From the NCBI GenBank assembly GCA_900470285.1, contig UCAG01000016.1, positions 124,001 to 188,000 of the forward strand: a stretch of DNA of 64,000 nt, given 5' to 3'. The notes under the pieces are model-generated. The model had not been told where the DNA came from and made no database searches. It saw only the letters and a program-made list of their open reading frames with translations. Position 1 is the first letter of the stretch, and each line of letters begins with the position of its first letter. Made by a program: the position numbers and the translations under genes. This document shows positions 1 through 64,000 of the stretch, one piece after another. The DNA comes from Hyphomicrobiales bacterium (lineage in GTDB: Bacteria; Pseudomonadota; Alphaproteobacteria; Rhizobiales; Rhizobiaceae).

Positions 1-364
1 CCAAGGACGGCAATGTCAAAGGCACCGCGAAAAAGCGCAGCAGCAATTTGCGACCGCGAAATGCGGTATTGGCGTGGAGTGCACGGGCAACCGGCAGCGC
101 AAACAGCACTGAGAGCAGAACCGACAACAATGCCTGCAGCAACGTAAAACGCGTAATATTCCATAAATAGCTGTCAAAAGCGGCCAGAGCATCACTATCG
201 GATTGCAGCCCCTGAATGCCAAGTGACAGCAAAGCACCGCCGGTTAGAACCAGCAGCAGCAGCAGCGCGATAAAGCCTGAAACAGTTTTAAAACGGAAGG
301 CCTGCATATTTCTCCGTAGCTGCCCCGCCATAGGTGCGGCGGGTGCAGTCATATTCAAGGTCAT
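1..364 (-). CDS. thiP: Thiamine ABC transporter permease ThiP, N-terminal part
   Basis: Partial: the gene runs off the left edge, and about 121 N-terminal residues are visible. ThiP is the inner-membrane permease that moves thiamine or thiamine pyrophosphate delivered by ThiB. The visible part has a short polar N-terminus and a strongly hydrophobic first membrane segment (about residues 25-45). A second one (about 68-85) leads into a VARALH-type stretch typical of binding-protein-dependent permeases. The assignment rests mainly on position: it starts 13 bases after the thiB stop on the same strand. Start ATG at 362-364; an ATG four codons later is also possible. The ATPase gene thiQ would be expected beyond the edge. 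Confidence 0.85.
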   Translation of the reverse strand, partial: MTLNMTAPAAPMAGQLRRNMQAFRFKTVSGFIALLLLLVLTGGALLSLGIQGLQSDSDALAAFDSYLWNITRFTLLQALLSVLLSVLFALPVARALHANTAFRGRKLLLRFFAVPLTLPSL

Positions 365-377
365 AGACAGTTGTGTC

Positions 378-1385
378 TTAGCGGCTCATGGCTTTCAGCC
401 ACTCATCAACCCATGCTTTGCGGTTTTGTGCAACGGTTTCAGAAGCAATCAGCAGGCTCTTATCCGGTTTTGGCAGAGCATCGAAAGCCGCATCGAGCGG
501 CACAGACGTGTCATAGGCAGGATACATCCAGTTAGTCTGCGGAATAACATCCTGAAAACCGGCTGTGGTCATGAATTTCAGAAACTCTGCAGCACGCGGG
601 TTTTTAGCACCATTTATCGTCTGGCCGGCCAGTTCAATCTGGAGATAATTACCTTCCTCAAAAGTCACCGCCTTATAGCGCTCGGTTTTATCGGAGATTA
701 CGTGATAGGCGGCAGAAGTCGTATAGGACAACACCATCGGTGCTTCACCTTTGGTGAACAGGCCATAGCCCTCAGACCAGCCCGGTGTAACTGTCAACAC
801 GCGTTTGCTGAGCTTTTGCCACTGCTCCGCAGCCTTGTCGCCATAGAGTTCTTTCACCCACAGCATCATGCCCAGACCCGGTGTGGATGTGCGGGGATCC
901 ATCAGAATGATTTTCTGCGAAGCATCACCATCAATCAGTTCCGCCATGGATTTCGGCGGATTTTTTAGCTTTTCACTGTCATAGATCACAGCGAAATAGC
1001 TGTAATCATAAGGCAGGAAAACCTCGTCCTGAAAATTGTCAGGCACATTACTTTTCACATCGCCCAATCCGTGCGGAGCGAACAGACCCGTGGCTTTGGC
1101 ATCATTAATAAGATTGGTATCAAGCCCCAGAACAATATCTGCCTTGGTGGATTTGCCTTCCAGTTTCAGGCGGTTGAGCAAAGCCACACCATCGGCAACA
1201 GCGACAAAATTGACAGTGCAGCCGCAGGATTTTTCAAAATTCTCTTTAACCTTCGGGCCCGGCCCCCAGTCAGATGTAAAACTGTCATAGGTATAGATCG
1301 TCAGATCCTGAGCCTGTGCTGCACTGACACCAAGGCTTAAAACGGACAGAAAACCGGTTGTGAGAAGTAGATTTCTGATAAGCAT
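378..1385 (-). CDS. thiB: Thiamine-binding periplasmic protein ThiB
   Basis: A 335-residue solute-binding protein of a thiamine/TPP ABC importer. The N-terminus has a clear signal peptide with likely cleavage after AQA (about residue 26), so the mature protein is periplasmic. The start of the mature chain (LTIYTYDSF) and the later [11 protein letters not shown] stretch are characteristic of the ThiB/TbpA family. It is the first gene of a thiB-thiP(-thiQ) operon. A TPP riboswitch lies about 75 bases upstream, so expression should fall when TPP is abundant. Length is normal for the family. Confidence 0.93.
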
Positions 1386-1461
1386 GAGATAACAGCCGCG
1401 CGGGCTCTCCTCTGGTTATGAATTGATCCAAGGATTGAGCGCCGGAAGCCGGACAGCATCT

Positions 1462-1557
1462 AATCCCTCCGCCGGTACAAACCGGATCAGGTTCAGCGGG
1501 TTAGCCGGAGACCGGCCTCTCAGCCTTCGGAAACCGAAGGCACCCCGTTAGAGCGGG
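1462..1557 (-). promoter_or_regulatory. TPP riboswitch (THI element)
   Basis: Read on the minus strand, the conserved THI-box pieces appear in order: GGGGTGCC, GGCTGAGA, then CCGCTGAACCTGATC and GCGGAGGGA. This is the classical thiamine pyrophosphate aptamer. It sits in the leader of thiB, about 75 bases before its start codon, and should switch the thiBP(Q) operon off at high TPP. The mechanism (transcriptional or translational) was not resolved. Confidence 0.95.
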
Positions 1558-1600
1558 CGGACAATAGGATAAAACAGCGTTACGGAGCAAGAGGATTGTT

Positions 1601-1708
1601 AGAGCATGTCGGTCTCAAATGGTTTCAGTTGAGTTGCCGCGAACATGCGGCAATTAAAAAAATCCGGAGCGAGCGCAGTGGGTACGATTAAACGCGACAC
1701 GCTCCAGG
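1601..1708 (+). repeat. Dispersed palindromic repeat, family 1, copy A
   Basis: About 108 bp, beginning AGAGCATGTCGG and ending ATTAAACGCGACACGCTCC. The ends are imperfect inverted repeats (AGAGCATGTCG against CGACACGCTCC). Copies with the same ends lie at 11075-11179 and 14219-14325. Size and layout resemble the Bru-RS palindromic elements of Brucella, but no alignment was done. It lies between the thiB riboswitch and the thiamine pyrophosphokinase gene. Confidence 0.8.
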
Positions 1709-1743
1709 CTTCCGGTCTGTGAAACAGCGTGATATGCAGCACC

Positions 1744-2385
1744 ATGTCAAAATTTCTCATTCTTCTCGGCGGTGATCTGACCGTCACTTTGCGGCTGAAA
1801 AAGCAGATTGCGGGTGCACGCGTTTTGGCGGCAGACAGCGGTATGCGCCATGCGGCCGGCCTTGGCGTGGTACCGGAATTATGGCTTGGTGACTTCGATT
1901 CCACAGACACGGTACTGGCTGCACAATATGGACACGTTGAGCGACAGGTCTTTCCCGTCGCAAAAAATATGACCGATGGTGAGCTGGCATTGCATGAAGC
2001 CTATGAACGCGGCGCAACAGAAGTGATTTTGGCCGGCGCTTTTGGCGGCGAGCGCACAGATCATACATTTCTGCATCTCAGCATGGCTGTAGCGCAGGCA
2101 CATAGAGGACGAAAAATATTTCTCTCCAGCGGCCATGAAGAAGCAACACCGCTGATCTACGGGAAAACCGGTTTTGACCTGCCGGAAGAAACATTATTCA
2201 GTATTCTGGGATTTGAGACATTAACCAGATTATCAATTTCCGGCGCCGAATGGCCACTGGATAATGTGACTGTACCGTTTGGCTCTTCTTTAACGCTCTC
2301 AAATAGGGTAAAAGAAAACTTAACAGTGACGTTAGGTGGAGGGGCGGCAATTTTAGTCGCATCGCCTGCCATTGATTCAATCTGA
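1744..2385 (+). CDS. Thiamine pyrophosphokinase
   Basis: About 213 residues. It transfers pyrophosphate from ATP to thiamine to make TPP, which suits its position divergent from the thiamine importer. The N-terminal LILLGGDL, the ADSGMRHA stretch, LWLGDFDS and the KNMTDGELAL motif (substrate- and ATP-binding residues of the family) are all visible. The start is taken at ATG 1744; an in-frame GTG five codons earlier is possible but unsupported. The ribosome-binding site is weak. A palindromic repeat ends 35 bases upstream, so the promoter must lie within or beyond that repeat. No riboswitch is seen on this side. Confidence 0.9.
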   Translation: MSKFLILLGGDLTVTLRLKKQIAGARVLAADSGMRHAAGLGVVPELWLGDFDSTDTVLAAQYGHVERQVFPVAKNMTDGELALHEAYERGATEVILAGAFGGERTDHTFLHLSMAVAQAHRGRKIFLSSGHEEATPLIYGKTGFDLPEETLFSILGFETLTRLSISGAEWPLDNVTVPFGSSLTLSNRVKENLTVTLGGGAAILVASPAIDSI

Positions 2386-2494
2386 TGTGACTGAACGTAA
2401 AAACCTGTAAATTGTTTTGATAGTTGCCGTCTTCTTTTTGCTATAAAATGCAGGAGATTATGGCAGTGAGTAGCCTCAACGGGAGTAACTTTAG

Positions 2495-2779
2495 ATGAAA
2501 TCACGTCTTTCTATGATCGCAGTAACAGCAGTGCTCGCGTTTTCGACTGTTGCCTGTACAACAGGCGAACAGCGCACCGCCGGTTACGGTGTGGGCGGCG
2601 CAGCACTCGGCGCACTTGCCGGTGGCGCAATTGGCGGTAACGGCCGCGGCGCTCTGACCGGTGCTGCAATCGGTGCGGTTGCCGGTACACTGCTCGGTGC
2701 CGCACAGACCCGTAACGGCGTTCAGTATTGCCGCTATCGCGACAATTACGGCCGCGTTTACGAAGCGCCTTGTAACTAA
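2495..2779 (+). CDS. Glycine-zipper surface lipoprotein
   Basis: A 94-residue small outer-membrane lipoprotein. The signal peptide ends in a lipobox (STVAC, Cys at residue 21), so the N-terminus should be lipidated. Residues about 31-68 are a glycine-zipper repeat (GVGGAALGALAGGAIGG and following) of the 17-kDa-antigen/Rickettsia type that packs or spans membranes. The C-terminal tail carries two Cys and aromatic residues (CRYRDNYGRVYEAPC). It is a single-gene unit with its own terminator. The exact role is unknown; relatives are envelope-structure or stress-related lipoproteins. Confidence 0.85.
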   Translation: MKSRLSMIAVTAVLAFSTVACTTGEQRTAGYGVGGAALGALAGGAIGGNGRGALTGAAIGAVAGTLLGAAQTRNGVQYCRYRDNYGRVYEAPCN

Positions 2780-2800
2780 TAGCTACAAGTTGAAATTGGA

Positions 2801-2832
2801 AAAACAGGCCGGTTTCCGGCCTGTTTTTTTTA
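2801..2832 (+). terminator. Rho-independent terminator of the lipoprotein gene
   Basis: AACAGGCCGG stem with a short loop and CCGGCCTGTT, followed by eight T. It lies about 20 bases after the stop codon. Confidence 0.9.
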
Positions 2833-2939
2833 TATCTGCGCATCAATCCACGAAATTTTCCGCAAGGGTTCCTGTTTGCGGCAATATGCAGTAATGAGCA
2901 GTAACGATCTTCTACCTCTTTTTAAAAGCGTAATTATCC

Positions 2940-4751
2940 ATGGCTCCTCCTCTTCTCCGACTTGACCAGATCAGCCTGACATTTGGCGGCACGCCGCTGC
3001 TGGAGGATGCGGGGCTGTCGATCAGCGAAGGAGAGCGTATTGCGCTGGTCGGGCGTAACGGTTCAGGTAAATCCACGCTTTTGAAAATTGCAGCCGGTAT
3101 GGTTGAACCGACCGGCGGCGAGATTTTCCGGCATCCGTCGGCGACTATTCGCTATCTGGCACAAGCGCCGGATATGGACGGTTTTGCCAATGTGCGTGAT
3201 TATGTGGAAGCAGGTCTCGGCCCGACCGATGATCCGTATCGCGTGGCCTATCTTCTGGAAAATCTGGGACTGACCGGTGATGAAACACCGGAGCAGCTCT
3301 CCGGTGGTGAAGCACGCCGTGCGGCACTGGCGCGGGTCATTGCCCCGCAGCCGGATGTATTGCTGCTGGATGAACCGACCAACCATCTTGATCTCGCAAC
3401 GATTGAATGGCTGGAACAGGAACTGCGCCAGATCCGCTCGGCGATTGTGCTGATTTCCCATGACCGTCGTTTTCTGGAAAATGTCAGCCGCGCTACGATC
3501 TGGCTGGATCGCGGTGTGACACGCCGTATTGAACAGGGCTTTGCGCATTTTGAAGAATGGCGCGACAAAGTTCTGGAAGAAGAAGAGCGCGATCATCAGA
3601 AACTCGGCCGTCAGATCGTCCGGGAAGAACATTGGTTGCGCTATGGCGTTACCGCACGCCGCAAACGCAATATGCGCCGCCTTGGCGAACTGCACACAAT
3701 GCGCCATGAATTCCGCACCCATCGTCATGCGCAAGGCGTGGCAACGCTGCAGGCCAGCGATGTGAAAGAATCCGGCAAGCTGGTGATTGAAGCAGATAAG
3801 ATCAGCAAAGCCTATGATGAGCGTGTGCTGGTCAAGGATTTCTCCATCCGCGTCAATCGCGGTGACCGTATCGGCCTTGTGGGTCCAAATGGTGCAGGCA
3901 AAACCACATTGCTGTCGATGCTGACCGGTAAACTTGAACCGGATTCCGGAACAATCCGTCTCGGTGTTAATCTGGATTTTGCCGAACTTGATCAGAAGCG
4001 TGAGCTTAATCCGGATGAAACCCTGTCGCATTATCTGACAGACGGGCGCGGTGAATCGCTGGTGGTGAATGGCGAGCAGCGCCATGTTGTTTCCTATATG
4101 AAGGACTTTCTGTTTCAGCCGGAACAGGCACGCACACCAATCCGTGAATTATCCGGTGGTGAGCGCGCCCGTCTGATGCTGGCACGGGTCTTGTCCCGTC
4201 CGGCCAACCTGCTGATCCTCGACGAGCCGACCAACGATCTGGATATGGAAACGCTGGATTTATTGCAGGAACTGGTATCCGGTTTTGCAGGCACCGTTAT
4301 TCTGGTGAGCCACGATCGTGATTTTCTCGACCGCACGGTAACATCGGTGATTGCACCGGAAGGTGACGGGCGCTGGCTGCAATATGCCGGCGGTTATGCG
4401 GATATGATGGCGCAGCGTAAAGAAACAGCGCTGGCACGTCGTCAGGTAAAATCTGCAACGCCTGCAGGTAGTGAAAAGGCCGAGGTTGCACCCGCACCAA
4501 AACGCGATGAAAAGCGCAAACTGTCCTACAAGCAGAAATTTGCACTGGAAACATTACCGGCAAAGATGGAAAAGCTGAGTGCAGAAATTACAGCACTTGA
4601 AGCGAAAATGGCTGATCCGGCGCTTTATACCAAAGATCCTGCGCAGTTTGCCAAGATCGCTGCTGAGATTGAAAAGAAACGCAGCGAGAATGAAACCCAT
4701 GAAGAAGAATGGCTGGAACTGGAAATGCTGCGCGAGGAAATTGAAGGCTGA
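2940..4751 (+). CDS. ABC-F family ATPase (Uup-like)
   Basis: 603 residues with two ABC cassettes and no membrane segments, so a soluble ABC-F protein. The first Walker A is GRNGSGKS (residues 38-45); the second, GPNGAGKT, lies near residue 318. Both cassettes carry an LSGGE signature and a DEPTNHLD/DEPTNDLD Walker B. The charged inter-domain linker and a C-terminal coiled coil (about residues 510-603, rich in Glu/Lys) match the Uup branch. ABC-F proteins act on ribosomes or nucleic acid during translation; the exact subtype is inferred. It is a monocistronic unit. Confidence 0.9.
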   Translation: MAPPLLRLDQISLTFGGTPLLEDAGLSISEGERIALVGRNGSGKSTLLKIAAGMVEPTGGEIFRHPSATIRYLAQAPDMDGFANVRDYVEAGLGPTDDPYRVAYLLENLGLTGDETPEQLSGGEARRAALARVIAPQPDVLLLDEPTNHLDLATIEWLEQELRQIRSAIVLISHDRRFLENVSRATIWLDRGVTRRIEQGFAHFEEWRDKVLEEEERDHQKLGRQIVREEHWLRYGVTARRKRNMRRLGELHTMRHEFRTHRHAQGVATLQASDVKESGKLVIEADKISKAYDERVLVKDFSIRVNRGDRIGLVGPNGAGKTTLLSMLTGKLEPDSGTIRLGVNLDFAELDQKRELNPDETLSHYLTDGRGESLVVNGEQRHVVSYMKDFLFQPEQARTPIRELSGGERARLMLARVLSRPANLLILDEPTNDLDMETLDLLQELVSGFAGTVILVSHDRDFLDRTVTSVIAPEGDGRWLQYAGGYADMMAQRKETALARRQVKSATPAGSEKAEVAPAPKRDEKRKLSYKQKFALETLPAKMEKLSAEITALEAKMADPALYTKDPAQFAKIAAEIEKKRSENETHEEEWLELEMLREEIEG

Positions 4752-4776
4752 TTTTTCCTTCGCACTGAAATGATGA

Positions 4777-4816
4777 AAGCCTGCCTGAATGATATTTCAG
4801 GCAGGCTTTTTGTTTT
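4777..4816. terminator. Bidirectional terminator between the ABC-F and aldo/keto reductase genes
   Basis: AAAGCCTGCCTGAA pairs with TTCAGGCAGGCTTT and is followed by T-rich sequence on the plus strand. It separates two convergent genes and slightly overlaps the end of the aldo/keto reductase gene. Confidence 0.88.
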
Positions 4817-5762
4817 ATGCACTGGCTGTGTTCAAGTCGTTTAATGCGTCCTGATCGAGCGTCAGCTGAGTCGCTTTGATCAGCTCTTCCAGCTGCTCGA
4901 TCTTTGTGGCGCTGGAAATCGGCGCAGTGATTGACGGCTGGGCCATCATCCATGCAACCGCAATCTGCGCCACAGTCCCGCTATAGCGTTCAGCCACCTG
5001 ATCCATCGCTTCCAGAATCTTCAATCCGCGCTCATTGAGATAGCTGGTGCCGACCCTGTTACCACGCGGGCTGATGCCCAGATCTTTCTCGCTGCGATAT
5101 TTCCCCGTGAGGAAACCGGCCGCCAGCGTATAATAAGGAATAACGCCAACCTGATTGGCGCTCACAACTGGTTCCAGCGTGGTTTCATAATCTTTGCGGT
5201 CATAAAGATTATACAGCGGCTGCAATGAGTCATAACGCGGCAGATTATGTTTCTCTGAAATTTCCAATGCATTTTGCAGACGCTCGCCGGTGATATTGGA
5301 CGCACCGATTGCACGGACTTTACCGGCCTTGATCAAATCCTGAAATGTACCGAGGACATCCTCAAACGGCGTATTCGGATCATCATAATGCGACTGGTAG
5401 AGATCAATATAATCTGTCTGCAAGCGCTTGAGCGAAGCGTCAACACATTCACGGATATGGGCAGGCGCCATGGTAAAGCCTTCACCCATATCGGCACCAA
5501 CCTTGGTGGCAATGATCATCTTGTCACGACTGCCACGGCTTTTGAGCCAGTTGCCGATAACGGTTTCCGATTCACCGCCCTTATGCCCCTCTACCCAGCG
5601 GGAATAGACATTGGCCGTATCAATAAATGTCAGGCCGGCATCGAGCAGACGGTCGAGTAAGGCAAAAGATGTGGTTTCATCGGCTGTCCAGCCGAACACA
5701 TTGCCGCCGAAGCAGAAAGGTGAAACCTGTAAATCTGACCGTCCGAGTTGTTTCAAGCGCAT
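4815..5762 (-). CDS. Aldo/keto reductase
   Basis: 315 residues, a (beta/alpha)8-barrel NADPH-dependent oxidoreductase. The catalytic tetrad is visible: Asp48, Tyr53, Lys87 and His125. The TKVG context of the Lys and the later IGASN and SSATKIEQLEE motifs (the latter for NADP binding) fit the family. The physiological substrate cannot be told from sequence; relatives reduce or oxidise sugars and aldehydes. The downstream end abuts a shared terminator. The MarR gene upstream is on the same strand with a 111-base gap, so read-through is possible. Confidence 0.9.
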   Translation of the reverse strand: MRLKQLGRSDLQVSPFCFGGNVFGWTADETTSFALLDRLLDAGLTFIDTANVYSRWVEGHKGGESETVIGNWLKSRGSRDKMIIATKVGADMGEGFTMAPAHIRECVDASLKRLQTDYIDLYQSHYDDPNTPFEDVLGTFQDLIKAGKVRAIGASNITGERLQNALEISEKHNLPRYDSLQPLYNLYDRKDYETTLEPVVSANQVGVIPYYTLAAGFLTGKYRSEKDLGISPRGNRVGTSYLNERGLKILEAMDQVAERYSGTVAQIAVAWMMAQPSITAPISSATKIEQLEELIKATQLTLDQDALNDLNTASA

Positions 5763-5873
5763 TCCGTTTCCTCCGCAGGATATGCATTATTCGTTCGTAA
5801 TGAATTATGACCAAAAAGATGCGGAGGGAAAGAAAAAGCGCGGCAAACTATTCTGATAACACAGCTTTGTGTT

Positions 5874-6329
5874 TTATGCCGGAGTGATGCTCCCAAGGCT
5901 GAGCAACATAGAGCGTAAAAAATCGCCGTTACCATTCAGAAGATTGTTTTCCAGTTCTGCGTGGGTCTGCCGCCAGACAGGAACTGCTTCTGCCAGCAGA
6001 GCTAAACCTTTTGGAGTCAGCAACAATAAACGGCTGCGCCGGTCGGTAACATCTGGTATAATTTCTATCAGTGCTTTTTTCTGAAGCGGTTTAAGTGCGG
6101 CCGTTAAAGTCGTGCGATCCATGGCCAGCAATTGGGCAACCGGTGCGATGGATGGCGGTTCAGGCCTGTTTAAAGCCATCAGCAAAGAAAACTGACCGTT
6201 TGTCAGTCCGAAAGGCCTCAAAGCATCGTCAAAATAACGGGCTAAAGCACGGGCTGCGCGCTGTGCGTGCAGGCACAGACATGTATCACGGACTTCCAAT
6301 GTGGTCGAAAATGGTACATTCATTGACAT
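5874..6329 (-). CDS. MarR-family transcriptional regulator
   Basis: 151 residues with a winged helix-turn-helix. Hallmarks are LTNGQFSLLMAL, the recognition region around LAMDRTTLTAALKPL and the wing DVTDRRSRLLLLTPKG. It is divergent from a DUF1428 gene. An 18-bp perfect palindrome in the 72-base divergent region overlaps where both promoters must lie, so autoregulation and control of the DUF1428 gene are the simple inference. The first of two in-frame ATGs was used; the second lies two codons downstream. Ligand unknown. Confidence 0.9.
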   Translation of the reverse strand: MSMNVPFSTTLEVRDTCLCLHAQRAARALARYFDDALRPFGLTNGQFSLLMALNRPEPPSIAPVAQLLAMDRTTLTAALKPLQKKALIEIIPDVTDRRSRLLLLTPKGLALLAEAVPVWRQTHAELENNLLNGNGDFLRSMLLSLGSITPA

Positions 6330-6337
6330 TTTACAAT

Positions 6338-6355
6338 TATGTTGATATCAACATA
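6338..6355. promoter_or_regulatory. Perfect palindrome, probable MarR operator
   Basis: TATGTTGATATCAACATA is its own reverse complement over 18 bp. It lies 9 bases upstream of the marR start and about 46 bases upstream of the DUF1428 start. Size and symmetry fit MarR dimer operators; binding by this MarR is inferred. Confidence 0.75.
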
Positions 6356-6401
6356 TTAAGTCAACGCAAGAATAAAGTTGCCCACAAGGAGGAGAATGAA
6401 A

Positions 6402-6755
6402 ATGGGATATGTCGAGGGTTTTGTCGCTTCTGTGCCGGAAAACCGTAAAGAAGACTACCGTAAACATGCAGCTGAAGCGGCTGTGATTTTTAAAGAATTT
6501 GGCGCCACCCGCATTGTTGAGTGCTGGGGCGATGATGTGCCGGATGGCAAGCTGACGGATTTCCGCCGTTCCGTGCAAGCCAAAGATGGCGAAATTATTG
6601 TGTTCAGCTGGATTGAATTTCCGAACAAAACTGTGCGCGATACAACCTGGAAGAAAATGATGGAAGATCCCCGCATGCAGGCGATGGGTGAATCCATGCC
6701 TTTTGACGGCAAGCGGATGATCTATGGTGGTTTTGAAAAACTGCTTGATGTTTAA
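6402..6755 (+). CDS. DUF1428 family protein
   Basis: About 117 residues, a small dimeric alpha-beta-barrel (dabb-like) protein family of unknown function. The start MGYVEGFVASVP matches the typical family N-terminus. An AAGGAGG ribosome-binding site ends 9 bases before ATG 6402, which favours it over the ATG at 6396. The C-terminal MPFDGKRMIYGGFE is the usual family ending. It is divergent from the MarR gene across the palindrome and so probably its target. The gene has a strong terminator. Confidence 0.88.
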   Translation: MGYVEGFVASVPENRKEDYRKHAAEAAVIFKEFGATRIVECWGDDVPDGKLTDFRRSVQAKDGEIIVFSWIEFPNKTVRDTTWKKMMEDPRMQAMGESMPFDGKRMIYGGFEKLLDV

Positions 6756-6772
6756 CGCTGATTTTTAGCAAT

Positions 6773-6801
6773 AAAAAAGGGGGCGAAAGCCCCCTTTTTT
6801 T
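6773..6801. terminator. Terminator after the DUF1428 gene
   Basis: AAAAAAGGGGGC, loop GAAA, GCCCCC and seven T. The A-run on the left means it can also work for the convergent gapR gene. Confidence 0.92.
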
Positions 6802-6819
6802 GTTTCAGCGGTGCTGAAA

Positions 6820-7089
6820 TCAGCTCATGCCGAGCGCGTCCATATAAAGCTGAATCATCGCTTCTTCTTCCTGACGCTCATGCGCTTCTTTCTTACGCAG
6901 GCGGATGATGGTGCGTACGGCTTTGGAGTCAAAGCCGGAGCCTTTCAGCTCAGCGAAAACCTCTTTGATATCATCAGAGATGGTTTTCTTTTCTTCTTCC
7001 AGACGTTCAATACGTTCAATAAATGCACGCAGCTGGCCGACTGCAATGGACTGGGCGCTGTCGCCGGTAATATCGTCGCTCAATATCAT
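6820..7089 (-). CDS. gapR: GapR-like nucleoid protein (DUF2312)
   Basis: 89 residues, the same size as Caulobacter GapR, and with the DUF2312 core ([19 protein letters not shown], then [15 protein letters not shown] and RTIIRLRKK). GapR is known to bind overtwisted AT-rich DNA ahead of replication and transcription forks and to stimulate type II topoisomerases. The first half is a coiled coil that mediates oligomerisation. An ATG start was used; the family core begins at about residue 4. The gene is monocistronic, and no other topology genes are nearby. Confidence 0.88.
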
Positions 7090-7251
7090 TCTCCGATTAT
7101 AGACAAGACCATATGAAACGCCGGGCGAGTCGCAGGTCTTAAAACAGGTGGTCTTGGTTGCCTCACATGCAGCGCATGGTCAAGCAATGGATTTAAGAAT
7201 CTTGAAATCTAAACTAGCCGCTAAGCGGTAAGATACTGGTTAAAATATCTG

Positions 7252-7557
7252 TTAGTGGCTTGGTTTTCGTGCAGAAAAAGCATCCTGCTGCGCCTGACTG
7301 GCCGGTGTCTGATATTTTTCCCGCCATTCATCATAAGGCATGCCGTAGATCTCGACGCGCGCTTCATCTTTAGTCAGCGCATTACCGTCGGCATTGGCGG
7401 CTTCCTGCAACCAGTTGGACAGGCAGTTGCGGCAAAAACCGGTCAGGTTCATCATATCGATATTCTGAACATCAGTGCGGTTGCGTAAATGCTCAACCAG
7501 CCTGCGAAAAGCGGCAGCCTCATAGGCCAGACGCTGATTATCCGTAATATTTGTCAT
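7252..7557 (-). CDS. DUF1244 family protein
   Basis: 101 residues of the conserved alphaproteobacterial DUF1244 family, function unknown. The family core is recognisable: QRLAYEAAAFRRLVEHLR, a two-cysteine motif (FCRNC), and YGMPYDEWREKYQ. The Cys pair could bind metal, which is inference. It follows the N-formylglutamate amidohydrolase-like gene by 18 bases on the same strand, an arrangement usual in Rhizobiales, so the two are likely co-transcribed. Confidence 0.88.
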   Translation of the reverse strand: MTNITDNQRLAYEAAAFRRLVEHLRNRTDVQNIDMMNLTGFCRNCLSNWLQEAANADGNALTKDEARVEIYGMPYDEWREKYQTPASQAQQDAFSARKPSH

Positions 7558-7575
7558 GCAATTTCCTTTCGCAGC

Positions 7576-8373
7576 TCAACCCCGTTCAACGAAACCGGTG
7601 CGTGAACCATAATGGCGGGTATCGTGAATACCATCCATCATATTGATATGTGCCAGCATCGGCGCAAGGCGTTCAGCCCAAACCTTTACACCTTCCGGCG
7701 TCGCAATCAGATCCTGCCGCACTTCAATCAGCACATTGGCATAGCCTTTAGCAGTACAATGGCGGAATAATGTGTCATTACGCAGAGCGCCGTCATAGGG
7801 CTCATTGTCGCCGACAGATAATGTGCCGTCTTCACGTAACATTGACAGAAGCGGCGTAATCGCCCGGTCATCCTTATCCCAGAGCAATGCAACCTGCCAC
7901 GGACGCGGTATGGTTTTCCAGACCGGTGTATAGGAATGAACGGAAACGACAAAAGGTGCACGTCCGGCAGCTTGCAGCATCTTGTTGCAGGCTGCATCAA
8001 CCGCATTGTGATAGGGGCGATAAAAGCGATTTAGCCGGTTTTCGCGCTCTTCAGCCCGCATCGGATAATTGGCCGGAATAACAGCACCGTCAGACAGCTG
8101 CATAATCAGCGTCGGATCATCCTCACCGCGGTTCGGATCAATCAGCAGCCGCGAAAACCCGCCGAGTACAGCCGGACTATTCAGCTTTGCTGCCAGCGCT
8201 CTGGTCAGCATATCAACGCCGATATCATAGGCGATATGGCGCTCAAAAACACGCGGTTCCAGCCCGAGCGTGCCATAATCCTCAGGCACTGCACGGCTGG
8301 CGTGATCGGCAATCAGCAGCAGACCTTGCGAAAAATCACCGTCAATGGTCTCAAAAGGGGCAAAACCTGTCAT
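7576..8373 (-). CDS. N-formylglutamate amidohydrolase family protein
   Basis: 265 residues. The family hydrolyses N-formyl-L-glutamate (HutG-type, last step of one histidine pathway) or related N-acyl amides. Visible motifs are DHASRAVP near the N-terminus, RLLIDPNRGEDDPTLI, RFYRPYH and VSVHSYTP, including the His and Asp/Glu residues expected to hold a metal. No hut genes are adjacent, so a role in histidine breakdown is not shown by context. It probably forms an operon with the DUF1244 gene. A repeat lies 15 bases upstream of its start. Confidence 0.87.
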   Translation of the reverse strand: MTGFAPFETIDGDFSQGLLLIADHASRAVPEDYGTLGLEPRVFERHIAYDIGVDMLTRALAAKLNSPAVLGGFSRLLIDPNRGEDDPTLIMQLSDGAVIPANYPMRAEERENRLNRFYRPYHNAVDAACNKMLQAAGRAPFVVSVHSYTPVWKTIPRPWQVALLWDKDDRAITPLLSMLREDGTLSVGDNEPYDGALRNDTLFRHCTAKGYANVLIEVRQDLIATPEGVKVWAERLAPMLAHINMMDGIHDTRHYGSRTGFVERG

Positions 8374-8387
8374 CTCAGTTCCGGTCC

Positions 8388-8490
8388 AGAGCGCATCCCG
8401 AAAAGTGCGAAGCGGTTTTCGGACTAAGATGCACGTAAAAACAATTAGATAGAGCGGGCACCATGATCCGATTTGATGTAAACCGCTCTA
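8388..8490 (+). repeat. Dispersed palindromic repeat, family 2
   Basis: Begins AGAGCGCATCCCGAAAAGTG, contains the imperfect palindrome around CCGAAAAGTGCGAAGCGGTTTTCGG, and ends AACCGCTCTA. I recognise the first half as a common intergenic element of Rhizobiales. The ends AGAGCG and CGCTCT are inverted. It sits directly upstream of the N-formylglutamate amidohydrolase-like gene. Confidence 0.75.
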
Positions 8491-8594
8491 AGATTGGATG
8501 ATCAATATATAAAGGGATTACAATGAATTGCGAGCCATTTATGACCTGCTCTCCCTATTACAGGATGGGTCAGAACGTGTCTGACTGAAATGTA

Positions 8595-8655
8595 TACGCG
8601 TAAAAACAAAAAGATCGAGCGCGGCAACGGATACAATTAAACACGACATGCTCTA
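8595..8655 (+). repeat. Chimeric repeat remnant (family 2 left, family 1 right)
   Basis: The left part, ACGCGTAAAAACAAAAAGAT followed by CGAGCG, matches the middle of family 2. The right part, ATTAAACACGACATGCTCTAG, matches the end of family 1. It is a fused or decayed copy about 60 bp long. Confidence 0.6.
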
Positions 8656-8791
8656 GCATCCGGACGAAGTGTGAGTTATAGACAAAACAGTAATTAAATC
8701 GATTTGATTGCGATTACTAAAACCGGAAACCACCGAATTCATAAAACAGGAGGCATTTTTCAGACTGTGATCCGTCAATATCTGCCGGAGA

Positions 8792-8847
8792 TAATTGCAA
8801 AGGCTACCGATACCGGTCTGACCTGCAAGGGTGGGTATTTTGCAATT
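8792..8847. other. Possible structured element with a 10-bp closing stem
   Basis: TAATTGCAAA and TTTGCAATTA are perfect inverted repeats around a 36-base loop. The loop itself has short complementary pieces (ATACC and GGGTAT). No T-run follows. It could be a small RNA, a leader structure or chance. Confidence 0.3.
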
Positions 8848-9103
8848 AGTTCTGATTTATAGCGGAAAACTAACCTCAGGCTCTTGAGTCTGCCTGCAAC
8901 TTGCGTGAATTATGCGGCTTTACGGCATCGCATTTTCATGGTGAAGCAGATACGGTGCCGCAACCCGGTTGTTTGCAGTGCTGTATCATTTGTTTCTGCC
9001 AAAAGCAGAGCCGGAACAAAAGATGCAGTCCGGTGATAATGGTCAGACTGTTACACCTTGCTGTCATATTTAAGCAGTACCGTGCGCTGAAAGGTTCTGG
9101 CGG

Positions 9104-9574
9104 ATGCGTCTTCATTCTACCTTGTTCTATTGTCTGGCTTTTGTTTCAGTCACATTGATTTCTGTCGTTTTTTCCGCGCCTGAAGCCCGTGCCGATTTTC
9201 GCGTTTGTAATTCGACGCAAAACCTTGTCGGTGTCGCAATCGGCTATCGTGCCAAGAGCGGATGGATCACAGAAGGCTGGTGGCATATTAACGGATCAAG
9301 TTGCAAGACCCTGATCGAAGGCCCGCTGACCTCCCGCTATTACTATGTTTATGCTGAAGATTCAGAGGGCGGTGGCCGCTGGGACGGCAAGGTCAATATG
9401 TGTGTGGCTGAAAACGAATTCAAAATTAACGGCGTGAATGACTGTTTTGCCCGCGGTTATCAGCGCTCCGGTTTTCAGGAATATGATACGGGCGAACAAT
9501 CAAGCTGGATGGTGCAGCTGACTGATGATGCACCTGCCGGCAATGCCACAGTGACAGGAACCAATCACCAATGA
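9104..9574 (+). CDS. Exported DUF1036 protein
   Basis: 156 residues. The signal peptide has a hydrophobic core at about residues 6-24 and likely cleavage after ARA (about residue 30), so it is periplasmic or secreted. The mature part begins DFRVCNST and carries the conserved DUF1036 features: IGYRAKSGWITEGWW, SCKTLIEGPL and RYYYVYA, plus several Cys that could form disulphides. Function unknown. The last codons overlap the pykA start (ATGA), so the two are translationally coupled, an arrangement usual in Rhizobiales. Start ATG 9104 has an AAGG-containing site about 12 bases upstream. Confidence 0.87.
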   Translation: MRLHSTLFYCLAFVSVTLISVVFSAPEARADFRVCNSTQNLVGVAIGYRAKSGWITEGWWHINGSSCKTLIEGPLTSRYYYVYAEDSEGGGRWDGKVNMCVAENEFKINGVNDCFARGYQRSGFQEYDTGEQSSWMVQLTDDAPAGNATVTGTNHQ

Positions 9575-11007
9575 GACGTGCGCGTAAGGTAAAGATCCTC
9601 GCAACACTTGGGCCCGCATCTTCGGATGAAGCGGTTATTGAAAAATTATTCGCGGCCGGTGCCGATGTCTTCCGCATCAATATGAGCCATGCTGATCACG
9701 ATCTGATGCGCGAGCTGGTGCGCCGCATCCGCAATGTAGAGCATAAGCTCGGACGGCCGATCGGTATCCTCGCAGATTTGCAGGGACCGAAGCTTCGTGT
9801 CGGCAAATTCAAAGACGGCAAAGTTGAACTCACACCGGGTCAGATTTTCACGCTTGATGATGATGAAACACTGGGTGATGAAAACCGTGTTTTCCTGCCG
9901 CATCCGGAAATTCTGCAGGCCGTACAAGCCGGTGACCGCCTGCTGATCGATGATGGCCGTTTGGCTTTGCAGGCCGAAGCGACAGACGGTAAATCCATTC
10001 GCTGTAAAGTAATCTCCGGTACAAAAATCTCTGACCGCAAAGGCGTAAGCCTGCCGGATACGACTTTGCCGGTTGGCGCCTTGACTGAAAAAGACCGCCG
10101 CGATCTTGATGCCGTACTGCTTGAAGATATTGACTGGGTAGCGCTGTCTTTTATTCAGCGTCCGGAAGATCTGGCGGAAGTGCGCAAGATTGCGCGTGGC
10201 CGTGTTGCCCTGATGTCCAAGATTGAAAAACCACAGGCTGTAACCCGTCTCGATGAGATCATCGAATTGTCGGATGCGCTGATGGTTGCCCGTGGCGATC
10301 TGGGTGTGGAAATGCCTCTGGAAAGTGTTCCGGGTATTCAGAAACAGATCGTGCGCGCCTGCCGCAAAGCCGGTAAGCCGGTCGTTGTTGCGACCCAGAT
10401 GCTGGAATCCATGATCTCTGCTCCGGTGCCAACCCGTGCGGAAGTCTCCGACGTGGCGACCGCTGTATTTGACGGTGCGGATGCGGTGATGCTGTCTGCG
10501 GAATCCGCCGCCGGTGATTATCCGGTTGAAGCGGTTGCAACCATGGCGCGGATTGCGGAGAAAGTGGAACGCGATCCGAACTATCCGTCCATCGTCAACA
10601 ATCAACGTTCCGAACCGGAAGCAACCGGTGCGGATGCAGTATCGCTGGCAGCCCGCCAGATTGCCACCACGCTGAACCTTTCGGCGATCATCTGCTACAC
10701 TTCATCGGGCACCACAGGTCTCAGAGCGTCGCGTGAGCGGCCGCTGACACCGATTATTGCCCTGTCTCCGGTCGTTGAGACAGCACGCCGCCTGTCGATC
10801 GTCTGGGGGCTGCATTGCGTAGTCACTGAAGACGCGCGCGATCTGGATGATGTGGTCAACCGCGCCTGTCATATTGCCTATCGGGAAGAGTTCGCCAAAC
10901 CGGGTGATCGTGTGATTATCACTGTCGGTGTACCGCTCAGAACCCCTGGCAACACCAATATGCTGCGTATTGCTTATATCGGCATGGACGGCCTGACAGG
11001 GATCTGA
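9571..11007 (+). CDS. pykA: Pyruvate kinase
   Basis: 478 residues, normal for bacterial pyruvate kinase. It makes ATP and pyruvate from phosphoenolpyruvate and ADP in lower glycolysis. Seen are the N-terminal KILATLGPAS, FRINMSHA, the catalytic Lys region MSKIEKPQA and the signature VARGDLGVEMP with metal-binding residues. ATQMLESM and the C-terminal regulatory domain follow. The start overlaps the DUF1036 stop by four bases. A strong terminator follows. Confidence 0.96.
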   Translation: MRRARKVKILATLGPASSDEAVIEKLFAAGADVFRINMSHADHDLMRELVRRIRNVEHKLGRPIGILADLQGPKLRVGKFKDGKVELTPGQIFTLDDDETLGDENRVFLPHPEILQAVQAGDRLLIDDGRLALQAEATDGKSIRCKVISGTKISDRKGVSLPDTTLPVGALTEKDRRDLDAVLLEDIDWVALSFIQRPEDLAEVRKIARGRVALMSKIEKPQAVTRLDEIIELSDALMVARGDLGVEMPLESVPGIQKQIVRACRKAGKPVVVATQMLESMISAPVPTRAEVSDVATAVFDGADAVMLSAESAAGDYPVEAVATMARIAEKVERDPNYPSIVNNQRSEPEATGADAVSLAARQIATTLNLSAIICYTSSGTTGLRASRERPLTPIIALSPVVETARRLSIVWGLHCVVTEDARDLDDVVNRACHIAYREEFAKPGDRVIITVGVPLRTPGNTNMLRIAYIGMDGLTGI

Positions 11008-11023
11008 TAATCAGCCTCACATG

Positions 11024-11053
11024 ATAAAAGCCCGCTTTAAAGCGGGCTTTTTT
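11024..11053 (+). terminator. Terminator of pykA
   Basis: AAAAGCCCGCTTTAAAGCGGGCTTTTTTATT: a GC-rich stem followed by six T, 17 bases after the stop. Confidence 0.92.
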
Positions 11054-11074
11054 ATTGGCACATCAAGCCATGCT

Positions 11075-11179
11075 TATAGCATGTCGCAGCTAAATGGATT
11101 CATGCAGCGTTCGCGTACATGCACAAATAATAAAATCCAGAGCGCGCAATGGATTTCATTAAACGCGGCACGCTTTAGG
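11075..11179 (+). repeat. Dispersed palindromic repeat, family 1, copy B
   Basis: Starts ATAGCATGTCGCAG and ends ATTAAACGCGGCACGCTTTAGG, the same framework as copies A and C. The rpoH2 stop codon (TAA, 11175-11177 on the minus strand) lies inside its right end, so the repeat forms the 3' end of that gene. Confidence 0.8.
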
Positions 11180-12080
11180 CGTGATAAGCAGCAATGCCAT
11201 TCTGGGAGAGCAATGCGGCCCGCAATTTTTCCAAAGCCCGGTTTTCAATCTGGCGTACACGCTCTTTAGAAATACCGAGTTTCTCTCCCAGCATTTCCAG
11301 TGTTACGGCATCATCTTTCAAACGACGCTCGCGGATAATGCGCAATTCACGATCATTCAGCACGGATAATGCCTGTTTCAGCCAGCTGACACGTCGTTCG
11401 CTGTCGATCATATTCTCAACGATTTCATCCTGCAGCGGCTGATCATCAACCAGAAAATCAATCTTCTCTGCACTGTTACTGTCATCCGGCGAAACAGTCA
11501 TGCTTAAAGAACTGTCGGGGCCCGATAATCTGGAATCCATAAGCTCCACGTCTTTTTCAGACACGCCGAGCTGATTGGAAATACGGGTATATAATTCGCG
11601 TTTTGACAAGGTCTCATTGCTCTGCACCAGTTTGGCACGCAAGCGGCGCAAATTGAAAAACAAAGCTTTCTGCGTTGAACTTGTACCACCGCGCACAATG
11701 GACCAGTTGCGCAGAATATAATCTTGTATTGATGCTCTGATCCACCAGATCGCATAGGTGGAAAAACGCACATCACGCTCCGGCTCAAAGCGGAAGGCAG
11801 CTTCCATAAGCCCGACCGTCCCTTCCTGTATGAGATCAGCCATGGGAAGATCAAATTTACGGAAACGTCCGGCGGTGGAAATCACCAATCGCATATGAGA
11901 TGAGGTAATTTCATCCAGTGCATGCTGATCGCCCTGCTCTTTCCAGCGCTGAACAAGTGCCTGCTCCTGTTCCCGTTCAAGATAAGGAGCAGCCATGGCA
12001 CTGCGAATAAGATTTCGTGAGGATACAAAAGAGACGGTACGTTTCGTAACTTCGGTGGAGGAGGACGCTACAGGCTTCAT
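11175..12080 (-). CDS. rpoH2: RNA polymerase sigma-32 family factor RpoH2
   Basis: About 301 residues of the heat-shock sigma family. It shows region 2 (RFRKFDLPMADLIQEGTVGLMEA and FSTYAIWWIRASIQDYI), the RpoH box (QKALFFNLR) and region 4 with ELRIIRERRL and a C-terminal helix-turn-helix (LGISKERVRQIENRAL). Rhizobiales carry RpoH1 and RpoH2. The EcfG-type promoter upstream points to RpoH2, which belongs to the general stress and oxidative response. The start is set at ATG 12078-12080 because GGAGA lies 5 bases upstream; an ATG four codons earlier lacks this. The stop codon lies in a dispersed repeat. Confidence 0.9.
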   Translation of the reverse strand: MKPVASSSTEVTKRTVSFVSSRNLIRSAMAAPYLEREQEQALVQRWKEQGDQHALDEITSSHMRLVISTAGRFRKFDLPMADLIQEGTVGLMEAAFRFEPERDVRFSTYAIWWIRASIQDYILRNWSIVRGGTSSTQKALFFNLRRLRAKLVQSNETLSKRELYTRISNQLGVSEKDVELMDSRLSGPDSSLSMTVSPDDSNSAEKIDFLVDDQPLQDEIVENMIDSERRVSWLKQALSVLNDRELRIIRERRLKDDAVTLEMLGEKLGISKERVRQIENRALEKLRAALLSQNGIAAYHA

Positions 12081-12147
12081 TTCAATCTCCATAACGAAAA
12101 TATCAACGCAACCTGCTTATGAGGATCACGTTATCCGCTAGGAGTTA

Positions 12148-12172
12148 AACGCATCAATGGAAGGCCGGTTCC
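12148..12172 (-). promoter_or_regulatory. EcfG-type general stress promoter of rpoH2
   Basis: On the minus strand, GGAAC (12168-12172), a 16-base spacer and CGTT (12148-12151) match the EcfG/RpoE2 consensus. It lies about 68 bases before the rpoH2 start. In Sinorhizobium, rpoH2 is controlled by RpoE2 through such a site. Confidence 0.8.
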
Positions 12173-12301
12173 TTCATCTTCTGCTAATTTTATGATTTTT
12201 TTGAACAGAGAGCTTGAAAAACATTTCTTGTGCTCCAGCACATGCTTCAGAACAGATACATGCTGCGCAATCATTGGCGCGAAGCGAAGGTATATACATA
12301 A

Positions 12302-12345
12302 AACAATAATGCCGTTCTGAATGAACAGAACGGCATTATTGTTAT
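12302..12345 (-). terminator. Terminator of carD with an unusually long perfect stem
   Basis: AACAATAATGCCGTTCTG and CAGAACGGCATTATTGTT pair perfectly over 18 bp around a 5-base loop. On the minus strand TTGTTTTAT follows. It lies about 35 bases after the carD stop. Confidence 0.82.
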
Positions 12346-12377
12346 AAAGATTATGTTTCAGCCTGAGTGGCGCAAAC

Positions 12378-12956
12378 TTACGCGGCTTCGGCTTCATCAT
12401 CCTCAACTTCAGCTTCATCAGCTTTAGCACCGCGCTTCGGTCCTTTAGCCAGATTAGCTTCAATGAGGCGTACAGATTCTGTATCAGACAGCTTATTTAC
12501 AGCTGCAACTTCACGCGCCATACGATCCAGAGCTGCTTCATAAAGCTGACGCTCGGAGTAAGACTGTTCCGGCTGATTTTCTGCACGGAAAAGATCGCGC
12601 ACAACTTCTGCAATGGAAATCAGATCACCGGAATTGATCTTTGCATCATATTCCTGAGCCCGGCGCGACCACATGGTGCGCTTGATACGGGCACGGCCCT
12701 GCAAGACTTTCAAGGCGCGCTCTACGAAATCACCTTCTGACAATTTACGCATACCAATGGTAGCTGCTTTCGCCACCGGCACTTTAAGGCGCATCTTATC
12801 TTTATCGAAATCAATAACAAAAAGTTCAAGCTTCATGCCTGCAACTTCCTGCTCTTCGATTGCAACGATCTGCCCCACACCATGCGACGGATACACAATA
12901 GACTCACCCGTCTTGAAACCCTGACGGACGGCGGCCTTCTTCTGCTGGGATGACAT
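12378..12956 (-). CDS. CarD/CdnL-family RNA polymerase-binding regulator
   Basis: About 192 residues. CarD/CdnL proteins bind the RNA polymerase beta subunit and stabilise open complexes at promoters such as those of rRNA genes. The N-terminal polymerase-interaction domain is visible (GESIVYPSHGVGQIVAIEEQEV, then DKMRLKVPVAKA). A helical DNA-binding C-terminal part (MWSRRAQEYDAKINSGDL) and an acidic tail follow. The start is set at ATG 12954-12956, where the family sequence begins; GGGAG lies about 10 bases upstream. Longer upstream reading adds unrelated residues. It lies in the usual Rhizobiales fdxA-carD order. Confidence 0.92.
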   Translation of the reverse strand: MSSQQKKAAVRQGFKTGESIVYPSHGVGQIVAIEEQEVAGMKLELFVIDFDKDKMRLKVPVAKAATIGMRKLSEGDFVERALKVLQGRARIKRTMWSRRAQEYDAKINSGDLISIAEVVRDLFRAENQPEQSYSERQLYEAALDRMAREVAAVNKLSDTESVRLIEANLAKGPKRGAKADEAEVEDDEAEAA

Positions 12957-13393
12957 ACGCTTCAATACTCCCTGTAGTGTCCGGCACCTGGAGCGCCGGT
13001 TTACACGCGGTGATACAATCAGTCCTGCAACCGGCCCCGCGGGAAACGGAACAGGCATAACAGCTGATTAAAACAAGTGCCGAAACAGAATGTAAAAGGG
13101 ATGCTGAGGCAAAACTTAAGCAAAAAAAATCACAGGGTAAACGGTGGGAGCAAAATTTAAAAACAAACTTGCCCCGGCACTATTTCAGCCTGTAATTTAT
13201 ATCAGCCTTTCAGTGAATACCTTTAGCCGCCACGAAATGACGCCTGCTCATCGACATTAACGTGGACACTAACACAAAAAACCGGCAGAATCAACAAAAT
13301 GCCGTCACAAGCCGCCTGACCGGGCGTTTTGTGTTAATAAACCGTTAATTGACAGGGCTGATCCTGTGGTTATCCCGGCATATCAGCGGAGAA

Positions 13394-13732
13394 TCAATCG
13401 CCTTCGCCAGGCTCTGCCGAGAAGAACTGCTCAAGCTTATTGGCGACGCCATCCATTTCAACGGCTTCCGGCATTTGATCTTTTTTAACGGTGAGATTTG
13501 GCCATTTCGCTGAATATTCAGAATTTAGCTCAATCCATTTATCAAGACCTGGCTCTGTATCCGGACGGATCGCTTCAGCAGGACATTCCGGCTCACACAC
13601 GCCGCAGTCAATACACTCATCAGGATTGATGACGAGCATATTCTCGCCTTCATAGAAACAATCGACAGGGCAGACCTCCACGCAATCCGTATATTTGCAA
13701 CGAATGCAGTTATCGGTCACGACATAAGTCAT
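13394..13732 (-). CDS. fdxA: Seven-iron ferredoxin FdxA
   Basis: 112 residues. A low-potential electron carrier with one 3Fe-4S and one 4Fe-4S cluster. The Cys pattern [21 protein letters not shown] and [12 protein letters not shown] is that of FdxA ferredoxins. A C-terminal extension of about 50 residues, typical of the proteobacterial FdxA group, follows. The start is set at ATG 13730-13732 (MTYVVTDNC), with GGGAG 8 bases upstream. Partner enzymes are not evident here. A 437-base gap separates it from carD. Confidence 0.94.
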
Positions 13733-14218
13733 TGTCGAACTCCCAGAGCTTTGAACTGCCACACATAATCTGTGGCCAAAATTACAATCATATCATTTGG
13801 CATAATGCTCGGCAGAGCGTCAGGATAACTGACTGATACTGCCATCCGGCCTGCGAAACCGGAATGCCGTTTTTCAGCAACTGCGCTATATCAAATACGG
13901 CAGAAAACCTGTCTGTCAGGTAAAGGCTTTAGTCGCAGCTTGCAAGGGGGTTTTCCCTCAGCCGCGACGCTCCGCCGCAAAAAAGAACCACATTCTGCAT
14001 CACTGTATTTTCTGAAAAACTGCGTTCCCGCTGGCTTTTAACAAAGCACAATCCTTCCGCCGGATCATTCTTCATTCAGGACAGAAAACAAGCCAACACG
14101 AAGATTTGAAAGAACAGTCAAGCCCGACTCAGTATCTCAAGCATAGTTCAGCTTCCGGAAACACCGGAGAGACTACTAAACCATACCCGAAATGCGACTC
14201 ACATCAGCCCAACCGGCC
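13733..14218. other. Gene-free stretch upstream of fdxA
   Basis: About 490 bases with stop codons in all frames and no convincing small gene, RNA or strong hairpin. It must hold the fdxA promoter. A family 1 repeat follows on its right. Confidence 0.5.
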
Positions 14219-14325
14219 AGAGCATGTTTGGCTCAAATGGACTCATTTAGCATTCACAAACATGCGGCAATGAAAAGAATTGAGACGCGAGCGCTATGCG
14301 TAAGATTAAACGCGACACGCTCCGG
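14219..14325 (+). repeat. Dispersed palindromic repeat, family 1, copy C
   Basis: Starts AGAGCATGTTTGGCTCAAATGG and ends ATTAAACGCGACACGCTCCGG, closely matching copy A at both ends. Its right end is one base from the stop codon of the S4 gene. Confidence 0.82.
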
Positions 14326-14326
14326 C

Positions 14327-14731
14327 TCAAAGGTCGTCAAAACCGGAACCACCTTGTTTCAGCCGTTCCGTTGCCCTGCGGTCGCGTTTTGTCGGACGGC
14401 CGGAGCCGGCATCCCGCCTTTCGCCAACAGCAGCCATCTGCTCTTCGGTCTTTTCAGTTGGCGGTGTCAGATCTTCATAGAGCAATTGCGCTTCAGGAAA
14501 AGAGCCGCGACGCTCTCCGAGTTCGCGCACTTTATAAATCAATATGCGGCGATCCAGTGTGACCGTCACCACATCTCCGATTTTAATACCGTGAGATGCC
14601 TGATCTATTTTATCGCGGTTAACACGAACACGCCCGCCGGCAGCCAGTTTTGCCGCGAGCGAGCGTGATTTAACGACGCGGGTGAAAAACAACCATTTAT
14701 CAATGCGTTGTTTTAAAGCACCCGTATTCAT
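14327..14731 (-). CDS. S4-domain RNA-binding protein (HslR/Hsp15-like)
   Basis: 134 residues. An N-terminal S4 RNA-binding domain (about residues 8-75: QRIDKWLFFTRVVKSRSLA, then AAGGRVRVN and GIKIGDVVTVTL) is followed by a basic tail rich in Arg/Lys. Hsp15-like proteins bind stalled 50S subunits carrying peptidyl-tRNA. It starts 4 bases after the helicase stop, so the two are one operon, suggesting a shared RNA-related role. The stop codon abuts a dispersed repeat. Confidence 0.88.
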   Translation of the reverse strand: MNTGALKQRIDKWLFFTRVVKSRSLAAKLAAGGRVRVNRDKIDQASHGIKIGDVVTVTLDRRILIYKVRELGERRGSFPEAQLLYEDLTPPTEKTEEQMAAVGERRDAGSGRPTKRDRRATERLKQGGSGFDDL

Positions 14732-14735
14732 GCGC

Positions 14736-17700
14736 TTATTTCTTCAACTGCTCTTTCAGAGCAAGCAGCTTGGCGAATGGTGAATCAGGATCAATCTGCA
14801 CTGGGCGCTCATTGCGCTCAACGCGTTTCTGATCCTGAGCATGATCCCGCTTGCCATGACGCGGCTTGCTGTGATGTTCATTCCGGCCGGATTTCTGCTC
14901 ACCGTTGCGGAAATCAACCCGTGCGGCTTTTTCAAACCGTTTGCTGCGACCTTCACGGTTCTGATTGTCACCCGCATTGTCTTTAGCTGTATCGGCCGGT
15001 GCACCGTCTTTAGCAGGCGCACGACGATTACCCTGAGGACGGTTGCGGTTCTGCTCGCGTCCCTTGCCCTGCTCGCGGCTGCGGTTGTCATGACGACCCG
15101 GACGCCACAGCAGAACCATTTTCACTGGCTCTTCTGCAACTGCAGCATCGGTAGCTTCAGCCACTTCTGCAACCGGTACTTCAGCTTCTTCCGTCTTCAC
15201 GATTTCTGCCACAGCTTCCGGCTGTTCTTCAGTTTCTGCGGCAGCTTCCGTTACAGTTTCGCCTGCCTGTTTGGCAGCGTCAGCTTCAGCAAAAGCATCC
15301 AGCTCTGCAAGCTTGGCAGCAACAGCCGGTGCTTCCATCGCTTCATGACGGTAGCCAAGGCTTTTCAGCACTTCTTCCATGTCTTCCGGCGTCGCACCGA
15401 GAATAGACATCATCGACGGCGTTACCATAAAGCGTGCGCCGTCATAGGCACCTTCAGCGCGCAGACCTGCACCCGGACGCCAGGCCAGAGCCGGGCGGAT
15501 CAGATCGGCCAGACGTTCCAGAATGTCAAAACGCACTGCACGGCGGCCAAGTACACGATAACCGGCCAATGTATAGAATACCGGATCAAAATCCGGCTCA
15601 ACCACAACCGATGTACGGCCGGCAGCCAGAACATGGACCACATCGCCGTAACCGGCGCGTTCACGACCATCATTGCTCAGCGCCCAGAGCAATGTCATCA
15701 GACCTGCCGGAGCCGGTTTCAGCAATGCAGGGATAAATACATGATAGGCACCGAAGCGTACGCCGAAACGACGCAGAGCTGCACGGGAATCCTGATCGAG
15801 ACCACGGATTTCCTCAGCAATGTCACGACGCTGGATAACACCGAAGCTCTCAACCAGACGGAAAGCCAGACCACGGGTCATGCCGGTCAGGGCATCAGCC
15901 TCGGTCAGATCGTGCAATGGCTTGAGAACGGTCTCAATATGATGAGCGACAAAGCGGTCAATACGGCTCTGTACTTTCTCACGGGAAGCACCTGTCAGCT
16001 GCTCGTCAGCCAGCAAAACGCTGCGCGGGCGCATCACGCTGTCACCGGCAACCAGAGTTGCAACCGGAGCGCCGACCCAGCGCAGAATACCATCCGAGCC
16101 AAGGGCGAAATCGCCATTGGCCGCAGCAGAGAAGCGCTCTGCACGACGGTCATATTCAGCGGCCAGCGCTTTTTGTGCAGCCCCCTTTACCGCTTTCGCG
16201 TCCGGCCCTTCGGCCTTGACGTCGGCGGTAAATCGGAATCCTTCCAACTGCCCGACATTGTGGTCTTCGACAAGGACATCCCCTGTCGGGCTAATTTCTG
16301 CTTCTAGCATGGCATTCTCTCTCAGGCGCTTCATAAGCACGCTTGTCCTGCGGTCTACAAAGCGTTTCGTCAACCGTTCATGCAGCGCGTCGGACAATCT
16401 GTCCTCAATTTCGCGCGTCTTTTCTTGCCAATGTATCGGATCTGCCAGCCAGCCTGGCCGATGCGACACAAAAGTCCATGTGCGAATTTGTGCAATACGG
16501 TGAGATAGAGTGTCGATCTCACCATCAGTCCTGTCGGACCGATGCACCTGCTCGCTCATATAGTCTTCATCCACAAAACCTTTGCGGATGATATCCTTAT
16601 AGATTGCGGCAATAATATCGGCATGTTGTGCCGGCGCAATCCTTCTATAGTCGGGAAGCGCACAGGCATCCCACAAAATTTCCACACGCTTGGGCGTAGC
16701 CGCAAGCCGCATAATGTTTTCATCATGCGCCAGATTTTCAAGCGCCTGCATGTCAACCGCAGGCAGTGCCCGTGTCAACCCTTCCAATGGGGCAGAACGG
16801 TCGAGAGACTGCTTCAAAGCGCGCACAGATGAAAAATCAAACTGAGCCGTGCGCCATTGCAACACTTTAACCGCGTCGAAATTATGTGATTCTATCCGCT
16901 CGACAAGATCTTTATCAAACGGATCAACCTGACCGGTGACGCCGAATGTACCGTCGCGCAGGTGACGACCCGCACGACCGGCAATCTGCCCGAGCTCGCC
17001 GGGGTTCAGATCACGATACTGAAATCCGTCAAATTTACTCGCCTGTGCAAAGGCCACATGGTCAACATCAAGGTTAAGTCCCATGCCGATCGCATCGGTC
17101 GCGACCAGAAAATCCACATCACCGGACTGATAAAGTTCCACCTGTGCATTGCGGGTACGCGGGCTCAAAGCACCCATGACCACGGCCGCACCACCGCGCT
17201 GACGGCGGATCAGTTCGGCAATCGCATAGACTTCATCAGCAGAGAAAGCGACAATGGCACTGCGGCGCGGCAGGCGGGTGATCTTTTTCGAACCTGCATA
17301 AGCCAGATGCGACAGACGCGGGCGGGTAATAATATTGATACCGCGCAGCAGTTTTTCGAGAATAGGCCGCATTGTTGCTGCACCCAGCAGCAAGGTTTCC
17401 TGCCGGCCGCGCAAATGTAAAAGACGATCTGTGAAAATATGGCCACGTTCCAGATCGGCAGCCAGCTGTATTTCATCAATGGCAACGAAAGCTGCATTGG
17501 TCTGGCGCGGCAGAGCTTCAACTGTACATACGGAATATTTCGCACCGGCCGGAATGATTTTTTCTTCGCCTGTGACCAGCGCCACTTTTTCAGGGCCGAC
17601 TTTGGTAACCAGCTTATTATAGACTTCACGCGCCAGCAGACGCAGCGGCAGACCAATGATCCCGCTCTCATGCGCGAGCATACGCTCCAGCGCCAGATGA

Positions 17701-17828
17701 GTCTTGCCGGTATTGGTAGGCCCGAGCACAGCGGTTACATCGCGCCCGCTCACAATAAGCGGTGCTGTTCCCTGATGCAGAGACGCCGCCCCAAGCGGAG
17801 GCGTCAATGAGTTCTTCTGGTCATTCAT
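14736..17828 (-). CDS. Suv3-like superfamily 2 helicase with a long basic tail
   Basis: 1030 residues. The helicase core is N-terminal: Walker A GPTNTGKT (residues 36-43), Walker B variant DEIQ (118-121) and the GAATMRP motif III. The second RecA domain follows (VVMGALSPRTR, VATDAIGMGLNLDVDHVAF, QIAGRAGRH). This is the family of mitochondrial Suv3 RNA helicase, a degradosome partner. The middle part is conserved but of unknown role. From about residue 860 there is an Ala/Glu-rich acidic segment, then a tail of about 130 residues rich in Arg, Asn, Lys and Gly that probably binds RNA. It forms an operon with the S4 gene. Confidence 0.87.
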   Translation of the reverse strand: MNDQKNSLTPPLGAASLHQGTAPLIVSGRDVTAVLGPTNTGKTHLALERMLAHESGIIGLPLRLLAREVYNKLVTKVGPEKVALVTGEEKIIPAGAKYSVCTVEALPRQTNAAFVAIDEIQLAADLERGHIFTDRLLHLRGRQETLLLGAATMRPILEKLLRGINIITRPRLSHLAYAGSKKITRLPRRSAIVAFSADEVYAIAELIRRQRGGAAVVMGALSPRTRNAQVELYQSGDVDFLVATDAIGMGLNLDVDHVAFAQASKFDGFQYRDLNPGELGQIAGRAGRHLRDGTFGVTGQVDPFDKDLVERIESHNFDAVKVLQWRTAQFDFSSVRALKQSLDRSAPLEGLTRALPAVDMQALENLAHDENIMRLAATPKRVEILWDACALPDYRRIAPAQHADIIAAIYKDIIRKGFVDEDYMSEQVHRSDRTDGEIDTLSHRIAQIRTWTFVSHRPGWLADPIHWQEKTREIEDRLSDALHERLTKRFVDRRTSVLMKRLRENAMLEAEISPTGDVLVEDHNVGQLEGFRFTADVKAEGPDAKAVKGAAQKALAAEYDRRAERFSAAANGDFALGSDGILRWVGAPVATLVAGDSVMRPRSVLLADEQLTGASREKVQSRIDRFVAHHIETVLKPLHDLTEADALTGMTRGLAFRLVESFGVIQRRDIAEEIRGLDQDSRAALRRFGVRFGAYHVFIPALLKPAPAGLMTLLWALSNDGRERAGYGDVVHVLAAGRTSVVVEPDFDPVFYTLAGYRVLGRRAVRFDILERLADLIRPALAWRPGAGLRAEGAYDGARFMVTPSMMSILGATPEDMEEVLKSLGYRHEAMEAPAVAAKLAELDAFAEADAAKQAGETVTEAAAETEEQPEAVAEIVKTEEAEVPVAEVAEATDAAVAEEPVKMVLLWRPGRHDNRSREQGKGREQNRNRPQGNRRAPAKDGAPADTAKDNAGDNQNREGRSKRFEKAARVDFRNGEQKSGRNEHHSKPRHGKRDHAQDQKRVERNERPVQIDPDSPFAKLLALKEQLKK

Positions 17829-18600
17829 GCGGAATTGATTATTCCCCGTCTCATGAAGTCGTTACACATGAAATCCGCCCCGCAGGTCACTGCCATATTT
17901 TGCAACATAGCCAACCTGATCCGGCAAACCCCATTTTTCTGTCTGCCTGCCGTCAGTCAGTACAGATTGAGCAAAGCAGGTAGCATTATCTGCCTCTGAC
18001 TAAAAGGGTAACAACGGCACCTTTATGACTTCTTTTGTATCAAAACTTCAGAAAATGACAGGAAACCATGTCGGCTCTTCATAAAAGCCCGGTTTTTTCA
18101 GAATTTTATGCGTATTTCAGGCGTTAGAATCCACTAAAATGCCCGCAAAAACCCTGTATTTTAATGAAAAGAACACGAGAAGAACAAAGAGGCTACGAAT
18201 CAATGGTTTTCGCAAGTTCTCATTTTGTTCAAAACAACATCCTGTGTTTCTTGCAGACAGAGACACAATATACAGATTCAGCAGCACAGGAACGGCGAGA
18301 TAAAAAACAGAGAAATTAACTTTTACCACCGACCGCACATAGTGATGTGGTAACATGCGCATAATACCAATTTAAAAACCCGCACAGCATTAATAAAGAT
18401 TAAAAATACATTACCGGAATGCGCTACATTGCAGCGAAACAACATGCATTCATTAAGCTTTCGGCCAAACCCTGAACGAATCGGCGACGAATCGCTGCTA
18501 TATGAAAGTTCCTGTTTCGTTTTCACAAAATACAGAGCCAGAACAAATTATAGATACTATATATAGTATTAGGCCTTTATGAAACGCAATTTCACTGCAA
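17829..18600. other. Gene-free stretch between the thiolase and helicase genes
   Basis: About 770 bases, clearly AT-richer than the flanks. Only short, overlapping, family-less reading frames are present, and I call none as a gene. It contains a perfect palindrome at 18554-18569. It must hold the helicase promoter near its left end. Confidence 0.5.
18554..18569. promoter_or_regulatory. Perfect 16-bp AT-only-core palindrome
   Basis: ATACTATATATAGTAT is self-complementary. It lies 32 bases beyond the thiolase terminator in a gene-free area. It could be a regulator site, a cruciform-prone sequence or chance in AT-rich DNA. Confidence 0.3.
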
Positions 18601-18637
18601 CAAAAAGCCCCGAAAAGGTTAATTTCCTTCGGGGCTT
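18601..18637 (-). terminator. Terminator of the thiolase gene
   Basis: On the minus strand AAGCCCCGAA pairs with TTCGGGGCTT and is followed by TTTTTG. It lies about 45 bases after the stop codon. Confidence 0.88.
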
Positions 18638-18682
18638 CGATTTTCGTAACAATGGGCCTTGTTAACTTATCTGCAAATACGT

Positions 18683-19867
18683 TCAGTCGCGCTCAACACA
18701 GAGCGCAACCCCCATGCCGCCGCCGATACACAGGGTCGCCAGACCTTTCTTGGCATCACGGCGCTGCATTTCATAAAGCAGCGTGGTCAGAACACGGGCA
18801 CCGGAAGCGCCGATAGGATGACCGATAGCGATAGCACCGCCATTCACATTGACAATTGCCGGATCAAGCCCCAGCTCACGGGTCACACAGCAAGCCTGCG
18901 CCGCAAAAGCCTCATTGGCTTCAACCAGATCCAGATCCTTCACTGTCCAACCGGCTTTCTCCAGTGCTTTGCGTGAGGCCGGAATTGGTCCTGTGCCCAT
19001 CACTGCCGGATCAACACCTGCCGTTGCCCAGGAGGTGATGCGTGCCAGTGGTTTGATACCGCGACGCTCTGCTTCCGCTTCACTCATCAGTACGGTTGCT
19101 GCGGCACCATCATTAATGCCGGAGGCATTACCGGCAGTGACTGTACCTTCCTTGGCAAAAGCCGGACGCAGTTTCTGCAAAGCTTCAATCGTGGTGCCGT
19201 GGCGGATATATTCATCCTCACTCACAACCACCTCACCCTTACGGGTTTTGATGGTGACAGGCACGATCTCATCCTTAAAACGACCTGCGACTTGTGCAGC
19301 TTCAGCCTTGTTTTGGGAAGCAAGGGCAAAATTATCCTGATCCTCACGGGTCAGCTGCCAGCGATCAGCAATATTCTCCGCTGTCACGCCCATTGGATAG
19401 CCGTGGAAAGCGTCTGTCAGACCATCTTTCATCATGCTATCGATCATGGTCATGTCGCCCATTTTTGTGCCGGAGCGCAGATGTGCGCAATGCGGAGCCA
19501 TCGACATGGATTCCTGACCGCCGGCAACAATCACCGACGCATCACCATTAGCAATCTGCTGCAAGCCCAGTGCAACAGAGCGCAAGCCGGAGCCGCAAAG
19601 CTGGTTCACGGCAAAACCGGTCGTCTCAATCGGGCAACCGGCAGCAATTGCAGCTTGGCGCACCGGATTCTGCCCCTGCCCTGCTGTCAGCACCTGACCG
19701 AAAATCACTTCATCAACATCAGCGGCAGCAACACCAGCGCGCTCCAGCGCAGCCTTAATTGCTGTTGCGCCCAGCTCATGGGCAGGCACATTGGCGAAAG
19801 CCCCGTTGAATGAACCGACAGGAGTACGCGCAGCGCTGGCAATAACGACTGTTGTTTCTTTGCTCAT
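18683..19867 (-). CDS. Acetyl-CoA acetyltransferase (thiolase)
   Basis: 394 residues, normal for biosynthetic thiolases (PhaA/AtoB type), which condense two acetyl-CoA to acetoacetyl-CoA. The three thiolase signatures are visible: the active-site Cys region ([11 protein letters not shown]), [17 protein letters not shown] with the catalytic His, and the C-terminal CIGGGMGVA with the second Cys. The start is set at ATG 19865-19867 ([15 protein letters not shown]), with GAGGAAG about 10 bases upstream. Usual partners are PhaB and PHB synthase; none is adjacent, so the pathway (polyhydroxybutyrate or ketone-body use) is open. Confidence 0.93.
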
Positions 19868-20114
19868 GACAGATAACTTCCTCACATCCCAATAATGCCT
19901 GTTTTCCGCATATACGCAGAACCGGCTTTCCTTCAGTATAACGTCAGTTACAAATGATGCTGGTACTAATTGCGATCAAGGTTTTGAATTTTTCGCATAA
20001 CCCCGTGCTGCATTACAGGCAGATTGCCGTGCTTTTGCGCAAAATACGCCAGAAACAACTGGTCCTCGCTGCACAGGTGATGCGCTGGCGGAATAGACAG
20101 GCAAATTGCAAACA

Positions 20115-20147
20115 AAAAAAGACCGGCTGAAAAGCCGGTCTTTTTAA
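20115..20147 (-). terminator. Terminator of rpmF
   Basis: On the minus strand AAAAAGACCGGCTTTTCAGC continues into CGGTCTTTTTTT, a stem with seven T. It lies about 22 bases after the rpmF stop. Confidence 0.9.
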
Positions 20148-20168
20148 AAGCTCCAAGAAAAAGCGAAA

Positions 20169-20351
20169 TTACGCTTCCTTTGGCTCCAGAACCTGACGGC
20201 CGCGATACATACCGCTTTTCAGGTCGATATGGTGCGGGCGACGCAGTTCGCCGGAGTTCTTGTCTTCAACATATGTCGGAGCCTTCAGCGCATCAGCCGA
20301 ACGACGCATGCCGCGCTTCGAAGGGGAAGTTTTTCGTTTAGGTACAGCCAT
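20169..20351 (-). CDS. rpmF: 50S ribosomal protein L32
   Basis: 60 residues. The N-terminus [20 protein letters not shown] is diagnostic of L32. This version lacks the zinc-binding Cys, as in other alphaproteobacteria, and ends with the [15 protein letters not shown] segment. It is a structural protein of the large ribosomal subunit. In Rhizobiales rpmF follows mtgA on the same strand, as here, with a 258-base gap that can hold its own promoter. Confidence 0.97.
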
Positions 20352-20609
20352 TGATTCTGCTCCAGTGATTAGTCAATCGAATGTCCGGTGCCTTAAAGCA
20401 AGGCTGTCACATCGGACATTGTTCCGGAAAGTTTTGCTGCCTATACACGCTCAAACGTCTTTTGACCAGCAGGACTCGCATTTTTTTATGCAAATCCCGA
20501 TTTACCGGCTTAAAAACCTGCTCAGAAATGTATTTCAGTCGCTGCCCTATAGCATCATTCCCGGCCAAAGGACAAAAGATTTCGCGCTTTTGCTCAAATT
20601 TTGCTGATT

Positions 20610-21407
20610 TTATTGCACGCAACCGACATAAGCACCGCTGTTTTGGGCTCTGCGCTCAATAATACGGGAAATACGCACCATACCGCGGCTTGGCTTGGAT
20701 GCATCGCGGAGAATCGGATTCGGGAGTGTAACTGCGAGATAGGCAGCCTGCCGCGCCGTCAATTTGGATGCGGGACGCTTGAAATAATGCTGGGCAGCGG
20801 CTTCAACACCATAAATCCCGTCGCCCCACTCCACGATATTGAGATAAATCTCCATCATCCTGCGCTTGGAAAGAATCAATGAAGCAGCCTGTGCCAGCGG
20901 GAACTCCAGTGCTTTACGTAGATAAGAGCGCCCGTTCCAGAGAAAGAGATTTTTCACAGTCTGCATCGGAATCGTCGATGCGCCCCGACTTGGCTCACCA
21001 TCACTGCCCAGCACCAGCTTTAGCTGGTTCCAGTCAATGCCATTATGGCTGCAAAACTGCCCGTCCTCGGACATCATCACCGAATTGACCAGCACCGGCG
21101 CAATATCCTCCAGCGGCACCCATTGGCGCTCATAGCCTTGCAGCGTCACCAGATCCTTGATCATCAAGGTTGATACCGGATGTACAAAAGGCAACTTATA
21201 AAGAAAAAGCAGAGCGAAAGGTGCAATTGCCAGCAACAGCAAAAAACGCTTCAGCCAATACCACGGCCGCACGCTCACCGGCTCCGCCACAAAGCTGGCG
21301 ACGGTTTTCGGAGCTGCGGTTTCATGATGACCGTCCCCTTTATCTCCGTCCTCCTTATACATGACAAATTTTGTCATTGTGCCCGCAGTGTCTCCGTTAC
21401 TTGCCAT
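20610..21407 (-). CDS. mtgA: Monofunctional peptidoglycan glycosyltransferase
   Basis: About 265 residues. An inner-membrane GT51 enzyme that polymerises lipid II into glycan strands. One N-terminal membrane segment ([20 protein letters not shown]) is followed by the GT51 motifs: [14 protein letters not shown] with the catalytic Glu, [17 protein letters not shown], and [19 protein letters not shown]. There is no transpeptidase domain. The start is uncertain: ATG 21405-21407 was chosen, but there is no clear ribosome-binding site and in-frame ATGs exist 10 and 15 codons later. The polar cytoplasmic N-terminus is longer than in E. coli MtgA. Confidence 0.92.
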
Positions 21408-21592
21408 ATCGTTACTGCATAATTTCGTCCGATTGAAAAGCCGGAGCGGCAAGACATATCAGTTTTCAGGCATTTTTTGTTGGTAAAAAACATTTCGCGG
21501 CTTTTCTGCATCACCTCTGATACAGAAATTTCATATTGAGCCGACCGGACAGGAGTTGATTATTACAGGCGAATGGTTCATGCCCTAGACCC

Positions 21593-22513
21593 ATGAAAAA
21601 CGATCATGACATTTCCGGTTTCGGTCAGCGGCTGGCAATCCATGCCGCATCTGTTGAACAATTACTGATCACGCTGCTGGATGAGCGCTCGCGTGCCGGT
21701 GAGGTTATCCGCCCGCCCCGCCTGATGGCTGCTATCCGTCATGGTGCTCTCAATGGTGGCAAACGCCTGCGCCCGTTTCTCGTCACGGAAACCGCACGTC
21801 TCTATGATGCTGATCCCCAAGCTGCATTGCGTGTTGCCGCAGCACTGGAATGCATCCATTGCTATTCGCTGGTTCATGATGATCTGCCTGCCATGGACGA
21901 TGATGATATGCGTCGCGGCCAGCCAACCGTTCATAAAGCCTATGATGAAGCGGCAGCGATTCTCGCCGGTGATGGTCTGCTCACTTATGCTTTTGACATC
22001 ATCGCCGATGATGCCACAGAGCTGCCGGTGAAAACCCGTCTTGATCTGGTACTGGCTTTGTCACGTGCCTCCGGTGTCGGCGGCATGGTCGGCGGTCAGG
22101 CACTTGACCTGATGGCAGAAACCGCCAGCCCCGATGAAGCAGACATTATTACTCTGCAAGCGATGAAAACCGGTGCGCTGATCCGCTTTGCCTGTGAGGC
22201 CGGTGCGATTATCGGCAATGCCAGCACGGAAGAGCGTGAGCGCCTTGCCGAATTCGGCTCGGCTATTGGTCTGGCTTTCCAGCTTGCGGATGATCTGCTG
22301 GATGTCACCGCCGATGCGGCCACTATGGGTAAAGCCACGGGCAAAGATGCTGCTGCAGGCAAAGCCACGCTTGTTTCACTCCACGGCATCGACTGGACGA
22401 AGAAACAGCTGGCCGGTCTGGTCGCACAGGCAGAAGACCTGCTCGCACCTTTTGGTGAAAAAGCACAGGTTCTGAAAGAAGCTGCGAATTTTATCGCTCT
22501 GCGCCAGAACTAA
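21593..22513 (+). CDS. ispA: Polyprenyl synthetase (farnesyl/geranylgeranyl diphosphate synthase)
   Basis: 306 residues. It condenses isopentenyl and dimethylallyl diphosphate to farnesyl diphosphate, the precursor of quinone side chains and undecaprenyl phosphate. The first Asp-rich motif DDLPAMD is at residues 96-102 and the second, DDLLD, at 233-237. GGKRLRP (substrate binding) and GGMVGGQALDL are also present. This is the short-chain IspA group; the exact chain length is not fixed by sequence. It converges on ispG, another isoprenoid gene, across a shared terminator. Confidence 0.92.
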   Translation: MKNDHDISGFGQRLAIHAASVEQLLITLLDERSRAGEVIRPPRLMAAIRHGALNGGKRLRPFLVTETARLYDADPQAALRVAAALECIHCYSLVHDDLPAMDDDDMRRGQPTVHKAYDEAAAILAGDGLLTYAFDIIADDATELPVKTRLDLVLALSRASGVGGMVGGQALDLMAETASPDEADIITLQAMKTGALIRFACEAGAIIGNASTEERERLAEFGSAIGLAFQLADDLLDVTADAATMGKATGKDAAAGKATLVSLHGIDWTKKQLAGLVAQAEDLLAPFGEKAQVLKEAANFIALRQN

Positions 22514-22532
22514 ATTCAATAAGAATCGCAAA

Positions 22533-22568
22533 TAAAAAAGCTCTCATATTTCATGAGAGCTTTTTTAT
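22533..22568. terminator. Bidirectional terminator between ispA and ispG
   Basis: AAAAAAGCTCTCAT, loop, ATGAGAGCTTTTTT: a symmetrical stem with A-run and T-run that serves both convergent genes. Confidence 0.93.
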
Positions 22569-22573
22569 TATTC

Positions 22574-23845
22574 TTATTCTGCGGCTTCCGGCTTTTTCGC
22601 GCCGAGCCCGTAACGGTTTTCAATATATTCGGCCACCATTTTCTGGAAGTCTTCAGCGATTGCCGGACCGCGCAATGTCGCGACCTTCTTACCATCTACG
22701 AAAACCGGTGCGGATGGTGTCTCACCGGTTCCCGGCAGAGAAATACCGATATCCGCATGTTTGGATTCACCCGGACCATTAACGATACAGCCCATCACCG
22801 CAACAGACAGACCTTCAACACCCGGATATTTCTCACGCCAGATCGGCATATTGGTGCGGATATCATTCTGAATGGTCTGCGCCAGTTCCTGAAACACTGT
22901 TGAGGTGGTGCGGCCGCAACCCGGACATGCCGCAACAATCGGGATAAACTGACGGAAGCCCATCACCTGCAGCAATTCCTGCGAGACCTGCACCTCGCGG
23001 GTACGGTCGCCATTCGGTTCCGGTGTCAGAGAAATACGGATTGTATCGCCAATCCCCTGCTGCAACAAAATGCCCATGGCAGCGGACGAGGCAACAATAC
23101 CTTTGGTGCCCATACCGGCCTCGGTAAGCCCCAGATGCAGCGCATGATCACAACGCTTGGCAAGCTCTGCATAGACAGCAATCAGATCCTGCACCTGACT
23201 AACCTTGGCAGACAAAATGATTTTGTCGCGCGGCAGACCAATCTCTTCGGCCAGATCAGCAGAAATTAATGCCGACTGGATAATCGCCTCGCGCATCACT
23301 TCCTGCGCGGTCAGCGGTGCACCTTCGGCCTGATTGCGATCCATCAAGGTGGTCAGCAATTCCTGATCTAATGAGCCCCAGTTCACACCGATACGTACCG
23401 GCTTGTTATAGCGGATTGCCATTTCAATGATTTCGGCAAACTGCTTGTCTTTTTTGTCTTTGAAACCGACATTGCCCGGATTGATACGGTATTTCGCCAG
23501 CGCTTCCGCACAAGCCGGATGGTCTGATAACAATTTATGGCCGATATAATGGAAGTCACCGATCAGCGGTACATTGAGGCCAAGGCGCTCAAGGCGTTCA
23601 CGGATTTTCGGAACAGCAGCAGCAGATTCATCACGGTCGACCGTAATACGCACCAGTTCGGAACCGGCATGATGCAAAGCTGCGACCTGCGCAACAGTGC
23701 CGTCAATATCTGCCGTGTCCGTATTGGTCATGGATTGTACCACCACCGGCGCATCGCCACCAACAATCACGCCGCCGACATTGACCCCGACAGATGTACG
23801 GCGGGCAAAGGGATGAGCGTAATATTGGAGATTATCAGAAGCCAT
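22574..23845 (-). CDS. ispG: 4-hydroxy-3-methylbut-2-en-1-yl diphosphate synthase
   Basis: 423 residues. A 4Fe-4S enzyme converting methylerythritol cyclodiphosphate to HMBPP in the non-mevalonate (MEP) isoprenoid pathway. Visible motifs are [17 protein letters not shown]-like (here [13 protein letters not shown]), the barrel residues around [13 protein letters not shown], and the cluster Cys in CPGCGRT and the later [12 protein letters not shown]. Length fits alphaproteobacterial IspG, which is longer than E. coli GcpE. The start [16 protein letters not shown] matches the family. Confidence 0.95.
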
Positions 23846-23957
23846 AGTCGTACATTCTTTATAGTGAGACAGATCGGTTCAGCACAATTTCGTAACCGTG
23901 ACAGAACAGCTTGTGAACCGCAATTGTGACAGTCTTACAGCAGCTCTTTCAAAAACT

Positions 23958-25151
23958 CTATTCTCTTTTATGATCTGCGGCACTTGCAAGCGATGAAAGC
24001 ATGAATACCACAATCAGCATCAAGGCCAGCACCATATAAACCGGTCCGAAACCGATATGCCCTCCGATAAAGCCGATCAATGACGGTGCCACCAGAATAC
24101 CTGAATAGCCCATCAATGTGACAAGACTGAGCGCTGTACCTGCATGAATACCGCTCTGATTGCCCGCTGCGGAAAAGATAATCGGAACAATATTCGCCAC
24201 ACCAAGTCCGGCAATCGCAAAAGCCAGAATTGCTATCCACGCATGTGGTGCAAATCCGCTGACAAACAAGCCCAGTGCGGCAATAATGATCGACACGCGG
24301 AAGGTACGCACGGCGCCAAACCGGTTACGCACACCGTCACCAAGGAAACGAACCAGCGCCATCGTCGCGGAAAACGCCGCATAGCCATAACCGGCAGTGG
24401 TCAGATCTGCCTCAAAAGCCTGCTGAATATAAACCGCCGCCCAATCCAGCACCGCCCCTTCCGGCACCATAGCAAACAGCGCCATCATACCGATCAGATA
24501 GATCACCGGCTGATCCGGCAGGCGGAAACGGATTTTCTCACTGCTCTGCGGCTGACGGTCAATCACCATCTTAGGCAGAGCAATCAGCATGATGATGCCC
24601 GCAATGACACTCACCAAAACCGCATGGCTGATCGCCCCCTGATAGCGCAGAAACAGCCCGCCCAGCGCACTGCCGGCAAAACCGCCAAGGCTCCAGAAAC
24701 CATGGGAGGAAGACATCAGCGCGCGGCCGAGTGTTTTTTCAACGGCAACGGCATTGGCATTCATCGCCACATCCATGCCGCCGAAAAATGCTCCAAGCAA
24801 AAACAGCGCCGGTACCGCAAGATAGAGATTGCTGGTGAGTGAAACTAAAATCAGCCAGAACGCCACGCCAACGGCAAAAGCTTTGGTCACCCGATCCGAG
24901 CCGTAGCGTGCCAATAAAGGCCCGCACAGTCCCATCGCCGCCAAGGCACCAAGGCCGAAAACCAGAATGAGCAAGCCGAAGACACCTTCGGACACGCCGA
25001 GGCGGCTCATCATCAGCGGAATATGCAATGCCCAGCTGCCGGTTACAAAACCATTGGCAAAAAAGGCACCGGCCACTGCCCAGCGGTAATAACGCGCGCC
25101 ACTGTCTATAACAGCAGGCTGCACTGTACTGATCCCTGCATCTCCGCTCAC
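23958..25151 (-). CDS. MFS transporter (YbjJ-like)
   Basis: 397 residues with about 12 predicted membrane segments, a single-chain major facilitator transporter of the inner membrane. The start of the first repeat (AVAGAFFANGFVTGSWALHIPL) and the GLCGPLLARYGSDRV loop between segments 2 and 3 resemble the E. coli YbjJ/fucose-permease-like group. Substrate unknown; export of a small metabolite is as likely as uptake. The gene is monocistronic, with no adjacent regulator or enzyme to hint at a substrate. Confidence 0.85.
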   Translation of the reverse strand: MSGDAGISTVQPAVIDSGARYYRWAVAGAFFANGFVTGSWALHIPLMMSRLGVSEGVFGLLILVFGLGALAAMGLCGPLLARYGSDRVTKAFAVGVAFWLILVSLTSNLYLAVPALFLLGAFFGGMDVAMNANAVAVEKTLGRALMSSSHGFWSLGGFAGSALGGLFLRYQGAISHAVLVSVIAGIIMLIALPKMVIDRQPQSSEKIRFRLPDQPVIYLIGMMALFAMVPEGAVLDWAAVYIQQAFEADLTTAGYGYAAFSATMALVRFLGDGVRNRFGAVRTFRVSIIIAALGLFVSGFAPHAWIAILAFAIAGLGVANIVPIIFSAAGNQSGIHAGTALSLVTLMGYSGILVAPSLIGFIGGHIGFGPVYMVLALMLIVVFMLSSLASAADHKRE

Positions 25152-25270
25152 AAAACCGCTCCATCAGGTTCAGACATGAGTTCAGGCAAATATGCCCTGC
25201 TTTTTTGAGCATTTCACACGCATCAGAAATCAGCGCAAGTGCAGAGCTGTCGCGTCACAGGATTTTTACA

Positions 25271-25302
25271 ACAAAACAGGCGGCACGATGGCCGCCTGTT
25301 TC
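25271..25302 (-). terminator. Terminator of the dctPQM operon
   Basis: On the minus strand AAACAGGCGG, loop, CCGCCTGTTT and TGTTGT, about 22 bases after the dctM stop. Confidence 0.85.
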
Positions 25303-25324
25303 AAGGATTGAAAGCTCAAACCTG

Positions 25325-26650
25325 CTATTTCATACCCAGCATATGCGGCAGCCAGAGCGTGATCTGCGGCACATAGGTAATCAGCCCGAGGAATACCAGC
25401 GTTGTGAAAATCCACGGCAGGGTTGAGATCGTTACTGCTGTCAGCCCCATTTTTGATATCGATGAAGCCACATAGAGATTGAGTCCGACCGGCGGTGTAC
25501 ACAGCCCGATCTCCATATTGACGATCATCATCACACCGAAATGCACCGGATCAACACCGAGTTTCACCGCAATCGGATAGAGGATCGGTGCCATAATCAG
25601 CACCACGGCCGACGGTTCCATCACCATACCGATCAACAGCAGAATGATATTCACCATCAGCAGGAAGCCGATAACACCAAAGCCCTGCTCAACAATCCAC
25701 GCACTCATCTGCTGCGGAATTTGCTCCGAGGTCAGAATGAAGGCGAACATCACCGCATTGGTGATAATATAGAGCAGCATGGCGCTCATCGCCGCCGATG
25801 ACAGCAGCACGCGCGGCACTTCACGCAGCTTGATATCTTTATAAACAAACACCGCAATCACAAAAGCATAGACCGCAGAAACGGCTGCCGCTTCGGTCGG
25901 GGTGAAGATACCGCCGTAAATCCCGCCCATGATGATGACAATCAGCATCAGACCCCAGACGGATTCACGGAATGCCCGCCAACGCTCTCCCCATGCAGCA
26001 CGCTGCATCCGCGGATAACCGTTTTTCCATGCGCGCCAGATGGTCGTGCCACCAAGCATTGTTGCCAGCATCAGACCCGGCACCACACCGGCCATAAACA
26101 GAGTACCAATCGAGGCAGACATCACCGGCGCACCGTCCGGTCCTGTCACCACCATGCCGGAGGTTGCCACCGCATACATCACCATCACAATCGACGGCGG
26201 AATAAGAATGCCAAGCCCGCCGGAGGTTGCGATAACACCGGTACCGAATTGCGGCGGATAGCCCTGCTTGACCATGGCCGGTATCAGGATGGAGCCCACA
26301 GCCATAACCGTTGCCGGTGAAGAGCCGGAAATCGCCGCAAACAGCGAACAGGCAGCCACAGCAGCCAGACCCATGCCGCCATACCAGTGGCCAACCATAG
26401 AGGTCGCAAACCGGATCATCCGTTTGGCCACCCCGCCATGGGTGAGGAAGTTACCGGCAAGAATAAAAAACGGGATCGCCATGATCTCGAATTTTTCAAT
26501 ACCAGTGAACAGCTTCAGCGCGATTGAATCCATCGGAATGGAGGTGAAGGAAAACAGAAAGGTAAAAACTGTCAGACCCAGCGCGATAGAAACCGGCATA
26601 CCGGTGACCAGCAGCAGCGCAAGAATTAAAAAGATGATCAGAGCGGTCAT
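25325..26650 (-). CDS. dctM: TRAP dicarboxylate transporter, large permease DctM
   Basis: 441 residues, about 12 membrane segments. It forms the sodium-coupled transport channel of a TRAP system. The N-terminus (ALIIFLILALLLVTGMPVSIALGL), PFFILAGNFLTHGGVAKRMI and GGLGILIPPSIVMVMYAV are DctM family motifs. Its start overlaps the dctQ stop (ATGA), so the two are translationally coupled. Together with DctP and the adjacent DctS/DctR, the likely substrates are C4-dicarboxylates (succinate, fumarate, malate); this is inferred from similarity to the Rhodobacter capsulatus system. Confidence 0.93.
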   Translation of the reverse strand: MTALIIFLILALLLVTGMPVSIALGLTVFTFLFSFTSIPMDSIALKLFTGIEKFEIMAIPFFILAGNFLTHGGVAKRMIRFATSMVGHWYGGMGLAAVAACSLFAAISGSSPATVMAVGSILIPAMVKQGYPPQFGTGVIATSGGLGILIPPSIVMVMYAVATSGMVVTGPDGAPVMSASIGTLFMAGVVPGLMLATMLGGTTIWRAWKNGYPRMQRAAWGERWRAFRESVWGLMLIVIIMGGIYGGIFTPTEAAAVSAVYAFVIAVFVYKDIKLREVPRVLLSSAAMSAMLLYIITNAVMFAFILTSEQIPQQMSAWIVEQGFGVIGFLLMVNIILLLIGMVMEPSAVVLIMAPILYPIAVKLGVDPVHFGVMMIVNMEIGLCTPPVGLNLYVASSISKMGLTAVTISTLPWIFTTLVFLGLITYVPQITLWLPHMLGMK

Positions 26651-27261
26651 CGGAATTCCTCCGCTTCTTCCATACCATCCACATGACCGTGATCATGGTG
26701 AACGATTGTACCGGTTGTCAGATAGAGCCACATTGCCTGTACAAAGCGGAAGCACATCAGTGCCGAACCAAGCGGAACCGCCAGATAGACAATCCACATC
26801 GGCATTTCGAGATCAGCTGAAATCTGACCGGTTTTGGAAATGTGCCAGACGAAATCCGCACCGATCCACGCAACAATCGCTGTGAACAAAATACAGGCGA
26901 GAAAGGCAATGATAATCATCAGGCGCTGATTTTTCGGTGACATGCGTTCAACCAGCACATCCACACCGACATGGATGCCAATGCGCACGCCGTAAGCAGC
27001 ACCAAACTTCGCCATCCAGACAAACAGATAGATACAGGCTTCCTGCGCCCAGGTCAGATTGATGGATGCCAGCCAGCGATAGAAACTGCGGGCATAGGCC
27101 TGCAGCTCAGGGTAATTATTAGCGCGCGCCCATGACAAAAAATCCGCAGCAACGCCAATAGAATAACGGTGAGCAACCGCCACAAAGATCAGCACAACGG
27201 CTGATGCAATCAAAAAAGACAGCAATATTTCTTCGAAGCGGTCGAGGATACGCAACACCAT
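26647..27261 (-). CDS. dctQ: TRAP dicarboxylate transporter, small permease DctQ
   Basis: 204 residues with four or more membrane segments, the small membrane partner of DctM. FVWMAKFGAAYGVRIGIHVGVDVLVERM is the conserved DctQ core. It is longer than the minimal family, with an extra loop at about residues 35-65, as in the R. capsulatus-type DctQ. It lies between dctP and dctM. The 205-base gap to dctP contains two hairpins that may limit read-through. Confidence 0.91.
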   Translation of the reverse strand: MVLRILDRFEEILLSFLIASAVVLIFVAVAHRYSIGVAADFLSWARANNYPELQAYARSFYRWLASINLTWAQEACIYLFVWMAKFGAAYGVRIGIHVGVDVLVERMSPKNQRLMIIIAFLACILFTAIVAWIGADFVWHISKTGQISADLEMPMWIVYLAVPLGSALMCFRFVQAMWLYLTTGTIVHHDHGHVDGMEEAEEFR

Positions 27262-27387
27262 GGGATGCTCCTCAGATGAGACAGCACCGTTTCATGGTGC
27301 TTTTGTTAGTCAAAATTTGCGCACAAAATATCCGTCGCAATGGCAGGCAATGCGCGCAACAGTGAAGAAAAGATAAAGCGGAGTATG

Positions 27388-27420
27388 TGCCTGCCCTGAG
27401 CACCAACATCAGGGCAGGCA
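27388..27420 (-). terminator. Hairpin between dctP and dctQ, first of two (upstream side toward dctQ)
   Basis: TGCCTGCCCTGA pairs with TCAGGGCAGGCA over 12 bp with a 9-base loop and no T-run. It probably stabilises the dctP mRNA end or attenuates transcription into dctQM. Confidence 0.7.
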
Positions 27421-27423
27421 AGC

Positions 27424-27453
27424 CCGCTGCAACAAAGGGGGACTTTGCAGCGG
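27424..27453 (-). terminator. Hairpin between dctP and dctQ, second of two (nearest dctP)
   Basis: CCGCTGCAA pairs with TTGCAGCGG around a G-rich loop. It lies 13 bases after the dctP stop and has no T-run. Confidence 0.65.
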
Positions 27454-27466
27454 AGTCCTAAGGGGA

Positions 27467-28465
27467 TTAGTCTTTCATTCCGACGGCTTCATAAACCTGT
27501 TTGATCAGGTCTGCACCCACACGGTCAGCCATTTCCGTATGAACAGGCTTGAGTGCCTCAACCCATTCTGCACGCTCTTCCGGTGTCAGATCGTAGAATG
27601 TCGTTGTCCCTGCCGCTTTCATCGCAGCCAGTGAATCGTCATTTTCTTTCTGGGCAATTTCGTTGGCATAGGCGGTTGATTCCGTCATCGCTTTATCAAG
27701 CTGACCACGCACATCTTCCGGCAGACCTTCCCAGAAAGCTTTATTGACGATCACCGCATAGCCCAGATAGCCGTGGTTCGAGACCGTGGCATGTTTCTGC
27801 ACTTCATGCATTTTCTGGGTATACATATTGGACGGCGGATTTTCTGTACCGTCCACAACGCCGGTCTGCAAAGCCTGATACACTTCCGAGAAAGCCAGAA
27901 CCTGCGGCACAGCACCCAATGCTTTCATCTGCGCTTCCAGAATTTTGGAAGACTGAATACGCATTTTCAGCCCAAGAAAATCATCCGGCACATGCATGGC
28001 ACTGTTTGCCGACATTACTTTGAAGCCGTTATCCCAATAGGCAAGACCGATAATTCCTTTGGCATCCAGCTTATCCAGCAGCGCACGGCCAACAGGGCCA
28101 TCAGTGATTTTGCGCAGATCATTATAGTCTTTCATAATGAACGGCAGATCGAACACTTCAAATTCGCGCACACCGAGCGGGCCGAATTTTGCCAGTGACG
28201 GTGCCAGCATCTGCACTGCGCCAAGCTGCAAGGCTTCCAGCTCTTCTTTATCCTTGTAAAGCTGCGAGTTCGGATAGACCTCAACCTTCACTTTACCTTC
28301 GGTATAAGATTCAGCAAGTTCCTTGAACTTCTCGGCGGCTTTGCCTTTTGGTGTATCCGGTGCCACAACATGGCTGAATTTAATGGTAATTGCCTGCGCA
28401 AGCGCAGTTGTACTCACTCCAAAAGCGAGAATTGCAGCAAGACCGGCAGTTGTCAGAAATTTCAT
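27467..28465 (-). CDS. dctP: TRAP dicarboxylate-binding periplasmic protein DctP
   Basis: 332 residues. It captures dicarboxylates in the periplasm and delivers them to DctQM. The signal peptide (KFLTTAGLAAILAFGVSTTALA) is followed by IKFSHVVAPDTPKGKAAEKF. The family's carboxylate-binding region is visible (LKMRIQSSKILEAQMKALGA, then ALQTGVVDGTENPPSN). The start is set at ATG 28463-28465, preceded by GGGAGGG. Longer upstream reading gives unrelated sequence. It is the first gene of dctPQM, divergent from dctS. Tandem palindromes in the 218-base gap are probable DctR sites. Confidence 0.94.
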   Translation of the reverse strand: MKFLTTAGLAAILAFGVSTTALAQAITIKFSHVVAPDTPKGKAAEKFKELAESYTEGKVKVEVYPNSQLYKDKEELEALQLGAVQMLAPSLAKFGPLGVREFEVFDLPFIMKDYNDLRKITDGPVGRALLDKLDAKGIIGLAYWDNGFKVMSANSAMHVPDDFLGLKMRIQSSKILEAQMKALGAVPQVLAFSEVYQALQTGVVDGTENPPSNMYTQKMHEVQKHATVSNHGYLGYAVIVNKAFWEGLPEDVRGQLDKAMTESTAYANEIAQKENDDSLAAMKAAGTTTFYDLTPEERAEWVEALKPVHTEMADRVGADLIKQVYEAVGMKD

Positions 28466-28578
28466 TGAGCGGCCCTCCCAAGCCTGCAGTGCAATAAAAC
28501 ACACCGGCTGAGAAACCGGCATGGACTCTCCCATGGAGTAAAATCCAGATAAAATCCTTAAAAGGAGTGGAGCCGCAA

Positions 28579-28636
28579 TTCTATTGTGGAAAGCCACAGT
28601 ATTTCTATTGTGGTTTACCACAGGCATAAATGCCTG
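28579..28636. promoter_or_regulatory. Tandem palindromes, probable DctR operators
   Basis: TTCTATTGTGG occurs at 28579 and again at 28603, 24 bp apart. Each copy begins a palindrome: TGTGGAAAGCCACA (28585-28598) and TGTGGTTTACCACA (28609-28622). A third inverted repeat, CAGGCATAAATGCCTG, follows at 28621-28636. All lie between the divergent dctP and dctS genes. Confidence 0.75.
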
Positions 28637-28683
28637 AAACTGGTTATGCTTATAAATATCATTAAGGATACTCAAACGATCAC

Positions 28684-30684
28684 ATGAGATTTCAGCGCGC
28701 AGTAAAAAACCCGCAAGACAGCAGCAAAAGCCGCTCAGGTTTTCGCATCTCTGTGCGCGACTATACGCTGATTATTCCCCTGCTCGCGATCCTGCTGATT
28801 GTGACCCTGATCGTTGCGCTGATCTGGATGACCTCGCGTGACAACCGGTCTGAAACTGAGAAGAAACTGACAACCGACGCTTTATGGGTTGAGCAATATC
28901 TGCGCTTTCAGTTACAGACTTTTGAAACCGAATTGCGCGATCTCGGCGTCGATATTGAACGCGATGCACAGCAGACAGATAATCTGCGAACCAAAGCCCA
29001 GCATCTGATCGCAATCCACCCCGAGCTGATTGATATCAGCTGGTTTTCACCGGACGGCAATCTGCTGGAAAGTGCTCCTCCGGGGCTTAATGTTATCGCC
29101 GATTATAAACCGTCACTGGCGGAGCACAGCCGGTTGTTCGGTAAGCCGGTTTACTCACCGCCGCGCCATACCAGTGAAGGCTGGGTCGTTGATCTGGTGG
29201 CACCGGTCTATAATAATAATCGCTCTGCCGGTACGCTCTGGGTTATCATCTCACTGGACAGGTTGCTGTCACGCAATGTGCCCTGGTGGGTTGCCGGAAA
29301 ATATCAGGTATCTCTCACAGATTCCGGCGGGGATCCGCTGATTTCCAAATCGAGTATTATGCCGACCAATGATCAGGCGCGGCATACGATCTCGTTCGAT
29401 CCGCCGCTGACCGGCACCTATATCACTGTCACACCCTATCAGAGCCAACCGGCTATAGGCCCGATTGTCATTTCCGCCGCCATTATCGGCCTGACCATTC
29501 TGGTGATTATCAATCTCTGGATGGCCTATCGCCAGAACCGGCGCAGAGCCGCAGCAGAACACGCCTTGCGCACTGAATATGCTTTCCGGCAGGCGATGGA
29601 AAATTCCCTCACCATTGGCATGCGCGCCCGCGACCGCGACGGACGGATCATCTATGTGAATCCGGAATTCTGCCGCATGGTTGGTTATGAGGAAAAACAG
29701 CTGATTGGCATGATACCGCCGCATCCTTACTGGGCACCGGAAATCATGTCTGAAGGTCTTCAGCGCCAGAATGATATGCGCAGTACCGGCATTGCACCGC
29801 GTGAGTTTGAAACACGTTTCATTCGCCCTGATGGCAAGCTGATTGATATTCAGGTTTATGAAGCACCGCTGATTGATGCAGATGGTATCCATATCGGCTG
29901 GATGGGCTCTCTCGTTGATGTGACCGAGCGTAAGAAGCTGGAAGAAGCCCGCCAGACAGAGACTGAAAAACTCCAGCATAACGCCCGCCTGATTACCATG
30001 GGGGAAATGGCCTCCACTCTGGCACATGAACTGAACCAGCCTCTGGCCGCCATTACCAGCTATGCAACCGGCAGTCTCAATCTGCTGCATTCAGGAACAG
30101 TGCAGCCCGTTGATCTGGCCGGCGCCTTGCAAAAACTCTCCGATCAGGCGCAGCGAGCCGGTACGATTGTCCACCGTGTGCATGATTTTGTGCGCAAACG
30201 CTCCGTGACACAGGAGCAGCATGATTTATGCAAAATCCTGCAGGATGCAGCCAGCTTTGTCAGCAGCGATATTATCAAAGGCGGCGGGCGTATTGATATG
30301 AAACTGCCGGATACACCAGTGCCGGTGCGTGCCGATGCTGTGCTGATCCAGCAGGTTTTGCTGAACCTGATCCGCAATGCCCGCGAGGCAGCGGCTGGCC
30401 TGCCGCGCAACCGGCAGGTCTTGCATATTGTGCTTGAAGCCGGTCACAATGAAGCCGTCATCACGATTACCGATCACGGGCACGGCATTCCGGAAGGCAT
30501 GGAGAATGAGATTTTCACGCCCTTTATTTCCTCAAAATCGGAAGGCATGGGGATGGGATTACCGATCTGCCGTTCCATTCTGGAATCCCATAAAGGCCGC
30601 CTATGGCTACGGGCAACACCTGACAGGCAAGGTGCCAGCTTCTGCCTTTCTTTACCGCTGAGCACACAGGAAATAACACTATGA
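28684..30684 (+). CDS. dctS: Sensor histidine kinase DctS
   Basis: 666 residues. The N-terminal membrane segment (IIPLLAILLIVTLIVALIW, about residues 30-48) and a second (VISAAIIGLTILVIINLW, about 262-280) enclose a periplasmic domain of about 200 residues that probably senses dicarboxylate. A PAS domain (about 300-415) precedes the kinase core. The H-box is LAHELNQPLAAI (about residue 450), and the ATPase N and G boxes are LNLIRNAREAA and DHGHGIPEGM, then GMGMGLPICRSI. It closely follows the R. capsulatus DctS layout. Its stop overlaps the dctR start (ATGA). Confidence 0.92.
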   Translation: MRFQRAVKNPQDSSKSRSGFRISVRDYTLIIPLLAILLIVTLIVALIWMTSRDNRSETEKKLTTDALWVEQYLRFQLQTFETELRDLGVDIERDAQQTDNLRTKAQHLIAIHPELIDISWFSPDGNLLESAPPGLNVIADYKPSLAEHSRLFGKPVYSPPRHTSEGWVVDLVAPVYNNNRSAGTLWVIISLDRLLSRNVPWWVAGKYQVSLTDSGGDPLISKSSIMPTNDQARHTISFDPPLTGTYITVTPYQSQPAIGPIVISAAIIGLTILVIINLWMAYRQNRRRAAAEHALRTEYAFRQAMENSLTIGMRARDRDGRIIYVNPEFCRMVGYEEKQLIGMIPPHPYWAPEIMSEGLQRQNDMRSTGIAPREFETRFIRPDGKLIDIQVYEAPLIDADGIHIGWMGSLVDVTERKKLEEARQTETEKLQHNARLITMGEMASTLAHELNQPLAAITSYATGSLNLLHSGTVQPVDLAGALQKLSDQAQRAGTIVHRVHDFVRKRSVTQEQHDLCKILQDAASFVSSDIIKGGGRIDMKLPDTPVPVRADAVLIQQVLLNLIRNAREAAAGLPRNRQVLHIVLEAGHNEAVITITDHGHGIPEGMENEIFTPFISSKSEGMGMGLPICRSILESHKGRLWLRATPDRQGASFCLSLPLSTQEITL

Positions 30685-31280
30685 CCGTCCATATTGTTGA
30701 TGATGATGAAGCCATTCGCGACAGCCTGTCATGGCTGTTTCGCTCCCGTGGCGTGGGCGTTGTCACATGGCCGTCCGGCGAGGCTTTTCTGCAAAACTGG
30801 TCGCCTGATCTTCAAGGCTGTATTTTGCTGGATATGCGTATGGAGGGTATGTCCGGTCTTGAGGTTTTTGACAAGCTCATCAAGCTTCATGCCCGTCAGC
30901 CGGTGATTTTTCTGACCGGACATGGTGATATTCCGCTGGCTGTGGAATGTCTGAAACAGGGCGCCGCGGATTTTCTCGAAAAACCATTCAACGACAATAA
31001 TCTGGTCGACAGGGTTCTGGCCGCCTTGAATAAAGCGAAAGAGCGCGCCAGCACGGACCGACAACGCGACGAATTGCGACGCAAACGCGCCCAACTCTCA
31101 CCACGTGAAAACGAAGTTCTGTCGATGATTTTAGAAGGTCTGCTTAACAAGCAGATTGCCGACAGGCTGGATATCACCGTGCGCACAGTTGAAGTGCATC
31201 GCGCCCATATTATGGAAAAAATGGATGCCCGTAATGCCGTGGAACTGGCGCGGTTAATCAGTTTCAGCGAACAGGGCTAA
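30681..31280 (+). CDS. dctR: Response regulator DctR (FixJ/NarL type)
   Basis: 199 residues. The receiver domain holds the acidic pocket (IVDDDEA), the phosphorylated Asp51 in CILLDMRMEGMSG, the Thr in FLTGHGD and Lys in FLEKPF. The C-terminal LuxR-type helix-turn-helix (LSPRENEVLSMILEGLLNKQIADRL and TVRTVEVHRAHIMEKM) is that of FixJ-like activators. DctR should activate dctPQM when DctS detects dicarboxylates. It is translationally coupled to dctS. It ends at a hairpin. Confidence 0.93.
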   Translation: MTVHIVDDDEAIRDSLSWLFRSRGVGVVTWPSGEAFLQNWSPDLQGCILLDMRMEGMSGLEVFDKLIKLHARQPVIFLTGHGDIPLAVECLKQGAADFLEKPFNDNNLVDRVLAALNKAKERASTDRQRDELRRKRAQLSPRENEVLSMILEGLLNKQIADRLDITVRTVEVHRAHIMEKMDARNAVELARLISFSEQG

Positions 31281-31313
31281 CCGGCAGCGTGGCGCTGTAA
31301 AACACTGCCGGTT
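31279..31313 (+). terminator. Hairpin at the end of dctSR
   Basis: AACCGGCAG pairs with CTGCCGGTT, starting in the dctR stop codon. It is followed by CTCCTCG rather than a T-run, so it may be a weak terminator or 3' stabiliser. Confidence 0.6.
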
Positions 31314-31348
31314 CTCCTCGTCGGAGCATTATTTATCAAAACGCTCTG

Positions 31349-32380
31349 TTAGGTCAGCGGAGTATTAATCATAATGGTACATTCCGGAACATCATCCCAG
31401 ACTTCGCATTGTGTGCTCATATTCACTGAAAGTGTGCGGGCACCAAATAGGCTATATGAATAATTTAACTTCTTCAGTTCGGAGTTTTCATTCAGAACCT
31501 CAATTCTGATTTTCCCGTTGCCCGACGGATATGTCCTTAAACCGATGAGCGTGTTATTCGCCCCGCTGCCGGAAAAATCATCTATCAACTGATCATCTAC
31601 GTAGACATGAACTGTCTGCGGCCTCTCCGCAAAATTAGCATAAGCAGTGAGCCCAAACTTCGTATCAGGCGGTAATAAAAAGGTATATTGACCATCATCA
31701 GCTTTACCGCAATGACAGGAATTACCGCTCAGAATATCATCACTTACGGATACACATGCTTGTATCTTCTGAAATATTACTCCGCCCCACCATTTTTGAA
31801 TTTTTACAGGTCCTTTATCAATACTTCCTGCAACAAAACTATATCTTATATAATTATCACCCTTAAAAATATAAGCATAATTAGCATCATTACTTTTCCA
31901 CGCAAAAAAACTATCAATATTTTCGGTAAATGATGGATATTTTGATATACCATTTATGGAATTTGCTATTGATTGCTTTAAAATCGTACCATCTTCAATA
32001 TTATACGATATGCAATCAGATCCTTTAAAGAATAATACTGTTTTTATAAGAGTCCTGTTATGAATATCAGGCCATTCTGTTGCAGCATCAATACCATTCT
32101 CCGCACCTGTACCAATCAAACCAGGCCAACCCTCAGAAATTTCAGCAGGACCTTCAACAATTATTTTTTCAATTACATCAAATTTCAAATACTTGCTTCC
32201 TTTGAAAAAATACAAGTACCCGTTAACATTAATCACATCATCTATATTATTTTGAAATTCATGAGGAAGACTCCACCAATTATATTCTATAGATTTAGGA
32301 TACCCTGTATTCGCACGATCGATAATATCATTATAAACTATATTATCACCATCATTAAAAAAGAACGATACTGTATGCAT
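31349..32380 (-). CDS. Hemopexin-repeat protein (photopexin-like), AT-rich orphan
   Basis: 343 residues, not a core gene of this group. Residues about 4-200 contain four hemopexin-like repeats with the recurring pattern of hydrophobic strand, FKG(S/D).Y..., GP, (W/Y)P. Examples are YLYFFKGSKYLKFD at 55-68, ENGIDAA at 94-100, VLFFKGSDCISYN at 115-127 and YAYIFKGDNYIRYS at 168-181. Four such repeats make a four-bladed propeller. The remaining 140 residues are Cys-containing and probably beta-rich, with no family I recognise. No signal peptide from the chosen start, ATG 32378-32380 (AGGA 9 bases upstream). Codon use and flanks are strikingly AT-rich, a sign of transfer. Known hemopexin-repeat proteins bind haem, metals or polyamines; function here is unknown. 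Confidence 0.8.
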   Translation of the reverse strand: MHTVSFFFNDGDNIVYNDIIDRANTGYPKSIEYNWWSLPHEFQNNIDDVINVNGYLYFFKGSKYLKFDVIEKIIVEGPAEISEGWPGLIGTGAENGIDAATEWPDIHNRTLIKTVLFFKGSDCISYNIEDGTILKQSIANSINGISKYPSFTENIDSFFAWKSNDANYAYIFKGDNYIRYSFVAGSIDKGPVKIQKWWGGVIFQKIQACVSVSDDILSGNSCHCGKADDGQYTFLLPPDTKFGLTAYANFAERPQTVHVYVDDQLIDDFSGSGANNTLIGLRTYPSGNGKIRIEVLNENSELKKLNYSYSLFGARTLSVNMSTQCEVWDDVPECTIMINTPLT

Positions 32381-32491
32381 AATAAAAAATCCTAATAAAA
32401 AACAATAAATATATAGCAACAAAATAAAAACAAGTAAATATTTTTCTCTTATATAAAAATAATCAAAATTAAAATAAAAATATAAAAAATA

Positions 32492-32524
32492 AACGGCGGT
32501 TATATTCTAAACTTAACCGCCGTT
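32492..32524 (-). terminator. Terminator of pyc
   Basis: AACGGCGGTTA pairs with TAACCGCCGTT. On the minus strand it is followed by TATTTTTTATATTTTTATTTT. It separates pyc from the hemopexin-repeat gene downstream. Confidence 0.88.
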
Positions 32525-32542
32525 CTCAATATTTAAATACAC

Positions 32543-35500
32543 TCAAGAATATACGATCAACAGATCCTTAGCATCAATCTGATCACCGGCGCGCACCAGC
32601 ACTTCCGCCAGCACACCGTCACGTTCGGCGTGGATTGCGGTCTCCATTTTCATCGCCTCAATGGAAAGCAATACATCTCCGGCTTTCACACTTTGCCCGC
32701 TGACAACTGCAACAGTAGAAACAATGCCCGGCATCGGTGCGCCGATATGGGTCTCATTGTTCAGCTCGACTTTACGGCGGGCACCTTTGGCAGCACCGCG
32801 TGTGCGGTCCGGCACTTTGATGCGGCGCGGCTGACCATTCAGTTCAAAGAACACTGTGACCATGCCCTGATCATCAACATCGCCCAAAGCCTGATTGCGG
32901 ATAACCAGTGTCTTGCCGCGCTCAATCTCGACAAAGACTTCCTGTTCCTGCGCCAATCCGTAAAAATAGACCGGTGTCGGCAGCACGCTTGTCGGCCCGT
33001 AAAGGGTCTGTGCGCCAGCAAAATCGGTGAAGACTTTCGGATACATCAGATAGGACGCAAATTCCTGATCGCTGATTTTGCGCTCCAGCTTGGTTTCAAT
33101 CTCTTTGCGCTCTGCTTCCAGATCAGCCGGTTGCAGCAACGCCCCCGGGCGCTCTGTAAACGGCTTTTCGCCCTTCAGCACTTTGGCCTGCAAATCCTTC
33201 GGCCAGCCTGCGGGCGGTTGGCCAAGATCGCCGCGCATCATTGACACCACAGAATCCGGAAAGGCAATATCCTTAGCAGGATTAGTCACATCAGTCGTTG
33301 TCAGATCCTGACTGACCATCATCAGCGCCATATCGCCGACCACTTTGGAAGACGGCGTGACTTTAACAATATCGCCGAACATCAGGTTCACATCGGCATA
33401 GGCTTGTGCCACCTCATGCCAGCGGCTTTCCAACCCCAATGAACGCGCCTGTTCTTTCAGATTGGTGAATTGTCCGCCCGGCATTTCATGCAGATACACT
33501 TCTGATGCAGGGCCTTTCAGATCACTCTCAAAGGCTGCATATTGATTGCGTGCCGCCTCCCAATAAAAGGAAATCCGGCGGATCGAAGCCGGATCAAGCT
33601 GCGGATCGCGCTCACTGCCTGCGAGTGCTTCAACAATCGAGCCGAGGCATGGCTGTGAGGTATTGCCCGACAATGCATCCATCGCCGCATCAACAACATC
33701 CACACCACTCTCCACGGCCGCCAGCACTGTTGCCGCCGCAATACCGGACGTATCATGAGTATGGAAATGGATCGGCAGATCAGTTTCCTGCCGCAAGGCA
33801 GTGAAGAGTTTGCGTGCCGATTGCGGCTTCAGCAGCCCCGCCATGTCTTTAATGGCGATGATATGCGCACCGGCTTTTTCCACCTCACGCGCCAGTTTCA
33901 AATAGTAGTTGAGGTCATATTGCGGGCGTGCCGCATTCATCAAATCGCTGGTATAGCAAATGGCCGCCTCGCAAAGCTTACCCTCTTCCAGCACGGCATC
34001 CATCGACACGCGCATATTCTCAACCCAGTTGAGACTGTCAAAGACGCGGAACAGATCAATGCCGCCGCGTGCTGCTTCACGTACAAATTGCGTCACCACA
34101 TTATCGGGATAGCTCTTATAGCCCACGCCATTGGCACCGCGCAGCAACATCTGCAACAGCAGGTTCGGCGCGCCGTCGCGCACCTTACTCAAACGCTCCC
34201 ACGGATCTTCGGTGAGAAAGCGCATCGCCACATCAAAGGTCGCCCCACCCCAGCATTCCAGCGAGAACAGGTTCGGCAGCAAACGGGCATAGGTTTCGGC
34301 AATCTGCGCAATATCATAAGTACGCATACGTGTGGCCAGCAAAGACTGATGCCCGTCACGCATGGTCGTATCGGTGACCAGTACCCGCTTTTGCTCACGC
34401 ATCCATTGCGCAAATTTCTGCGGCCCCAGTTCTGCCAGTTTTTGACGTGTGCCGCTCTGAATTTCTCCGCCCAGTACATAAGGCACTTTCGGTGCGGCCG
34501 CATTCATGTCCGGCAATGCGCGGCCTTTGGTTTCCGGATGACCATTGACCGTCACATCGGCAATATAGGTCAGAAGCTTGGTCGCACGATCCTGTCGTTT
34601 CACATGCTCGAACAGCTCCGGCGTCGTATCAATAAACCGCGTAGTATATTCGTTACTGCGAAATTTCGGATGCGTAATAATCGCTTCGAGAAAGGTCAGA
34701 TTGGTCGATACGCCGCGGATACGAAACTCCCGCAGTGCACGATGCATACGCAGGATCACCTCTTCCGGTGTCGACGCCCATGCGGTCACTTTCTCCAAGA
34801 GCGGATCATAATAGCGGGTGATGAACGCACCGGAATAAGCCGTACCGCCATCCAGACGAATACCGAAACCTGTTGCACCACGATAAGCGGTAATCCGCCC
34901 GTAATCCGGAATAAAATTCTGCTCCGGATCTTCCGTCGTAATACGGCATTGTAAAGCGTGACCACGCAACACAATCTTGCTCTGCTCCGGCACACCGGAT
35001 TCCGGCGAGCCGATAGCTGCGCCTTCCAGAATACGGATTTGCGCTTTGACGATATCAATGCCGGTGACTTCTTCCGTCACCGTGTGCTCCACCTGAATGC
35101 GCGGGTTGACCTCGATGAAATAGAATTTTCCTGATGTCACATCCATCAGGAACTCAACCGTACCCGCCCCGATATAATTAGTGGCACGGGCAATTTTCAG
35201 CGCATAATCGGCCAGTTCCTGACGCTGCCCATCATTGAGATACGGCGCCGGTGCACGCTCCACCACTTTCTGGTTACGCCGCTGCACGGAACAATCACGC
35301 TCAAACAGATGCACGGCATTGCCATGGGTATCGCCGAGAATCTGCACTTCCACATGGCGCGCATGTTCAATGAGTTTTTCGAGATAGACCTCATCCTTGC
35401 CGAAAGCGGCTTTGGCCTCGCGCTTGGCTTCCGTGACCTCACGCGCCAGATCTTTGGCCTCGCGAATGGCGCGCATACCGCGACCACCGCCGCCCCATGA

Positions 35501-36001
35501 GGCTTTGAGCATCAGCGGATAGCCGATACTGTCAGCAATTTTGCGCACCTCATCCATATCCTCCGGCAGAGGGTCACTGGCAGGCACCACCGGCACACCG
35601 ACCTCAACGGCCAGATTGCGTGCCGCCACTTTATTGCCGAGGCGGCGCATCGTATCGCCTTTCGGACCAATGAAGATAATGCCGTTCTCAGCGCAGGCAT
35701 CAGCAAATTCAGGACTTTCCGACAGCAGACCATAGCCCGGATGAATGGCATCAGCACCGGAGAGCTTGGCAACGCGGATTACTTCCTCAATTGAGAGATA
35801 GCTTTCAATCGGCCCCAGATCACGCTGCAGATGCGGGCCGCGCCCGACTTGATAGCTCTCATCCGCTTTGAAGCGATGCAATGCAAGTTTATCTTCCTCT
35901 GCCCAGATCGCCACGGTTTTCATGCCTAGCTCATTTGCAGCGCGGAATACGCGAATGGCAATTTCAGAGCGGTTAGCGACAAGAATTTTATGGATAGGCA
36001 A
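32543..36001 (-). CDS. pyc: Pyruvate carboxylase
   Basis: 1152 residues, the full single-chain enzyme. It carboxylates pyruvate to oxaloacetate (anaplerosis) using biotin. Domains in order are biotin carboxylase (about 1-460; KILVANRSEIAIRVFRAA, GGGGRGMR and EVNPRIQVEHTVTE), carboxyltransferase (about 535-830; DTTMRDGHQSLLATRMR and FHTHDTSG), an allosteric linker, and the biotinyl domain with the target Lys in EAMKMET near the C-terminus. Nothing is missing. In the Brucella group this enzyme links C3 compounds to the TCA cycle, which fits with the nearby dicarboxylate uptake genes. Confidence 0.97.
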   Translation of the reverse strand: MPIHKILVANRSEIAIRVFRAANELGMKTVAIWAEEDKLALHRFKADESYQVGRGPHLQRDLGPIESYLSIEEVIRVAKLSGADAIHPGYGLLSESPEFADACAENGIIFIGPKGDTMRRLGNKVAARNLAVEVGVPVVPASDPLPEDMDEVRKIADSIGYPLMLKASWGGGGRGMRAIREAKDLAREVTEAKREAKAAFGKDEVYLEKLIEHARHVEVQILGDTHGNAVHLFERDCSVQRRNQKVVERAPAPYLNDGQRQELADYALKIARATNYIGAGTVEFLMDVTSGKFYFIEVNPRIQVEHTVTEEVTGIDIVKAQIRILEGAAIGSPESGVPEQSKIVLRGHALQCRITTEDPEQNFIPDYGRITAYRGATGFGIRLDGGTAYSGAFITRYYDPLLEKVTAWASTPEEVILRMHRALREFRIRGVSTNLTFLEAIITHPKFRSNEYTTRFIDTTPELFEHVKRQDRATKLLTYIADVTVNGHPETKGRALPDMNAAAPKVPYVLGGEIQSGTRQKLAELGPQKFAQWMREQKRVLVTDTTMRDGHQSLLATRMRTYDIAQIAETYARLLPNLFSLECWGGATFDVAMRFLTEDPWERLSKVRDGAPNLLLQMLLRGANGVGYKSYPDNVVTQFVREAARGGIDLFRVFDSLNWVENMRVSMDAVLEEGKLCEAAICYTSDLMNAARPQYDLNYYLKLAREVEKAGAHIIAIKDMAGLLKPQSARKLFTALRQETDLPIHFHTHDTSGIAAATVLAAVESGVDVVDAAMDALSGNTSQPCLGSIVEALAGSERDPQLDPASIRRISFYWEAARNQYAAFESDLKGPASEVYLHEMPGGQFTNLKEQARSLGLESRWHEVAQAYADVNLMFGDIVKVTPSSKVVGDMALMMVSQDLTTTDVTNPAKDIAFPDSVVSMMRGDLGQPPAGWPKDLQAKVLKGEKPFTERPGALLQPADLEAERKEIETKLERKISDQEFASYLMYPKVFTDFAGAQTLYGPTSVLPTPVYFYGLAQEQEVFVEIERGKTLVIRNQALGDVDDQGMVTVFFELNGQPRRIKVPDRTRGAAKGARRKVELNNETHIGAPMPGIVSTVAVVSGQSVKAGDVLLSIEAMKMETAIHAERDGVLAEVLVRAGDQIDAKDLLIVYS

Positions 36002-36128
36002 AGCAGATCTCCCTTACTGCAAATAACACAGTCCACACCGATCTTCGTTCCCGTGAAAAGCGGTATATCCGGCTGCATACTGATCGTTTTTTTTGTGAAA
36101 GAACAGCGAAAATACGTCTTAAAATAGC

Positions 36129-36153
36129 AATGCCCGACACAAGTGCCGGGCAT
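36129..36153 (-). terminator. Probable terminator after the distal binding-protein gene
   Basis: ATGCCCG and CGGGCAT form a stem with a 10-base loop. On the minus strand TGCTATTTTA follows. It lies about 90 bases after the stop codon. Confidence 0.6.
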
Positions 36154-36241
36154 TACTGAGCCAATTATTCCAAAGTATTAGACCTCTTTTCGAGAAAGAG
36201 AATACTATTCTAATTCTGTAATAATTCCCTGATTTCAGGAA

Positions 36242-37360
36242 TTATTTTTTCTGGAAATAATTATATTTTCCGTCATCGCCTTTGCGCCATTCAAACATGA
36301 CATAAGGCGAAAGATTCGGATCACCTTTTTCATCATAGGAAATCTCGCCGAGAACCGTCTTGAACGGGCCTTTTTCCTTCATGGCTGTCGCAACAGTCAT
36401 AGGATCATTGGTACCGGCAGCCTTTGCCGCCGCAGCCAGAGACTGCACTGCCGCATAGGAATAGAAAGTATAGGCTTCCGGTTCAAATCCGGCATCACGG
36501 AATTTCTTGATCAGTTCGGCATTGGCCGGATCTTCACGCGGATCAGGGCCGAAAGTGTTCAGTACACCGGCAACCGCATCACCGGCAATCGAAGCCAGTT
36601 CGTTGGATACAATACCGTCACCGGAAATGAACTGCGCCTTCAGATCCTGATCGCCCATCTGACGAATAATCAGACCGGCTTCCGGATGCAGACCACCCCA
36701 ATAAATAACCGTAACACCGTCACGCTTCAGCTTGGCGATCAGCGCGGAATAGTCTTTTTCACCGACATTCACGCCTTCATAAACTGTCTCTTTCAGACCC
36801 AGTTCATTCATCGCGTTTTTGGTGGCATCCGCAAGTCCCTGACCATAAGGGGTTTTGTCATGAACAATTGCGATTTTACCGTCTTTGAAATTATCGACGA
36901 TATATTTGGCTGCAGCGATACCCTGATTGTCATCGCGGCGGCAGGTACGGAATGTATTCCAGAGACCACGATCGGTATAAACCGGATTGGTCGTGCCCGG
37001 TGCAATCGCAAGAATACCGTTTTCAGCATAAACTTCCGAGGCCGGAATGCTCACACCCGAATTAAAGTGACCGATGACAAACTGCACACCATCGGCAGCA
37101 AATTTATTGGCAACGGACATGCCCTGCTTGGGATCAGAAACATCATCGCCATAAACAAGAACGATCTTTTCGCCGTTCAGACCGCCTTCTGCATTCACAA
37201 CTTCAACAGCTGCTTCCACACCGTTTTTAATCTGTGCGCCATATGCGGCACCACCGCCCGTCAGAGGTGCACCAACACCGACCAGAATATCGGCCCATGA
37301 TGAACCGCTAAAGGCCAGCATTGCAGACAGTGCAACACCGCAGAACAGAGACTTCTTCAT
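36242..37360 (-). CDS. Branched-chain amino acid-binding protein (tandem copy 1)
   Basis: 372 residues, a periplasmic type 1 binding protein of the LivJ/LivK kind. The signal peptide ([22 protein letters not shown]) is followed by [20 protein letters not shown]. Family motifs include [21 protein letters not shown] and [18 protein letters not shown]. The start is set at ATG 37358-37360, with AGGAAAT next to it. It is a close paralogue of the gene immediately upstream; the aligned sequences differ at scattered positions, so duplication followed by divergence of ligand range is likely. It is the last gene of the liv operon, behind a hairpin. Confidence 0.92.
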
Positions 37361-37558
37361 ATTTCCTACTCCCGTGAATATGCTCAAAAACTGACAAAAA
37401 GCAGGTTTTGAGGTCGCCGGAACACCGGCATTTTTCTGTCGGAATGAGACATCCGGCAGAATTTCTTTCGACAGCTCCTCTATGAAAACCGGTTTCACAC
37501 GGAACTGTTCTGAAACAAAAAACTGTCTCCGCTGTCTGCAATACAGCTTTCAATCAAA

Positions 37559-37582
37559 CGGGGCCGGACTGAGCCGGCCCCG
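37559..37582 (-). terminator. GC-rich hairpin between the two binding-protein genes
   Basis: CGGGGCCGG pairs with CCGGCCCCG around a 6-base loop. On the minus strand TTTGATTG follows. It is 20 bases after the upstream copy's stop and probably attenuates or stabilises. Confidence 0.7.
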
Positions 37583-37601
37583 CTGATTTTCAAAGACAGG
37601 T

Positions 37602-38714
37602 TTACTGCTGAATGTAAGTGAACTTACCGTCAGCGCCTTTTTCCCACTTATACATGACATAGCCCGGCAGCTTCGGATCGCCTTTCTCATCGAAAGAGAT
37701 ATCTCCGAGCACAGTCTTGAATGTGCCGGACTTCAGTGCTTTCGCAACTGTTTCCGGATCATTGCTGCCTGCAGCTTTCGCTGCGCCGGCCAGCGACTGC
37801 ATCGCGGCATAGGAATAAAGTGTATAAGCTTCAGGTTCGAAACCGGCATCACGGAACTTCTTCACCAGATCAGCATTGGCCGGATTGTTGCGCGGATCAG
37901 GACCGAAAGTATTCAGAGTTCCTTCAACCGCATTACCGGCAATGGAAGCCAGCTCATTGGAGACGATACCGTCACCGGAAATGAACTGCGCTTTCAGACC
38001 CTGATCGCCGAGCTGACGAATAATCAGACCGGCTTCCGCGTGCATACCGCCCCAATAAATAACGGTAATGCCTTCCTGCTTCATTTTTGCGATCAGTGCC
38101 GAGAAGTCTTTCTCGCCAATATTTACACCTTCATACAGGGTTTCTTTCATACCTGCTGCATTGAGTGCTTTCTTGGTTTCATCAGCCAGCCCCTGTCCGT
38201 AAGGTGTCTTGTCGTGAACAACGGCCACTTTAGCGTCTTTGAACTTTTCAGCAATATACTGACCTGCAACAATACCCTGCTGGTCATCGCGGCCGCAGGT
38301 ACGGAATGTGTTCCACATACCGCGATCAGTATAAACAGGGTTGGTCGCACCTGGTGAAATCTCCAGAATGCCGTTTTCCTGATACACTTCCGAAGCCGGA
38401 ATTGTTACGCCGGAGTTAAAGTGTCCGATAACGAATTTAACACCGTCAGCGGCAAACTTGTTGGCAACCGAAATGCCCTGTTTCGGATCGGAAACGTCAT
38501 CACCAAGGGTGAAAACGATTTTCTCTCCGTTCAGGCCGCCTTCAGCATTGATGATCTCTGCTGCAGCCTCGGCTCCTTTTTGAATCTGGAGACCATAAAC
38601 CGCGTTCGGTCCGGTCAGCGGTGCGCCGATACCCACCAGAACATCCGCAAAAGCCGAGCCGCTGAAAGCCACGAGAGCCGACACTGCTACGCTGTAGAAT
38701 AAAGATTTTTTCAT
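37602..38714 (-). CDS. Branched-chain amino acid-binding protein (tandem copy 2)
   Basis: 370 residues, paralogous to the neighbouring copy over its whole length. Signal peptide [22 protein letters not shown], mature start [20 protein letters not shown]. The ligand-binding region keeps [17 protein letters not shown] and [15 protein letters not shown]. The start is set at ATG 38712-38714, with GGGAGCAG upstream. It is probably the main binding protein of the LivHMGF importer. Ligands (Leu, Ile, Val or other amino acids) cannot be separated by sequence. Confidence 0.93.
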
Positions 38715-39009
38715 ATTAACTGCTCCCATTACAATGATTATGCCGGAAACCGTCTGCCGCAGATCAGTTTCCTTGTTTTATTAAATACGGAGATCAAAGT
38801 TTTGCGGTGCAATACCGATGATCGGCCGGTCATTTTTATTACAATCATTAAGCAGAAACCGGTTTCCCGGGCAGTTCATACCGGAGTGTTACACCGGCGT
38901 ATCACAATACTCACTTCGTTCCCGCAAAGCGGAATATTGCAATTTCAAACACCCCCAAATTCAATAATCAGCTCAGGGATGTTGTTTCTTGGTTCCCTTA
39001 AACCGCCTG

Positions 39010-39375
39010 TTATTTCGACTTATAGGAAAATGGTGAGGTCTGTTCATAGAGCCAGTTATATTGACGTACCATCTGCTTCACCTTTGTGAAACGATAGCCA
39101 AGCGTGCCAATTACCAGCAACACAACAAAATCGACCAGATAGTAATGCAGCGACAGCAATGTTCCTTCAAACATTGCAAAATGAATAAAACGAACCATCG
39201 CTGTCAAAGGCAGGAGATAGAGCACAAACATTGTATATGGACGCCATGTTTGTGCGCAGGCCCGCCCTGTCATCCATGCGGCCCAACCGCCGAGAATGCA
39301 GGTAATCAACAAAAACAGCCAGAATGACGGCTCTTCATAGAGAATGCCTTGCATCAATAATTCTCCCCAATTCAC
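39010..39375 (-). CDS. DUF6867-type membrane protein in the liv operon
   Basis: 121 residues. An integral membrane protein with about three hydrophobic segments (FWLFLLITCILGGWAAW, MFVLYLLPLTAMVRFIHFAMF and YYLVDFVVLLVIGTLGYRF). The signature GRACAQTWRPY and the FEGTLLSLHYYLVD region match what I know as the DUF6867 family of Rhizobiales, usually placed with liv genes. Function unknown. It lies between livF and the two binding-protein genes on the same strand, so an accessory role in branched-chain amino acid transport is a reasonable inference. Confidence 0.8.
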   Translation of the reverse strand: MNWGELLMQGILYEEPSFWLFLLITCILGGWAAWMTGRACAQTWRPYTMFVLYLLPLTAMVRFIHFAMFEGTLLSLHYYLVDFVVLLVIGTLGYRFTKVKQMVRQYNWLYEQTSPFSYKSK

Positions 39376-39524
39376 CGGATTTCTGAACGAAATTTCCGGC
39401 TGGTGCAGTTTCCGGAAGTGAGGCTGATTTCTTTTAGCGCCCCGGCTTGTCAGAAACTGCGTTAATTCGTCTAAAGCTGAACATTATGAAGAGTGCCGGA
39501 CAATTTGTTTGTCCGGCTTTCCCA

Positions 39525-40259
39525 TCAATGACGTCCGCCTTCCAGATAAGCTGCGCGGACTTCCGGATTTGCCAGAAGCTCCTGCCCGCTGCCGCTCATA
39601 GTAATCACACCATTGACCATCACATAACCGCGATGGGCAAGTTTCAGCGCACCGAAAGCATTCTGCTCCACCAGAAACACAGTCAGTCCGGTAGTGCGGT
39701 TCAGCTCTTTAATCGCCTCAAAAATCTGTTTGACGATCAGTGGTGCCAGACCGAGTGACGGCTCATCCAGCATCAGCAATTTTGGCCGTGCCATCAATGC
39801 ACGGGCAATCGCCAGCATCTGCTGCTCACCGCCCGACAGAGTACCGCCGCGCTGATTGATACGCTCTTTAAGACGCGGAAACAGATCAAACATCAGTTTC
39901 ACATCTTCATCAAAATATTTTTGATTATCGAGACTGGCACCCATTTGCAGATTTTCCATCACGCTCATGCGCGGGAAAATACGGCGTCCTTCCGGAGACT
40001 GCGCAATACGCAGTTTTGCAATCTCGTGAGGCGGCATAGAAGTAATATCTTTACCCTCAAAAAGAATGCGTCCGGTGCGGGCACGCGGTGTACCGAAAAT
40101 CGTCATCATCAGAGTTGATTTTCCGGCACCGTTTGCACCGATTAGCGTGACGATTTCGCCGGATTTAACCGTGACATCAACACCTTTCAGCGCACAGATA
40201 TTGCCGTAATAGGTTTCAACCTTATCGATAACCAGAAGCGGGTTCTGAGCCTGCATCAT
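39525..40259 (-). CDS. livF: Branched-chain amino acid ABC transporter ATPase LivF
   Basis: 244 residues. One of two ATPases energising LivHM. Walker A GANGAGKS, the Q-loop region, signature LSGGEQQMLAIARALMA and Walker B KLLMLDEPSLGLAP are all present, followed by LTVFLVEQNAFGALKLAHRGYVM, typical of LivF. The start codon overlaps the livG stop (ATGA). The protein ends in AAYLEGG as usual. Confidence 0.95.
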   Translation of the reverse strand: MMQAQNPLLVIDKVETYYGNICALKGVDVTVKSGEIVTLIGANGAGKSTLMMTIFGTPRARTGRILFEGKDITSMPPHEIAKLRIAQSPEGRRIFPRMSVMENLQMGASLDNQKYFDEDVKLMFDLFPRLKERINQRGGTLSGGEQQMLAIARALMARPKLLMLDEPSLGLAPLIVKQIFEAIKELNRTTGLTVFLVEQNAFGALKLAHRGYVMVNGVITMSGSGQELLANPEVRAAYLEGGRH

Positions 40260-41551
40260 TTACCCCCCTCAGTTTTCTTCGTCGAATCTGTCTCTTCGGA
40301 TGTCTCATGGCTGGACGGTACTTTGCCGGCTTCCACGCGGGATGAGAATTCCGTTTTTCCGCCGCTGGCCAACTGACGTGCCTGCCCGACCCAGTCTTCG
40401 CGGGCAATACGGCCGTCAAAGCTCAGATACATTTCAGCCTGTTTGATATCAGCTTCTGTCCACGCGGCAATCTGATCGAAATGATAGATGCCATGGGCAT
40501 TAAGCTTGGTCTCATTGACACTGCCGATCCCTTTTACAAGGGTCAGATTATCAGCAATACCGCCACGCGGGGCATCCAGACCACCGGCCAGATGCTCCGG
40601 TGCAGCAACCTCATCCGCAGGATCAACATCTGCAAGCTGCGTGACCAGCTGATCGACTTCACCGACTTCACCGCCGGAGCCTTCGATCAGATCAGTTACC
40701 TCATCATCATCAACACCAAGATAGGCGGCAATAACTTTAGGGTCATTCTGCACAAAGCTCGGAGCGCCGTCAGAGATTTTCGTGCCATATTCAAGCACAA
40801 TCACATGGTCGGAAATTTCCATAACCACCGACATATCATGCTCAATCAGCAGGATTGATGTCCCTGTCTCATCACGGATAGCCAGCAACAGCTTGTTAAG
40901 CTCCGCAGATTCACGCGGGTTAAGACCGGCAGCAGGCTCATCCAGACACAGCATTTCCGGATCGGTGCACATAGCACGGGCAATTTCCAGACGGCGCTGA
41001 TCGCCATAAGGAAGATCACCTGCCGGATCATCAGCACGATGGATCAGATTGATCTTCTCAAGCCAGATACGGGCTTTTTCAATCGCGTCTTTCGCTGCCT
41101 TTTTATAGCCGGGAAATCCGAGCAGCCCCAGAAAGGTAAAGCCGGATGACACCATCAGCGGATTATGCTGGGCAACCAGAAGATTTTCCAGAACCGTCAG
41201 ACCTGTGAACAGGCGGATATTCTGGAAAGTACGGGCAACCTTGGCTTTTTTGGTAATCACAAAATCCGGCATCCGTTCCAGCAGGAACTTATCGCCGTTT
41301 TTATGCTGCATCGTCACCATGCCGCCGGTCGGCTTGTAGAAACCGGTCAGGCAGTTAAACACGGTGGTTTTACCGGCACCATTCGGTCCGATCACCGCAG
41401 TGATCTCGCCGCGCTTGGCTTCAAAGCTCAGATCATTAATTGCCACCAGACCGCCGAAACGCATGGAAAGATGCTCGACTTTCAGAATGGTATCGGCGTT
41501 TTGTCTTTTTTCAGCAAGTTCAGAATTTGCCATAGTATTTATCCCCGCCAT
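40256..41551 (-). CDS. livG: LivG ATPase with a C-terminal NuoE-like extension
   Basis: About 431 residues, while a standard LivG has about 255-290. Residues 20-275 are a normal LivG ATPase (Walker A GPNGAGKT 55-62, signature in LPYGDQRRLEIARAM, LDEPAAGLNPRES). After an acidic linker, residues 335-396 form a helix-hairpin-helix-like domain (TLVKGIGSVNETKLNAHGI, then YHFDQIAAWTEADI and GRIAREDWVGQARQLA). It closely resembles the C-terminal domain attached to NuoE in Rhizobiales. A Ser/Thr/Glu tail follows. The start ATG 41549-41551 overlaps the livM stop (TGATG); an ATG six codons later with GGGGA upstream is an alternative. Confidence 0.9.
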   Translation of the reverse strand: MAGINTMANSELAEKRQNADTILKVEHLSMRFGGLVAINDLSFEAKRGEITAVIGPNGAGKTTVFNCLTGFYKPTGGMVTMQHKNGDKFLLERMPDFVITKKAKVARTFQNIRLFTGLTVLENLLVAQHNPLMVSSGFTFLGLLGFPGYKKAAKDAIEKARIWLEKINLIHRADDPAGDLPYGDQRRLEIARAMCTDPEMLCLDEPAAGLNPRESAELNKLLLAIRDETGTSILLIEHDMSVVMEISDHVIVLEYGTKISDGAPSFVQNDPKVIAAYLGVDDDEVTDLIEGSGGEVGEVDQLVTQLADVDPADEVAAPEHLAGGLDAPRGGIADNLTLVKGIGSVNETKLNAHGIYHFDQIAAWTEADIKQAEMYLSFDGRIAREDWVGQARQLASGGKTEFSSRVEAGKVPSSHETSEETDSTKKTEGGK

Positions 41552-42945
41552 CAACCGTGACCTTCCTTGGTAAAGGAACCGGACACCAGCTTACGCTCAT
41601 TCAGGAAGGCGCTTGGTTCACGATGACCGACAAAACCGCGCGGTTTCCAGACCATCACCACAACCATAGCCAGACCGAAAATCAGCATGCGATAGAGTTC
41701 CGGCGTAAAGCTTTGGCCGAACACGGCTTTCAGGAATGAAAGTTCGCGCAGGATTTCTGTACCGCCGATCATCACGATTGCAGCAATCGCAATACCAATC
41801 AGCGATCCCATACCGCCAAGAACCACGATGGCAAGAATAACCGCGGATTCGAGGAAGATGAAGGATTCCGGGCTGACAAAACCCTGACGCGCGCCGAAAA
41901 AGGCACCGGCAAAGCCGCCAAACATCGCGCCGGTTGCAAAGGCGGTCAGCTTGGTTGTTGTCGTATTGATACCCAGCGCACGGCAGGCAATTTCGTCCTC
42001 ACGCAGTGCTTCCCATGCACGGCCGATCGGCATACGGCGCAGGCGGATTGTGACCCATGCGGTCAAAAGCGCCAGCAGCAGAATGACGTAATAGAGGAAG
42101 ATTTTATAATGGGCTGCGGAAAATTGCAGGCCGAAAGTGGCAGCAAAACCATCAGGGCCGGCTTTGAACGGAATACCGAAGAAGGTGGCCTTGGCAATAC
42201 CCGACACACCATAAGTACCCTTGGTGACCGCCGTCCAGTTTATCAGCACAAGTCTGATGATTTCACCGAATGCCAGTGTCACGATCGCAAGATAATCGCC
42301 CCGCAGACGCAGCACAGGGAAACCGAGAATAATACCCCAGAAGGCTGCGAGAATACCGGCAACCGGCAACAGCGTCCAGAAAGACAGACCGAAATAGGAG
42401 GACAGCAATGCGTAGGAATAAGCACCAACCGCATAGAAGGCCACATAACCCAGATCCAGCAGACCGGCGAGACCGACAACGATATTCAGCCCCCATGCCA
42501 GCATGATATAGATGAGGATCTGTACGCCGAAATTATCCACCCATTTCAGGGAGCCCTGAAAACCGAGTGTCAGAACAATCAGCACCGGATAGATAAACAG
42601 GAACAGAATTGCCAGTTTCGAAAAGTTCTTGCGGAAGAACGAAACATCGCCGCTGGCAACAACCTGTTTTTCAGATTTCCCGCGCTTTGCCATATATGGC
42701 ACAAGAAAAGCGCGATGCAGAAAACGGCCGATACCAGCCAAAGCAACGAGCGTAAACAGCAGCCCCCAGCGCTGAATCAGCACCAGCTCGTTATTGATAT
42801 TCTGCTCGGTTTTGAAACCAACGATCAGTACGAACAGGCCGAAAGCCAAAATGGCTGCAATGATACCTTCGCGGATACCTGCTGCAAAATCTGATGGTTC
42901 AGCCTTCGGAGTACCTGCCGGAGAAGTTTGAAAAACATTGGTCAT
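41551..42945 (-). CDS. livM: Branched-chain amino acid ABC transporter permease LivM
   Basis: 464 residues. An inner-membrane permease, longer than the E. coli protein because of an N-terminal part with extra hydrophobic segments, as in other Rhizobiales. The core shows WGLNIVVGLAGLLDLGYVAFYAVGAY, LRLRGDYLAIVTLAFGEIIRL and GRAWEALREDEIACRALGI, where the ATPase docks. The start is set at ATG 42943-42945, one base after the livH stop with AAGGTG upstream. The stop overlaps the livG start. Confidence 0.93.
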   Translation of the reverse strand: MTNVFQTSPAGTPKAEPSDFAAGIREGIIAAILAFGLFVLIVGFKTEQNINNELVLIQRWGLLFTLVALAGIGRFLHRAFLVPYMAKRGKSEKQVVASGDVSFFRKNFSKLAILFLFIYPVLIVLTLGFQGSLKWVDNFGVQILIYIMLAWGLNIVVGLAGLLDLGYVAFYAVGAYSYALLSSYFGLSFWTLLPVAGILAAFWGIILGFPVLRLRGDYLAIVTLAFGEIIRLVLINWTAVTKGTYGVSGIAKATFFGIPFKAGPDGFAATFGLQFSAAHYKIFLYYVILLLALLTAWVTIRLRRMPIGRAWEALREDEIACRALGINTTTTKLTAFATGAMFGGFAGAFFGARQGFVSPESFIFLESAVILAIVVLGGMGSLIGIAIAAIVMIGGTEILRELSFLKAVFGQSFTPELYRMLIFGLAMVVVMVWKPRGFVGHREPSAFLNERKLVSGSFTKEGHG

Positions 42946-42946
42946 G

Positions 42947-43855
42947 TTACACCTTTTCAACTTCTGGACGGCCGAGAATACCGGAAGGCATGAAAATCAG
43001 CACAATCGCAAGGATCGAGAATGCGGCAACATCTTTATAATCAATCGAGAAATAGGCAGACCAGAGCGCCTCGATCAGACCGATCAGCAAGCCGCCGATC
43101 ACTGCACCCGGAAGCGAGCCGATACCACCGAGAACGGCTGCGGTGAACGCTTTCACACCCGGAATAAAGCCGTCTGTAAACGAGATAACCCCGTAGAATG
43201 TGAGATAAAGCGTACCGGCAACGGCAGCCAGTGCGGCGCCCATAACGAAGGTCAGAGAAATCGTACGGTCAACATTGATACCGAGCAGCGATGCCATTTT
43301 ACGATCCTGTTCACAGGCACGCTGAGCACGCCCCAAGGATGTACGGTTAACAATATACCAGAAGATTGTGAGCAGAACGATGGTAACAGCAATGATAACG
43401 ATCTGTTTCAGCGAGATAATAACACTGGTACCGAATAAGGAATAAGAGTCATTAATCAGCGAAGGGATCGGCTTGTTACGCGGACCCTGTGTTACCTGCA
43501 CAAAGTTGGACAATGCAATGGACATACCGATTGCTGTAATCAGCGGTGCAAGCCGGAAAGAACCGCGCAATGGCCGGTAGGCAACCCGCTCAATGGTCCA
43601 GCTCCACATACTGGTCAGGATCATAGCGACAATCATCATCAGCAGAATTGCCAGCACAACCGGTACCGCACCAACAAATGTTGTCAGCAATAAAAAAACA
43701 ATAAGCGCCATAAAGGCGCCGAGCATAAATACATCACCGTGAGAAAAATTGATCATGCCGATAATACCATAAACCATGGTATAGCCGATGGCGATCAATC
43801 CATAGATCGATCCGAGCGTGAGCCCGTTGATCACTTGCTGGATAAAATATTCCAT
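42947..43855 (-). CDS. livH: Branched-chain amino acid ABC transporter permease LivH
   Basis: 302 residues, about eight membrane segments, partner permease of LivM. The N-terminus QQVINGLTLGSIYGLIAIGYTMVYGIIGMINFSHGDVFMLGAF is diagnostic. The docking region is GRAQRACEQDRKMASLLGI. It is the first gene of the liv operon livHMGF-DUF6867-two binding proteins. The promoter must lie in the 420-base gap upstream. Confidence 0.95.
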   Translation of the reverse strand: MEYFIQQVINGLTLGSIYGLIAIGYTMVYGIIGMINFSHGDVFMLGAFMALIVFLLLTTFVGAVPVVLAILLMMIVAMILTSMWSWTIERVAYRPLRGSFRLAPLITAIGMSIALSNFVQVTQGPRNKPIPSLINDSYSLFGTSVIISLKQIVIIAVTIVLLTIFWYIVNRTSLGRAQRACEQDRKMASLLGINVDRTISLTFVMGAALAAVAGTLYLTFYGVISFTDGFIPGVKAFTAAVLGGIGSLPGAVIGGLLIGLIEALWSAYFSIDYKDVAAFSILAIVLIFMPSGILGRPEVEKV

Positions 43856-44277
43856 TGCAAAGTCACCCTTTTATGATCTGAATTATTGTCGCCTTTAACA
43901 GGCTCTTCCCTTATATTTCAGATCGTTTACTCCTACTGCACAATCCGGCTGGTAAAATCCGCCGTGATACTGCCCAGCATTTATAGATCCGCCATATGCC
44001 CCGAAGGACAGACCGGCATTATTCATTAAAGCATTTCAGGCAAAATTCTCCCCCGATAGTTTCTGCGTAGTCAGACAAGTTTCCCTCTGTCTTTGGCTGA
44101 ACATGCACCAAACCGGATAGCTCGCATACACAGAAACTATAGAAATAACGACTAGTAATATAGTATTACATTCCCCCTGCTCTGCTCCTGAAATTTAAGA
44201 TTACTCATAATTTATTGTCGGTCAATCGCCCTTCTGCATTGTTTCAAAGATTGAACAATGTCCCGTTTGCGACGTCT
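43856..44277. other. Gene-free stretch upstream of livH
   Basis: About 420 bases with no convincing coding sequence. It should contain the liv operon promoter and leader plus the 3' region of the epimerase gene. I saw no recognisable terminator or operator. Confidence 0.45.
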
Positions 44278-45279
44278 TTAACGAACTACAAATCCGTGCG
44301 CGAAAGGATCACGGTCATCAATAAAAATCGTATTATATCCGGTCATGCGCGCCCAGCCGGCAACTGACGGAATTATCGCTTTCTTATCAGCAACTTGCAC
44401 CTCTGCCTCCACACGTCCGTGGAACAATGATCCGATCACGGATTCGTGAACAAAATCGTCGCCTGCCTTCAGCTCTCCGCGTGCCGCCAATTGCGCCATA
44501 CGCGCCGAAGTACCGGTGCCGCATGGTGAACGATCAATCGCTTTTTCCCCGTAAAACACGGCATTTCGTGCATGAGCTTCGGGTTTCGTCGGTTTTCCTG
44601 TCCACAAAATATGGCTGAGACGGTTGATATCAGCCAGTTCCGGATGCTGAAATTTATACAACTCATTGAGTCGCTGGCGTAAAACAGGGCTCCAGCCAAT
44701 CAGATCCAGCACGGAATAATCGGCCAGATCCGTGTAATTTTGTTGCGCTTCAACAATTGCATAGAAATTTCCGCCATAGCTGACATCAACTTTCAGCATG
44801 CCGAGATCTGGACACTCCACTTCCAGACCTTCCGCGTAGAGAAATGCCGGCACATTTGTCAGCCGCACACTCTCCACATATTGGCCGTTCTGCTCATATT
44901 CGATCGCAACTTTACCGGCCGGTGTATCCAGATTGATCTTGCCCGGTACTTTCGGCGTGATCAGTCCCTGCTCAATCGCCATGGTTACAGTACCGATCGT
45001 ACCATGCCCGCACATCGGCAGGCAGCCCGATGTTTCAATAAACAACACGGCCACATCGCAGTCTTCCCGTGTCGGCGGATACAGGATCGAGCCGGACATC
45101 ATGTCATGACCCCGCGGCTCGAACATCAGTCCGGTACGGATCCAGTCATATTCTGCCAGAAAATGCGCCCGCTTTTCCATCATAGTTGAGCCATGCAGGT
45201 TCGGCCCCCCGCCGGCAACAAGCCGGACGGGATTCCCGCAGGTATGACCATCAACACAGAAGAAGGAATGTTTTGCCAT
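44278..45279 (-). CDS. 4-hydroxyproline 2-epimerase (PrpA/HypRE type)
   Basis: 333 residues of the proline racemase superfamily. The two catalytic Cys are present: Cys90 in LPMCGHGT and Cys253 in DRSPCGTGT, so it is an epimerase/racemase, not a dehydratase. The sequence is very close to Brucella PrpA as I recall it, a protein reported both as a B-cell mitogen and as hydroxyproline-2-epimerase. It would convert trans-4-hydroxy-L-proline to cis-4-hydroxy-D-proline. The start is set at ATG 45277-45279 (MAKHSFFCVDGHTCGNP). It follows the oxidase gene by 8 bases on the same strand. Confidence 0.93.
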   Translation of the reverse strand: MAKHSFFCVDGHTCGNPVRLVAGGGPNLHGSTMMEKRAHFLAEYDWIRTGLMFEPRGHDMMSGSILYPPTREDCDVAVLFIETSGCLPMCGHGTIGTVTMAIEQGLITPKVPGKINLDTPAGKVAIEYEQNGQYVESVRLTNVPAFLYAEGLEVECPDLGMLKVDVSYGGNFYAIVEAQQNYTDLADYSVLDLIGWSPVLRQRLNELYKFQHPELADINRLSHILWTGKPTKPEAHARNAVFYGEKAIDRSPCGTGTSARMAQLAARGELKAGDDFVHESVIGSLFHGRVEAEVQVADKKAIIPSVAGWARMTGYNTIFIDDRDPFAHGFVVR

Positions 45280-45287
45280 GATATTTC

Positions 45288-46565
45288 TCAAAAACGTTTC
45301 GGACTGAAAGCACTGACAGGCAGTGCGGTTGTTTCGTGATGAAGCAGCTGCGTTACCAGCCGTGCTGTTGCCGCAGACTGTGTCAGCCCCAGATGTCCAT
45401 GGCCAAAAGCATAGACAATATCTTTGGAAGCTGAAGAATAGCCGATGACCGGCAGCGTATCCGGCGTCGAAGGACGATAGCCCATCCATTGCCGTCCGCC
45501 CTCAATATTCATCTGTGGCAGGAACTGCTTTGCTTTTTTCAACATAGCTTCTGAACGCGCATAATTCGGCGGCAATGTCAGCCCTCCGAGTTCGACCGCG
45601 CCCCCTACGCGCACACCCGTTGTCAGCGGTGTAATTACAAAGGCATGGCCCGGAAATGTCAGCTGACGACGGATATCGTAAGCTCCGACCGGCAGAGTCG
45701 TATTATAACCGCGCTCTGTTTCCAGTGGCACCGCATCGCCCAGCTGGGCACTCAGATGATGTGACCAGGCTCCCGCGGCAACAATGAGCTTTTTACACTG
45801 CAGCTTACTGCCATCAGCGAGTGTAACTTCGGCACCGCCCTGCACATGAGCGACATTAGTAACCACACCCTGCCGGTAACGGCTGCCCAATTTCTCTGCA
45901 TAAGCCCATAAAGCTTTGCCATAGAGTTTCGGGTCGGAAACATTTTTCCATTTCGGAACAAAACAGCCAACCACAAAGCACGGCGACAATCCCGGTTGCA
46001 AGGCTGCCAGTTCAGCGCCCCGTACCACAGTATAATCAATACCCGCTTGTTTCTTGGCTTCCCAGCCCGGCATAGCGGCCTGCAACTCCGCTTCACTTTC
46101 ATAAAGCTCAAGATTGCCTTCATGATGGATCATGTCCGTCACACCGGCACGCTCAGCCAATGCCAGCATTTCACGCTCGGCAAGCTGCATCATCTGCCCT
46201 TGCACGACGGTACTGTTGCGCAGAGCCGAAGGGCTGCTGGCACGCCAGAAGCGATAAAGCCACGGCAATAGTTTCAACAAGTAAGACGGCCGGATTGCAA
46301 AAGGCCCCAGCGGGTCCATCAGCCAGCCCGGCACTTTTTTCATCACACCTTTGGACGCAAGCGGCAATACTTCAGAAAATGCCAGTGCCGCCGCATTACC
46401 GGAACTCGTCTCCTCACAAATACCGGTACGATCCACAATCAGCACAGAATGTCCTGCCTCGCTCAGCACTGCTGCTGTAGCGACCCCGACAATACCTGCC
46501 CCGATTATAATAATTTCAGAATTATTCTGCTTCCCATCCACATTGACGCTATTGACCGACGCCAT
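45288..46565 (-). CDS. FAD-dependent D-amino acid (D-hydroxyproline) oxidase
   Basis: 425 residues of the DadA/DAO family. The FAD-binding GAGIVG (residues 22-27) sits in IIIIGAGIVGVATAAVLSEAGHSVLIVD. ETERGYNTTLP, GHAFVITPL and MGYRPSTPDTLPVIG are family motifs. Between the epimerase and the deaminase, the expected reaction is cis-4-hydroxy-D-proline to 1-pyrroline-4-hydroxy-2-carboxylate. AGGAGGG precedes the start. The 118-base gap upstream holds a strong terminator, so this gene and the epimerase may have their own promoter. Confidence 0.9.
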   Translation of the reverse strand: MASVNSVNVDGKQNNSEIIIIGAGIVGVATAAVLSEAGHSVLIVDRTGICEETSSGNAAALAFSEVLPLASKGVMKKVPGWLMDPLGPFAIRPSYLLKLLPWLYRFWRASSPSALRNSTVVQGQMMQLAEREMLALAERAGVTDMIHHEGNLELYESEAELQAAMPGWEAKKQAGIDYTVVRGAELAALQPGLSPCFVVGCFVPKWKNVSDPKLYGKALWAYAEKLGSRYRQGVVTNVAHVQGGAEVTLADGSKLQCKKLIVAAGAWSHHLSAQLGDAVPLETERGYNTTLPVGAYDIRRQLTFPGHAFVITPLTTGVRVGGAVELGGLTLPPNYARSEAMLKKAKQFLPQMNIEGGRQWMGYRPSTPDTLPVIGYSSASKDIVYAFGHGHLGLTQSAATARLVTQLLHHETTALPVSAFSPKRF

Positions 46566-46641
46566 GTGCCCTCCTGCCTGCTCACTTATTATTATTTCAG
46601 CTGGTTGCAGACCTTACGCCGTAAAATACATTCTTGCTATG

Positions 46642-46677
46642 AAAAAACCCCGATTATTTTTGAATTAACCGGGGTTC
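46642..46677 (-). terminator. Terminator after the DHDPS-family gene
   Basis: On the minus strand AACCCCG, loop, CGGGGTTTTTTC. It lies 7 bases after the stop and before the oxidase gene. Confidence 0.85.
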
Positions 46678-46683
46678 AGATTG

Positions 46684-47577
46684 TCAGATTTTTGGCAGTT
46701 CAGGCCGTGTGGCCAGAGCCTGTTTTACAATTTTCTCGACCTGCGCGCGGCGCTCTCCGCTCAATGGCTGGCGCGGCAGACGAACACGGTCATTTGACTG
46801 AATCGCATGCACTTCAATCAGCTTGAGGTTCTGCACCAGATAGGTTGAAACATCGAGATCAAGCAGCGGGCGCATCCAGCGATAAAGCGGCAGCGCTTCA
46901 TCATAGCGCTTCTGTTTGATGAGCTGATACAGAACCACAGTTTCACGCGGCAATGAGGTCACAACACCGGCAACCCAGCCGATTGCACCGGTTGTCAGCG
47001 CTTCAAAAGCTAGATTGTCTACGCCCGTGAAAAGATCAAAACGATCGCCGAACTGATTGACAATATCGATTGTGCGACGGATATCATCTGAGGATTCCTT
47101 GATCGCAACAAACAGATCGTCCTTTGCCAGCTCCTCAAGGCATTCACCGGTCACATCCACACGATAGGCCATGCGGTTGGAATAGATCATCACCGGCAAA
47201 CCACCGGCAGCAGCCATGGCCTTCAGCGTGGTGACGGTTTCCTGAGGATTGGTGAAATAGATCGGGCTCGGCACCACCATCAGGCCGTCTGCACCTGCTT
47301 TCGCAGCGGCTTTGGCAGCAGCAGCACCTTCACGTGTACCAGCCTCGAATACGGTCATCAGCACCGGACGCTTTCCGGCAACCGCACGGGCGGTTTTGAA
47401 AACTTCCAGCTTTTCCTCTCCCGACAACATCGGGCCTTCACCCAGTGAGCCGCCGACAACAAAACCATCAACACCCGCATCGATCTGCAGACCGAAGCAA
47501 CGCTCCATTTCTTTATGATCCAGAGCATCATTCTCAGTGAATTTTGTCGTGACTGCCGGAAAAATACCTGACCACAT
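46684..47577 (-). CDS. DHDPS-family 1-pyrroline-4-hydroxy-2-carboxylate deaminase
   Basis: 297 residues, a class I aldolase-type barrel. The Schiff-base Lys160 (VAIKESSDD) and Tyr132 (MIYSNRM) match the family. Its place with the hydroxyproline epimerase and D-hydroxyproline oxidase indicates the deaminase that makes 2-oxoglutarate semialdehyde; this is inferred from context. The start is set at ATG 47575-47577: GGGAG is 7 bases away, while the ATG two codons earlier is too close to it. The final dehydrogenase of the pathway is not in the window. It is divergent from the gntR gene. Confidence 0.88.
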   Translation of the reverse strand: MWSGIFPAVTTKFTENDALDHKEMERCFGLQIDAGVDGFVVGGSLGEGPMLSGEEKLEVFKTARAVAGKRPVLMTVFEAGTREGAAAAKAAAKAGADGLMVVPSPIYFTNPQETVTTLKAMAAAGGLPVMIYSNRMAYRVDVTGECLEELAKDDLFVAIKESSDDIRRTIDIVNQFGDRFDLFTGVDNLAFEALTTGAIGWVAGVVTSLPRETVVLYQLIKQKRYDEALPLYRWMRPLLDLDVSTYLVQNLKLIEVHAIQSNDRVRLPRQPLSGERRAQVEKIVKQALATRPELPKI

Positions 47578-47593
47578 AATCATTCTCCCAATT

Positions 47594-47612
47594 GATATAT
47601 TTCTGATATATC
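47594..47612. promoter_or_regulatory. Inverted repeat upstream of the hydroxyproline cluster, possible GntR operator
   Basis: GATATAT, 5-base spacer TTCTG, ATATATC. It lies 16 bases before the deaminase start in the region divergent to gntR. Confidence 0.5.
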
Positions 47613-47871
47613 TAAATTCAGGATGCACGTCAATTAAATTCTGCACGGGATAATGCAGGCTTATAAACACACTCCGGTCAGGATAACCGGCATTCATATT
47701 GAGAAAACCAGCTTCTTGTAGTATCTCTCAGAAAAATATCATTGAAATTTATACATCCTGCATATTGCGCTTCAGCGATATCGGCTTCGCAAAAACTAAA
47801 AGCAGAGAACAGATTTGCCGCTAATTTGCCGGCAGCAACACTGCTCATCAATAATAAGGAAAACAGCCTTT

Positions 47872-48534
47872 ATGTCAGGGCAGCCACAACATTCCGACGA
47901 CCAGCAGACAACAACCGCACTCAGCCTTTCGGATCAGGCTTACCGGCTGCTCGAACGCCATATTGTTACGCTGCAACTGCAACCGGGAAGCGTTACCAAT
48001 GAACGGGTCCTGATTGAACTCACAAGTATGGGCAGAACACCGGTGCGCGAAGCTATTCAACGGCTGGCATGGGAAGGTCTGATGGAAGTGCGCCCGCGCT
48101 CAGGTATAGCAATTACCGCACTTGACCCCAAAGATTTCACCAAAGTTCTGGATGCAAGAGAAGGTGTCGAGCAAATTCTTTGCCGAGATGCAGCGCGTTA
48201 TTCCGGTGCGTATGAGCATGAAAAATTGCGTGAAGCCGCAGTCATGATGAAACAGGCAGCCACAACACAGGATATCCCGCTGTTTCTGGATGCCGATAAA
48301 GCGTTTGATGAAGTTCTTGGCAGCGCCTCACTTAACAGCTACGCCACACGTCTGGCCGCCCCCCTGCAGAGCCACAGCCGCCGCTTCTGGTTCCGCCTGC
48401 GCCGTGACAACAGCCTGCAGGATTCTTCAGCTGCCCATACGCAGATGATTGATGCAATTGTCGCCCGGGATGAAGCGGCCGCCATTGAAAGCGCAAAGAA
48501 GCTCATTACCTATCTGCGTACGCTTACCCCATAA
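47872..48534 (+). CDS. GntR-family transcriptional regulator (FadR/VanR-type)
   Basis: 220 residues. An N-terminal winged helix (about 20-85: SDQAYRLLERHIVTLQLQPG, RTPVREAIQRLAWEGLMEVRPRSGIAIT) and an all-helical C-terminal FCD effector domain (DAREGVEQILCRDAAR and an HTQMIDAIVARDEAAA segment with metal-site His). It is divergent from the hydroxyproline genes and so probably their repressor, with hydroxyproline or an intermediate as effector; this is inference. The start ATG 47872 has AAGGA about 12 bases upstream. A hairpin follows the stop. Confidence 0.87.
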   Translation: MSGQPQHSDDQQTTTALSLSDQAYRLLERHIVTLQLQPGSVTNERVLIELTSMGRTPVREAIQRLAWEGLMEVRPRSGIAITALDPKDFTKVLDAREGVEQILCRDAARYSGAYEHEKLREAAVMMKQAATTQDIPLFLDADKAFDEVLGSASLNSYATRLAAPLQSHSRRFWFRLRRDNSLQDSSAAHTQMIDAIVARDEAAAIESAKKLITYLRTLTP

Positions 48535-48547
48535 GTGCCGTAATTTC

Positions 48548-48587
48548 TGCCGATAAGCCTGTTTCATTTCCGAAAGGCTTATCGGCA
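48548..48587 (+). terminator. Terminator of gntR, next to the following start codon
   Basis: TGCCGATAAGCC pairs perfectly with GGCTTATCGGCA over 12 bp and is followed by GCATGTTTGTTTTT. The ATG of the next gene lies in this tail. Confidence 0.8.
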
Positions 48588-48589
48588 GC

Positions 48590-48991
48590 ATGTTTGTTTT
48601 TGATCCGCATTTTTCATTCAGATTATTAGCAACACCCTGCCTGTTATTACTGTTCAGCAATGCCGGTTTTACGCAAACACCTGAGAGTGATTATCAGGGA
48701 CCGGTTGTGACCAGCTGCAAAACCATTGATACCCTTGCCACGAAATGGGACAAAACATCCGAACAATGGCCGGAAATTATCTTGCAGGCAAAAGTCAAAG
48801 CCGTGCATGAGGCCAATCCTATTGCCGTGACAGAGCTTTGCCCGAACCAGAAACTGCAAGTCATCTGTCTTGAATATGACAATAGCGCATTGAAAGCCGG
48901 AGACCATGTTGAAGTCAGCGGTATGCTGACCGGAAGCTTTGAGGGCGGAGTGATTATTGATCCCTGCTCCACCCGCTTGCAGCAGGACTAA
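48590..48991 (+). CDS. Exported small hypothetical protein
   Basis: 133 residues. I do not recognise the family. The N-terminus looks like a signal peptide (RLLATPCLLLLFSNAGFTQ), so the mature part of about 105 residues should be periplasmic. It has four Cys (SCKTID, ELCPNQ, VICLEY, DPCSTR) that could form two disulphides, and an alternating pattern (ILQAKVKAVHEANP, DHVEVSGMLTG) suggesting a small beta-barrel of OB type; this is inference. The start codon falls in the tail of the gntR terminator without an evident ribosome-binding site. No other in-frame start precedes the signal peptide. Confidence 0.65.
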   Translation: MFVFDPHFSFRLLATPCLLLLFSNAGFTQTPESDYQGPVVTSCKTIDTLATKWDKTSEQWPEIILQAKVKAVHEANPIAVTELCPNQKLQVICLEYDNSALKAGDHVEVSGMLTGSFEGGVIIDPCSTRLQQD

Positions 48992-49035
48992 GTTCCTCCT
49001 ATCCGGCTAGGAAGGCAGGCAATTTATTAAATTCA

Positions 49036-49060
49036 GGAACTTATTTCGCGCTGCATCGTT
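49036..49060 (+). promoter_or_regulatory. EcfG-type general stress promoter of the DUF883 gene
   Basis: GGAAC (49036-49040), 16-base spacer, CGTT (49057-49060), about 70 bases before the DUF883 start. Same consensus and spacing as upstream of rpoH2. Confidence 0.72.
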
Positions 49061-49132
49061 ATCTCTTTGAAAAGTTTTCTGAACCGGAAGATGCCCGTCT
49101 CCGGTTTGTGTCCATTAAACAAGGAGATCACT

Positions 49133-49432
49133 ATGGCTTCCAAATTGCGTAATGATGCAGAAAAGACATTTGAAGACCAGATTGCAGAACTGAAAAGCGA
49201 ACTGGCTTCGGTTACCAAGAAACTCTCCGAGCAAGGTTCTGCATTTTACGAGGATGCCCGCGAGAATGCATCCGAAACCTATGAAAATCTCCGTAAACGC
49301 GGTCGCGTTGCAGCAAGAGAAGTCAGACATCAGGCACAGGTCGTAACCGAAACAGCCAAAGAAAATCCATTGGCAACCGTCGCTCTTGTCGCCGGTATCG
49401 GTCTGGTGCTGGCATTGTTAGCCCGCCGTTAA
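49133..49432 (+). CDS. DUF883 (ElaB/YqjD-like) stress protein
   Basis: 99 residues. A charged, helical coiled-coil N-terminal part (about 1-75, with KTFEDQIAELKSELASVTKKLSEQ) and one C-terminal membrane segment (PLATVALVAGIGLVLALLA) followed by RR. Relatives ElaB and YqjD in E. coli are membrane-anchored ribosome-binding proteins of stationary phase. AAGGAG lies 7 bases before ATG 49133. The EcfG-type promoter upstream fits a stress role. It is probably co-transcribed with the 48-residue membrane protein 77 bases downstream. Confidence 0.87.
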   Translation: MASKLRNDAEKTFEDQIAELKSELASVTKKLSEQGSAFYEDARENASETYENLRKRGRVAAREVRHQAQVVTETAKENPLATVALVAGIGLVLALLARR

Positions 49433-49509
49433 GACCATAACTTTCAGCAAAACAGGAGTGATCCCTGCGATACGGGGATCACTGAACAACACTGCACATC
49501 TGAGGTCTT

Positions 49510-49656
49510 ATGAATAAAAACGGATTATATATTCTGCTCGGAGCACTCATCGTCGTTATTATCGGCTTTTCGATTTACACCTATCAGCAGGAATCCAAAC
49601 CTAAAGGCGTCGAATTGAAAATCGGTGAGCAAGGTGTGTCGATTGAGCAGAACTGA
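49510..49656 (+). CDS. Small single-span membrane protein, 48 residues
   Basis: A short gene with ATG 49510 and TGA 49654-49656. The N-terminal membrane segment (LYILLGALIVVIIGFSIYTY, residues 6-25) is followed by a short polar part ending VELKIGEQGVSIEQN. GAGG lies 4 bases before the start. I recall similar 45-50 residue proteins (one membrane span plus a short I.IG..GVSIE tail) in other Rhizobiales, function unknown. It follows the DUF883 gene and has its own terminator. Confidence 0.75.
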   Translation: MNKNGLYILLGALIVVIIGFSIYTYQQESKPKGVELKIGEQGVSIEQN

Positions 49657-49698
49657 TTTTGCAAGTCTGCAATCTGCTGCATAAATCCATTCAGATAC

Positions 49699-49734
49699 AA
49701 AAAAACCGCGATAATTTTATCGCGGTTTTTTTTA
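49699..49734. terminator. Bidirectional terminator between the small membrane protein gene and atpC
   Basis: AAAAAAACCGCGATAA, loop, TTATCGCGGTTTTTTTT. The A- and T-runs serve both convergent units, including the whole atp operon. Confidence 0.93.
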
Positions 49735-49760
49735 GTTCAAAAGGCTGAAACCGCCCTGCA

Positions 49761-50168
49761 TTATGCAGGCAGAATAGCACCTTCAAGTGTAGTCAGTTGA
49801 TGCAGGAACAATTCTGCTGCTGTGCGATGCTCCGCTGAAGCAGCATCATCAATCAGTTGACGTGCATGCTCGATACGGGCAGCAATATCTTCACGCTTAA
49901 CTTCATCAATATGAAGTGCGGATTCTGCAAGCAATGAGCATCCTTCCGGTGTAATGTCAGTGAAACCGCCGAAAACGATATAAGCATCACTCTTACCGTC
50001 AGCAGTTTTGACTGTTACTTTACCGGGAATAATGGTGGTCATCAAAGGAGCATGACCGGCCAGAACTGTCAGATAGCCTTCGCTACCGGGAATAACCACT
50101 TCGCTCACTTCAGCAGAGAGCAACAGGCGTTCCGGTGATACCAGTTCGAATTTGAAGGTTCCAGCCAT
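49761..50168 (-). CDS. atpC: ATP synthase F1 epsilon subunit
   Basis: 135 residues. The central-stalk subunit that couples rotation and inhibits ATP hydrolysis. FKFELVSPERLLLSAEVSEVVIPGSEGYLTVLAGHAPLM is the conserved beta-sandwich domain. The C-terminal helical part is present. The start is set at ATG 50166-50168 (MAGTFKFELVSP). It is separated from atpD by 176 bases with a hairpin, unlike the tight spacing of the rest of the operon. Confidence 0.96.
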   Translation of the reverse strand: MAGTFKFELVSPERLLLSAEVSEVVIPGSEGYLTVLAGHAPLMTTIIPGKVTVKTADGKSDAYIVFGGFTDITPEGCSLLAESALHIDEVKREDIAARIEHARQLIDDAASAEHRTAAELFLHQLTTLEGAILPA

Positions 50169-50309
50169 GATTCTCACTCAAATTTCCTGAACGAACTGCT
50201 CTAGAGCAGTGTTCCGGCGTTGAATTCTATAGGTCAGCGTATCGAAATGACGCTGTCAGTTTTAACTGTTTTACAAAAGGGTCTGAAGAGACACACCTGT
50301 TGTAAGAAC

Positions 50310-50337
50310 GGTCAGGCAGACCAAAGCCTGCCTGACC
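50310..50337 (-). terminator. Hairpin between atpD and atpC
   Basis: GGTCAGGCAG pairs with CTGCCTGACC over 10 bp, 7 bases after the atpD stop. No T-run follows, so it is likely an mRNA stabiliser or attenuator rather than a full terminator. Confidence 0.65.
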
Positions 50338-50344
50338 AATCACA

Positions 50345-51832
<1,488 letters not shown>

Positions 51833-51843
51833 TTACCTTCCGA

Positions 51844-52734
51844 TTAGAGCGCTTCCGCGCCCGCAATAATTTCAATCAGTTCTGTGGTGATCTGAGCCTG
51901 ACGCTGACGGTTATATGTGATCGACAGCTTGTTGATCATATCGCCCGCATTACGCGTTGCGTTATCCATCGCGCTCATTTTTGCGCCCATTTCACCAGCC
52001 ACATTTTCAAGCAGAGCGCTGAAAATCTGGACAGAGATGTTGCGCGGCAGAAGATCATCAAGAATAGCAGCCGCATCCGGCTCATATTCATAGATCGCAC
52101 CACCAGTAGAAACCGCTTCCCCGGCAGCATCCGCTCCACCATTGGCAGATGCCGGAATAAGCTGCTGAGCAGTCGGAACCTGATTAATCACCGACTTGAA
52201 CTGCGAGTAGAACAGTGTCGCAACATCGAATTCGCCCTTATTGAAAAGTGCGATCAGTTTGCGACCGATCTGGTCGGCATTGGCGAAACCAAGCTGCTTA
52301 ACTTCGCGCAGATCAACGTGATCGATGATCTGACCGCCAAAGTCACGACGCAGAATGTCCGCACCTTTTTTGCCGACAGTAATGATTTTTACTGTCTTAC
52401 CCTTTGCCAGCAACTGGCGGGCATGTTCACGGGCGAGACGTGCAATCTGCGAGTTGAAACCACCGCACAGACCACGTTCCGCAGTAGCGACGATGAGCAG
52501 ATGCACATCGTCTTTACCGGTACCCGCCATCAGTTTCGGTGCATCATCACCGCTTACATTCTGGGCAATATTGGCCAGAACTGCACTCATCCGCTGAGAA
52601 TACGGCCGTGCCGCTTCGGCTGCTTCCTGGGCACGACGCAGCTTAGCCGCGGCGACCATTTGCATCGCCTTGGTAATTTTCTGCGTCGCCTTAACCGAGG
52701 CGATACGGTTTCTCAGATCCTTTAGTGAAGGCAT
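51844..52734 (-). CDS. atpG: ATP synthase F1 gamma subunit
   Basis: 296 residues. The rotating central shaft of F1. The N-terminal [34 protein letters not shown] and C-terminal [37 protein letters not shown] helices that form the shaft are diagnostic. A Gly/Ala-rich insert near residues 195-215 ([22 protein letters not shown]) is typical of alphaproteobacteria. It lies 22 bases after atpA. Confidence 0.97.
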
Positions 52735-52756
52735 CCGTTCATCCCGTCAGAGTTAA

Positions 52757-54286
52757 TCAAGCAAAATTCTTGGCGAAAGCGTCGATAGCTGCCTTGAGTT
52801 TGCCCTTGATTTCGTCGCTGATTGCCTTCTGATCACGGATCGCGTCAAGCACATCTTTGTGCTCGTTGCGCAGCGATGCCAGAAGACCGGCTTCAAATTT
52901 ACTGACCTGATTAACAGCCAGCTTATCGAGATAGCCGTTAACACCGGCGAAGATCACAGCAACCTGCTCTTCGGTTTTCAGCGGCGAGAACTGTGGCTGC
53001 TTGAGCAGTTCAGTCAGACGCGCACCGCGGTTCAAAAGACGCTGGGTTGAAGCATCAAGATCGGAACCGAACTGCGCAAACGCAGCCATTTCACGATACT
53101 GAGCAAGCTCACCCTTAATCGAACCGGCAACCTGCTTCATCGCTTTAATCTGAGCGGCAGAACCCACGCGGGAAACCGACAGACCAACGTTAACAGCAGG
53201 ACGAATACCCTGGTGGAAAAGGTTGGTTTCAAGGAAGATCTGACCGTCTGTAATCGAAATCACGTTGGTCGGAATAAATGCAGAAACGTCACCGCCCTGA
53301 GTTTCAATAACCGGCAGAGCGGTCAAAGAACCGGCACCCAGCTCGTCATTCAGCTTAGCTGCACGTTCGAGAAGACGGGAGTGAAGATAGAATACGTCAC
53401 CTGGATAAGCTTCACGGCCCGGAGGACGACGCAGCAGCAGGGACATCTGACGATAAGCAACAGCCTGCTTGGAAAGGTCATCATAACCGATCAGAGCATG
53501 CTGGCCGTTATCGCGGAAATATTCACCGATTGCACAGCCTGTGAACGGAGCAAGGTACTGCAGAGGTGCAGCATCAGACGCAGTCGCAGCAACAACAACC
53601 GAATATTCCAGAGCGCCGCGCTCTTCGAGCACTTTAACCAGCTGGGCAACTGTCGAGCGCTTCTGGCCGATCGCAACATAAATGCAGAACAGCTTGTCTT
53701 TGTCAGGGCCGTTATCATGGATCGGCTTCTGATTCAGGAAGGTGTCGAGAATGATTGCAGTCTTACCGGTCTGACGGTCACCGATAACCAGCTCGCGCTG
53801 ACCACGACCAACAGGGATAAGAGCGTCAATAGCTTTCAGACCGGTCGACATCGGTTCGTGAACCGATTTACGCGGAATGATACCAGGAGCTTTAACGTCT
53901 ACGCGGCGACGCTCGGTTGCAACGATCGGGCCTTTGCCGTCGATCGGGTTACCAAGAGCATCAACAACGCGGCCGAGCAGGCCAGGACCGACAGGAACGT
54001 CAACGATGGCACCGGTACGTTTAACGGTATCGCCTTCTTTAATGTCACGGTCAGAACCGAAAATAACAACACCAACGTTGTCGCTTTCAAGGTTGAGCGC
54101 CATACCGCGGATGCCACCCGGAAATTCGACCATTTCACCGGCCTGAACATTGTCCAGACCGTATACACGGGCGATACCGTCACCAACGGAAAGAACCTGA
54201 CCAACTTCGGAGACTTCTGCCTCCTGGCCAAAATTCTTGATTTGCTCTTTCAGAATTGCGGAAATTTCCGCAGCGCGGATGTCCAT
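52757..54286 (-). CDS. atpA: ATP synthase F1 alpha subunit
   Basis: 509 residues. The non-catalytic nucleotide-binding subunit. Walker [35 protein letters not shown] and the Arg-finger region ([13 protein letters not shown]) are present. The N-terminal helix ([19 protein letters not shown]) contacts the delta subunit. The start codon overlaps the atpH stop by one base. The order atpH-A-G-D-C with F0 genes elsewhere is the usual alphaproteobacterial arrangement. Confidence 0.98.
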
Positions 54287-54846
54287 CAGCCGACCTCTTT
54301 CAGTGCAAGCTTAAGAGAAGAAAGTTTAGTGCGAAGGGAAGTGTCAATCTGACGCGATCCCAGCTTCACAATGAGACCGCCAAGAATCGACGGATCGACA
54401 GTGACATTGATTGTCACGTCCTTGCCGGCCACACTCTTCAGCGTCGCCTTCAATTCATTTTGCTGCGCCTGCGTCAGTTCGCGGGCAGAAGTTACATCAG
54501 CTGCAACTTCACCGCGGCTTTCAGCGGCGATCAGATAAAAAGCTTTAATCATGTCCGGCAATACGAAAAGCCGGCGATTACCAGCAACAACGCGCAGGAA
54601 ATTGCCAACCAGACCGGTGATACCGGCTTTATCTGCAACTGCGGCGATTGCATGGAGCTGATCTTCAGCAGAGAAGACCGGGCTGTGGATCAGGCGGCGA
54701 AGTTCTTCGCTTTCACCGATCATAGCCTCGATACGGCCAAGATCTTTCTCCACCTGAGCAACGGATTTAGACTCAAGCGCCAGATCAAACAGGGATCCAG
54801 CATAGCGCTGAGCAACACCGGAAATGAGCGAAGACGATCCTGTCAC
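54286..54846 (-). CDS. atpH: ATP synthase F1 delta subunit
   Basis: 186 residues. The peripheral-stalk subunit that links F1 to the b subunits. [17 protein letters not shown] and the C-terminal [32 protein letters not shown] are diagnostic of delta/OSCP. The start is a GTG (54844-54846); the only nearby ATG is out of frame. It is the first gene of the operon, so the promoter lies in the 530-base gap upstream. Confidence 0.95.
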
Positions 54847-55377
54847 GAATAACCATCTCTCTTGGTTGAAATCCCGCTTTTAACGCATAGTTTATCCATG
54901 CACAAAAACAGCGATTTTATTGATGTTTTTCAATACCCCCCGATGAAGTGCCGATTTGCACCGCCATCTGTGCCCTGCGGACGACCCGCCTGACTGCATT
55001 GAAATTCGAAAGCCGTCTAGCATAGACAATCAGGACTCGCAACACGCGAATCCCGCCGTTTCATGCGCTTTACAGTGCTATTTTAAAGCTGCCGACAAGT
55101 TTCAAGAGCTAAAGTTCTCAGGCATTGCAAGCTGAAGAAATCATCGCCGTTTATAATTATTCAAATATAACAAACACTTAAATAAAGATACGGGATGATT
55201 ACACCGCGAATAAAATGCCGGATTATCCAAACAGGCATTTCGCTAACCATTTGCAGAATTCCGGCAAAATTATGCTCACATTATACGATTTTTCTTTGGA
55301 GCATAATTCAGCCGCAACTGATTCCCGCTTCAGCCTCTCTCATACAGATTCTGCTGAAGTGCGGTCTCTTTCAAAAG
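54847..55377. other. Gene-free stretch upstream of atpH
   Basis: About 530 bases with no convincing gene. It should contain the atp operon promoter and leader. The right part (about 55130-55300) is AT-rich. I saw no clear hairpin or known motif. Confidence 0.45.
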
Positions 55378-55767
55378 TCAGGCAATGAATCCGAAGGCAA
55401 AGAGCAGCGGGCCTGCGGCCAGCATCAGTTCGACGACAACAGCAATCCAGTTGTAAAAGCTATTAGCTTTATCCGACATCATCGAAATCAGGCGGCCAAA
55501 AAGAACAAAACCCCAGACACAGCCCAATGCAATCCACAAGAACGGCTGTGCAAATAACAGGCAGGCCACACCAAGGCCGATATAGGGTCCTGCGATCGTC
55601 GCCCGTACCGACGAAAGAGCATTCGCACGCAGATCAGGAGCGTTGAGACGCAAAATTTTCAGCGAAATTCCCGGCGCAAACATCAGGATAAAACCAAAAA
55701 GCAACGTGATTACGCCCACAGTCCATGCCAGCCATTCACCCTGACTTGAAGGTAGATAAAACGCCAC
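55378..55767 (-). CDS. Small integral membrane protein, unknown function
   Basis: 129 residues with four likely membrane segments (WTVGVITLLFGFILMFAPGI, TIAGPYIGLGVACLLFAQPFLW, LGCVWGFVLFGRLISMM and WIAVVVELMLAAGPLLFAFGF). The layout resembles DUF4345-like proteins, but I am not certain of the family. The NAPDLRANALSSVRATIAGPY segment between segments 1 and 2 looks conserved. It lies between priA and the atp operon on the same strand as both. Confidence 0.7.
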   Translation of the reverse strand: MAFYLPSSQGEWLAWTVGVITLLFGFILMFAPGISLKILRLNAPDLRANALSSVRATIAGPYIGLGVACLLFAQPFLWIALGCVWGFVLFGRLISMMSDKANSFYNWIAVVVELMLAAGPLLFAFGFIA

Positions 55768-55919
55768 GTTACACCTCTTAAAACCGTCGCTGTGCCTTCG
55801 TTAATAGCACCAAATATAACTCATTGAACGAGCTATATTCCTGACCTGCGACCAAGGAAAGTAAAATATCAGCTGACAGGATCAGAGCAGTCTCATCAGA
55901 ACGTCTTAATCCACGCAGA

Positions 55920-58109
55920 TTACAGGAAGCTTTGCGGATCAATATCCACCTGCACGCGCAAAGAACCGCGCGCTTTTGGTGCTGCCTGCAGCAATGCCCG
56001 CAAATAGGACTGCAGATCAGAACGCTTGGAACCCTGCACCAGCAACCGGAAGCGATGCCGTCCGCGAATCACTGCCAAAGGCGCTTCAGCAGGCCCCAGC
56101 ACTTCAATCTCGCTATCCCTCGGCGCTGCACGGCGCAATGCACGCGCATGGCTCTCTGCTTCTGCTCTGCTGTCAGCCGAAATAATCAGCGCAGCCAACC
56201 GTCCGAAAGGCGGCAGCATTCCGCGCTGACGTTCATCGATTTCACGCTCATAAAAAGCCTGCGCATCACCGGCAATAATTGCTTTCAATACCGGATGATC
56301 AGGCTGATAGGTCTGAATGAGCCCAACACTTTTACGTCCCGTGCGCCCTGCACGGCCTGTCACCTGATTGAGCAGCTGGAATGTGCGCTCTGCGGCGCGC
56401 GGATCACCATTGGCAAGGCCGAGATCCGCATCAATAACCCCCACTAATGTAATCAGCGGGAAGTTATGCCCTTTGGCAACCAGCTGGGTGCCGATTACAA
56501 TATCAGCCTCCCCTTTGGCAATCGCCTCCATCTCCATACGAAGTCGCGTCACCCCGCCCAGCATATCGGATGACAGCACGATAATCCGCGCATCAGGAAA
56601 TGTTGCAGCAGTTTCCTCGGCAATACGCTCCACACCGGGACCGCATGCCACCAGATGATCCAGCGCCCCGCAGGACGGACAGGCATCAGGGCTTTTCTCG
56701 TGATAGCCGCATTGATGGCACATCAGCTGGCCACGGAAGCGATGCTCCACCAGCCAGCTTGAACAATCCGGACATTGAAAACGGTGCCCGCAGACGCGGC
56801 ACAAAGTCAGCGGCGCATAACCACGTCGGTTGAGAAACAACAAAGCCTGTTCTTTGCGTTGCAAAACCTGCCCGACAGCTTCTGTCAAAGCCGGCGACAA
56901 AAACCGTCCTGCCGGTGGCGGTGAGCGGCGCATATCAACCGGTTTCAGATCCGGCAATGCCGCATCGGCATAACGCCCCTGCAGCGGCACATAGCGGTAG
57001 CGCCCCTGATTGGCGTTGACCAGACTCTCAATGGACGGCGTAGCAGATGCTAGAATAACCGCAAATTTACCGATAGAGCCGCGCACCACTGCCATATCAC
57101 GCGCATTATAGAAGACGCGGTCTTCCTGCTTATAGGCAGGGTCATGTTCTTCATCGACAATAATCAGACCCGGATTGGCAAAGGGCAAAAATAACGCCGA
57201 GCGTGCACCGGCAACGACTTTGACAGTACCCTCCGCAATCTGCCGCCAGACACGTTCCCGTTGCCGAGGCGCCAGATCGGAATGCCACTCTGCCGGACGC
57301 GTACCAAACCGGCTTTCAAAACGATCGAGAAACTGTTGAGTCAGTGCAATTTCCGGCAACAGGATCAAAACCTGCTTGCCAAGCTCGACAGCGCGCGCCA
57401 CGGCCTCAAAATAGACTTCTGTCTTACCCGATCCCGTCACGCCATGCAGCAGCGATACTGAATAGACTTGCTCTTCCACAGCCTCTACCAGACATTGTGC
57501 AGCGCCCTGCTGATCTTCAGACAGATCCGCCTGCCCGTAAAACGGATCAGGTTCCCCGACCACCGGCAGCGGCGGGATCATCACCTCTTCAAACAGCCCC
57601 TGCGCTTTAAGCCCTTCAACCACGCTGCCAGAAACTCCTGCCGCATGGGCAAGGCCGGACTTGGTCCAGCTCAGACCATTATTGGCCACCTCCAGCACTT
57701 TTTCACGCGCGGCTGTCAGTCGTTCAGCCTTGCCGCCGATATAGCGCAGACCCGGAATAAATGGCTCAGGATCGAAAGCTGCGGGTGCACGCAACACCAT
57801 GCGCGCCACCATACCCGGAGGCGAAAGCGTATAATCAGCCGTCCAGCGGATAAAGCGCAGCATATCGCGGCTGACAAGCGGGCAGTCAAAAACATGCAGA
57901 ATGGATTTCAGCTTTTTCGGGTCAACCTGATCGCTCACATCATCAGTGACAATACCGGCAACCTCACGCGGTCCCAGCGGCACGCGCACAATTGAACCGG
58001 CCTGAACGTCCATATCATCAGGAACCAGATAACTATAGGGACGTTCCGCCGGCATCGGTACTAAAACCGGAACAACACGGTGCGTCTTTATCTCTGTTTT
58101 CCCGTTCAA
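55920..58109 (-). CDS. priA: Primosomal replication helicase PriA
   Basis: 729 residues. It restarts stalled replication forks by loading the replisome. The N-terminal fork-binding domain begins VVPVLVPMPAERPYSYLVPDDM. The helicase core follows: Walker A GVTGSGKTEVYFEA, DEEHDPAYKQED motif II and ASATPSIESL. The Cys-rich zinc-binding part (CRVCGHRFQCPDCSSWLVEH and CHQCGYHEKSPDACPSCG) and the second helicase domain (GRAGRTGRKSVGLIQTYQ) complete the protein. Translation appears to start at TTG 58107-58109, since no ATG or GTG lies between the preceding in-frame stop and the conserved N-terminus. Confidence 0.95.
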   Translation of the reverse strand: MNGKTEIKTHRVVPVLVPMPAERPYSYLVPDDMDVQAGSIVRVPLGPREVAGIVTDDVSDQVDPKKLKSILHVFDCPLVSRDMLRFIRWTADYTLSPPGMVARMVLRAPAAFDPEPFIPGLRYIGGKAERLTAAREKVLEVANNGLSWTKSGLAHAAGVSGSVVEGLKAQGLFEEVMIPPLPVVGEPDPFYGQADLSEDQQGAAQCLVEAVEEQVYSVSLLHGVTGSGKTEVYFEAVARAVELGKQVLILLPEIALTQQFLDRFESRFGTRPAEWHSDLAPRQRERVWRQIAEGTVKVVAGARSALFLPFANPGLIIVDEEHDPAYKQEDRVFYNARDMAVVRGSIGKFAVILASATPSIESLVNANQGRYRYVPLQGRYADAALPDLKPVDMRRSPPPAGRFLSPALTEAVGQVLQRKEQALLFLNRRGYAPLTLCRVCGHRFQCPDCSSWLVEHRFRGQLMCHQCGYHEKSPDACPSCGALDHLVACGPGVERIAEETAATFPDARIIVLSSDMLGGVTRLRMEMEAIAKGEADIVIGTQLVAKGHNFPLITLVGVIDADLGLANGDPRAAERTFQLLNQVTGRAGRTGRKSVGLIQTYQPDHPVLKAIIAGDAQAFYEREIDERQRGMLPPFGRLAALIISADSRAEAESHARALRRAAPRDSEIEVLGPAEAPLAVIRGRHRFRLLVQGSKRSDLQSYLRALLQAAPKARGSLRVQVDIDPQSFL

Positions 58110-58322
58110 AAAATTATCCCGATCAGTTCCGGCATGCTGTTTTCACCGGTATTTTTCACAACTGCACTTAACTGCAAACACCGCTTATATTCAATTCTTG
58201 ATGAGATGTGCTGTTATTCACCAAATGCAGTTTCGGTTTATGGAAATATGCGTTAAACAATCCTATCTTTGTCGGATATAATACCGTCTGTACAGCAAGC
58301 CCATAACGGAGGATAAGCTGAA

Positions 58323-58976
58323 ATGAAATTCTTTGTGGATACCGCCGATGTCAAAGACATCCGTGAACTCAACGATCTGGGACTGGTTGACGGCGTTACC
58401 ACCAATCCATCGCTGATCCTGAAATCCGGCGGCAACATCATTGATGTGACCAAGGAAATCTGCTCGATCGTCAAAGGTCCTGTTTCCGCAGAAGTCACTG
58501 CGACTGACTATGCAGGCATGATGAAAGAAGCAGCTGTGCTGGCGAAAATCGCCGACAATATCTGCATCAAACTGCCGGTTACGCTTGATGGTCTGAAGGC
58601 CTGTAAGGCTCTGACCTCTGATGGTCATGAAACCAACCTGACCCTGTGCTTCTCAGCCAATCAGGCGCTGCTCGCAGCCAAAGCCGGTGCGACCTATATT
58701 TCGCCTTTCATCGGCCGTCTCGATGATATCGGTCTGAATGGTATGGATCTGATTGGTGAAATCCGCACCATTTTCGACAATTACGATTTTGAAACCCAGA
58801 TTCTTGCTGCTTCCATACGTACAGTGAACCACGTTAAGGAAGCTGCACTGATCGGGGCTGATGTTATCACCGCTCCGCCTGCCACACTGAAAGCTCTCGT
58901 CAAGCACCCTCTGACAGACAAGGGTCTGGAAGCATTTCTGGCAGACTGGGCAAAAACCGGCCAGTCGATTGCTTAA
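58323..58976 (+). CDS. tal: Transaldolase, short form (fructose-6-phosphate aldolase-like)
   Basis: 217 residues, the small TalC/Fsa-type subfamily. It transfers dihydroxyacetone units in the non-oxidative pentose phosphate pathway. [32 protein letters not shown], the Schiff-base Lys in NICIKLPVT and [31 protein letters not shown] are diagnostic. Whether it acts mainly as transaldolase or aldolase cannot be read here, but the alphaproteobacterial members are usually transaldolases. It converges on lptE with a repeat in between. Confidence 0.92.
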
Positions 58977-58997
58977 TCAGGCAACGCCTTCATAAAC

Positions 58998-59029
58998 AAA
59001 AAGCCCGCTTTGCAGCGGGCTTTTTTATA
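58998..59029 (+). terminator. Terminator of the transaldolase gene
   Basis: AAAAAGCCCGCT, loop, AGCGGGCTTTTTTA, about 22 bases after the stop. Confidence 0.92.
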
Positions 59030-59053
59030 TTCAAAACAATGTCGCAACGTCTC

Positions 59054-59172
59054 AAAAAGCGGATGATCGTGACGAAAATGGTGATTTTCGAGAACCGGAG
59101 TGGAGCGTACTTATAGTACGTGAGCACCGGAAGAGGAGAAAATCGCCATTTGCAGGCCGATCAGGCGTTTTT
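59054..59172. repeat. Long imperfect palindrome, repeat family 3
   Basis: About 119 bp. AAATGGTGATTTTC pairs with GAAAATCGCCATTT (one mismatch). Inside, CCGGAGTGGAGCGTAC and GTACGTGAGCACCGG pair imperfectly around TTATA. Outside, AAAAAGCGGATGATCG and CGATCAGGCGTTTTT pair. I recall similar sequences between genes in Brucella relatives. Its right end touches the lptE stop codon. Confidence 0.72.
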
Positions 59173-59754
59173 TTATGGGAGTTTCTGCATATCCTGCGCT
59201 AATGATAGTACAAGATACTGCGCCAACTCTTCTGCTGCCCGCTGCTGTGCATCTCGCTGGGCACGCAGGTTCGCAAATTCCTGACGCGGGCGGTCATAAG
59301 ATGAACTGACCTGACGGCGGCCGGTGGCTACAACCTTACCGTCCCTGTCACGCAGCACATAATTAGAGCTCATACGGACAGTACCGGCAGATGCACGGCC
59401 TTCCGTTTTATCCCCAACATCTACTTCAACAGCAGATTCTGTTGAAGTCGAGAAACCAAGCGCCAGATGATAGGCCGGTTGCGATGGTTCCCCTGCCCCG
59501 CCGGACAGACCGAAGATCAGACGGTTACGCACCGCCTGCGCCGGAATGGAATCCACATCATCCACTTTAATGGAAGCCAGCTTGGTTTTAACGCTGGAAG
59601 GTACACCGCCGACACCAACAGTACCGCTTGATGAATAAAGCGGCTGCACCGTACAACCGGCAACAAAAGCTGACAGGACAAGACCTGCCAGCACTGCCAG
59701 CCGCTTTTTGCGGATCGGAGATTTGTCTTTAGTATGATGATCAGACAACGACAT
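59173..59754 (-). CDS. lptE: LPS-assembly lipoprotein LptE
   Basis: 193 residues. An outer-membrane lipoprotein that plugs the LptD barrel for lipopolysaccharide export. The signal peptide ends in a lipobox (FVAGC, Cys at about residue 34), followed by TVQPLYSS, typical of alphaproteobacterial LptE. The C-terminal half ([18 protein letters not shown]) is conserved. Its start overlaps the leuS end by 14 bases, so it is coupled to leuS. The stop lies at the end of a repeat, and no holA gene follows, though many Rhizobiales have one there. Confidence 0.87.
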
Positions 59755-62356
59755 TCACAATCCTCTGCGGTACAACAACAAGCTTTTTAGGCTGACTACC
59801 GTTCAACGCAGCCTGAACAAAGTCAAGTGCCAAAACCGCTGCTTGCACTGTTGCCTGATCCGCATCACGCGCAATTGTAATGTCACCGCGCTTCTTACCG
59901 TTGATCTGTACAGGCAGCGTAATGTCATTTTCAACAAGCAATGCTTCATCAATCACCGGCCAGCCACGGGTGGCGACCAGATCTGTCGCGCCCAGAACCG
60001 CATTACACTGTTCAGCCAGATGCGGCATCATCGGTGCAATCATGCTGATAAACATATCCGTCGCTTCACGGGTGGCAGCTTTGGTCACATCATCTGCTTT
60101 ACCGGCAGCAACAGCCTGCAACGGTGTGCTCAGCACATTCAGCAACTCATAAAGACGGGCAATCGCACGGTTGAAGACGATTTTCTCAATATCGTCGCCA
60201 ACGGCTTTCACAGTCTTATGGGCAGCCTTGGAGATTTGAGCGGCATCACCTTCATAGGCAGCTTTTGGTGCAACACCTTTCAGGTTTTCACCGGCTTCAG
60301 AAATCAGACGCCACACGCGCTGCACAAAGCGATGCGCACCTTCCGCCCCGGCTTCTGTCCAGACAATATCGCGCTCCGGCGGAGAGTCAGACAGAGTGAA
60401 CCAGCGCGCGGTATCCGCACCGTAAGACGAGATAATATCATCCGGATCGACAACATTTTTCTTCGACTTCGACATTTTTTCAATCGAGCCGATATCAACC
60501 GGCTCACCGGAATCCAGCATAGTTGCCGAACGCACGCCGTTCTTATCTTCGATACGGATTTCCAGCGGCGATACCCACTGACCATTATGCTTATAGGTTT
60601 CGTGAACCACCATGCCCTGAGTGAACAGACCCTTGAACGGCTCTTCCACTTCCAGATGACCGGCCACTTTCATGGCGCGGGTGAAGAAGCGCGAATAGAG
60701 CAGATGCAGGATCGCATGTTCCACACCGCCGATATACTGATCAACCGGCAGCCATTCATCAGCAGCCTTGCGGTCGGTCGGTTCATTTTCCCAGGGAGCA
60801 GTGAAACGCGCAAAATACCAGGATGAATCAACAAATGTATCCATCGTATCAGTTTCACGACGGGCTTTGCTACCGCATTTCGGGCAGTTGATATGGCGCC
60901 AGCTGTCATGACGATCCAGCGGATTGCCAGGACGGTCAAACGCAACATCATCCGGCAGCTGCACCGGCAGATCATTGCGCGGCACAGGAACAGTTCCGCA
61001 AGATTCGCAATGAATCATCGGAATCGGGCAACCCCAGTAACGCTGACGGGAAATACCCCAGTCACGCAGACGATATTGTGTTTTGCGGAATGCCTGCGGC
61101 TTGCCATAGAGATCAGTCTTTTCCAGACGATCTGCCACTTCATTAAACGCAGCTTCCGGTGTCATACCATCGAGGAAACGCGAATTGAACAGCGTGCCTT
61201 CGTCGCTATAAGCCGTATCAGTGATTGTGAAGCTTGCCGCATCTGCACCGGCAGGCAGAACAACCGGTGTGACGGTCAGCTTATATTTATTGGCAAAATC
61301 CAGATCGCGCTGATCGTGCGCAGGACAACCGAAGACCGCGCCTGTACCATATTCCATCAGCACGAAATTGGCGACATAGACCGGCAATGTCCAGGACGGA
61401 TCAAACGGGTGTTGTACGCGCAAACCAGTGTCGAAACCTTTTTTCTCAATGGTTTCGAGTGTCGCAACCGATGTGCCATGCTGACGGCATTCAGCAGCAA
61501 AAGCAGCCAGGCCTTCGTTGGTTTCAGCGAGCTGTTTTGCCAGCGGGTGATCGGCTGCAATAGCCACAAAAGATGCACCGAACAGCGTATCCGGACGGGT
61601 CGTATAGACCTCAATATCGCCTTCCCGTTCAGCAAGCGCAAAACGCAGCTGCAAGCCCTCTGACTTGCCGATCCAGTTCTTCTGCATCAGGCGCACTTTA
61701 TCCGGCCACTGGTCAAGCGTATCCAGACCGGCAAGCAGCTCTTCACTGAAATCAGTAATCTTGAAGAACCACTGGGTCAGCTCACGCTGCTCAACCAGCG
61801 CACCGGAGCGCCAGCCACGGCCGTCAACAACCTGCTCATTGGCCAGAACAGTATTATCGACCGGATCCCAGTTGACCTTGGATGTTTTACGGGTCACCAG
61901 ACCTTTTTCAAACATATCAAGGAACAGCATCTGCTGACGGTGGTAATAATCCACGTCACAGGTCGCAAATTCACGCGACCAGTCCAGTGACAGACCCATG
62001 GTTTTGAGCTGACGCTTCATTGTCGCAATATTCTGATAGGTCCATTCTTTCGGATGAACCTTGTTCTGCATCGCCGCATTTTCTGCAGGCATACCGAAAG
62101 CGTCCCATCCCATCGGATGGAGAACGTTAAAACCGCGTGCGCGCTTATAGCGGGCAATCACGTCGCCCATTGCGTAATTGCGCACATGGCCGATGTGAAT
62201 GCGGCCGGACGGATAAGGAAACATTTCCAGCACGTAATATTTTTCGCGTGGATCATCATTGGACGTTTCGAAGATCTTGTTTTCTTCCCAGATCTTCTGC
62301 CAATGGGCTTCGCTTACGCGCGGATTATATCGTTCGGTTGCCCGTTCAGTTACCAT
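59741..62356 (-). CDS. leuS: Leucyl-tRNA synthetase
   Basis: 871 residues. A class Ia synthetase that charges tRNA-Leu and edits misacylated products. The HIGH motif is in [28 protein letters not shown] and the KMSKS motif in [16 protein letters not shown]. The CP1 editing domain ([22 protein letters not shown]) and a zinc-ribbon-like [19 protein letters not shown] are present. Length fits the bacterial family. It heads the leuS-lptE unit and is divergent from yggS. Confidence 0.98.
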
Positions 62357-62470
62357 GGCTGTATTTACTCATGCAAAGAGAATGGAATATGTAGTGCGAC
62401 CTTCATCATGGATTGGCCAAAGCGTCAACCTTCTCCCATAGTGAAGCGGCAGAAAAAGGAGATTTATACC

Positions 62471-63163
62471 ATGAATGCACCCGACAGCACCCTTGCTGAC
62501 AATCTCAAAGCAGTTTGCACGGCCATTGCGCAAAGTGAACACGAAGCGCAGCGGACAGCAGGTTCGGTGCAGTTGGTTGCGGTTTCCAAGACCTTTGATG
62601 CCGCAGAAATCACGCCTGCACTGGAAGCCGGACAACGTATTTTCGGTGAAAACCGCGTTCAGGAAGCTGAAGCCAAATGGCCGCAACTGCGCGAGCGCTT
62701 CTCCGATATTGAGCTTCATCTCATCGGCCCGCTGCAATCCAACAAAGCGGCGGATGCTGTGGCTTTATTCGACGTGATTCAGACTGTTGACCGCGAAAAG
62801 ATTGCCGCAAGCCTTGCCGGAGAAATCAGGAAGCAAAACCGCACCGTCAAATTATTCGTTCAGGTCAATACCGGCAGCGAAGAGCAAAAAGCAGGCATCG
62901 ACCCGCGTGAAGCTGTTGCCTTTGTTGCCCGCTGCCGCGATGTCCACGGCCTGGAGATTGCCGGTCTGATGTGCATTCCGCCGGTTGATGAAAATCCGGG
63001 GCCGCATTTTGCTTTATTGCGCAAGCTGGCGACTGAGGCAGGCGTTTCTGAATTATCGATGGGAATGTCCGGTGACTTCGAGACCGCCATTGCTTTCGGC
63101 GCGACTTATGTACGTGTCGGTTCAGCAATTTTCGGCAGCCGTCCGCCTTTAACAAACGCCTGA
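62471..63163 (+). CDS. Pyridoxal phosphate homeostasis protein (YggS/PLPBP)
   Basis: 230 residues. A single-domain PLP-binding barrel that buffers vitamin B6 and affects amino acid pools. The PLP Lys is in LVAVSKTFDAAEI, followed by FGENRVQEAEAKWPQLRE, IELHLIGPLQSNKA and the C-terminal ELSMGMSGDFETAIAFGATYVRVGSAIFGSR. The start ATG 62471 has AAGGAG about 9 bases upstream. Longer upstream reading would overlap leuS and adds unrelated sequence. It is divergent from leuS. Confidence 0.95.
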   Translation: MNAPDSTLADNLKAVCTAIAQSEHEAQRTAGSVQLVAVSKTFDAAEITPALEAGQRIFGENRVQEAEAKWPQLRERFSDIELHLIGPLQSNKAADAVALFDVIQTVDREKIAASLAGEIRKQNRTVKLFVQVNTGSEEQKAGIDPREAVAFVARCRDVHGLEIAGLMCIPPVDENPGPHFALLRKLATEAGVSELSMGMSGDFETAIAFGATYVRVGSAIFGSRPPLTNA

Positions 63164-63263
63164 CCAAATCTTCTTTCCAGACTGTGCAGTTTTTCACTGT
63201 AATCTTACAGTACAACAACATGTCGCAAATAATTGTCTTGCTTCACCCTGTAACAATTATAAA

Positions 63264-63294
63264 CTCCGGCGCAATTCCGACAATTGTGCCGGAG
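63264..63294. terminator. Strong hairpin after yggS
   Basis: CTCCGGCGCAATT pairs with AATTGTGCCGGAG with one wobble position and a short loop. No T-run follows. It lies about 100 bases after the yggS stop. Confidence 0.6.
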
Positions 63295-63376
63295 GGATTA
63301 CGCCGGCATTGAGCTATGCGGACACCCTGACACCAATACGGAAGCAGATCAGACTTTTTGCCTGATTTACGATGCG

Positions 63377-63410
63377 AACCGCACGCATTAACAATGGTGC
63401 GGTTTTTTAT
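63377..63410 (+). terminator. Terminator in front of acs
   Basis: AACCGCAC, 12-base loop, GTGCGGTT and TTTTA. It lies 42 bases before the acs start, so it ends upstream transcription or acts as an acs leader attenuator. Confidence 0.7.
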
Positions 63411-63452
63411 GCAATGTGCCGGCAAGGAGGGCCGCCGGCGCGAGGAGGAACT

Positions 63453-64000
63453 ATGTCCGAGAAGAAATATCCCGTATTGCCGGAGGCGAAGGCGCGCGCG
63501 CTGATCGACAATGACACTTATCTTTCATGGTATAATGAAAGCATCAGCGACCCTGACGCATTCTGGGGCAAACACGGTAAACGTATTGACTGGTTCACAC
63601 CTTACACCAAGGTGAAAGATACGTCTTTCGAGGATAATGTCTCCATCCGCTGGTATGAAGACGGCGTCACCAATGTCTCTTATAACTGTATTGACCGCCA
63701 CCTCGAAAAGCGCGGAGATCAGACCGCGATTATCTGGGAAGGCGACAACCCTTATATCGACAAGAAAATCACCTATCGCGAGTTGCATGAAAATGTCTGC
63801 CGCCTTGCCAATGTGATGAAAAAGCACGGCGTGCGCAAAGGCGATCGCGTTACTATCTATCTGCCGATGATTCCGGAAGCAGCCTATGCGATGCTGGCCT
63901 GCGCGCGTATCGGTGCTGTGCATTCGATCGTCTTTGCAGGTTTCTCGCCGGAAGCGCTGGCAGGACGTATTATTGACTGTGAATCCACATTCGTGATCAC
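63453..64000 (+). CDS. acsA: Acetyl-CoA synthetase, N-terminal part
   Basis: Partial, cut by the right edge; about 182 residues are visible. It activates acetate to acetyl-CoA through acetyl-AMP. The start ATG 63453 has GAGGAGG upstream. The visible sequence has the Acs N-terminal features: [22 protein letters not shown], the [28 protein letters not shown] segment, and [23 protein letters not shown]. The ATP- and AMP-binding motifs and the acetylated Lys would lie beyond the edge. Length and intactness cannot be judged. Confidence 0.95.

Follow-up and report, generated by a model that had tools for sequence, protein, structure and literature searches.

A photopexin-type gene in an AT-rich insertion next to pyc of a genome taken as Pseudochrobactrum

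Introduction

What does a markedly AT-rich, hemopexin-like gene encode when it stands beside pyc in the genome of an alphaproteobacterium, and how did it come to be there? The question is raised by a 64,000-nucleotide stretch of DNA (hereafter the window), for which an earlier note, made from the sequence alone, had described a hemopexin gene of foreign origin. Proteins that join hemopexin (HX) and PA-IIL domains are known as photopexins, and the open-access literature that we found, available as excerpts of the papers cited here, discusses them as proteins of Photorhabdus, bacteria that live with nematodes and kill insects. Plu1645 has an HX domain at its N-terminus and a PA-IIL domain at its C-terminus, and PpxA and PpxB have two HX domains joined to PA-IIL (PMC2422844, excerpt). 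In these excerpts, photopexins are spoken of in terms of the PA-IIL domain or of haem binding (PMC2422844; PMC2266911). Here, we analyse the gene, its relatives, the site at which it lies and the functions that its product may have.

Results

The window contains an intact open reading frame (ORF) of 343 codons on the minus strand (31349-32380, including the stop codon), which encodes a protein of 343 amino acids. An AGGA motif, read by eye, lies 9 nt upstream of the ATG, and in the alignment this ATG falls on the same residue as the starts of single-propeller homologues from Photorhabdus. Given this motif and this agreement, an alternative TTG start, which would give 357 amino acids with a hydrophobic N-terminus, is less likely. 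Read by eye, the 343-residue form shows no evident signal peptide. The AT-richness claimed at the outset was borne out: the 357-amino-acid version has a GC content of 34.8% and a GC3 of 27.9% (35.7% and 28.5% for the 343-amino-acid version), against means of 52.4% and 53.7% (GC3 standard deviation 4.3) in the 40 other window ORFs of at least 150 amino acids, a mechanically chosen set. The corresponding z values are -8.1 for GC and -6.0 for GC3, the lowest GC3 of the 41 ORFs. Of the two parts, the hemopexin part is the more AT-rich (31% GC, with 43% in the PA-IIL part); we considered different donors for the two halves and dropped the idea, since the Photorhabdus copies step in the same direction, albeit more mildly.

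The earlier note took the product for a plain hemopexin protein with four repeats. The gene is real and matches the hemopexin family well over the cut-off (Pfam PF00045, E 3.5e-15, 56.1 bits vs 21.3), but only ~60% of the protein is hemopexin-like, and residues 225-343 constitute a PA-IIL/LecB domain that had been missed (Pfam PF07472, residues 234-340, E 3.1e-19, 69.7 bits vs a cut-off of 21). No NCBIfam model matched the 343-residue protein. Four repeats reappear as four blades in the predicted model described below, whereas only two stretches pass PF00045 on their own. The motifs cited for them are present, with FKG at residues 59-61, 118-120 and 172-174 and ENGIDAA at 94-100, except that the second FKG is followed at the third position by C and not by Y.

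Structure prediction with AlphaFold2 gave a useless model when no alignment was supplied (pLDDT 35.3), and this model was replaced by one based on an alignment of 20 rows, in which the window protein was joined by 19 stretches from Photorhabdus loci (mean pLDDT 86.4, with weak regions at residues 311-330 and 341-343). In this predicted model, residues 1-205 superimpose on the plant albumin 6ix1 with Z 22.5 over 195 residues (rmsd 2.1) and also match the hemopexin domains of matrix metalloproteases (MMPs), and residues 225-343 superimpose on LecB (4ut5) with Z 17.9 over 113 residues (rmsd 2.0). The VIA-align list from which these values derive re-ranks the best chains of Foldseek only, and the absence of other families from it carries no meaning. 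In a library of viral structures, the matches were to unrelated propellers and to regions of insect-virus metalloproteases that resemble hemopexin. By prediction, the protein would thus comprise a four-bladed hemopexin propeller (residues 1-206; 31763..32380, minus strand) and a LecB-fold domain (residues 225-343; 31352..31708, minus strand), separated by a short linker at residues ~218-224 (31709..31729, minus strand) that contains Cys222-His-Cys224 and in which model confidence falls below 50 at residues 219-222. Cysteines also occur in the aligned linker region of the Photorhabdus copies. Blade 2 is the most conserved blade of the propeller, with the Photorhabdus majority residue at 32 of 47 positions (20/45, 28/60 and 23/54 in the other blades).

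By analogy with hemopexin, the protein might act as a haem or iron scavenger, and its propeller does match that of hemopexin (1hxn, Z 16.5 in the model). Serum hemopexin, however, binds haem between two propellers, whereas the window protein has one; its best structural matches in the model are the plant albumins and MMP domains, and at this locus its gene stands next to pyc and the genes of a two-component system, not next to haem-uptake genes. PpxA and PpxB have been called putative haem-binding proteins with a possible part in scavenging iron compounds from insects (PMC2266911, excerpt); for the window protein we consider this role unlikely.

The order of the two domains, hemopexin followed by PA-IIL, each over its Pfam cut-off, equals the published architecture of photopexins (PMC2422844, excerpt), and for this reason we assign the protein to them; with ~40-46% identity extending up to residues 2-343, it is almost certainly a photopexin homologue. 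Six Photorhabdus loci match at 41-45% identity over residues 1-315 or 1/2-342/343, and every Photorhabdus-locus match that covers the propeller falls between 39.5 and 45.6%. Conservation is uneven: identity to eight Photorhabdus proteins is 47-50% in the hemopexin half and 26-36% in the PA-IIL half. A propeller tree separates the window copy together with 35 Photorhabdus units from three Nostoc/Streptomyces hemopexins with support of 100/100, a split to be read with a warning of long branches. The window copy sits on a branch of 1.0 change per site, the tree supports no particular position for it inside or outside the Photorhabdus units, and no close match to it exists among the sampled Photorhabdus copies. 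These identities and the long branch make it unlikely that the gene came recently from a sampled Photorhabdus, and fit an older transfer or a donor outside the sample. In the Photorhabdus loci L019-L024 and in the genus of G581, photopexins form arrays whose members have one to three propellers; the arrays also include ORFs of ~300-378 amino acids with a PA-IIL match in the C-terminal third only. A few of the Photorhabdus copies are listed with an internal stop.

Among the genomes sampled, full-length relatives were seen only in Photorhabdus. At E 0.001, none of 60 relatives of the host carried the gene (1/61 when its own genome is counted), and the six other genomes of the genus, one of them 61% complete, gave no Hemopexin match. 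Two of 385 alphaproteobacteria sampled from the host class matched at E 1e-5, namely the own genome in full and a second one over residues 47-129 only (E 6.5e-8). Across the phylum, PA-IIL matched in four of 398 genomes: the own genome, G381 with two copies, and two genomes with weak matches in very long ORFs. These weak matches (20.8-21.5 bits; L004 of G412 and L005 of G305) lie in ORFs as long as 3270 and 3469 residues, which is unusual for this lectin domain. Photopexins are present in 12 of 12 genomes of a genus that we regard as Photorhabdus on two grounds: its copies cluster with named ones, and the three-propeller ORF of L022, 787 residues long, recurs in one of the genomes. Within the family of this genus (that of G098), photopexins were found in 4 of 392 genomes, every one of them a member of the genus, and in none of the 388 others. 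Scanning genome contigs with the single protein produced 17 pattern matches, none confirmed. An alignment-based scan, which relied on two short PA-IIL patterns and can miss relatives, confirmed 39 of 145 pattern matches and returned 37 loci; the six from Photorhabdus match at full or near full length, and the 31 from Burkholderia/Paraburkholderia match essentially in the PA-IIL part only. Plasmid matches were either hemopexin-only or PA-IIL-only (eight records in the hemopexin search, nine in the PA-IIL search). A phage or defence-related reading was dropped, as phages, PADLOC and PHROGs gave no match.

The gene stands between two convergent genes. One is pyc, as had been stated, with a pyruvate carboxylase match of 1932 bits (TIGR01235). 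The other, previously called dctR, encodes a LuxR-type response regulator whose best NCBIfam model is FixJ, below its cut-off; it adjoins a gene for a PAS histidine kinase, and the name dctR is plausible only through a DctP-type gene that stands beyond the kinase gene. In all six sister genomes the response-regulator gene and pyc are separated by a short spacer only, without the photopexin-type gene, and the window spacer is ~1.2 kb longer. Because the site is empty in six of six sisters, an AT-rich insertion of ~1.2 kb is well supported (31314..32545, no strand assigned, ends approximate), and the photopexin-type gene was very probably inserted in this lineage. The horizontal acquisition proposed in the earlier note is well supported by the same empty site and by the lack of the gene in 60 relatives. 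Neither a target duplication nor mobile-element ends were identified at the edges of the insert. The response regulator-pyc spacer is a tolerant insertion site.

Two hairpins border the insert. The first follows the response-regulator gene (31279..31313, no strand assigned; fold z -1.6, weak as a structure statistic); the short sister spacers also contain a hairpin by eye, which is similar in the nearest sister (L012) and diverged or split in the others. The second combines a 12-bp stem with a U-rich run (32492..32524, minus strand; -19.1 kcal/mol, z -4.55, with none of 200 shuffles as stable) and was not seen by eye in the sister spacers. It is probably the terminator of pyc, either brought with the insertion or formed at its site. 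The last pyc codons differ from those of the nearest sister (VYS in the window, IYA in L012) and mark the edge of the insertion.

An assembly or contamination artefact might place an AT-rich gene, absent from all 60 relatives, in this position. Yet the gene lies within a contig of 256 kb in an assembly with 0.11% contamination, the C-terminal 285 residues of the adjoining pyc product are 95-98% identical to the sister genomes, and the gene has no close match among the sampled Photorhabdus copies; the chance of an artefact is close to negligible. The source genome (G000) comprises 3.81 Mb in 23 contigs, and its assembly yielded no 16S gene. We take the host to be a Pseudochrobactrum (Brucellaceae), an assignment that follows from sequence matching, since a plasmid stretch of P. 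algeriensis (L081, 4,991 bases, ~5 kb) matches the source genome at 96% and sister G005 at 97% over its full length; the other five genomes of the genus match it at 79-88% in two pieces. Of nine matching plasmid records, four are from Pseudochrobactrum. Repeats were encountered as well: a dispersed element of ~70 bp (for example at window ~8390-8455) occurs in at least tens of places across all seven Pseudochrobactrum genomes, with 81-98% identity among the matches listed, and three of the six sisters (L013, L015 and L017) have a palindromic repeat of ~120 bp in the response regulator-pyc spacer, which we take to resemble the Bru-RS repeats of Brucellaceae.

The PA-IIL part invites comparison with LecB, whose ligands are Asn21, Glu95, Asp96, Asp99, Asp101, Asn103, Asp104 and the C-terminal Gly114 (PMC8752737, excerpt). 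In the alignment, the window copy keeps Asn21 and Asp101 and differs at six of these eight positions (Glu95Gln, Asp96Cys, Asp99Trp, Asn103Pro, Asp104Glu and Gly114Thr), although Gly114 acts by its carboxylate and its replacement alone means little. Five of the six positions of the calcium loop are changed; here, the alignment runs gap-free from the C-terminus, through a part in which the model is weak (residues 311-330 and 341-343). All six loop residues are kept in the three yardstick rows, that is, in LecB and in two ORFs, from G381 and a Burkholderia plasmid. Our table of the site comprised matches reaching far enough, with identical rows removed, and contained 37 Photorhabdus rows, of which 35 were readable (one masked and one truncated row were set aside) and eight of these came from propeller-less ORFs; as several rows stem from one genome or from close strains, they are not independent. 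Asn21 is found in 37/37 rows, and among readable rows Asp99 and Asp101 are each kept in 0/35 and Asp104 in 34/35. Some Photorhabdus copies equal the window copy in having five of six loop positions changed, though the set of positions differs and the replacements are milder (Asn, Ser, Asp). Judged from these residues, the two-calcium fucose site is lost in the PA-IIL domains of Photorhabdus and strongly altered in the window copy.

Could the protein nevertheless be a working sugar lectin, in which PA-IIL binds fucose- or mannose-type sugars with one calcium or none and the propeller is an accessory? The LecB fold in the model and a PF07472 score well above the cut-off speak for it, as do the retained Asn21, a main-chain ligand, Asp101 and an in-register C-terminal carboxylate. 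With Glu95, Asp96, Asp99, Asn103, Asp104 and Gly114 replaced (ligands from PMC8752737, excerpt), and with Asp99 and Asp101 absent from every readable Photorhabdus domain, we regard such activity as quite improbable. The loss or alteration of the two-calcium site makes the fucose-lectin label for photopexins appear doubtful, and a scaffold or a binder of another ligand would be the likelier function of the PA-IIL part. The altered site could also represent decay, the gene being a functionless passenger whose PA-IIL site has already eroded. Drift would agree with its single copy in one of seven genomes of the genus (one sister being 61% complete), its foreign composition and a calcium loop with an uncommon Trp and Pro. 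Against it, core propeller residues are kept, and a frame of 343 codons that is intact at ~41-45% identity to its relatives implies that it was somewhere under constraint for long. Decay of this kind seems improbable to us.

Discussion

The photopexin-type gene adds a well-supported member to a known family, in a host in which it was not expected. We tentatively favour a multivalent binder of host ligands as the best explanation of its role. In the tissue of an insect or a nematode, the propeller may bind a host-derived ligand (haem, a metal, a polyamine or a glycoprotein), and the LecB-fold part, its calcium-fucose site lost, may serve as an oligomerising scaffold or bind a new ligand. LecB-type lectins are thought to leave the cell by a non-classical route or upon lysis, and given that no signal peptide is evident, the acquired photopexin might exit in the same manner. 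The explanation as a whole is put forward with the same reserve as the multivalent role.

The family-level loss of the lectin site is, as far as the aligned residues indicate, a fresh observation of this analysis, and we know of no description of LecB calcium-site loss in photopexins. It bears on the reading of photopexins as fucose lectins or iron scavengers across the sampled family. A broader view would see photopexins as multivalent propellers in which a LecB lectin lost its calcium-sugar site and was turned into an oligomerising scaffold or a binder of a new ligand, one of them having moved to a nematode companion that does not kill; we consider this view doubtful as a whole. If true, a companion bacterium would thereby have obtained part of the tool kit that is employed in the insect cadaver.

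Contact with an invertebrate or plant host had been suggested for the gene. For plants we found nothing, and the invertebrate alternative gains indirect support from the Photorhabdus relatives and from the occurrence of Pseudochrobactrum in a nematode. Pseudochrobactrum and Ochrobactrum are frequent members of the microbiota of Steinernema carpocapsae, an insect-killing nematode; Ochrobactrum strains, as cited in the same paper, live with Photorhabdus in Heterorhabditis; and the Pseudochrobactrum strain that this paper tested was not lethal to insects (PMC7041241, excerpt). Insect homogenate raises the activity of the plu1645 promoter 10.1-fold (PMC2422844, excerpt). Given these two lines of evidence, contact between the Pseudochrobactrum and Photorhabdus lineages is plausible, with the literature concerning other strains. 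Our search of the open-access literature found no report of a photopexin in Pseudochrobactrum, and the copy described here now makes it testable whether nematode companions share host-interaction genes.

How does the protein compare with known systems? Plant PA2-type albumins (LS24, CP4 and 6ix1) and the hemopexin domains of MMPs and vitronectin share the four-bladed propeller (Z 15.7-22.5 in the model), but at 16-29% identity and, in the matched chains as described, without PA-IIL. Plasmid-encoded proteins of Nostoc and Streptomyces share hemopexin repeats at 24-32% identity; the two scanned differ in their C-terminal parts, which contain DUF4114 in the Nostoc protein (L009) and only a sub-threshold Amidase_2 match in the Streptomyces protein (L078). 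The Nostoc protein (L009, 2986-4170) has four very similar hemopexin repeats, and its gene lies near genes for a sulfotransferase and an adenylyl-sulfate kinase. LecB/PA-IIL lectins of Pseudomonas, Ralstonia, Chromobacterium and Burkholderia have the same beta-sandwich fold (Z 14-18 in the model) and belong to PF07472, whereas the window protein does not conserve their two-calcium fucose site and adds a fused propeller. The closest counterparts are the photopexins of Photorhabdus (Plu1645, and PpxA/PpxB, that is, Plu4242/Plu4243), with which it shares the propeller, the C-terminal PA-IIL domain and ~41-45% identity over the full length. In contrast to their arrays, the window gene is single and resides in an alphaproteobacterium; it encodes one propeller where PpxA and PpxB are described with two HX domains (PMC2422844, excerpt), and its calcium loop contains both a Trp and a Pro, neither of which occurs at these positions in the readable Photorhabdus rows.
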